Below, in pieces: positions 1 through 33,957 of a DNA stretch of 33,957 nt (its first letter is position 1; each line of letters opens with the position of its first letter). The notes below the pieces were generated by a model that was given only the letters and a program-made list of their open reading frames with translations, was not told where the DNA came from and ran no database searches. This DNA is from Oscillatoriales cyanobacterium PMM_0008. Its GTDB lineage: Bacteria; Cyanobacteriota; Cyanobacteriia; Cyanobacteriales; Aerosakkonemataceae. The DNA is taken from assembly GCA_949128025.1 (NCBI GenBank), contig CASBRD010000345.1, positions 1 to 33,957 of the forward strand, given 5' to 3'. The translations under genes were made by a program, and so were the position numbers.

Positions 1-105
1 AGGCGACTCTTGACAGTAGGGGCGAAGCATTCGGGCATATAATTTATTGGTTAAAACCGAAGATTTACTACCCGAATGCTTCGCCCCTACTGTCAAGAGT
101 CGCCT
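1..105. repeat. Large perfect inverted repeat (MITE-like element)
   Basis: Bases 1-35 and 71-105 are exact reverse complements (35-bp arms, 35-base A/T-rich loop). The inner part of each arm reads gtaggggcgaagcattcggg, a motif I recognise as a common dispersed palindromic element in cyanobacterial genomes. The left arm begins at the first base of the window, so the element may extend further left. It cuts into a GAF-domain coding remnant on the minus strand. No transposase is present, so any movement would have to be in trans. Confidence 0.85.
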
Positions 106-200
106 TGGCGGTTGCTATACAAGCGGGCGTTTTCCAGAGAGATGGCGGCTTGGGAGCAGAGGATGTTGAGAATGGCGATGCGATCGCGCGATTTGCTAGA
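93..200 (-). pseudogene. GAF-domain C-terminal remnant (broken sensor kinase)
   Basis: Reading the minus strand from about 200 down to a TGA at 93-95 gives a peptide containing DRIAILNILCSQAAISLENA. This matches the last helix of GAF domains in cyanobacterial multisensor kinases; the giant kinase in this window has SDRVELLNLLCAQAAISLEN at residues 1475-1494. The reading ends inside the right arm of the 1-105 inverted repeat, and upstream it runs into the 3' end of the acyl-CoA ligase gene with no start codon. It is therefore a fragment of a lost gene, apparently cut by the repeat element. The rest of the gene may lie left of the window. Confidence 0.7.
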
Positions 201-238
201 TCTGTAAAAAAGAACAAAGGACAAATTACCAAAGATGC

Positions 239-2986
239 TTACAAATCAATTTCTGCCTTCACTACATCTTCTGTGCGTTGCAGGCGGAAGCCAAATTTTT
301 CGCAGAGGCGCTGCATTTCCACATTTCCTGGTAAAATGTCAGCACTAATACGACTGAGTTTTTCGTCGCGCCCGACTTGTAGCAATCGGCTGAGCAATTC
401 TGTACCCAATCCTCGATGCTGGAATGGATCGGCAACCAAAAGCCCAAACTCTGCCTCGTTAGTGCCGTGCAATTTGATCAAACGTCCGAAACCGAGAATG
501 TGGCGATCGCCCGTCTGCGGATTCGCGTATTCAACCACTAAAGCCATCTCGCGATCGTAATCGATAAAGCAGGTGCGCGTTAGCCGTTCGTGAGAAATTC
601 GGCGGCTTAATTTGAGCAGGTGAAAGTAGCGGAAATAAACCGAGCGATCGCTCAGCGTCTCGTGAAACTTCACTACCAGTGGCTCATCTTCTGGACGAAT
701 CGGACGAATCTTGACAAGCATACCGTCTTTTAGAGTCAGCCGCGATATATATTGAGTTGGATACGGGCGAATTGCCGGACGAGGTAACTGATCGAGCGTT
801 AACTCTTGTTCGTGCAATACTATGCGAGCATCAAGGGCAATTAATTGTTCGCTAGATGCCAAAAGCGGATTAATATCAATTTCCTTAATCCAAGGCTGTT
901 CGACTACCAACTGCGAAAATCTTACCATCAATTGTTCCAGGGCTGCCAAATCCACAGGCGATCGGCCCCGCACCCCCTGAAGCGCCTTGTAAATTTTCGT
1001 CCCCTCCATCATCCGCCGCGCCAGAGTCGTATTCAGCGGCGGTAGCGCCAGCGCCCGATCCTTAAACACTTCCACCAACTGACCCCCCATACCGAATAGC
1101 AGCACTGGGCCAAACTGCGGATCGAGACTGCTACCAATAATCAATTCATAGCCCTCTAATTTAATCATCTTCTGAACAGTCACGCCTTGGAAATGTTCAG
1201 CGCCCACTTTTTCACTCGCAGAAGATTGAATAGCGCGATAAGCTTGTCTCACCTCATCGGCATCCATCAAATTTAACCGCACGCCCCCCACATCTGTTTT
1301 GTGAGTAATCGTTTCAGAAAACAACTTCAGCACCACCGGATAACCTATTTCCCCAGCCAACTTAACCGCTTCTTCCTGATTGGAGGCAATGCGAGTTTCT
1401 ACGATCGGAATTCCATAACTCGCCAACAATTGCTTAGATTCAAATTCGCTCAATAGCGTTCGACCCGATCGGCGAGCATTTTGGATAATAGTTTCAGCGA
1501 CAGGGCGATCGCACGTCTCATCAGTGCAACTTCCTACATCCGTTCCCAATACTGGCGTTTCGTAGAGCGATCGCAAGTTGTAGCTGTAGCGCCACATATA
1601 ATTAAACAACCGCGCTGCCGTATCAGGATAAGGAAATGTCGGTATGCTTGCCTGATTGAGAATATTGGCACCTTCTCTAACGTCTTCCCCACCCATCCAA
1701 CTCGCCAAAATTGGCTTATCTTTAATCTGGGCATAAGGTTTCAGTTGCAGCGCCGTTCCCGTCGGATCGCTCATCGCTTGAGGGGTCAAAATTACCAACA
1801 AACCGTCACTTTTTGGATCGTTAGCTGCCTTTTCCAACGCTTGGGCATAGCGTTCGGGTTTGGCATCTCCCAAAATGTCGATCGGGTTGCCATGACTCCA
1901 GTGCAGGGGTAAAAAGTTGTTGAGTTCGTCAATCGTTTCATCTGAAAGTTCCGTCAGTTTGCCCCCTTCTGTAATCAAAGCATCCGTTGCGATTACCCCC
2001 GGCCCCCCGGCATTCGTGAGAATTGTTAGATTTGGGCCTTTGGGACGCGGCTGTTTGGCCAGCACTTCCGCCATATAAAACAGGTAGGAAATATTATTGA
2101 CACGCAGCACACCGCTGCGGCGAAAAGCGGCATCAAGCACTTCGTCAGAACCCGTCAGCGATCCGGTGTGGGAGGCGGCAGCTTTAGCAGCGGCCTCTGT
2201 GTGGCCCACTTTGATAGCGATAATCGGTTTGCTCAGCGCCACTTCCCGCGCCGCTGAGAGGAACGATCGGGCATCGCCGACAGATTCCATATATATAACT
2301 ATGCTCTCGGTGTGCGGATCATCGCCGAGGTAATAAATTAAATCGCCCCAACCGACATCGAGCATCGAACCAATCGACATAAAGGCACTAAAACCGACGT
2401 TTTCGCGGAAACTCCAATCCAGGATGGCGGTACACAGAGCTCCACTCTGCGAGATGAAGCCAACTTTGCCCGGTTTAGCCATTTTGGAAGCGAAGGTGGC
2501 GTTGAACCCGGCGATCGGACTCATCACGCCCAGGCAGTTGGGGCCAATAATTCGCATTCGCCCCCGCCGTGCTTCCTGCAAGACTTGTCGTTCTAATTCG
2601 ACTCCTACAGCACCGGTTTCTTTGAAGCCAGCAGAAATAATAATCGCTCCTTTGACGGCAGCATCTACGCATTCGCTGATGATGCTCGGTACGGTAGGGG
2701 CTGGGGTGACAATGACGGCGAGATCGACGCGATCGGGCACGGCGGCGATGTTTGGGTAGGCTTTGACGTTCAAAACGCTGCGGCGCTTCGGATTGACAGG
2801 AAACACAGTTCCGCCAAAAGGATTGCCGAGCAGATTTGACAGAATCGTGCGCCCGACGCTGCCTTCTTTTTCTGTCGCGCCAATCACGGCAACGGTTTGC
2901 GGTGCGAAGATCGCGTCAAGGGGTTGGCGTTCGTAGCGCCGAACGTCGAGATCGAGGTCGGTGGTGAGAGTGATGGGCTTTTGCAT
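239..2986 (-). CDS. ADP-forming acetate/acyl-CoA ligase fused to GNAT acetyltransferase
   Basis: 915 residues. The family (acetyl-CoA synthetase, ADP-forming) interconverts acetyl-CoA + ADP + Pi with acetate + CoA + ATP in the cytoplasm, giving substrate-level ATP in fermentation. Domains in order: CoA-binding Rossmann domain (about 20-130, [16 protein letters not shown]), succinyl-CoA-ligase-like domains (about 150-460, GPNCLG at 148-153), ATP-grasp (about 505-720, EIDINPL at 702-708) and a C-terminal GNAT domain (about 750-910, acetyl-CoA loop QHRGLG at 856-861). The phospho-histidine motif SHTG is intact (His273), which argues for a working ligase. Protein acetyltransferases of the Pat type share this architecture but, as I recall, lack that histidine. 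Start is ATG. It is divergent from pflB, which fits acetate formation from Pfl-derived acetyl-CoA. Substrate choice and the target of the GNAT domain cannot be read from sequence. Confidence 0.9.
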
Positions 2987-3137
2987 AATTTTTTTGCATC
3001 CACAGAAGATTATTGCAAGAGATCGGTAACTTCATTCCGTCTTTTAATCTTTGAATAGATAGCCTCTACCTTTTAATTATATAACTTGCTTCTGATTTAT
3101 TATATATAGCGTTTAGCTCGTTTGATCCAGCTTTTCT

Positions 3138-3187
3138 TCTATTTAGCAAGCTAAGCAATAAAAAGGTTGTTTAACTTGCTAAATAGA
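3138..3187. promoter_or_regulatory. 13-bp inverted repeat, candidate operator
   Basis: Arms tctatttagcaag (3138-3150) and cttgctaaataga (3175-3187) are perfect reverse complements, separated by 24 bases. The motif cagctttt also occurs just before the left arm and just after the right arm. It sits about 94 bp upstream of the pflB -10 and about 57 bp upstream of the ligase -10, where a shared activator could bind. It could instead form an RNA hairpin if transcribed. Confidence 0.45.
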
Positions 3188-3280
3188 TCAGCTTTTAGCA
3201 ACAATCGCGTTGTTTATAAAGCAAAATCAAACAATGTATAGTTTTATTGCAACAACGCTCCCGAAAGACTTTTGAGTGGT

Positions 3281-3286
3281 TATAAT
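3281..3286 (+). promoter_or_regulatory. -10 box of the pflB operon
   Basis: Perfect TATAAT, which would place the transcript start near 3293 and give a leader of about 50 nt. The region 17 bp upstream (around 3258-3263) does not resemble TTGACA. Confidence 0.5.
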
Positions 3287-3294
3287 AAAAGTAG

Positions 3295-3332
3295 CACAGG
3301 GGAAAAGCCACCTGTGTAACCAAGAAGGGGAG
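3295..3332 (+). promoter_or_regulatory. pflB leader hairpin and ribosome binding site
   Basis: cacagg (3295-3300) pairs with cctgtg (3311-3316), forming a small hairpin at the predicted 5' end of the mRNA. It is followed by the strong Shine-Dalgarno sequence aaggggag (3325-3332), 10 bases before the pflB ATG at 3343. A 5'-terminal hairpin could stabilise the transcript (inference). Confidence 0.5.
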
Positions 3333-3342
3333 ATAAAAGATT

Positions 3343-5571
3343 ATGTTGGAGCAATGGAAATATTTTGTTCCTGGAAAATGGATGAAAGAAATTAATGTTA
3401 GAGACTTCATCCAAAAGAACTACACCCCCTATGAAGGAAATGAATCTTTTTTGAATGCCCCCACGGAACGCACCCAAAAGCTGTGGGATAAAGTGAAATT
3501 TCTGATGCAGCTAGAGCGGGAACAAGGCGTCTTGGAAACCGATACAAAAGTTCCCTCAACCATCACGTCTCACAGTGCCGGTTACATTGCTAAAGACCTA
3601 GAGCAAATCGTTGGACTGCAAACCGATAAACCCCTGAAGCGGGCTATTATGCCATTGGGTGGCATCCGCATAGTAAAAAGCTCCTTAGAAGCCTACGGAT
3701 ACAAACTCGATTCCCAAACGGAAGAGATATTTAGCAACTACCGCAAAACGCACAACGACGGCGTTTTCGATGCCTACACCCGCGATATGAAAAAGGCGCG
3801 GCATTCCGGGATTATTACAGGCTTGCCCGATGCTTACGGTCGCGGTCGAATTATCGGCGACTACCGACGAGTAGCCTTATATGGCGTAGATCGCTTAATT
3901 GCTGACAAAAAAGAGCAACTGGAATCGCTGGAAGTCGAGTATATTTTGGAGCCGATTATCCAGCAGCGCGAAGAGATTTCCGAACAAATTCGAGCCTTGG
4001 CAGAACTCAAAAAAATGGCAGCCAGCTACGGATTTGATATCAGCCAGCCAGCAGAGGGCGCAAAAGAAGCCGTTCAGTGGACTTACTTTGCTTATCTCGG
4101 GGCGGTGAAAGAGCAAAACGGTGCGGCGATGTCCCTGGGACGAGTTTCGACTTTCCTAGATGTTTATTTTGAGCGGGAATTAAATAATGGCACGCTGACA
4201 GAATCGGAAGCGCAGGAGATTATCGACCACTTTGTGATGAAGCTGCGGATGGTGCGCTTCCTGCGATCGCCCGATTATAACGAGTTGTTTTCAGGAGACC
4301 CCACCTGGGTAACGGAATCGATTGCCGGAATCGGAGAAGATGGCCGTCCTCTAGTCACTAAAACTAGCTTCCGTTTCCTGCACGCTTTATATAATCTCGG
4401 CCCCGCACCCGAACCTAATCTAACTATTTTGTGGGCGGAAAGATTGCCAGTAAATTTCAAGCAGTTCTGCGCCAAAGTTTCGGCTGATACCAGTTCGATT
4501 CAGTACGAAAACGACGATTTAATGAGGCCAGATTATGGCGATGACTATGGGATTGCCTGCTGCGTCTCCGCAATGCGAATTGGCAAGCAGATGCAATTTT
4601 TTGGGGCCCGTGCTAACCTAGCCAAAGCATTGCTGTATGCCATTAATGGCGGTAAGGATGAAAAATCGGGGGAACAAGTAGGCCCTGAGTTAGCCCCAGT
4701 GACTTCTGAATACCTGGACTATGACGAGGTAAAAGCGAAGTTTTACACACTGCTGGATTGGCTTTCCAAGTTGTATGTCAACACCCTGAATGTCATCCAC
4801 TATATGCACGACAAATACTGCTACGAACGGCTAGAATTTGCCTTGCACGATCGCGATATTTTGCGGACTATGGCTTGTGGCGTGGCGGGTTTGTCGGTGG
4901 TGGCAGATGCCCTATCGGCGATGAAGTATGCCAAAGTCAAAGTTATCCGCGACGAGAGAGGCTTAGCGGTGGATTATCAAGTCGAGGGCGATTATCCCAA
5001 GTATGGGAATAACGATGACCGGGTAGATGAAATTGCCGTCAATCTGGTCAAGGATTTTATGAATAAACTCCGTAAGCACGAGACTTATCGCAAGGCGGTA
5101 CTAACGCAGTCGGTTCTCACCATTACTTCTAACGTAGTGTATGGCAAGAAGACTGGCAACACGCCGGATGGACGCAAGGCGGGCGAACCGTTTGCGCCGG
5201 GGGCAAATCCGATGCACGGACGGGATACAAATGGCGCGATCGCGGCGATCGCCTCCGTCGCCAAACTTCCCTACGAACACGCCCAAGATGGCATTTCCTA
5301 CACCTTCTCTATCGTGCCGAAAGCACTCGGCAAAACCGAGGAAAACAAAATCAATAACCTAGTGGGAATGCTCGACGGTTATTTTCACGATGGCGGACAT
5401 CACATTAATATCAACGTCCTCGACAAGGAAACGCTTTTAGAAGCAATGGAGCATCCTGAAAAGTATCCGCAGCTCACCATCCGAGTATCTGGCTACGCCG
5501 TTAATTTTATTAAGTTAACCCGCGACCAACAACTTGAAGTGATTAAACGCACTTTTCACGATCGCATCTAG
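3343..5571 (+). CDS. pflB: Pyruvate formate-lyase (formate C-acetyltransferase)
   Basis: 742 residues (E. coli PflB is 760). This glycyl-radical enzyme cleaves pyruvate with CoA to acetyl-CoA and formate without oxygen. The N-terminal region contains [14 protein letters not shown], as in E. coli PflB. The two adjacent active-site cysteines are Cys406-Cys407 in the motif [11 protein letters not shown]. The C-terminal glycyl-radical loop is RVSGYAV with the radical Gly717, 26 residues from the end. A strong SD (aaggggag) supports the ATG. It is the first gene of pflB-pflA-adhE. The protein appears complete with all catalytic residues, so it should be functional once activated. Because Pfl is cut by oxygen at the glycyl radical, it would act in dark anoxic conditions. 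Only a minority of cyanobacteria are known to carry Pfl. Confidence 0.98.
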
Positions 5572-5589
5572 CATCAGTTAAAGAATCGT

Positions 5590-5649
5590 ACCGGGTTTCT
5601 CTCTATCAAGATCCCAAAAAACAGGCTCGTAAAGCCAAACAAACCCGGT
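5590..5649 (+). repeat. Inverted repeat in the pflB-pflA spacer
   Basis: accgggttt (5590-5598) is the exact reverse complement of aaacccggt (5641-5649), with a 42-base loop. The 143-bp spacer has no clear promoter or SD for pflA. The stem could act as an mRNA processing or stability element giving more PflB than activase, or it may just be a dispersed repeat; accgggttt-type motifs are common in such genomes. Confidence 0.6.
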
Positions 5650-5714
5650 TTGTTAACCCTTCCCTAATAACTGCCTGACTCCGATCGAGCCAAAATTCAA
5701 CCTCCAAAATTGTT

Positions 5715-6446
5715 ATGACTGTTGTTGGCAAAATTCACTCTGTAGAAAGCTGCGGAACAGTAGATGGTCCGGGTATCCGATTCGTAATTTTTACTCAAGG
5801 CTGCCCCCTCCGCTGTCTCTACTGCCACAATCCCGATTGCCGCAATTTGGCAGATGGCAAAGAAGTTACAGTTGATGAACTGATGGAGGAAATTCAAAAA
5901 TATCGCTCCTATATGCGCTTCTCCGGGGGTGGTGTCACAGTCAGCGGCGGCGAACCATTACTCCAGCCAGAATTTGTCACAGAAATCTTCCGGCGCTGCC
6001 AACAACTCGGCATCCATACAGCTCTCGATACTTCGGGATATGCAGATTTACAGACGGCGAAATCCGTACTTAAGTATGTAGATTTGGTACTGTTGGATAT
6101 CAAATCTTTCGCTCCAGAAACCTACCTGAAAGTTACGCACGTTCCCCTCTCACCCACCCTAGAAATCGCTGAGTATCTCAGCGAAATTAAAAAGCCTACT
6201 TGGATTCGATTTGTATTAGTGCCCAATCTAACAGATGACCCCCAGAATATTGAGGGACTTGCTAAGTTTGCGGCAATGCTGCATAATGTAGATAAGGTAG
6301 AAGTGCTTCCGTTTCATAAAATGGGCGAGTACAAATGGGAGCAGTTAGGATACGAGTACCAACTAAAAGACACGCAGCCGCCCACGCCCGAAATGGTGAA
6401 AACCACCCAAGATATTTTTAGAAAACACGGTCTTAAAGTCCAGTGA
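5715..6446 (+). CDS. pflA: Pyruvate formate-lyase activating enzyme (radical SAM)
   Basis: 243 residues (E. coli PflA 246). It uses S-adenosylmethionine and a [4Fe-4S] cluster to generate the glycyl radical on PflB. The radical-SAM motif CxxxCxxC is Cys30, Cys34, Cys37 in TQGCPLRCLYCHNPDC. The N-terminal GTVDGPGIRFVIF and the motif VTVSGGEPLLQPEF are characteristic of activases. It lies 143 bp after pflB and 29 bp before adhE on the same strand, so it is probably cotranscribed. The ATG at 5715 has no obvious Shine-Dalgarno sequence, which may keep activase levels low relative to PflB (inference). It should activate the PflB encoded just upstream. Confidence 0.97.
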   Translation: MTVVGKIHSVESCGTVDGPGIRFVIFTQGCPLRCLYCHNPDCRNLADGKEVTVDELMEEIQKYRSYMRFSGGGVTVSGGEPLLQPEFVTEIFRRCQQLGIHTALDTSGYADLQTAKSVLKYVDLVLLDIKSFAPETYLKVTHVPLSPTLEIAEYLSEIKKPTWIRFVLVPNLTDDPQNIEGLAKFAAMLHNVDKVEVLPFHKMGEYKWEQLGYEYQLKDTQPPTPEMVKTTQDIFRKHGLKVQ

Positions 6447-6475
6447 AATGATTATTCAGACATAGGGAGAAATTT

Positions 6476-9157
6476 ATGAAAGTTACGAACGTTCAAGAAC
6501 TGGAAGAATTGATTCAGAGAGTCAAGGCGGCTCAAGCCCACTATGCCACCTTCACGCAAGAACAGGTGGATGTAATCTTCAAAAAAGCTGCCTTGGCAGC
6601 CAACGCAGCCCGCATCCCACTCGCTAAGATGGCCGTTGCCGAAACTGGCATGGGCGTTGTAGAAGACAAGGTAATTAAAAACCATTTCGCTTCGGAAATT
6701 ATCTACAACAAATACAAGCATGAGAAAACCTGCGGGATCATCGAAGAAGACAAATCCTTTGGCTTTGTAAGAATTGGCGAACCCGTAGGTATTTTAGCGG
6801 GAATTGTGCCGACAACCAACCCCACTTCGACCGCAATTTTTAAAGCGCTCCTTGCCATAAAAACGCGCAATGGGATTATTTTTTCTCCCCACCCACGGGC
6901 GAAAAACTGCACCATTGAAGCGGCAAAAATCGTGCTGCAAGCTGCTGTAGAAGCTGGCGCTCCCGCCAATATTATCGGCTGGATTGACGAGCCTACGGTG
7001 CCGCTTTCTCAACAATTAATGCAACATGGGGATATTAAATTAATTCTGGCAACTGGCGGCCCGGGTATGGTGAAAGCGGCTTATTCGTCGGGACACGCTT
7101 CGCTGGGAGTGGGAGCCGGAAATACACCGGCTGTGATTGACGAAACCGCGCACCTCAAAATGGCAGTTAGCTCGATTATCCTCAGCAAAACTTTCGATAA
7201 TGGGATGATTTGCGCGTCGGAACAGTCGGTTATTGTCGTGGATGAGGTTTACGAAACTGTTAAGCAAGAATTTAGCGATCGCGGCGCTTATTTCCTGACA
7301 GCAGAAGAACGCGATAAACTCCGCAGCCAGATTCTAGTTAACGGGCGGTTGAATCCTGAAATAGTCGGTCAACCCGTGGAAAAAATTGCTCAATTAGCGG
7401 GGATTGCAGTGCCTGCTGGTATCAGAGTTCTGATTGGCGAAGTAGAAGAAATCGGCGCTAATGAGCCTTTCTCCTACGAGAAACTGTCGCCGATCTTGGC
7501 AATGTATCGGGCGAAAGATTTTCCAGAAGCAACAGACAAAGCCGAGCAGCTAATTTTGTTTGGAGGACACGGGCATACGTCGGTGCTTTATACGGATCAG
7601 TCGAATCAAGAACGCATCAAATATTTTGAATCGAAAGTGGAAACGTCGCGGGTGTTGATTAATACGCCGTCTTCGCAGGGTGCGATCGGGGATTTGTATA
7701 ACTTCCGACTCGATCCGTCGCTGACATTGGGTTGCGGTAGTTGGGGCGACAATTCCGTCAGCGTAAATGTTGGCCCTCATCACCTGCTGAATATCAAAAC
7801 GGTGACGGAACGACGGGAAAATATGCTCTGGTTCCGCATTCCGCCAAAGGTGTATTTCAAGTATGGTTCTTTGCCGGTGGCGCTGCGGGAATTGTCGGGT
7901 AAAAAGCGGGCATTTATCGTCACAGATAAGCCGCTATTCGACTTGGGAGTTGCTGAGAAAGTCACCTCAGTTCTGGATGAAATTGGGGTTAAGCACCAAA
8001 TCTTTTTTGATGTGGAGCCCGATCCGTCGCTAACGACGATTAATAAGGGATTGGCAGAAATCAATATCTTCAATCCAGATGTGATTATCTCGATCGGCGG
8101 TGGTTCGCCGATGGATGCGGCAAAAGTCATGTGGTTGATGTACGAGCATCCAGAGATTGAATTTGAAGGGCTGGCGATGCGGTTTATGGATATCCGTAAG
8201 CGGGTGTACGAATTGCCACCGCTGGGTGCAAAGGCGATGATGGTAGCGATTCCAACGACTTCGGGAACGGGTTCGGAAGTGACTCCGTTTGCAGTAGTGA
8301 CGGACGATCGCACGGGGCTTAAATATCCTTTAGCGGATTATGCGCTAACGCCTAATATGGCGATCGTCGATCCGGAATTGGTGCTGAATATGCCCAAAAA
8401 GCTAACGGCTTTCGGCGGGATTGACGCGCTGACTCACGCCCTGGAAGCTTACGTCTCCGTATGCGCTTCGGAGTTTACTAATGGGTTAGCATTAGAGGCG
8501 ATTCGGCTGCTGTTTAAATACTTGCCTTCTGCCTACAAGAATGGTGCGAACGATCCGAAGGCGCGGGAAAAGGTGCATTATGCAGCAACGATCGCGGGGA
8601 TGGCTTTTGCTAATGCCTTCCTGGGAGTTTGTCACTCGATGGCGCATAAATTGGGTTCTACATTCCACGTGCCGCATGGGTTGGCAAATGCGCTGATGAT
8701 TTCTCACGTCATCCGCTATAATGCAACGGATATGCCGTTTAAGCAAGCGATTTTCCCGCAGTACAAGTATCCGAATGCCAAGTGGCGCTATGCACAAATA
8801 GCGGATTATTTGAGGCTGGGTGGCAACAATGAAGAGGAGAAGGTTGAGAAGCTGATTGAGGCGATCGAAACTCTCAAGGGCGAGTTAGATATTCCGCTGA
8901 CGATTAAAGAAGCACTATCGGAAGATGATAAGGCTTTCTACGAACAAGTAGAAGAGATGGCAGAGCAAGCATTCGACGATCAATGTACGGGGGCAAATCC
9001 TCGCTATCCTTTAATTCAGGATTTGAAAGAATTGTTTGTTTTAGCATATCGTGGCTGTCGCGTGGAATCAGCTTTGTATCATACTGAGCCGCAGGAAGAA
9101 TTACTCAAGGATAATGGCTCTAAGGTGTCCGAGGCATCGCTAATGTTGGCAAAATAG
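6476..9157 (+). CDS. adhE: Bifunctional aldehyde-alcohol dehydrogenase
   Basis: 893 residues, usual AdhE length. The N-terminal aldehyde dehydrogenase half (about 1-440) reduces acetyl-CoA to acetaldehyde; its nucleophile is Cys246 in DNGMICASEQ. The C-terminal iron-dependent alcohol dehydrogenase half (about 450-870) makes ethanol; it shows GGGSPMDAAKVMW and the iron-binding histidine region CHSMAHKLG...HVPHG. Each turnover of acetyl-CoA to ethanol oxidises two NADH, which balances glycolysis in the dark. In E. coli AdhE forms long helical filaments (spirosomes). SD agggag at 6464-6469 supports the ATG. It is the last gene of pflB-pflA-adhE and is followed by a rho-independent terminator. 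Confidence 0.98.
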   Translation: MKVTNVQELEELIQRVKAAQAHYATFTQEQVDVIFKKAALAANAARIPLAKMAVAETGMGVVEDKVIKNHFASEIIYNKYKHEKTCGIIEEDKSFGFVRIGEPVGILAGIVPTTNPTSTAIFKALLAIKTRNGIIFSPHPRAKNCTIEAAKIVLQAAVEAGAPANIIGWIDEPTVPLSQQLMQHGDIKLILATGGPGMVKAAYSSGHASLGVGAGNTPAVIDETAHLKMAVSSIILSKTFDNGMICASEQSVIVVDEVYETVKQEFSDRGAYFLTAEERDKLRSQILVNGRLNPEIVGQPVEKIAQLAGIAVPAGIRVLIGEVEEIGANEPFSYEKLSPILAMYRAKDFPEATDKAEQLILFGGHGHTSVLYTDQSNQERIKYFESKVETSRVLINTPSSQGAIGDLYNFRLDPSLTLGCGSWGDNSVSVNVGPHHLLNIKTVTERRENMLWFRIPPKVYFKYGSLPVALRELSGKKRAFIVTDKPLFDLGVAEKVTSVLDEIGVKHQIFFDVEPDPSLTTINKGLAEINIFNPDVIISIGGGSPMDAAKVMWLMYEHPEIEFEGLAMRFMDIRKRVYELPPLGAKAMMVAIPTTSGTGSEVTPFAVVTDDRTGLKYPLADYALTPNMAIVDPELVLNMPKKLTAFGGIDALTHALEAYVSVCASEFTNGLALEAIRLLFKYLPSAYKNGANDPKAREKVHYAATIAGMAFANAFLGVCHSMAHKLGSTFHVPHGLANALMISHVIRYNATDMPFKQAIFPQYKYPNAKWRYAQIADYLRLGGNNEEEKVEKLIEAIETLKGELDIPLTIKEALSEDDKAFYEQVEEMAEQAFDDQCTGANPRYPLIQDLKELFVLAYRGCRVESALYHTEPQEELLKDNGSKVSEASLMLAK

Positions 9158-9204
9158 CGATAGTTTGATGCGATCGCCCCCAGGTTGAAACCTAATGGCT
9201 ACGC

Positions 9205-9233
9205 GAAAAAAGCTCGTCTAGGCGGGCTTTTTT
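9205..9233 (+). terminator. Rho-independent terminator after adhE
   Basis: Stem aaaaaagctcg / cgggctttttt (one G-U pair), loop tctagg region, ending in a T run at 9228-9233. It lies about 50 bp after the adhE stop and closes the fermentation operon. The A run on the left arm would let it also serve transcription from the right. Confidence 0.8.
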
Positions 9234-9257
9234 AATGACGATCGAGCATCGACTTCA

Positions 9258-9449
9258 TCAGTTCGCAGGTAAGACGATCGCAAATTCAGTGCCTTGACCC
9301 AGGACGGAGTTGACTTCGATCGCGCCCCCATGTTTCTCTACCACAATCTGACGCGCGATCGCTAATCCCAATCCTGTACCTTTTGCCACTCGTTTAGGCG
9401 TAAATAGGTAATAAAAAATTCGGTTTTTCACTTCTTCTGACATTCCCGT
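9258..9449 (-). pseudogene. Duplicated histidine-kinase ATPase C-terminal fragment
   Basis: Sixty-one codons (ATG at 9443) align with residues 1878-1938 of the giant kinase encoded immediately upstream. By my hand alignment 43 of 61 positions are identical, including the G2 box [10 protein letters not shown] and the terminal GTEF motif. Homology also covers the GGA codon just before the ATG, and a stop lies two codons upstream of that ATG, so no full domain can be made. It looks like the 3' end of a lost tandem paralogue. A short expressed peptide is possible but cannot bind ATP by itself, since the N and G1 boxes are missing. Confidence 0.8.
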
Positions 9450-9460
9450 TTAAATTTTGT

Positions 9461-12400
9461 TTAATTTTTTATCATCGGCAATTCCAATACAAACTCAGTC
9501 CCTTTTCCAGGGGTTGAATTGACACTAATTACCCCTCTATGTTTTTCTACGACGATTTGATGAGCGATCGCCAGCCCCAATCCCGTACCTTTGCCAACAT
9601 CTTTAGTGGTAAATAGATAGTCGAAGATCCGGGCTTTCACCTCTTCTGTCATTCCTTTTCCGTTATCTGCGATCGCCACGTAAACGCGATCGCCCGCTGC
9701 TATTGTCTGAATCGTAATTTGATTGGGATGGGCTTTAATGTCCGCAAAACTCAGCCCTTGATTCGATTCTTCTAAGGCATCGATCGCATTAGCAATAATA
9801 TTCATAAACACTTGATTTAATTGACCCGGAAAGCAATTAATTTCAGGAATTTTACCGTAATTGGTAATAACTTCAATCGCGGGACGAGTATCATTAGCTT
9901 TGAGGCGATGGCGTAAAATCAAGATGGTGCTATCAATTCCTTCATGGAGATTGAAGCTTTGTTTTTGGTCGCTATCGGCACGGGAGAAAGTGCGGAGACT
10001 CTTGCTGATGCTTGTGATGCGATCGCCCCCATCTTTCATGGCTCTGATTAACTTGGGTAAATCAGAGCGTAAATATTCCAGGTCAATTGTCTCTAATTCC
10101 TCTTCAATTTCAGTCCCAGGTTGAGGGAATTTATCGTTGTAGAGGTCAATCAGATCAAATAGGTCATTGACGGAATCTTGGACAGCACCAACGTTGCCAA
10201 TAATGCAGCCGACGGGATTGTTGATTTCGTGGGCAACTCCGGCAACTAAATTTCCCAAAGCTGACATTTTTTCACTTTGGACAATTTGGATCTGGGCTTG
10301 CTGTAACGAGTTTAAGGCATTTTCTAAGGCAAGGGATTTCTGCTGTAAGGCAATTTCTGCAACTTTGCGATCGCTAATATCCAAGAATAATCCATCCCAA
10401 ACCATAGACCCATCGGCAAGTTTTTGGATTCGAGATTCCCCATGAATCCACTTAATAATTCCTGATGGGGTGACAATTCGCCCTGACCATTGCCAGGAAG
10501 ATAGGGTTTGAATAGTGTGAGTTTGGGACTGTTGATAACTTGCGATGTCGTCTGGATGCACCATATTGTCGAAAAACTGCCAATTGGACATGGCTTGCTC
10601 AGGGGTAATTTCGAGCAAGCTGTAACAGTCGGCACTAATATAGCTCAACGATATGACCGCATCGGGAATTATGCGATATTGATAAACAACACCGGGAACA
10701 TTATCTACAAGTTTCTCAAACCGAGAGTTACTGGCGCTCAATTCGGCTAATGACTGCTCTAGCTGTTGAGCATAGTTCTGCGATCGCTCATAAAGTTGGG
10801 CATTTTCTAGGGAAATGGCAGCTTGAGCGCATAGCAAATTGAGCAGTTCCACGCGATCGCTCGTAAACGCCCCCGTCGCTAAATTATTTTCTAGATATAA
10901 AATGCCCATCAACTTACCCTGATGCAAAATCGGGCTGCACAAGATACTCTTCGGCTGCTGACGAATGATATAGGCGTCATTGGCTAAAGTCGGATCGGCA
11001 CTCGCATCCAGCAGCACAACAGTCTGCCTGTTGTGCTTCACTTTGTAAATCAGCTTCAGGGGAATGTCCTGGCTCTCCTCAACAGGAAGGCGTTGCAACA
11101 CTACTGGCTCCGTCCCCACGGCCATTGACCCTTCGATCGACAGGCGTTCACCTTTGGTGTCGCGTAGCGAATCGTCTCGCAAGATCATTAACACACACTT
11201 ATCTGCTCCCGCATTTTCAATGACGATATGCAGCAATGTCGAGAGCAGTTTTTCGAGTTCGATTTCGCCAGAAAGGGTTTGGGAAGCTTTGAGAATTGCA
11301 GCTAAATCCAGAGAATTTGAGACGCTGCTGGAGGAGGAATAAGTGGAGGTGACAGTTCCTAATGTGAAGAGAGTTTCGTGGGTTGAGAGCCTAGAACGGG
11401 TTTGCTGGAGAATAGGAGCAAGCAGTTGGGGATAGCGTGTTTCCAAGTCGGCAGCCTTGGCTTTAGCTCCCCAGCGGCTATAGCTATAGTAGGCTTCAAT
11501 CATGTATGACTGAGCGATGCGCTCTTTGCCCCACTCCAGGTAAAACTTTGCTGCCAGTTCATTGGCGATCGCTTCTTCTTGGATGTATTCGTTTTCTTTG
11601 GCTCCAGAAATCGCGCGATCGTACCAATCTCCTGCTTCATAATTCTTGCCTAAAATCCGACATTTTTCTGCCTCCACTAAGTCAACTTTATGTTTAAAAT
11701 TCATGGGTGCATGGTACGCCCAATGCTGCATTCTGGTCTGATTTATAGTAAGTTGCTCAAGCAATTGCTGTTGTTGGTTGGCTTCTGCATAGGGATACAT
11801 ATCTAGGCTTGCTAGAGACTGATAAAAAATACGTTGGGCACTAATGAATAATCCCGACACATTTGGCTCATAAGGTTCTGCTGCTTGTAAATTTGCGAGC
11901 GCTTGTTCCGGCTGATTAAAAAAATAATGAAGTATTGCTTTAATCAGATAAACATAAAACAGAGATGTACCATTTTGTTGTTCCAGCAGCACGGGCATCA
12001 TCTCCGACTCATTGAATGCCGATCCTATTAGTAACAAATAATTCTCTGCCTGACCCAGCAAATTCAGAATTCCTTGTCTGCCAATCTGAGCAAAAATACT
12101 ATGGTAACTTAGTTTTTGTTTTTGAAACTCATCAATATAATCACGATGTTTCCGAGCGACAGTTTCAAGATATTCACCCACGAATAAACTGTGGCTACAA
12201 TAGTTGAGAATAGCATAGCCTCCAGGCACAATTTCTCCAGATTCTAAACCACTGGAATAAGCTAAAAGCAGAGGTTTGAGGGTTTCTCGAACGGATTCTT
12301 TCCACAGCCTGATATGGCCATTAAATGCAGCCCAGACATGGGCCTTAAATTTTAGAGATTGCAGTTTTTCCAAGAGTCTCAAAGACAATTGACCGTAACG

Positions 12401-15283
12401 GTATCCTGAATCAATGTCATTTAGCACCCCACATAAAAGTATCCCATAGCCAGCATAGGCGCTTGCCGCTAGCGGCGAATTCCCGTGTCTAATACAGAGA
12501 TTCACCATTGTCAACGCGAAGGGTGCCAGCAGCTGCGGATATACGACACACGCGGTATCAGAGATCCTGTGCAAAATCCTCAGAGCAGCAAGTTTCTCTG
12601 GATCGGTCATGTCAGGTAGGTTGATTAACGCCTCAATCTCCTGAAGTTGGGGCGGTTCTTCCTCTAAGCTCACCCCCAATCTCTCCATAACTGAAAGTCC
12701 TAGCTCTAGGGCAGCCTGCATCTGAACTTGGGCAATGTAAACTTCAACTTTCAGGATATAGGCTTTGGTTTGGTCTAGCAGAGTTTTAGCTTGAGTCAAT
12801 ATAAGTTCTAATTGTGTCTGGCTGCGAGCGAAGTTACCATTAAAATATTCTGCTTCCGCCCCTTCTAAATAGAGTGCTAAGGTTAGTTGATAATCAATTT
12901 GCCAGCTATCAGGTGTTAGCTGTTCGAGTCCGACAGTTAAATAACGCAATGCGGCGTTATAAGCGGTGGAAACTTTTGCTTTGTGTCCAGCGAGTAAGTT
13001 TAATTGAGCTAATTCATATCGCTGGTGCGGCTGAGTAATTACGTTCAATCCGTTATTTAATTGATTAACAATCTCAAAAATATGTTTTTCTCGTTCGGCT
13101 TCGGGGATATTTTTCAATAGCCGTTGTCCGATTTTCCAATGCGTTGCGTGTTTTCGATCGTCAGGAATCAACGAATAGGCGGCTTGCTGAACGCGATCGT
13201 GCAAAAATCGATAAGTGGGATTACCTGAAGCCTTGAATACTTCCTCACAATCTGAACTATCAGATTGGGTAAAAAATTTATAGATTCTGGTAGTAGGAAT
13301 CACCAAACCTTCATGCAATGCTTTCCATAAAGCCGTCGCCGTAATTACCGGCGATTTCTCACTGACAATTGCTAAGGTATTCAAATCAAACTGTGCCCCA
13401 ATACAAGCCGCGAATTTGAGAACATCTTGAGTCTCTGTCGGCAATTTCTGCAACTGCTGCGCCATAAACTCAACTACATCATCGGTGAGCGCTGCCTCTC
13501 GAACTTTGCTAATATCGCACTGCCAATGTCCTGCTTTAATATCAAAACTAATCAATTCATCCTGATGCAATGCCTTGAGAAACTGCGTCGCAAAAAACGG
13601 GTTTCCTTGGGTTTTGCGATCCACTAATTCCGTCAGCGGTTGTGCCAATTCAGAAGAACAAGTCAGCGTAGCCGCTACCAATTGATTCAAACTGGTTCGA
13701 GCGAGCGGTGCTAATACAATCCTATGGCGAATTGCTCCTGCCTTACTGACTTCATCTAGAGTCAACATTAGCGGATGACCTGGTGAAACTTCATTGTCCC
13801 GGTATGCCCCAATCATCAGTAGATAACTAGATTGCGACTCACCGACGAGCAACTGTATCAACTTCAGCGATGCCGAATCTACCCACTGCAAGTCATCCAA
13901 AAACATCACCAAGGGATGCTCTTTTGTGGTGAAGACAGCAATGAATTTGTGGAAGAGCAAATTAAACAGATTTTGAGCAGCAATCCCCGACAATTCTGGG
14001 GCTGGTGGTTGTTGTCCAATAATCCGTTCTAGTTCGGGAATGACTTCAATAATGACTTGTCCGCTGTCACCGATCGCTTCTAGAATTTTGGTTTTCCATT
14101 CTTTGAGTTGGGCATCACTTTCAGCCAGTAATTGTCCCATTAAATCGCGGAATGCCTGGACAAAGGCAGAGAAGGGAATGTTGCGGTTAAACTGGTCGAA
14201 TTTGCCTTTGATGAAATAGCCCCGTTGCCGGACAATTGGTTTATGCACTTCGTTGACAACAGCGGTTTTACCAATACCGGAAAAACCCGCAACCAGCATT
14301 AATTCGGATCTGCCATTCGCCACGCGATCGAATGCGCTCAGCAGAGTCTGTACTTCCGTTTCTCGACCGTAGAGTTTTTCGGGGATGAGAAAGCGATCGC
14401 ACAAATCTCGCTGACCCAATTCAAACAATTCAATGCTTCCGGTTTCTTTCCACTGATGCAAACACCGTTCTAAGTCATGCTTCAATCCCAAAGCACTCTG
14501 ATAGCGCTCTTCCGCATTCTTGGCCATCAGCTTCATCACCATATCCGAAACCACCGGCGGAATTTCTTCGTTGTTGATTGAAGGAGGGTGTTTGGCAATA
14601 TGACAGTGAACCAACTCCATCGGGTCGTCACACCCAAACGGCAGTTCGCCCGTCAGCAGTTCATACAAAGTAACTCCCAAAGAATAAAAGTCCGTGCGGT
14701 AGTCTATCCCTCTGTTCATTCGTCCGGTTTGTTCGGGAGAAATATAGGCGAGGGTTCCCTCTAAAACGTTGGGATTTTGGATTTCTTGGGTTTCTCTCGG
14801 CAGTAGAGATGCGATGCTAAAGTCGATCAGTTTGACTTGTTTAGTTTCGGGATGAATTAGGACGTTAGCTGGCTTAATATCTTTGTGATTGACTCGGTTT
14901 CGGTAGAGTCCGTTGAGAATGTCGGTTATTTGAATGGCGATCGCCAAGACTTCTGTGAGAGTCAGCGATCGGTCTTGGGTGTACTCTCGTAGGGAAATAC
15001 CGCCAAAATCCTCCATCACTAGGGCATAACTGTTGCGGTAGGATTCTAGAGTGTAGGCTTCAACGACTCCCGGCAGGTGAAGATTCTTAGCAATGGTATA
15101 TTGGTTGCGGAATTGCAGCAGTTCGCTGAAGCTGGGATAGTCTCGATTCAGCAGTTTGATGACCACCGGATGCTGGTCTGTTTCTCGGATGGCTCGATAA
15201 ACTAGGGTTCTCGAACCGCAGTAAAGTTGCTCGATCGGACGATATCCGGCAATTACGCTTGTTAAATCTACATCTGCATTCAT
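9461..15283 (-). CDS. Ser/Thr kinase - AAA ATPase - GAF - PAS - sensor histidine kinase
   Basis: 1940 residues. Order: Ser/Thr protein kinase (about 10-285; Lys43, HKDIKPAN with Asp135, and DFS at 154-156 in place of DFG); AAA_16-type ATPase (about 303-560; Walker A GFSGIGKT 333-340, Walker B VMFLDD around 459-464); a helical TPR-like region (about 740-1290); GAF (about 1325-1497); PAS with C-terminal PAC (about 1518-1640); short coiled coil; histidine kinase with phospho-acceptor His1685 in GVAHEINNP and ATPase boxes DNGKGM and [11 protein letters not shown]. The glycine loop of the kinase is degenerate, as I recall for this family. There is no membrane segment, so it is a cytosolic sensor. 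Such hybrids are common in filamentous cyanobacteria, but ligand and partners are unknown. No response regulator is adjacent. Start ATG. Degraded kinase pieces flank it on both sides. Confidence 0.95.
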   Translation of the reverse strand: MNADVDLTSVIAGYRPIEQLYCGSRTLVYRAIRETDQHPVVIKLLNRDYPSFSELLQFRNQYTIAKNLHLPGVVEAYTLESYRNSYALVMEDFGGISLREYTQDRSLTLTEVLAIAIQITDILNGLYRNRVNHKDIKPANVLIHPETKQVKLIDFSIASLLPRETQEIQNPNVLEGTLAYISPEQTGRMNRGIDYRTDFYSLGVTLYELLTGELPFGCDDPMELVHCHIAKHPPSINNEEIPPVVSDMVMKLMAKNAEERYQSALGLKHDLERCLHQWKETGSIELFELGQRDLCDRFLIPEKLYGRETEVQTLLSAFDRVANGRSELMLVAGFSGIGKTAVVNEVHKPIVRQRGYFIKGKFDQFNRNIPFSAFVQAFRDLMGQLLAESDAQLKEWKTKILEAIGDSGQVIIEVIPELERIIGQQPPAPELSGIAAQNLFNLLFHKFIAVFTTKEHPLVMFLDDLQWVDSASLKLIQLLVGESQSSYLLMIGAYRDNEVSPGHPLMLTLDEVSKAGAIRHRIVLAPLARTSLNQLVAATLTCSSELAQPLTELVDRKTQGNPFFATQFLKALHQDELISFDIKAGHWQCDISKVREAALTDDVVEFMAQQLQKLPTETQDVLKFAACIGAQFDLNTLAIVSEKSPVITATALWKALHEGLVIPTTRIYKFFTQSDSSDCEEVFKASGNPTYRFLHDRVQQAAYSLIPDDRKHATHWKIGQRLLKNIPEAEREKHIFEIVNQLNNGLNVITQPHQRYELAQLNLLAGHKAKVSTAYNAALRYLTVGLEQLTPDSWQIDYQLTLALYLEGAEAEYFNGNFARSQTQLELILTQAKTLLDQTKAYILKVEVYIAQVQMQAALELGLSVMERLGVSLEEEPPQLQEIEALINLPDMTDPEKLAALRILHRISDTACVVYPQLLAPFALTMVNLCIRHGNSPLAASAYAGYGILLCGVLNDIDSGYRYGQLSLRLLEKLQSLKFKAHVWAAFNGHIRLWKESVRETLKPLLLAYSSGLESGEIVPGGYAILNYCSHSLFVGEYLETVARKHRDYIDEFQKQKLSYHSIFAQIGRQGILNLLGQAENYLLLIGSAFNESEMMPVLLEQQNGTSLFYVYLIKAILHYFFNQPEQALANLQAAEPYEPNVSGLFISAQRIFYQSLASLDMYPYAEANQQQQLLEQLTINQTRMQHWAYHAPMNFKHKVDLVEAEKCRILGKNYEAGDWYDRAISGAKENEYIQEEAIANELAAKFYLEWGKERIAQSYMIEAYYSYSRWGAKAKAADLETRYPQLLAPILQQTRSRLSTHETLFTLGTVTSTYSSSSSVSNSLDLAAILKASQTLSGEIELEKLLSTLLHIVIENAGADKCVLMILRDDSLRDTKGERLSIEGSMAVGTEPVVLQRLPVEESQDIPLKLIYKVKHNRQTVVLLDASADPTLANDAYIIRQQPKSILCSPILHQGKLMGILYLENNLATGAFTSDRVELLNLLCAQAAISLENAQLYERSQNYAQQLEQSLAELSASNSRFEKLVDNVPGVVYQYRIIPDAVISLSYISADCYSLLEITPEQAMSNWQFFDNMVHPDDIASYQQSQTHTIQTLSSWQWSGRIVTPSGIIKWIHGESRIQKLADGSMVWDGLFLDISDRKVAEIALQQKSLALENALNSLQQAQIQIVQSEKMSALGNLVAGVAHEINNPVGCIIGNVGAVQDSVNDLFDLIDLYNDKFPQPGTEIEEELETIDLEYLRSDLPKLIRAMKDGGDRITSISKSLRTFSRADSDQKQSFNLHEGIDSTILILRHRLKANDTRPAIEVITNYGKIPEINCFPGQLNQVFMNIIANAIDALEESNQGLSFADIKAHPNQITIQTIAAGDRVYVAIADNGKGMTEEVKARIFDYLFTTKDVGKGTGLGLAIAHQIVVEKHRGVISVNSTPGKGTEFVLELPMIKN

Positions 15284-15384
15284 CTGCTTATCCTATCTTT
15301 GACATTAGCCTGTATAAATTAATATGCCCCTCGATTGCTGAAATATTGCTAAAGTCTAACGATGAGAGAACATTGGCCTCACGC

Positions 15385-15430
15385 TCATCCTTTTACAGGC
15401 AACTTAATTGTAAATTCAGTGCCTTAACCC
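15385..15430 (-). pseudogene. Histidine-kinase ATPase C-terminal relic
   Basis: The minus strand reads LG*GTEFTIKLPVKG followed by TGA at 15387-15385. This matches the terminal strand of the HATPase domain ([14 protein letters not shown] in the fragment at 9258-9443), with the Gln codon changed to TAA. Only about a dozen codons are recognisable. It lies about 100 bp upstream of the giant kinase start, so relics of the same domain end stand on both sides of that gene. Confidence 0.6.
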
Positions 15431-15548
15431 AGTCGCCAATGCTCTTATACCTACACTATGCGATCGCCCACCACCTCCATACAACCTGTGTCCGTCACCG
15501 AGTTAAAATAGTTGAGATGCTTTCAGAACTAGGCAGAGGCAAACTGAG

Positions 15549-16166
15549 GTGACTAGCAACAGGGCAACTCAGAACAATCAAAATCGCCAGTTTTCAACTA
15601 GAATACCCCTAAGTTCTAGTTATTACGGCCTGCTAGGGCTGCATCCTTCTGCATCCTCAGTGGAAATCCGCCGATCTTATCGGGAATTGAGTAAGCGCTA
15701 TCATCCAGATACAACAGAACTGCCACAAGCGATCGCCACAACCAAATTCCTACAACTCAACGAAGCCTACGCCACCCTCAGCAACCCAGAGCGACGCCTA
15801 ATCTACGATAATAGAATCGGCTATTCACGCATCCCCGTGATTGGGTCACCGCCAAACCTCGATCGTCCCGTTTCCCACAAAGGATACGAATCTTCCTCAG
15901 CTTACCTCGATCCTACAGACAGACCGCTTTCCGCCGGGGAAATATTTGCACTTTTTATGCTGCTACTTACCTTTGTCGGATGTTTGCTAATTGCGATCGC
16001 GATCGGCTTAACCCGTCCAGAAACAGTCTTCCAACCCTTAGCACTGCAAAATGAAGTTTCACAGCAGCAGGTCACCACAACTGCCACAACCGAGCCATCA
16101 ATAGCATCTGTGACCACCGCGACACCCACTGCCAACCCACTTCCCCAAATACAGCAGTCACAATAA
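15549..16166 (+). CDS. J-domain protein with one membrane segment
   Basis: 205 residues. The N-terminal J domain (about 24-90) has the HPD motif at 52-54 (KRYHPDTTEL) and should stimulate an Hsp70 (DnaK). A linker is followed by a hydrophobic segment (about 132-155, ALFMLLLTFVGCLLIAIAIG) and a Thr/Ala-rich tail. The zinc-finger and C-terminal substrate domains of classical DnaJ are absent, so this is a membrane-tethered type III J protein, probably recruiting DnaK to a membrane. The start is GTG at 15549, with the J domain placed as expected behind it. The DUF3143 gene follows 42 bp later, a pairing I recall as common in cyanobacteria. Confidence 0.88.
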   Translation: MTSNRATQNNQNRQFSTRIPLSSSYYGLLGLHPSASSVEIRRSYRELSKRYHPDTTELPQAIATTKFLQLNEAYATLSNPERRLIYDNRIGYSRIPVIGSPPNLDRPVSHKGYESSSAYLDPTDRPLSAGEIFALFMLLLTFVGCLLIAIAIGLTRPETVFQPLALQNEVSQQQVTTTATTEPSIASVTTATPTANPLPQIQQSQ

Positions 16167-16208
16167 TTAATAAGTAACTTAATAGTTTTTCATCCTTAAT
16201 CCTCGATC

Positions 16209-16481
16209 ATGGCGATACCTCCTGCTGATACCCCTTTGTATAACCACCCCCTCCCACAAATTGAGCAGTGGCTCAAAAACCAGGGATGCGAACAAGACCG
16301 CAACGAACTCCATTGCTGGCGAGTCGATCGAGCGACTTGGAAAGCCGAACTGTGGCTAGATATAGATCAAATCACAGTACGTTATGTACAGGCTGGTGAA
16401 AACGGTAAAGACATTCAACGCTCCTTCAAATACTCTCTAACTCGCCAGGATATCGAAGAAGCAGTTTTTGCTGGCCCCTAA
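16209..16481 (+). CDS. DUF3143 family protein
   Basis: 90 residues, soluble, rich in charged and aromatic residues (LHCWRVDRATWKAELWLDID). I recognise it as the DUF3143 family, which is confined to cyanobacteria and relatives and has no assigned function. The gene follows the J-domain gene by 42 bp on the same strand and is probably cotranscribed, suggesting a link to chaperone work (inference). It is followed by a heptad-repeat hairpin that likely ends both this transcript and uppS. Confidence 0.85.
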   Translation: MAIPPADTPLYNHPLPQIEQWLKNQGCEQDRNELHCWRVDRATWKAELWLDIDQITVRYVQAGENGKDIQRSFKYSLTRQDIEEAVFAGP

Positions 16482-16484
16482 TTC

Positions 16485-16558
16485 GATTTTGGATTTTAGA
16501 TTTTAGATTTTAGATTTTAGATTGAAAATCCAAAATCCAAAATCCAAAATCCAAAATT
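16485..16558. repeat. Heptad repeat tract forming a long hairpin between convergent genes
   Basis: About five copies of the heptad gattttA/G run forward (16486-16522), followed at once by four to five copies of ccaaaat (16528-16556). The two halves are largely reverse complementary with G-T pairs. The tract lies between the DUF3143 gene (plus) and uppS (minus). It resembles the short tandemly repeated repetitive (STRR) sequences of filamentous cyanobacteria and could act as a bidirectional terminator. Confidence 0.8.
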
Positions 16559-16559
16559 G

Positions 16560-17309
16560 TTACACTTTTCCAAAACGACGATCGCGTTTCTGATAATCGC
16601 ACAAAGCCTGATGAAACTCCGCTCGGTCAAAATCAGGCCATAGCGTTTCAGTAATATAAATTTCTGCATAAGCCATTTGCCAGAGCAGAAAATTGCTAAT
16701 TCGCATTTCCCCACTCGTGCGGATCAATAAATCCGGGTCGCAAATACCTGAAGTATAAAGGTGACGTTCAAATAAAGCTTCATCAATTTGTTCCGGTTGC
16801 AAAAGACCTTGCTGCACCTGAGATGCGATCGCACGAGCTGCCTGCAAAATTTCTTGGCGTCCCCCGTAGTTCGTCGCTACAGTAAACTTTATACCCTGGT
16901 TTTGCTTAGTCTCATCCATCGATCGCTCAATGGAAGCTTGGAGCGGGAGCGGCAAAGCATTCAAATTCCCCACAAACCGGATTTGAACATTCTCCTCCAT
17001 CATCTCCCGCAGTTCCTGCCGCAACACCCTTTCAAACAAAGTCATCAAAAAATCGACTTCCTCCAAAGGGCGTCCCCAGTTCTCCGTAGAAAAAGCATAA
17101 GCAGTCAGCGCTTCCACACCCCAATCCCTACAACAGCGCAGAAGATCCTTAAGCGCATCAACTCCCCGGCGATGGCCCATAATCCGGGGTAGCCCTTGTC
17201 GCTTAGCCCACCGACCATTTCCATCCATAATCACTGCCACGTGCCTGGGCAGTCGTTCTCGCACTAAATCAGCAGGCAGTTCTTGTAACAGAGTTTGCGC
17301 TTGAGTCAT
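16560..17309 (-). CDS. uppS: Undecaprenyl (polyprenyl) diphosphate synthase, cis type
   Basis: 249 residues from the ATG at 17309. The enzyme condenses isopentenyl diphosphate units onto farnesyl diphosphate to make the lipid carrier for peptidoglycan and surface polysaccharides. Signature motifs: [20 protein letters not shown] with catalytic Asp29, [10 protein letters not shown], and [19 protein letters not shown]. The chosen start gives a 4-base ATGA overlap with the cdaA stop, typical of translational coupling; an in-frame ATG at 17330 would add seven residues. It is the third gene of lysA-cdaA-uppS. The C terminus is short, as usual for the family. Confidence 0.96.
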
Positions 17310-18211
17310 TTTTTTTCTCGACAAGCCCATGATGGCAGACGGAGTAAACGCGAGACCAGCTGAGCCCTTGAACCAATCTTGCGGCCTAAACTCCAGAGAT
17401 TCGGAGCCACAACCCGCTCATCGCTTGATGGCGAGAATCGTGCCTCCAACAGTTCCTTCAGTTTACTGCTGGTCAACGGTCTATTTAGAGTTCCCTTTTC
17501 GGCTAGGGAAATAGAGCCCGTTTCCTCAGATACAACAATACACAAACAATTTTCGACTCGCTCAGTAATTCCCATTGCCGCTCGGTGACGAGTACCCAGC
17601 TGCCGCGAAGCCGTGCGTTCGGAAAGAGGCAGAATCACTCCAGCCGCCATAATACGAGAACCACCAATCAAAACCGCCCCATCGTGCAATAGAGTAGTCG
17701 TCTGGAAAATCGTCTGCAATAGTTCCTTAGACACTTCCGCATCCAGTTTCACACCCAGTACCGAAAAATCCCGGTCATCGATCGGACTGCTAGTTTCCAT
17801 CACAATTAAAGCACCGATGCGATTTTGCGAAAGTTCTTTAACCGCATCCACAATCTCATCGATTACGCTGTCTGGCTGGGCCGTAGTTCGACGGTCGGAG
17901 TGAAACAGCTGCATAAATTCACCCCGCCCCAACTGTTCCAGAAATCGGCGAAATTCCGACTGGAAAATCACCGCCATAGCCACAGCAGAGCCCACCACCA
18001 GCTTTTCGAGGACAAAATTCAACAGCGTCAGCTTCAGACTGTTACTCACAGCCGTCGCCAGCATTAAGACAATAAATCCCCTTACAACCCAAAGGGTGCG
18101 TCGCTCACCAATGATGACAAGCACCATATAAGTGAGAGCTAGAACCAAACCTACATCAAGGGATTGAGTCCAGTTTAGGTTTGTCAGTAGCCGCCCAAGC
18201 GCATCTCCCAT
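17306..18211 (-). CDS. cdaA: Diadenylate cyclase (c-di-AMP synthase), CdaA type
   Basis: 301 residues from the ATG at 18211. It makes c-di-AMP from two ATP. Three hydrophobic membrane segments lie at about residues 15-85 ([30 protein letters not shown] and the following one). The DAC domain carries the catalytic DGA at 177-179 ([11 protein letters not shown]) and RHR at 208-210 ([11 protein letters not shown]). An in-frame GTG at 18283 would add 24 residues, but those are encoded by heptad-repeat DNA, so I reject it. The gene overlaps uppS by 4 bp and follows lysA, an order I recall from other cyanobacteria. c-di-AMP usually controls potassium/osmotic balance and, in cyanobacteria, night survival. 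Confidence 0.96.
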
Positions 18212-18251
18212 TAGATCTGGTAATCGTTGGTGGTTAGTGGTTAGTGCGTAG

Positions 18252-18293
18252 TTAGTAGTTAGTGGTGACCGCCAACTAACCACTAACTACTAA
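18252..18293. repeat. 15-bp heptad-based inverted repeat upstream of cdaA
   Basis: ttagtagttagtggt (18252-18266) is the exact reverse complement of accactaactactaa (18279-18293), with a 12-base loop. It consists of TTAGTGG/TTAGTAG-like heptads that continue to about 18226. It lies in the lysA-cdaA spacer, about 40 bp before the cdaA ATG, and could attenuate or process the lysA-cdaA-uppS transcript (inference). Confidence 0.75.
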
Positions 18294-18301
18294 GCTGCTA
18301 C

Positions 18302-18380
18302 GCATCTAATTTCACAGTCAGTTTTTCTGAGCTTCTTGTGGGATGGGCATCCTGCCCGTCCTTGTATTCGATTTAGATGC
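18302..18380. repeat. Small nested inverted-repeat element, lysA-cdaA spacer
   Basis: Outer arms gcatctaa (18302-18309) and ttagatgc (18373-18380) enclose an inner hairpin, ggatgggca-tcc-tgcccgtcc (18341-18361). Together with the neighbouring 15-bp repeat, it fills most of the 180-bp spacer between lysA and cdaA. It looks like a short dispersed palindromic element. Confidence 0.6.
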
Positions 18381-18391
18381 TTAATAGCTTA

Positions 18392-19807
18392 TCAACTATT
18401 TAGTTTGAGTCGTTCTGGAAGGCGATCCTGCCGCACCAAGTCTTGATAAGTTTCTCGCTGCAAGATAACTTTGGCTTCCCCATCTTTAACTAAAACCGCC
18501 GCCGGTCGGGGCACCCGATTGTAGTTAGAGGCCATACTGTAATTGTAAGCACCAGTACTCATGACTACTAGGATGTCTCCCGGATCGGTTTGAGGTAGTT
18601 GGATATCTTTAATCAGAATGTCTCCCGATTCACAGTGTAACCCCGCAATCGTGACTGTTTCCGTTAAAGGAGCCGACATCCGATTTGCCACCACAGCTCG
18701 ATAAACTGATTGGTAGGTAATCGGACGAGGATTGTCAGACATACCACCATCAACCGCCAGGTAAGTCCGTATTTCCGGAACTTCTTTACGACTGCCGAGG
18801 GTGTAAGCTGTGACACAAGTAGGCCCGACTAAAGACCGACCCGGTTCGCACATCAGCGTAGGCAAAGGTACTTGCTGAGTTTGGCAAGCTGCTGCAACGG
18901 ATTCGCTGACTGTTTTTACCCACTCTTCAATACTCGGCGGATCGTCTGTTTCCGTGTAGCGAATGCCTAAGCCGCCACCAATATTTAAGCGCGTCACTGG
19001 CAATCCGAAAGAAGATGCTTTATCCAGCCACTGTACCATTACCCCAGCCAAATCCCGATGGGGTTGCAACTCGAAGATTTGAGAGCCAATATGAGCGTGC
19101 AGTCCCACACAATGAAGCGAAGTAGTTTGACTGACAAAGGCAAACACTTCCTCGACTTGGTTGGGATCGAACCCAAATTTGCTGTCTAAGTGACCTGTAC
19201 GAATGTATTCGTGGGTGTGACATTCAATGCCGGGGGTAAGCCGCAGCATGATTTTAATCGGGTTTGGGGAAGAATCCCTGCCTCCCCCCAGCAAAGCCAA
19301 AGTTTTTAGCTCTAGCCAGTTATCGACTACGATCGTGCAGCCCGATTCTACGGCAAACTCAAGTTCGGCGCGGGATTTATTGTTGCCGTGGAAATAAAGC
19401 AATTCACGGTTGACACCTGCTTGTATGGCAGTGTATAATTCACCGCCAGATACTACTTCTACGCCCAAGCCTTCACTTGCTGCGATCGCACAAATAGCAA
19501 GGCAATTCCAAGCCTTAGAAGCATAGACCGCCACAGAAGTGCCGGGATAGTAGCGCTTAAAGGCATCCCGGTACTGCGAGCAAGCTGTCCTCAGTGTTTC
19601 TTCATCCAAAATATACAAGGGCGATCCGAATTGCCGCACCAGATCGGTCACATCGCAACCGCCAATTTCTAGGCAATCTTGGCTGTTAACCCTGGCTGTG
19701 AGCGGTAAAAGTTGCTGGTTAGGCGATCGATTTTCTGATGTATCGGTGGTAGATGGCAAATACTGACTGCCAGAATTGCGAACCCCTACCGAGTGAGTTG
19801 ATACCAT
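18392..19807 (-). CDS. lysA: Diaminopimelate decarboxylase
   Basis: 471 residues from the ATG at 19807; a TTG at 19825 would add six residues. It converts meso-diaminopimelate to L-lysine with pyridoxal phosphate, the last step of lysine synthesis, drawing on the cell-wall precursor. The PLP lysine is Lys98 in VAVYASKAWNCLA. Other family motifs are HAHIGSQI, the glycine loop NIGGGLGI, CEPGRSLVG and the C-terminal active-site CESGD. An N-terminal extension of about 50 residues precedes the fold I type III barrel. It is the first gene of the minus-strand lysA-cdaA-uppS row and is divergent from the rimI-like gene with only about 63 bp between starts, so the promoters overlap. No lysine riboswitch fits in that space. 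Confidence 0.95.
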   Translation of the reverse strand: MVSTHSVGVRNSGSQYLPSTTDTSENRSPNQQLLPLTARVNSQDCLEIGGCDVTDLVRQFGSPLYILDEETLRTACSQYRDAFKRYYPGTSVAVYASKAWNCLAICAIAASEGLGVEVVSGGELYTAIQAGVNRELLYFHGNNKSRAELEFAVESGCTIVVDNWLELKTLALLGGGRDSSPNPIKIMLRLTPGIECHTHEYIRTGHLDSKFGFDPNQVEEVFAFVSQTTSLHCVGLHAHIGSQIFELQPHRDLAGVMVQWLDKASSFGLPVTRLNIGGGLGIRYTETDDPPSIEEWVKTVSESVAAACQTQQVPLPTLMCEPGRSLVGPTCVTAYTLGSRKEVPEIRTYLAVDGGMSDNPRPITYQSVYRAVVANRMSAPLTETVTIAGLHCESGDILIKDIQLPQTDPGDILVVMSTGAYNYSMASNYNRVPRPAAVLVKDGEAKVILQRETYQDLVRQDRLPERLKLNS

Positions 19808-19870
19808 AATGTGGGAACGATCCAACGTTAAAATGACAGGCGTGAGTGCGTCTCGTTAATCAGTTTACAA

Positions 19871-20473
19871 TTGAGCGCTATTAACTTTTTAAATCTAAAA
19901 CCCCTGACACCAGAACTACTACCAGCAGTAGTAGAACTCGATCGAGAGTGTTTTGGTGGACTTTGGACTCTGGAAAGTTATCAACGAGAGTTAGATAGTC
20001 CAAACAGCGATATCCTGATTCTTCTCAAAGAAGAGAATGGCGAAGAATCTCTCTCTCCAGATCCTTCTCATACCCCAATCTTGGGATTAGGATGCTTATG
20101 GGCGATTTTAGATGAAGCTCACATCACCATTCTGGCCGTTCATCCCCACAATCGCGCTCAAGGCTTGGGGATGGCACTGCTAACAGCGTTGCTATCCTCC
20201 GCTAAGCAACGCGGGTTGGAACGAGCAACCCTGGAAGTAAGCGCCTCTAACGAAACCGCACTATCTCTTTACCAAAAGTTTGGCTTTCGGATCGCAGGAC
20301 GGCGGCGGGGTTATTACCAGGATACGGGTGAAGATGCCCTGATTCTCTGGCTTAGCGGTATCGGACATCCAGAATTTGACAAAACTTTAGCAGACTGGGA
20401 TCGGCAAGTTCGCACTCGCCTAGCTTCATCCGGCTGGAATTTATACTCAACGAAATTAAAAATGAAAAAATAA
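19871..20473 (+). CDS. rimI: RimI-type N-acetyltransferase
   Basis: 200 residues, GNAT fold. RimI acetylates the N-terminal alanine of ribosomal protein S18, and related enzymes act on other N termini. Motif A is HITILAVHPHNRAQGLGMALL (acetyl-CoA pyrophosphate loop HNRAQGLG), followed by EVSASNETALSLYQKFGF, which is typical of RimI. An acidic insert (residues about 55-68) and a C-terminal tail of about 40 residues make it longer than E. coli RimI (148). The start is TTG at 19871; an in-frame TAA lies upstream at about 19859, so no ATG is available. Divergent from lysA. Confidence 0.85.
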   Translation: MSAINFLNLKPLTPELLPAVVELDRECFGGLWTLESYQRELDSPNSDILILLKEENGEESLSPDPSHTPILGLGCLWAILDEAHITILAVHPHNRAQGLGMALLTALLSSAKQRGLERATLEVSASNETALSLYQKFGFRIAGRRRGYYQDTGEDALILWLSGIGHPEFDKTLADWDRQVRTRLASSGWNLYSTKLKMKK

Positions 20474-20657
20474 CAGAGGAAAAATCAAAAAGATAATTTC
20501 ACAGGCACTGAATTACCACTTAGATCCCTAAATCTAAAATATAAGTTCCCTCATCGGCTATCCGTACCAATTCTCTACTCCAAGAGTATGACAGCCGAAC
20601 AGATTGCCTATGCTAGAATCATGCTTACCGGAACTCAGCAGGTGATGGAAAGCCGCC
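20474..20657 (+). promoter_or_regulatory. clpC upstream region
   Basis: A 184-bp spacer ahead of clpC. A TAGAAT -10-like hexamer is at 20614-20619, preceded by no convincing -35. I saw no CIRCE element (TTAGCACTC-N9-GAGTGCTAA), so HrcA control of clpC is not supported here. Confidence 0.3.
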
Positions 20658-23135
20658 ATGTTTGAACGCTTTACAGAAAAAGCAATTAAAGTGATCATGC
20701 TGGCCCAGGAAGAAGCACGTCGCCTGGGGCACAACTTTGTAGGTACAGAGCAGATCTTATTAGGTCTGATTGGAGAAGGGACCGGCGTCGCCGCCAAGGT
20801 ACTCAAATCAATGGGCGTCAATCTCAAAGACGCTCGGATTGAGGTAGAAAAAATTATTGGTCGGGGTTCTGGATTCGTTGCTGTCGAAATTCCGTTTACT
20901 CCACGGGCAAAGCGCGTTCTGGAGTTATCCCTAGAAGAAGCTCGTCAACTAGGGCATAACTACATCGGCACGGAACACCTGCTTTTGGGCCTAATCCGGG
21001 AAGGGGAAGGCGTGGCAGCAAGAGTACTGGAAAATCTAGGCGTTGACCTCTCCAAAGTCCGCACGCAAGTGATTCGGATGCTGGGCGAAAATACCGAAGT
21101 TACCCCAGGTGCAAGTCAAGGCCGCACGAAGACACCAACTCTTGATGAATTTGGGTCAAATTTGACCGTGATGGCCACCGAGGGCAAGCTCGATCCCGTA
21201 GTGGGTCGTCAGCGGGAAATCGAACGGGTGATCCAAATTTTGGGTCGCCGCACTAAGAACAACCCCGTGTTAATTGGGGAACCGGGTGTCGGGAAAACAG
21301 CGATCGCAGAAGGCTTAGCACAACGCATTGCCAACAACGATGTACCCGACATTTTGGAAGACAAGCGCGTCGTCACTCTGGATATTGGTTTGCTAGTAGC
21401 AGGCACCAAATATCGGGGTGAATTTGAAGAACGCCTCAAGAAAATCATGGACGAAATCCGCTCTGCGGGTAACGTCGTCCTCGTAATTGATGAAGTGCAT
21501 ACCCTGATCGGTGCTGGTGCAGCGGAAGGTGCGATCGATGCAGCCAACATCCTCAAACCTGCACTAGCTAGAGGCGAACTCCAGTGCATCGGTGCAACAA
21601 CACTGGATGAATACCGCAAGCACATCGAACGGGATGCCGCATTGGAACGCCGCTTCCAGCCGGTGATGGTGGGCGAACCAACAGTAGTAGAAACTATAGA
21701 AATTCTCTACGGCTTGCGCGAACGCTACGAACAGCACCACAAGCTGAAAATTTCTGACGAAGCTTTGGAAGCGGCAGCAAAACTATCCCATCGCTATATC
21801 TCCGATCGCTATCTGCCAGATAAAGCAATCGACTTAGTTGATGAAGCTGGATCGCGGGTGCGTCTGATTAATTCCCAATTGCCACCAGCAGCAAAAGAAC
21901 TCGACAAAGAACTGCGTCGGGTACTTAAAGAAAAAGACGATGCGGTCAGGTCGCAAGACTTCGATCGAGCTGGAGAACTGCGCGATCGCGAAATGGAAAT
22001 TAAATCCCAAATCCGCGCTATTTCCCAAAACAAGAAGACTGACTCCTCCGACAAAGATGTCTTACCAGTTGTCACCGAAGAAGATATCGCCCACATCGTA
22101 GCTTCCTGGACAGGCGTTCCAGTCAACAAGCTGACAGAATCCGAATCCGAAAAGCTCCTGCACATGGAAGACACCCTCCATCAGCGGCTCATCGGTCAAG
22201 AAGAGGCGGTGACAGCAGTATCTCGCGCCATTCGTCGCGCCAGAGTCGGTTTGAAAAACCCCAACCGCCCGATCGCCAGCTTTGTATTCTCTGGCCCCAC
22301 GGGAGTCGGTAAGACAGAACTCGCTAAATCATTAGCATCCTACTTCTTCGGTTCCGAAGAAGCCATGATTCGGTTAGATATGTCCGAATACATGGAACGT
22401 CACACCGTCTCCAAGCTGATCGGTTCTCCTCCGGGGTACGTCGGTTACAACGAAGGCGGTCAGCTCACAGAAGCCGTGCGGCGTCGTCCATACACCGTGG
22501 TGCTATTCGACGAAATCGAAAAAGCCCACCCCGATGTGTTCAATATGCTGCTGCAAATCTTGGAAGATGGTCGTCTGACCGACGCCAAGGGACGCACCGT
22601 AGACTTCAAGAACACATTGCTGATCATGACTTCCAACATCGGCTCGAAGGTAATTGAGAAAGGCGGTAGCCAACTCGGCTTCTTTGATGCAGGATCGGAA
22701 ACCCAAGCGGAAGCACAGTACATTCGGATTCGGACTCTGGTCAACGAAGAACTCAAGCAGTACTTCCGCCCAGAATTCCTCAATCGGCTCGACGAAATTA
22801 TCGTCTTCCGCCAGCTCGACAACGAGGAGATCAAGAAAATCTGCGACATTCTGCTCAAGGAAGTCTTTAATCGCCTGATGGAACAGGGAATCACCCTGGA
22901 AGTCACGGAAGCCTTCAAAGATCGCTTGGTCACAGAAGGTTACAACCCCAGCTACGGGGCGAGACCGCTGCGTCGAGCCATTATGCGTCTCCTGGAAGAC
23001 AGCCTAGCCGAGGAAATCCTTTCCGGACGGGTTCAAACGGGAGACACTGCCATAGTGGATGTGGACGATCAGGGTAAGGTTAGGGTGTTACAGGGCGAGA
23101 AAAAAGCACTGACTCCTAGCGCTGTTGAAAAGTAA
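20658..23135 (+). CDS. clpC: ClpC, AAA+ unfoldase of the Clp protease
   Basis: 825 residues, full length. HSP100 ATPase that unfolds substrates and feeds ClpP-type peptidases in the cytoplasm; close to plant plastid ClpC. Two N-terminal Clp repeats (about 1-145); first AAA+ with Walker A GEPGVGKT (207-214) and [16 protein letters not shown]; a UVR-like coiled region (about 420-455) that marks ClpC against ClpB; second AAA+ with Walker A GPTGVGKT, the pore loop [13 protein letters not shown] and [15 protein letters not shown]; and a ClpP-docking loop around SQLGFF. The C-terminal D2-small domain ends [21 protein letters not shown] start. It is monocistronic, with a strong terminator 50 bp after the stop. 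The gene is expected to be essential, as reported in other cyanobacteria. Confidence 0.98.
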
Positions 23136-23185
23136 TTAGTTTTGCATTAACGAGACTTTAATGTAAAACCAAAACTTCTTAAATG

Positions 23186-23216
23186 AAAAACGGTAGAACT
23201 CAGTTCTACCGTTTTT
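23186..23216 (+). terminator. Rho-independent terminator after clpC
   Basis: Perfect 14-bp stem aaaaacggtagaac (23186-23199) / gttctaccgttttt (23203-23216) with a 3-base loop, ending in five T. The symmetrical A and T runs make it usable from both directions. Confidence 0.92.
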
Positions 23217-23247
23217 CGCTTAATTCAATATACGCTAAACTGTAACC

Positions 23248-23713
23248 ATGCAGCCCTTCCTAACCACTCAACCCGCCATCGCCCATCCAGCCTATGATGA
23301 TTTCATGGCGATGTTGGTGCGGTTGTATCCTCAACGTCTGGGTGAAATTATCGATCGGCATTTGGCGTTCTCGTCAGCAATGAACCTTTCTGAAAAGCTG
23401 CAACTGGTCGATCCGCTAAAAAGCTGGTTAGATAGCTTTCGACCGCTTTCCCCCACTGTTGTTGCCGAACTGAAAAAACTCTACGACATTCGCGTTCACG
23501 TATCACTCCAATGCGATCGAGGGGAATACCTTGACACAGCGTGAAACTGAATTAGTCCTAGAAACCGGAATCACCATTGGTGGAAAAACCCTGCGAGAAC
23601 ACCTGGAAGCGATCGGACATCGGGATGCCATCAACTACATTGAAACCCTAATGCAATCGGACACTCTCATCGGTGAATGGGAGATTAAACAGATTCACAC
23701 ACACTCATTCTAA
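23248..23713 (+). pseudogene. Fic-family gene, frameshifted and truncated
   Basis: The first frame (23248-23544) gives a Fic-type N terminus ending ...LSPTVVAELKKLYDIR. The next frame (continuing to 23713) gives TYHSNAIEGNTLTQRE and ITIGGKTLREHLEAIGHRDA. These join at 23491-23495, where one extra base in cgcg shifts the frame. SNAIEG is the inhibitory alpha-helix motif (S/T)xxxE(G/N) of Fic AMP-transferases. The catalytic core with HPFxxGNGR is absent: reading stops at 23711-23713 after about 155 codons, against roughly 330-380 for intact relatives. The gene is therefore doubly broken (frameshift plus loss of the 3' half) and cannot modify target proteins. Sequencing error could explain the frameshift but not the truncation. 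Confidence 0.85.
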
Positions 23714-23821
23714 GAGCGAATCATAGCAACTGCCAGCGACAGCCGAGGTCGAGGACTACCCTTCTATGAAGAGATGCTAGCGGTTTTGCAGCAGCATTCT
23801 GAAGATAGAAGTTTAGACTAA
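23714..23821 (+). pseudogene. Unrecognised coding remnant behind the Fic fragment
   Basis: In the same frame as the end of the Fic fragment, directly after its stop, 35 further codons read ATASDSRGRGLPFYEEMLAV and on to TAA at 23819-23821. The peptide looks protein-like (amphipathic, compact composition) but has no start codon, and I do not recognise the family. It may be the tail of another gene fused here when the Fic core was deleted. Confidence 0.35.
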
Positions 23822-23850
23822 ACGCGCCTTAAAGCTCGGTTAGTCTAAAC
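23811..23850 (+). terminator. 11-bp hairpin ahead of the transglutaminase-like gene
   Basis: gtttagactaa (23811-23821) pairs exactly with ttagtctaaac (23840-23850), with an 18-base loop. No T run follows, so it is either a weak terminator or a small repeat element. Confidence 0.45.
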
Positions 23851-23893
23851 TACAGTTAGATGAATTCCGTGAAAAATAACAATTATCACAATT

Positions 23894-24733
23894 ATGAAAT
23901 TTAATCTTAGCTCAGTACTGCGTTACAGAATTGACGAACCCAGCACTTTAGTGTTAAATATCCAAGTTGTTAACAACGACCATCAAAGGATTTGCACCGA
24001 ACAGCTACAATTAGACCCTGAAGTAAAGTTTGACGAATATACTGCACCTTCAAGTTTAACTCGATATATACGGATCGACGCACCGACGGGCAAATTGGAA
24101 GTAAAGTATGAAGCGACGGTGGAATTGGTGCATTTTTACGCCGAGCCCAACACCATTGCTGAAGTAGCGATCGCAGATTTACCGATGGAGACGCTACAGT
24201 ATCTTTACCCCAGTCGCTACTGTGAGTCGGATCGAGCGATCGGTTTGGTGCAGAGTGAATTTGGGCAGTTACAACCTGGTTATTCCAAGGTTACTGCTAT
24301 TTGCAACTGGATTTATAACAAAGTCACTTATTTATCTGGTAGTACCAATTCTCAGACTTCAGCTTATGATACAGCAACGCAACGGGCGGGTGTTTGTCGG
24401 GATTTTGCCCATCTAGGCATTACTTTCTGTCGTGCTTTGAATATTCCCGCACGCTTTGTTAGCGCCTACGCTTACGGTCTGAATCCGCCGGATTTTCACG
24501 CTTGTTTTGAGGCTTATCTGGGCGATCGCTGGTATCTGTTTGATGCTACCCGCTTGGTGCCTTTAAACAGTATAATCCGAATCGGTACGGGTCGCGATGC
24601 GGCAGATGTTTCTTTTGGGACTTTATTTGGAGCGGTGCAAATGGAGGAGATGAAACTTTTTGTGGCACCAGTCTCGGAAGCGGGAGAGATGGAGAGGTCT
24701 GATTGTACAGGTATGGCGATCGCTATTTCGTAA
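23894..24733 (+). CDS. Transglutaminase-like cysteine-protease-fold protein
   Basis: 279 residues. An N-terminal beta-rich region (about 1-95, bacterial transglutaminase N type) is followed by the papain-like transglutaminase core. The catalytic triad is visible: Cys168 (RAGVCRDFAHLG), His202 (DFHACFEAYLG) and Asp217 (YLFDATR). Proteins of this family are mostly peptidases or amidases, with few true crosslinkers; substrates are unknown. There is no signal peptide, so it is cytoplasmic. The ATG at 23894 gives a natural family N terminus. It stands alone: Fic debris lies upstream and an inverted repeat downstream. Confidence 0.9.
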   Translation: MKFNLSSVLRYRIDEPSTLVLNIQVVNNDHQRICTEQLQLDPEVKFDEYTAPSSLTRYIRIDAPTGKLEVKYEATVELVHFYAEPNTIAEVAIADLPMETLQYLYPSRYCESDRAIGLVQSEFGQLQPGYSKVTAICNWIYNKVTYLSGSTNSQTSAYDTATQRAGVCRDFAHLGITFCRALNIPARFVSAYAYGLNPPDFHACFEAYLGDRWYLFDATRLVPLNSIIRIGTGRDAADVSFGTLFGAVQMEEMKLFVAPVSEAGEMERSDCTGMAIAIS

Positions 24734-24756
24734 AGTGCTATTTCACCGGAATGTCT

Positions 24757-24790
24757 GTGGGGCGGGCTTCTTTATTAAACCCGACCCCAC
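24757..24790. repeat. Short inverted repeat (GGGCGGG/CCCGACCCC)
   Basis: gtggggcgggctt (24757-24769) and aaacccgaccccac (24777-24790) pair imperfectly with a short loop, just after the transglutaminase-like gene. The core is related to the inverted repeat at 32103-32166 (gtaggggcgggttt / aaacccgcccgtac), so both belong to one dispersed family. It may double as a terminator. The rest of 24791-24977 shows nothing I recognise. Confidence 0.65.
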
Positions 24791-24977
24791 TTTTAGTGGA
24801 AATAAGCTATATCGTTTCCGGTTGAATCTCATTCCCGATCAAATATTCTAAGCAACAATATTTAGTGTGACAGATCCCATCACCAAATCAAAGATTATAG
24901 CGTGGGCTTTTGGCCTTGCACCTTCCAGTTGACTGACAAACACCCTGACATTCTCTGGCATCAAGCAGACTACTCAG

Positions 24978-25196
24978 TCAGTTACGTGACTGACAACTCA
25001 TCTGTTTGGTAGCTATTAATTCGCGAGACTCTTGCTTAACATAGCCGGACATGGCTGCTTGCTGCAACGTCAAAAAGGCATTCAAGTCTTCTAAATCGTA
25101 CTTGCTGCCCAGAAGCTGTCGCAATTGATTTTCGGCTTCAACGGTTAGATAACCAGTTGCTATAGCTTGTTGTACCACATCCCGAATCAGAATCAT
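24978..25196 (-). CDS. Small conserved cyanobacterial protein, unknown function
   Basis: 72 residues from the ATG at 25196. The peptide begins MILIRDVVQQAIATGYLTVE and continues NQLRQLL...DLEDLNAFLTLQQAA, mostly helical and acidic. I recall very similar small proteins from filamentous cyanobacteria but no named family. A GAGAAAAG stretch upstream of this ATG is a plausible SD, and the 38 residues that an upstream in-frame start would add look non-coding, so I take the internal ATG. A near-palindrome gtcagttacgtgactgac (24977-24994) covers the stop codon and may end the transcript. No neighbour gives a functional hint. Confidence 0.6.
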   Translation of the reverse strand: MILIRDVVQQAIATGYLTVEAENQLRQLLGSKYDLEDLNAFLTLQQAAMSGYVKQESRELIATKQMSCQSRN

Positions 25197-25442
25197 ATAA
25201 CTTTTCTCAACTCGCTGACTGACAAGAGTAAGTATGAGACTTTTCGGTAGACAGCCTATTGACGCGACTCTCTGCGATCCTGTGATGTTTTTTTGACTAG
25301 CCCGTGACAACTGATATAAGTCTTAGGTGATCGATCGAGGTATCGGCTGTGACGCCGATCGTCTGACGCCTCTTCCGGAAGAATGATATTGACTCTGGGC
25401 ATTTACAAGCCGATCGCTCCTGCGATTGTGAGAAACTAATTT

Positions 25443-25483
25443 AGGACTTACGCAGCGAGTACAACCAATCAGCGGTAAGTCCT
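25443..25483. repeat. Inverted repeat aggacttac / gtaagtcct
   Basis: Nine-base arms at 25443-25451 and 25475-25483, extended by gc/gc with one bulged base. The aggacttacgca motif is one I recognise as a frequent dispersed repeat in filamentous cyanobacteria. It lies in the 315-bp spacer between the small minus-strand gene and the signal peptidase; the remainder of that spacer (25197-25442) has several CGATCG sites and nothing else clear. Confidence 0.65.
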
Positions 25484-25511
25484 GTATTTGTTCTCCTCCT
25501 TGATACCTTCT

Positions 25512-26087
25512 ATGGACTATAACGAAAAGAATTTGGCAGGGTTTCCTCTCTGGTTGCGGGTATGGCGTCAAGTCAGGGAAAATCTCCTAATCCTGGTCAT
25601 CGCCCTTACCTTGGCTCTTTTGCTGCGGACTTTTGTGGCAGAACCCCGCTACATTCCCTCTGATTCTATGCTGCCGACCTTACAAGTGGGCGATCGCTTG
25701 ATAGTCGAGAAGGTTAGTTACCATTTTCGCCCCCCCACAACGGGCGATATAGTTGTCTTCGATCCGCCGCCACAGCTGCAAATTCAGGGATATGCTAAAG
25801 ATCAGGCATTTATCAAACGGGTAATCGGCGAACCGGGCCAACTCGTGAGCATTACCGATGGCAAAGTCTATCTCGATCGCAAACCTCTACAGGAAAGCTA
25901 CATTGCCGAACCTCCCGCCTATAAGTGGGGGCCACAGGCCGTTCCGTCAGGCCAACTTTTTGTGATGGGAGACAATCGGAACAACAGCAATGATTCCCAT
26001 ATGTGGGGCTTTTTACCGAAACAAAACATCATTGGTCGTGCTTGCTTTCGGTTTTGGCCGCTCGATCGCATTGGTCTTCTAAAATAG
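25512..26087 (+). CDS. lepB: Signal peptidase I
   Basis: 191 residues from the ATG at 25512; a TTG at 25488 would add eight. The enzyme removes signal peptides from exported proteins at the outer face of the cytoplasmic and possibly thylakoid membrane. A single N-terminal membrane anchor covers about residues 24-42 (LLILVIALTLALLLRTFVA). The Ser-Lys dyad is Ser52 in YIPSDSMLPTL and Lys102 in FIKRVIGEPG. Box E, GDNRNNSNDSHMWGF, is intact. Length fits the short cyanobacterial and plastid type. It stands alone, convergent with the helix-hairpin-helix gene. Confidence 0.96.
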   Translation: MDYNEKNLAGFPLWLRVWRQVRENLLILVIALTLALLLRTFVAEPRYIPSDSMLPTLQVGDRLIVEKVSYHFRPPTTGDIVVFDPPPQLQIQGYAKDQAFIKRVIGEPGQLVSITDGKVYLDRKPLQESYIAEPPAYKWGPQAVPSGQLFVMGDNRNNSNDSHMWGFLPKQNIIGRACFRFWPLDRIGLLK

Positions 26088-26141
26088 TTTTGAATTTTGA
26101 ATTTTGAGTTAAAGAAGTTAGTTAATTCAAAATTAAAAACT
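26088..26141. repeat. Heptad repeats between convergent genes
   Basis: Three copies of ttttgaa (with one gttttgaat variant) from 26088 are answered by ttcaaaatt and ttaaaaac to about 26140, giving an A/T-rich imperfect hairpin between lepB and the helix-hairpin-helix gene. Same kind of structure as at 16485-16558. Confidence 0.65.
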
Positions 26142-26723
26142 CTAAGAGAAGCGCAAGTAGTGCATCAGCTGGCCGATCGTGTCTGCCGAAAGAGATAATC
26201 TTAGTTGAAAATCCGCCAAATCTCGGTAATTACCGCCATTCTCGCGATTTTGTACGATCGAGTCTGCCAGAAAAGAATCGATCGCCGGAATTTTACTCAG
26301 CATTTCCATTGAGGCTGTGTTCGGGTTAATCTGCTGGGGGGTAAAGACGCTTTCCGGGTCGTAGTAACAAAATCTGAGTACCGGCGCAAGGGGTTTGAGT
26401 CGCTCAAGAGGCCAGCTGAGCGCGGCTGCAACGTCCTCCAGACAATGAAACTCTACCCCAGACCGAGACAGAGAAACAAGCGATCGGGCCTGATGAATTG
26501 ACAATCCGGGCAATCTCAGCCAATCATCTACAGTCGCCCGATGCGGGTCAATTTTGATCCCCAACGAGGCTGCGATCGCAATTTCCTCAACTGATTGCAG
26601 CCGATAGTACGGGTCATTGAGAATTCGCGCCCGGATTGACTGCTGCTGAGGATTTACCGACGTTTTGGGCAACGTCTTTCCAAGCTGCTTTTGTACCGAG
26701 ATTAGCCAGTTACTAATTCCCAT
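26142..26723 (-). CDS. Helix-hairpin-helix (ComEA-like) protein
   Basis: 193 residues. Two helix-hairpin-helix regions: about 65-100 (VDDWLRLPGLSIHQARSLV) and about 130-190 (INPNTASMEMLSKIPAIDSF then a FQLRLSLS segment). The second has the N-P-N-T-A-S start typical of ComEA repeats. ComEA binds incoming DNA in competence, but that protein is exported; here I see no signal peptide or membrane anchor, so a DNA-uptake role is not supported and DNA binding is only an inference. It starts 11 bp after the stop of the TM2 gene, on the same strand, so the two are probably cotranscribed. Confidence 0.8.
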   Translation of the reverse strand: MGISNWLISVQKQLGKTLPKTSVNPQQQSIRARILNDPYYRLQSVEEIAIAASLGIKIDPHRATVDDWLRLPGLSIHQARSLVSLSRSGVEFHCLEDVAAALSWPLERLKPLAPVLRFCYYDPESVFTPQQINPNTASMEMLSKIPAIDSFLADSIVQNRENGGNYRDLADFQLRLSLSADTIGQLMHYLRFS

Positions 26724-26734
26724 ATTTAAACCAT

Positions 26735-27103
26735 TTAGTCAAGTAGCTTGCGGCGTTTTTGCTCGAATTCGTACTCAGAAATCAACCCCTCTTGGCGCAA
26801 CTGTTCCAGTTGGCGCAAAGCCTCTGCCATCGCCGCCACCTGGGAGGGGTCAACAGAGGATTGTACCGTCACTGGCGAATTTAGATTGAAATTGCGATCG
26901 AATTGATCTGGATCTTGGACTAAATACCAAAACCCTTCAATAGCGCTAGCCACATGGGGAATGGGTGTCCACGATAGCAGCAAATACAGAATACCCCACA
27001 CCGGCTGTCCCAAATAAAACTTGTGGAGTCCCGAAAGAGGTATAACTGCCCCACTAAAAGCCAAAATCGCCGCCACTCTTCGACCTTTCGGCTTACTCAA
27101 CAT
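26735..27103 (-). CDS. TM2 domain / SHOCT domain membrane protein
   Basis: 122 residues. The N-terminal TM2 module (about 8-65) has two hydrophobic segments with the linker GLHKFYLGQPVWGILYLLL. The C terminus (about 92-121, LRQLEQLRQEGLISEYEFEQ) is a SHOCT motif, often found at the ends of membrane proteins. Function is not known for this combination. It is the promoter-proximal gene of a two-gene unit with the helix-hairpin-helix gene. ATG start. The 213-bp spacer to the DUF1825 gene contains TATAAT at 27135-27140 on the plus strand. Confidence 0.85.
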   Translation of the reverse strand: MLSKPKGRRVAAILAFSGAVIPLSGLHKFYLGQPVWGILYLLLSWTPIPHVASAIEGFWYLVQDPDQFDRNFNLNSPVTVQSSVDPSQVAAMAEALRQLEQLRQEGLISEYEFEQKRRKLLD

Positions 27104-27316
27104 GGTGTCGCCTCTATAACCTGCCGTCTTCTTATATAATATTAATCTCTGCTGCCCGACGAGTGGCGCGATCGATTACGAGTGGGGGAACCAGATGAGC
27201 AAGCGAACGCATTACCGAAGCAAATTTTTTGAAAGATAATAGCAGACTGGACTAGAATTGTACCAGATACAACTGTATTCCCTCTGAATGCAAACCTTCG
27301 ATTGAATGGAAGCGCA

Positions 27317-27640
27317 ATGGGATTTTTTGACTCTGAGATTGTTCAGCAAGAACTCAAGCAATTGGCTGAGGATTATCAATCCCTCATCCAAATAGGCAAT
27401 AACTACGGCAAATTTGACCGCGAAGGCAAAAAGCTGTTCATCGAGCAATGGGAAGCCATTATGGAGCGCTACCGTATTTTTATGAAGCGCTTTGAGCTTT
27501 CTGAGGATTTTATGGCTCAAATGACAATACAGCAACTTAGAACTCAGCTGGGTCAATTTGGCATTACGCCTCAGCAAATGTTTGACCAAATGAGTTTAAC
27601 CCTAGAGAGGATGAAGGCTGAATTGGAAAAGCAGCCCTAG
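27317..27640 (+). CDS. DUF1825 family protein
   Basis: 107 residues from the ATG at 27317; a TTG at 27302 would add five. The start MGFFDSEIVQQELKQLAEDY and the core GKFDREGKKLFIEQWEAIM are characteristic of DUF1825, a family conserved in almost all cyanobacteria, with no assigned biochemical function. It is soluble, mostly helical and highly charged. A plus-strand TATAAT at 27135-27140 is one possible promoter element. It is convergent with the penicillin-binding protein gene and stands alone, so context gives no hint. Confidence 0.9.
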   Translation: MGFFDSEIVQQELKQLAEDYQSLIQIGNNYGKFDREGKKLFIEQWEAIMERYRIFMKRFELSEDFMAQMTIQQLRTQLGQFGITPQQMFDQMSLTLERMKAELEKQP

Positions 27641-27758
27641 CCGATTTTAGATTTTAGATTCCAGGTTTTAGATGATGAGGCTAGTTAGTTTCTGAAAAAT
27701 TTTGGCTTCTCACCAGCTTCCCCAATCTAAAATCCTTGCATCCAAAATCTAAAATTGG
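27641..27758. repeat. Heptad repeats between convergent genes
   Basis: gattttagattttagatt with a further ttttagat (27643-27673) is answered by caatctaaaatcc and atccaaaatctaaaatt (27722-27755). The two sides can pair across a central loop. It separates the DUF1825 gene from the penicillin-binding protein gene, repeating the arrangement at 16485 and 26088. Confidence 0.75.
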
Positions 27759-29675
27759 TTACCGACGAGGGCGCTTAAATTGCGAAGCTGATGGGAAGTA
27801 TTCCACTGGTACGCCATCTAAGGCTTTTACCATAAAATTGCGCCAAATTGGTGCTGCATACTGACCGCCTGTCACACCAGAGGCTAAACGTCTGTTATCA
27901 TCTCTACCTATCCAAATCGCGACAGACAGTTGCGGTACATAACCGACAAACCAAACATCTTTTTCTGAAGACGTTGTCCCCGTTTTGCCAGCGGCTGGAC
28001 GACCTATCTGAGCCGCTTTCCCAGTTCCGCTAGTAACCGCAGATTGCAGCACGCTAGTGATGGAAGCAGCCGCCCAAGCATCGAGAACCAGTTTGGGTTT
28101 GGGCGTATTATCTAGCAAAACGTTGCCGCTAGAATCAGTTACTTGAACAATCAACGTAGTATCTGACTGCCAACCCATACTACCGAAGGTAGCATAAGCG
28201 CTTGCCATTTCCATAGGAGAAAGACCGCTAGCACCCAGCGGTAAAGAAATCACTGGTTCCATCGGACTTTTAATCCCAAGAGTCCGGCAAATTTCAATAA
28301 CTTTATCCAAACCCACAGCGCGTCCCATCTTCACAGCCGGAACGTTGCGCGATACTTGAAGGGCCGATCGAATACTCATGGCACCGCCAAAAGTATTATC
28401 GTAGTTTCTGGGAGCGTAGCCGCGATCGCCATCGCGATAACGAACAGGAGTATCGTAGACAGTAGAATCCGGCGTATATTTGCCGCTAGCAAAAGCCGCG
28501 TAATAAACAAACGGCTTAAAAGCAGATCCGGGCTGACGGCGGGCTTGGGTCGCTCTGTTATACTCGCTCCTGCTATAATCGGAACCGCCCACTATTGCCT
28601 TGATAAAATGGGTGCGGGGATCGACAGCAGCCAGGGCTAGTTGCGTACCCCAGAGTCCGCGACGCTGTAGTCTGGCGTGTTCGCGACCTATGAACTCTTC
28701 CGCCATTTGTTGGAACTTGAGGTCGATGGTTGTTTGAACTCGCATCCCACCTTTTTCCACCGTTGCGCGGCTAAAGCGTTGAATTAGCTCCTGTTTGACG
28801 GCATCGGTGACATAAGGAAGAACACTTTTCTGAAACGAAATTGGTTTGCCTAGTTTGAGCGCTTGCTTGCGAGCTGCGGCTTCTTCTTCGGGCGTAATCC
28901 AATTGAGATCCCTCATGCGAGCCAAAACCAGTGCCTGTCGCTGTTTCGCCAGTTTGTAGTTGAGGAAGGGGCTGTAATCCTCCGGAGCCTGAATCAAACC
29001 GGCCATCATCGCCCCTTCCGCCAGGTTTAAATCAGAAGCGTGCTTGCCAAAATAGCTCTCGGCTGCAGTTTCCACACCATAGTTGTTATGCCCCCAGTAG
29101 ACTTGATTGAGGTACATCTCCAAAATCTGGTCTTTGGGGAGGATTTGTTCCAAGCGGATTGCCATCACCGCTTCTGCTACTTTGCGACTAAAAGCTTTTT
29201 TGTGAGACAAAAATATATTTTTGACCAACTGCATAGTCACCGTCGAACCGCCTTCTACCACCGAGCCCTTCTCCCAGTTGGCTCTGAGGGCGCGACCAAC
29301 GCTGCTGGGGTTAATGCCGTGGTGGAGGTAGAAGTGGCTATCTTCTATAGCCATCACCGCCCGCTTGAGTTCTGGAGAAATTTTGTTGAGCGGGACAACT
29401 TCGCGATTTACTTCCCCGTGAATACTGGAAAGCAATTTACCCTTGATGTCGTAGATGTGACTTGTTTCTGAGGGAGCGTAAGAACGCAAAACTCTCACAT
29501 CCGGGAGGTTGCGGAAGCTAATCGCTAGGCCCACCAGTCCTCCAGCCACAATGGAACTGGTTAGCATAGTAAAGCCTAGAAGAGTTCCGCCAGTTACCTT
29601 AGCAACCGTCTGAAGAAACTGAAAACCAGGTGGAATAGTGCCGGATGGCTTTTGTCGGAGTGTGTTGGACGACAC
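27759..29675 (-). CDS. Class A penicillin-binding protein (glycosyltransferase / transpeptidase)
   Basis: 638 residues. Polymerises and crosslinks peptidoglycan outside the cytoplasmic membrane. One membrane anchor (about 26-54). The GT51 domain (about 85-260) has catalytic Glu111 in AIEDSHFYLHHG and EGGSTVTMQLVKN. The transpeptidase domain (about 340-620) has the acyl-serine motif SAFK (384-387, RQPGSAFKPF), SRN (442-444) and KTG (564-566, AAGKTGTTSSEKDVWFVG). The start is GTG at 29675, with the anchor correctly placed behind it. The short C terminus (FKRPRR) lacks a PASTA domain. It could be called a PBP1A-type enzyme; which of several cyanobacterial paralogues it is cannot be told here. 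Confidence 0.95.
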   Translation of the reverse strand: MSSNTLRQKPSGTIPPGFQFLQTVAKVTGGTLLGFTMLTSSIVAGGLVGLAISFRNLPDVRVLRSYAPSETSHIYDIKGKLLSSIHGEVNREVVPLNKISPELKRAVMAIEDSHFYLHHGINPSSVGRALRANWEKGSVVEGGSTVTMQLVKNIFLSHKKAFSRKVAEAVMAIRLEQILPKDQILEMYLNQVYWGHNNYGVETAAESYFGKHASDLNLAEGAMMAGLIQAPEDYSPFLNYKLAKQRQALVLARMRDLNWITPEEEAAARKQALKLGKPISFQKSVLPYVTDAVKQELIQRFSRATVEKGGMRVQTTIDLKFQQMAEEFIGREHARLQRRGLWGTQLALAAVDPRTHFIKAIVGGSDYSRSEYNRATQARRQPGSAFKPFVYYAAFASGKYTPDSTVYDTPVRYRDGDRGYAPRNYDNTFGGAMSIRSALQVSRNVPAVKMGRAVGLDKVIEICRTLGIKSPMEPVISLPLGASGLSPMEMASAYATFGSMGWQSDTTLIVQVTDSSGNVLLDNTPKPKLVLDAWAAASITSVLQSAVTSGTGKAAQIGRPAAGKTGTTSSEKDVWFVGYVPQLSVAIWIGRDDNRRLASGVTGGQYAAPIWRNFMVKALDGVPVEYFPSASQFKRPRR

Positions 29676-30112
29676 GGCGATTTAACTTCCTCAACGAAAA
29701 CAGACTGAACAAAATGGAGGGCGACTGGGTGAGTCCTTTGATTGTTATATTCAAACTATTTGTCACGGTGACAGGAAGATTCTAGGGTCAAGATGGGTTT
29801 AACAAGCTAGTGCCACTACGCGGAAGTCACTCATTCACTCATTCACTCAGTCAAAAATACTTTAATTCTAAGGTATTTAACTACTTCTGAACTGGTGGGT
29901 TATTTCTGGGGCGCGGCGCTAGTCTGTGGGTCAAGCTTTGTGGTTAAACCTGTCCTGCCAGGAGATCGGAGAGTTGACTGCTTCTGGCAAACTATAGCGC
30001 CTGTAAAATTGTTTCATCTACCCTTGGAAAGACACTGACAATAGTGCTACTGCATAAATAACAACTGACAAATGACTGTTTAATAGCGAACTAAACTGGA
30101 CATCGGCAAAGT
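29676..30112. other. 437-bp intergenic region between PBP and tyrS genes
   Basis: No gene seen. It contains a 13-bp palindrome tgtcacggtgaca (29761-29773) close to the PBP start, where a regulator could bind, and a tandem octamer, about three copies of cattcact (29827-29850). There is no T-box stem or specifier loop before tyrS. A ttgact at 29974-29979 is followed only 13 bp later by tatagc, so it is not a convincing promoter. Confidence 0.45.
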
Positions 30113-31342
30113 ATGGCATCCTATCAATCACCTAGTATTACCCAAAATCTCGCCCGAATGTACCGTGGCGTCAGTGAAATTTTTCCAAATCTGACAGATT
30201 CTAAAAATCCTCATGAGAATTTGGTTGAACGGTTAGCTCAGACAGATCGGCCTTTGCGGGTTAAGTTGGGGATTGACCCGACTGGTGCGGATATCCACTT
30301 AGGCCATAGTATCCCAGTCCGAAAGCTGCGGGCATTTCAGGATGCCGGTCATACAGCTGTCCTCATTATTGGTGATTTTACCGCTCGGATCGGCGATCCA
30401 ACAGGTAAATCTGAGGCTCGTCAGCAGCTGACACCTGAACAAGTGGCACAGAATGCCCAAACTTATCTCGACCAAGTGCGTCCTATTCTAGATTTTGACA
30501 CGCCGGGACGACTGGAAATTCGCTATAACTCGGAGTGGCTTTCCAAGTTGGATTTGGGACAGATTCTGGATCTGTTGTCTACGATGACTGTGGGACAGAT
30601 GCTGGCGAAGGAGGGGTTTGCGCTGCGCTTCGAGAAGGAAAATCCGATTTATCTGCACGAGTTCCTCTACCCGTTGATGCAGGGTTATGATTCTGTGGCG
30701 ATCGCAGCTGATGTAGAGTTGGGAGGAACTGACCAGAAGTTTAATCTGGCGGTGGGACGAGATTTGCAACGACATTTCGGTCTATCGCCTCAGTTTGGAA
30801 TGCTGATGCCGATTTTGATCGGGACTGATGGCGTGCAGAAAATGTCGAAGTCGCTGGGTAATTATGTGGGTTTATCGTCCGATGCGCTGACGATGTACCA
30901 AAAGTTGCGACAAACGCCAGATAATTTGGTGGAGCAGTATTTTGAATTGCTGACGGATAGACCTCTGGATATACTGCCAGAAGATCCGCGCCTTCGGCAA
31001 ATCCTTCTCGCTTTGGATATCGTCACTCAGTATCATGGCAAGTCAGCTGCCGAAAAAGCCAAAGAGGATGCCCAGAGTATAACTCGCGGCAACACAGAAC
31101 AGGCTGAAGCAGTTCCCCAGTTTTCCCTATCTAATGTGGAGTTTCCCGCTAAGTTGTTCTATCTCGTCAGTGCTAGCGGACTGTGCAAAAGTAGTTCAGA
31201 AGCTCGAAAGCAGATTCAAGGCGGGGGTGTGCGACTTGATGGCGAAAAGGTTACTGATGTAAATCTCTCTTTCGATTCTCCCACAGACTTAGAGGGACGG
31301 GTTTTACAGGTTGGGAAAAATAAGTTTGTCCGCTTGGTTTAA
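30113..31342 (+). CDS. tyrS: Tyrosyl-tRNA synthetase
   Basis: 409 residues, class I synthetase that charges tRNA-Tyr in the cytoplasm. The HIGH signature appears as HLGH (62-65, [14 protein letters not shown]), the KMSKS loop is KMSKS at 243-247 ([10 protein letters not shown]), and GGTDQKFN is the conserved tRNA/ATP-site stretch. A C-terminal S4 RNA-binding domain covers about 340-400 ([21 protein letters not shown]). The HLGH signature and overall arrangement place it with the TyrZ-like group rather than E. coli TyrRS. ATG start. Downstream is pyrF, 42 bp away across heptad repeats. Confidence 0.97.
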
Positions 31343-31390
31343 TCACCAATGACCAATCGCCTTTTCCCCAATCACCAATCACCAATGACC
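31341..31390 (+). repeat. Heptad repeats spanning the pyrF start
   Basis: Seven-base units aatcacc, aatgacc and aatcgcc occur at 31341-31361 and again at 31369-31390, separated by ttttcccc. Two units read aatgacc, and each supplies an in-frame ATG for pyrF (31349 and 31385). Confidence 0.8.
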
Positions 31391-32089
31391 GATCGCAAAA
31401 TTATTGTCCCTCTGGATGTACCAACTGAAGAAGATGCGATCGCACTGATCGAAAAACTGCCCCAGGTCACTTTCTGGAAAGTTGGCTTAGAATTATTTGT
31501 CAGCAATGGTTCTGGAATTCTGACAATCCTAAAACAGCGGCAAAAACGGATTTTCCTAGACCTCAAATTTCACGATATCCCCAACACCGTCGCCGGTGCT
31601 TGCCGTGCTGCTGGTCGGTATGGCGTCGATTTAATTACCATCCATGCTACCGCCGGTCGTAAGGCACTACAGGCGGCTCAAACTGCTGTACAAGAAGGAG
31701 CCGAAGCTGCTGGGTATCCACCACCCAAATTAATAGCCATTACCGTACTCACCAGCCTGAACTCGCGGGATTTAGCTTTTGACCTCAAAATTCCCTTGGA
31801 ACTGCCAGAATACGCCCTACAGATGGCGCTGCTAGCCAAAGAAGCGGGTTTGGATGGAGCAGTTTGTTCGCCCCAAGAAGCATCGCAATTGCGACAGGTA
31901 TGCGGGGATGAATTTCTCCTCGTCTGTCCGGGAGTGCGACCCAAGTGGGCCGAAGCTGGAGATCAAAAGCGAAATCTCACCCCAGCGGAAGCTATTAAAG
32001 CTGGTGCTGATTATCTGGTGATCGGTCGCCCCATCACTGCTGCACCCGATCCAGTTGCCGCTTTTGAACGAATTTGCAATGAACTATGA
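31385..32089 (+). CDS. pyrF: Orotidine 5'-phosphate decarboxylase
   Basis: 234 residues from the ATG at 31385. It converts OMP to UMP, the last step of pyrimidine synthesis. The catalytic Asp-Lys-Asp array is Asp59, Lys61 and Asp64 in [12 protein letters not shown]; the phosphate loop is VCPGVRP, with [10 protein letters not shown] near the end. An ATG at 31349 would add 12 residues (encoded by repeat DNA), but the conserved protein begins at [13 protein letters not shown], so the later start is chosen. The gene for the secreted protein overlaps its end by 11 bp. Confidence 0.96.
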
Positions 32090-32843
32090 AAGTCAAAAGT
32101 CAGTAGGGGCGGGTTTTGTCAAATATTCTGTTAGTAATGAGATGTGTGGACTAAACCCGCCCGTACAAAAGTCAAAAGTCAAAAGATGGAATTTTTTCTT
32201 TTTACTTTTCTCTTTTTACTTTTGCCTATTCCCTGTTACTTCAGCTGTCGCAGAAAAGAGAGAGAGATTTTCTTGTCCTGCTGATGTAGAAATATTAACA
32301 ACTCTTATGCTGCGGGATTTACCCAGTTATGCCAATAGGGTAACTCAGCGTGCTAGATTGCGATCGCGCGATACGGCTTACGCCACACTTCGCGATCGCA
32401 GTCTTGATGTCTACGGTTACTTTATTGTGGCAGGCCAAGCCGAGTTTGCACCCCTGAATCTTGGCCCCGGCGAGTATACGCCAGCAACATCACAGGGGGA
32501 AAGCGACATTCAGCAAGTTTTCTTCACCACCCTACAGCGAAGATACACGATCGCAAAAGCAGTTCAAATACAAGATTACCACTGGCTATTTTTGACAAAA
32601 ACCGAAAGTGGTTGGCGATTGGCGATCATGTTTTCTATGACCGGGCCTTATCCGGCGGGACGACCTCCCACCGCACCGCGAGACAGCAGTTACGGAGTTA
32701 TCGGACAGGCGATCGAAATTTGGTTGCGGGACTGCTATGCTGGCGTGGTGCGATCTGTCAAATCAGAACTTACCGCCGATATTCATCCCCGCAGTCACCG
32801 ATTAACTCATACAAATTACGCGACTTACCAGAAACTGCATTAA
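32079..32843 (+). CDS. Secreted protein of unknown function, cyanobacterial
   Basis: 254 residues from the ATG at 32079, which overlaps the pyrF stop by 11 bp. A signal peptide is clear at about residues 30-60: basic KSKVKR, hydrophobic [16 protein letters not shown], and a likely cut after AVA before EKRERFSC. The mature part ([50 protein letters not shown]) resembles uncharacterised secreted cyanobacterial proteins I have seen; it has two conserved-looking cysteines and no catalytic motif I know. Residues 9-32 come from an in-frame inverted-repeat insertion at 32103-32174. Alternative starts are 32142 (inside the repeat) and 32055. The last 25 residues are antisense to the aldo/keto reductase 3' end and look like an extension. 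Confidence 0.75.
32103..32166. repeat. 64-bp inverted-repeat element inserted in a coding sequence
   Basis: gtaggggcgggttt (32103-32116) and aaacccgcccgtac (32153-32166) pair with one mismatch, loop 36 bases. The element is flanked by identical 8-bp direct repeats aaaagtca (32095-32102 and 32167-32174), compatible with a target-site duplication, although the site itself is a run of aaaagtc heptads. Element plus one repeat is 72 bp (24 codons) with no stop in the frame of the secreted protein. Confidence 0.75.
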
Positions 32844-33789
32844 TCTGTTCGTAATCCAGCGCGTCCAGCGTCAAACCAAACACCTTGGCATTTTCTTCCA
32901 TATTTTCCGATATGCCAAGCCTAGCACCAACGATCGCACCCGCCACAGCTGGCTTGTCCAAAATGTAACGCACAGCTACATTGGAAATACTAACTCCATA
33001 TTTATCTGCAATTTGTTTGAGTACATTCAGCAATTCTTGAAATAGGTTCCACCCTCCCCAAGCATCCACCATATTCTTGTATTTTCTCAAGCTAACCGTA
33101 GCAAGATCTCCACCTCGCGGTTCGGGACGACCCCAATATTTGTCTGATAACAAACCGCCGCAAAGTGTCCCGTAAGCAAACAGCTTAATATCGTGCTGTT
33201 CGCAAAATTGAATCATATTTACTTCCGGTCGGCGGTCAACCAAAGAAAATTGCACCTGATTCGAGACAATCTTTATCCCTGCATCGAAGATAATTTTTAA
33301 ATGTTCAGTATCAAAATTAGTTAAAGCAAGATGCTTGATTTTTCCTTCCGCCTGGAGTTCCGACATATATTTAAGTGCATCCAGGTAGTTTCTATCGCTG
33401 TATTCCCACCAGTGAAACTGTAGCAAATCCAAACAATCAACATCCATTCTTTTCAGGGATATATTGATGTTGTCTTCGACCAACTTGCGAGTCATTTTTC
33501 CTGCACGAGGAACCCATTTGGTGAAAGCTTGGATATTCGATAAAGCTTCTTTGCCACGGGTGGCAATTAATTGCCGCCTGAACTCGCCAATAAAATCTTC
33601 TGCTGGGCCATAATGGTCTGCTAAGTCCCAAGTTGTGAAGCCTGCATCCATGTAATCAAACATAGTAGAAATGGCGGCTTTGTGGTCGATTCGTCCGTGT
33701 GCGCCAGATACTTGCCACATCCCGTTTAAGATCCGGCAGATATTCAGATCGGGGGTGAATTGCGATCGGCTTGATGCAGGTAGTTTCAT
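32770..33789 (-). CDS. Aldo/keto reductase
   Basis: 339 residues, TIM-barrel NAD(P)H-dependent oxidoreductase. The catalytic tetrad can be placed as Asp55, Tyr60 (WDLADHYGPAE), Lys91 (AFTKWVP) and His126 (LQFHWWEYSD). A C-terminal cofactor region is seen around AGAIVGARLGISENMEEN. The substrate cannot be predicted; the relatives are broad-specificity reductases. ATG start at 33789. The 3' end overlaps the convergent secreted-protein gene by 74 bp. The natural-looking end ([14 protein letters not shown]) suggests that this gene's stop is the ancestral one. Confidence 0.9.
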   Translation of the reverse strand: MKLPASSRSQFTPDLNICRILNGMWQVSGAHGRIDHKAAISTMFDYMDAGFTTWDLADHYGPAEDFIGEFRRQLIATRGKEALSNIQAFTKWVPRAGKMTRKLVEDNINISLKRMDVDCLDLLQFHWWEYSDRNYLDALKYMSELQAEGKIKHLALTNFDTEHLKIIFDAGIKIVSNQVQFSLVDRRPEVNMIQFCEQHDIKLFAYGTLCGGLLSDKYWGRPEPRGGDLATVSLRKYKNMVDAWGGWNLFQELLNVLKQIADKYGVSISNVAVRYILDKPAVAGAIVGARLGISENMEENAKVFGLTLDALDYEQINAVSGKSRNLYELIGDCGDEYRR

Positions 33790-33957
33790 GTTAATTTTTG
33801 ATTTTTGATTTGTAATTGTTAATGGGTAACTTGTTAGTTGCTGCTGACTACTAACAATTACCAGCTACCGACCTAAAATGGAAGAACCTCACCCCCCTAC
33901 CCCCCTCTCCGACCTCGGAGAGGGGGGGAAGAAGCGAGAAATACTCTCCTCCCCCCC
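33790..33957. repeat. Repeat-rich spacer at the window end with G/C hairpin
   Basis: Near 33790 there are tttttgatttttgattt heptad-like units. At 33900-33911 cccccctctccg pairs perfectly with cggagagggggg at 33916-33927 (12-bp stem, 4-base loop), a hairpin of a kind common as a dispersed repeat in filamentous cyanobacteria. A second C-run begins at 33951 and is cut by the window end. No gene is seen. Confidence 0.7.

Follow-up and report, generated by a model that had tools for sequence, protein, structure and literature searches.

A cyanobacterial pyruvate formate-lyase cluster in which a fused ADP-forming acyl-CoA ligase may stand in for Pta and AckA

What becomes of the acetyl-CoA made by pyruvate formate-lyase (Pfl) in a cyanobacterium whose pfl gene lies beside a gene for an ADP-forming acyl-CoA ligase? 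The question is raised by a contig of 33,957 nt from Oscillatoriales cyanobacterium PMM_0008 (the window below is this whole stretch), in which four intact genes, for ligase, Pfl, Pfl activase and AdhE, flank a divergent control region of 356 bp (Table 1). An earlier note on this DNA had placed four fermentation genes together around this region with their catalytic residues intact, and our results confirm both statements. The block of 239–9233 that it gave starts correctly, but its last gene already stops at 9157.

Pfl scored 1227.6 bits against TIGR01255 (equivalog cut-off 994.2), the activase, whose gene adjoins pfl, 333 bits against TIGR02493 (cut-off 231.75), and AdhE 1428 bits against NF010378, the profile of fused aldehyde and iron alcohol dehydrogenases (cut-off 951). 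Pfl has adjacent Cys406 and Cys407 and the radical Gly717 inside RVSGY, which starts at residue 714; the activase motif at residue 30 reads CPLRCLYC, and Cys246 of AdhE and His273 of the ligase are in place. Because four intact genes of one pathway lie together, and the same grouping is seen in other genomes, the grouping is not due to chance.

Table 1. Features of the fermentation cluster in the window
Feature	Position	Strand	Basis
Fused ADP-forming acyl-CoA (probably acetate-CoA) ligase with C-terminal GNAT, 915 aa	239..2986	-	frame, domains, profiles, PDB matches
GNAT acetyltransferase domain of ligase, residues 759-901	284..712	-	Pfam PF13302; aligned with PatZ-type 9isq, 9it0
Codon of ligase His273, within SHTGSL	2168..2170	-	residue check; kept in 37/37 aligned rows
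Divergent control region, 356 bp, between ligase and pfl starts	2987..3342	.	frame coordinates
Inverted repeat inside control region	3138..3187	.	two 21-nt arms, 90% complementary, 8-nt spacer
Pyruvate formate-lyase, Cys406-Cys407 and Gly717	3343..5571	+	frame, domains, profile, residues
Pfl-activating radical SAM enzyme, CxxxCxxC at 30	5715..6446	+	frame, domains, profile, residues
Bifunctional aldehyde/alcohol dehydrogenase AdhE	6476..9157	+	frame, domains, profile, residues

The chemistry of the Pfl, activase, AdhE and ligase steps is known from their families. We consider it likely that the cluster is a module for dark, anoxic fermentation of pyruvate, in which the ligase stands in for Pta and AckA, and AckA serves phosphoketolase. 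The activase would install the glycyl radical on Gly717, and Pfl would then cleave pyruvate to formate and acetyl-CoA. AdhE would convert part of the acetyl-CoA to ethanol with reoxidation of NADH, and the ligase would turn the remainder into acetate through a phospho-histidine (His273), with ADP converted to ATP, in place of Pta and AckA; the AckA of the host would work in the phosphoketolase route instead. We infer the direction of the ligase reaction, its specificity for acetyl groups and the co-regulation of the module, and likewise a functional link between AckA and phosphoketolase and whatever part the GNAT domain may play as an acetyltransferase. The pathway proposed in the earlier note, from pyruvate to formate, ethanol and acetate plus ATP, is well supported by protein families, residues and genome content.

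The draft assembly of the host comprises 469 contigs and is 98.75% complete, and family searches in it, which cannot exclude an enzyme of novel type, gave no match for Pta, PduL or acetyl-CoA hydrolase/transferase. For PFOR there was no convincing match in the host, only a single profile match of 4.6e-5, below cut-off, in a frame of 674 aa. Hence, within the set of families covered, no anaerobic enzyme other than Pfl leads from pyruvate to acetyl-CoA, and, as Pta, PduL and CoA-transferase are without match, the ligase is the only ATP-yielding route from acetyl-CoA to acetate. AckA was found 173 nt downstream of the phosphoketolase gene on the same strand. The idea that the ligase is used rather than Pta-AckA therefore holds for Pta but not for AckA, which is present. 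The overall conversion proposed for the ligase, acetyl-CoA to acetate plus ATP, is that of the Pta-AckA pathway, and replacement of that pathway on acetyl-CoA by the ligase is supported genomically.

The ligase carries the Pfam domains CoA-binding, Succ_CoA_lig, Ligase_CoA_2 and ATP-grasp_5, followed at the C-terminus by a GNAT domain that the earlier description lacked. Its score against TIGR02717 (acetate-CoA ligase alpha, NCBI) was 538.4 bits, below the cut-off of 567.15, and we therefore file it as working like an ADP-forming acetate-CoA ligase (ACD) and as a non-member of TIGR02717. The CoA-binding, Succ_CoA_lig and ATP-grasp domains of ACD are all present, as are the alpha His and the ATP-grasp His. 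With ADP-forming acyl-CoA ligases it shares the SHTG loop of the alpha His, His273 in SHTGSL aligning with that of 8wzu, 9y43 and 2csu, and the second His, His562 aligning with that of the ATP-grasp chain 4xyl_B; it differs from them as one chain with an added GNAT and by its score below the TIGR02717 cut-off. We take His273 to be the position of the catalytic phospho-histidine and assume catalytic roles for both His273 and His562.

The best full-length PDB matches of the ligase were 9it0 and 9isq, named protein acetyltransferase and probably E. coli PatZ; ADP-forming acyl-CoA ligases came next. Domain order, length and GNAT alignment are like those of these type I acetyltransferases of PatZ/YfiQ type (9it0, 886 aa). 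However, in 9it0 and 9isq the loop around the His273 position is shortened and the His is lost, whereas the window ligase has the loop intact. Because 9it0 also has the His at position 562, only His273 tells the ligase from PatZ-type chains. His273, His562, the GNAT Glu and Q-x-x-G-x-G were invariant in 37/37 aligned cyanobacterial ligases, window included; this uneven sample combines the 30 best-scoring ligases with the pfl-linked ones after removal of 3 duplicates, and a subfamily of 50% identity is absent from it.

Acetyltransferases have been sorted into classes, as outlined in part of PMC6456759, and the cyanobacterial lysine acetyltransferase named in the relevant section of PMC12224894 is cGNAT2 of Synechococcus PCC 7002. 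The window protein has the build of type I lysine acetyltransferases, an N-terminal ligase-like part with a C-terminal GNAT. In the section of the review PMC8556138 on enzymes of this build, the ligase part is described as inactive. From this description, in which the catalytic His is missing, the window ligase departs by its sequence, as His273 is present. Both its ligase half and its GNAT half look functional.

Our survey can help to judge whether the window is a single oddity. Members of the host's class are photosynthetic. Across the 386 genomes sampled from the phylum, Pfl was matched in 107, of which 26 belong to the host's order, 12 to the rest of its class and 69 to other classes. With 26 of 105 genomes of the order carrying it, the view that Pfl is uncommon in cyanobacteria was not borne out; nor was the view that a ligase beside Pfl is unusual, since the ligase was strongly matched in 36 of the 38 Pfl genomes of the class. 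The same 38 genomes held AckA in 36, strong phosphoketolase in 36, Pta in 4 (34/38 being without it), PduL and CoA-transferase in 0, and PFOR strongly in 15 and partially in 1 more. The two without ligase, G011 and G111, both carry Pta (Fisher p 0.0085, kinship ignored), and all three of Pfl, ligase and Pta occur in G008 and G170. Neither AckA nor strong phosphoketolase was matched in G229 and G233, which nevertheless have Pfl and ligase; among the 38, strong phosphoketolase is missing in exactly these two genomes without AckA. Thus, "ligase instead of Pta" looks like a rule among Pfl cyanobacteria and no single oddity, and the gene content suggests that in most sampled Pfl cyanobacteria the fused ligase, rather than Pta plus AckA, makes ATP from acetyl-CoA. 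In the order-wide comparisons that follow, ligases were taken at E < 1e-70 with fragmentary matches included (e.g. G030, G199, G278, G352), and a Pta match of G183 (2.5e-4, below cut-off, with internal stops) was excluded.

Within the order, where the kinship-sorted list of ligase matches appears complete for the 105 genomes, the ligase was found in 25/26 genomes with Pfl vs 41/79 without (p 1.6e-5), and genomes with neither ligase nor Pta numbered 0/26 with Pfl vs 30/79 without (p 3.9e-5), kinship being ignored in both comparisons. The presence of the ligase in 41 genomes without Pfl implies uses beyond Pfl. The idea that ligase and Pta strictly exclude each other within the order was rejected, as Pta occurred in 10/66 ligase genomes vs 9/39 others (p 0.43, relatedness ignored as in every p value of the survey); a p of 0.0008 appeared only post hoc, after omission of the 50%-identity subfamily of 7 genomes.

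The grouping recurs at other cyanobacterial pfl loci, 41 of which were compared, several of them ending at contig ends: 29 have the activase near pfl, 22 have AdhE and 10 have the ligase. The arrangement of the ligase varies: in G203 and G336 it shares the divergent orientation seen in the window, and elsewhere it is downstream of pfl in G127 and G233, downstream of adhE in G005, G129, G085, G177 and G332, and convergent with adhE in G172. Among 35 other genomes with Pfl and ligase, 10 have it no farther than about 9 kb from pfl, with 0.19 expected by chance; in the remaining 25 it was unseen near pfl, some loci being interrupted by contig ends. On the tree of the 37 ligases the linked state takes 6 changes, of which well-supported branches force 5, where "unlinked" means unseen beside pfl, contig breaks may hide links, and gain and loss are indistinguishable. 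A single origin of the linkage was rejected, with 0 of 200 bootstrap trees having 1 change. Residue patterns at the other cyanobacterial loci were kept for the Pfl Cys pair in 40/41, RVSGYAV in 39/41, the activase in 29/29 and AdhE in 17/22. At one of the loci that miss a pattern (L135, in G336) Pfl matches only positions 3–505 of the profile though the contig continues, and a full-length divergent ligase adjoins this apparently truncated pfl.

Since the ligase carries a GNAT domain, a PatZ-like regulator is a real rival to its role in acetate formation. The fused protein could mainly be a lysine acetyltransferase of PatZ/YfiQ type, with the ligase-like part sensing acetyl-CoA, that regulates the module or the acetate enzymes, acetate coming from elsewhere. 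This would fit the domain order of 9it0 and 9isq, its best full-length matches, the GNAT Glu and Q-x-x-G-x-G kept in every row of the alignment, and the inactive ligase part described for this build in the section of PMC8556138 cited above. However, the alpha-His loop lost in 9it0 and 9isq is present in all 37 cyanobacterial ligases, His562 being uninformative here, and such a regulator would leave 34 of the 38 Pfl genomes without any searched ATP-yielding route from acetyl-CoA to acetate. We regard it as quite improbable. The reaction of ADP-forming acyl-CoA ligases is reversible, and the window enzyme might instead activate acetate, external or made by phosphoketolase and AckA, to acetyl-CoA. 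The frequency of the ligase in genomes without Pfl (41/79) and the presence of phosphoketolase and AckA in 36/38 Pfl genomes are consistent with this direction, but the ligase is repeatedly linked to pfl, whose product is acetyl-CoA, and co-occurs with Pfl, and G229 and G233 hold Pfl and ligase while lacking AckA and strong phosphoketolase; reversal thus appears rather unlikely to us.

The neighbourhood could also be shared by descent without joint function, as an old order kept in some lineages or by chance shuffling. The 25 of 35 genomes in which no ligase turned up at distances to pfl of up to about 9 kb, some of them cut by contig ends, would agree with this, and the linked state could be ancient and lost many times. 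Against it stand the excess of linkage (10/35 vs 0.19 expected), the four different arrangements, and the 6 changes, gains or losses, that the ligase tree requires (5 being forced), and we hold this explanation to be very improbable. Under the module reading, most Pfl cyanobacteria might obtain acetate and ATP from a bifunctional enzyme whose GNAT half acetylates proteins with the same acetyl-CoA, AckA belonging to phosphoketolase; we offer this wider proposal tentatively, as possible but doubtful. If it is true, energy conservation and a regulatory signal lie within one polypeptide.

In our literature searches, no work on a cyanobacterial ADP-forming acetate ligase came up. The fermentation genes of hot-spring Synechococcus were reportedly treated by Steunou et al. 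in 2006. For Lyngbya aestuarii BL J, the relevant section of PMC4261827 gives no Pfl gene and no formate and lists phosphotransacetylase, and this case bears neither for nor against our reading of the window. The likely acetate-forming step would be a fused ligase whose characterised relatives have, in the section of PMC8556138 that concerns them, an inactive ligase part. If true, different genes will have to be knocked out or modelled for cyanobacterial dark fermentation, and a bifunctional ligase-acetyltransferase becomes directly testable.

The window Pfl groups with loci of Nostoc, Pseudanabaena and Microcoleaceae. Nostoc sp. FACHB-110 shares order and strand, with Pfl 78%, activase 68% and AdhE 77% identical to the window; its 20-kb stretch has no ligase match, whereas the window ligase is divergent from pfl. 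A quick Pfl tree placed 42 cyanobacterial Pfls together, except that the Pfl of Tissierella simiarum (Bacillota; L002:9001-11217), which is 79% identical to the window Pfl, stood beside the window row (SH-aLRT 92, unstarred). A recent transfer of pfl is possible on this evidence.

Small genomes of the same phylum that belong to a family labelled f32, presumably gut Gastranaerophilales, have a split Pfl in which the glycyl-radical domain is a separate gene (e.g. L151:8208-10641, L150, L197-L216). The core frame, 694–732 aa between stops, has a tail containing Cys and breaks off immediately ahead of the glycyl-radical domain; 12–140 nt downstream follows a small frame of 78–138 aa with RVSGYAV and the radical Gly. 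All 22 f32 loci examined were so arranged, the Cys pair being seen in both of those inspected for it; Pfl is matched in 67 genomes of f32, in 10 at full length, and the other 57 were examined in part. The small protein of L151 takes the NCBI name GrcA3 (160.9 bits vs a cut-off of 158) and recalls YfiD/GrcA, described in the pertinent part of PMC8683613 as a spare part for oxygen-cut Pfl; but the f32 enzyme seems, from its genes, to be built in two pieces. No description of a split Pfl was found in our literature searches.

In the control region, the 70-nt stretch 3128–3197 around the inverted repeat can form a hairpin (−27.3 kcal/mol, z −5.77), and the genome holds no second full copy of the repeat. 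Upstream motifs were searched in 31 stretches, from the window and 30 of the 41 pfl loci, 11 being left out. No 7- to 9-mer exceeded shuffles as a conserved operator upstream of pfl. Patterns of known motifs were found for NtcA in 4 and for an FNR/CRP-like form in 2 of the 31 stretches, and for CRP, LexA and Rex in 0/31. Sigma-70-like sites numbered 10 with 9.5 expected, and terminator-like sites 11 with 7.0 expected. The dyad AACAA-N5-TTGTT occurred in 5/31 stretches, the highest count of such dyads in 10 shuffles being 3, and showed no enrichment genome-wide (17 sites vs 22 for the backwards control); as a pfl operator it is a weak lead, and none of the motifs tried could be established as conserved upstream of pfl.

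Beyond the cluster, adhE is adjoined by a gene for a sensor of 1940 aa (9461-15283, minus strand) with Ser/Thr kinase, AAA_16, GAF, PAS and histidine kinase domains. Further along the window, the gene of a DAC (cyclic-di-AMP synthase) domain protein directly adjoins that of undecaprenyl diphosphate synthase (17306-18283 and 16560-17330, both on the minus strand).
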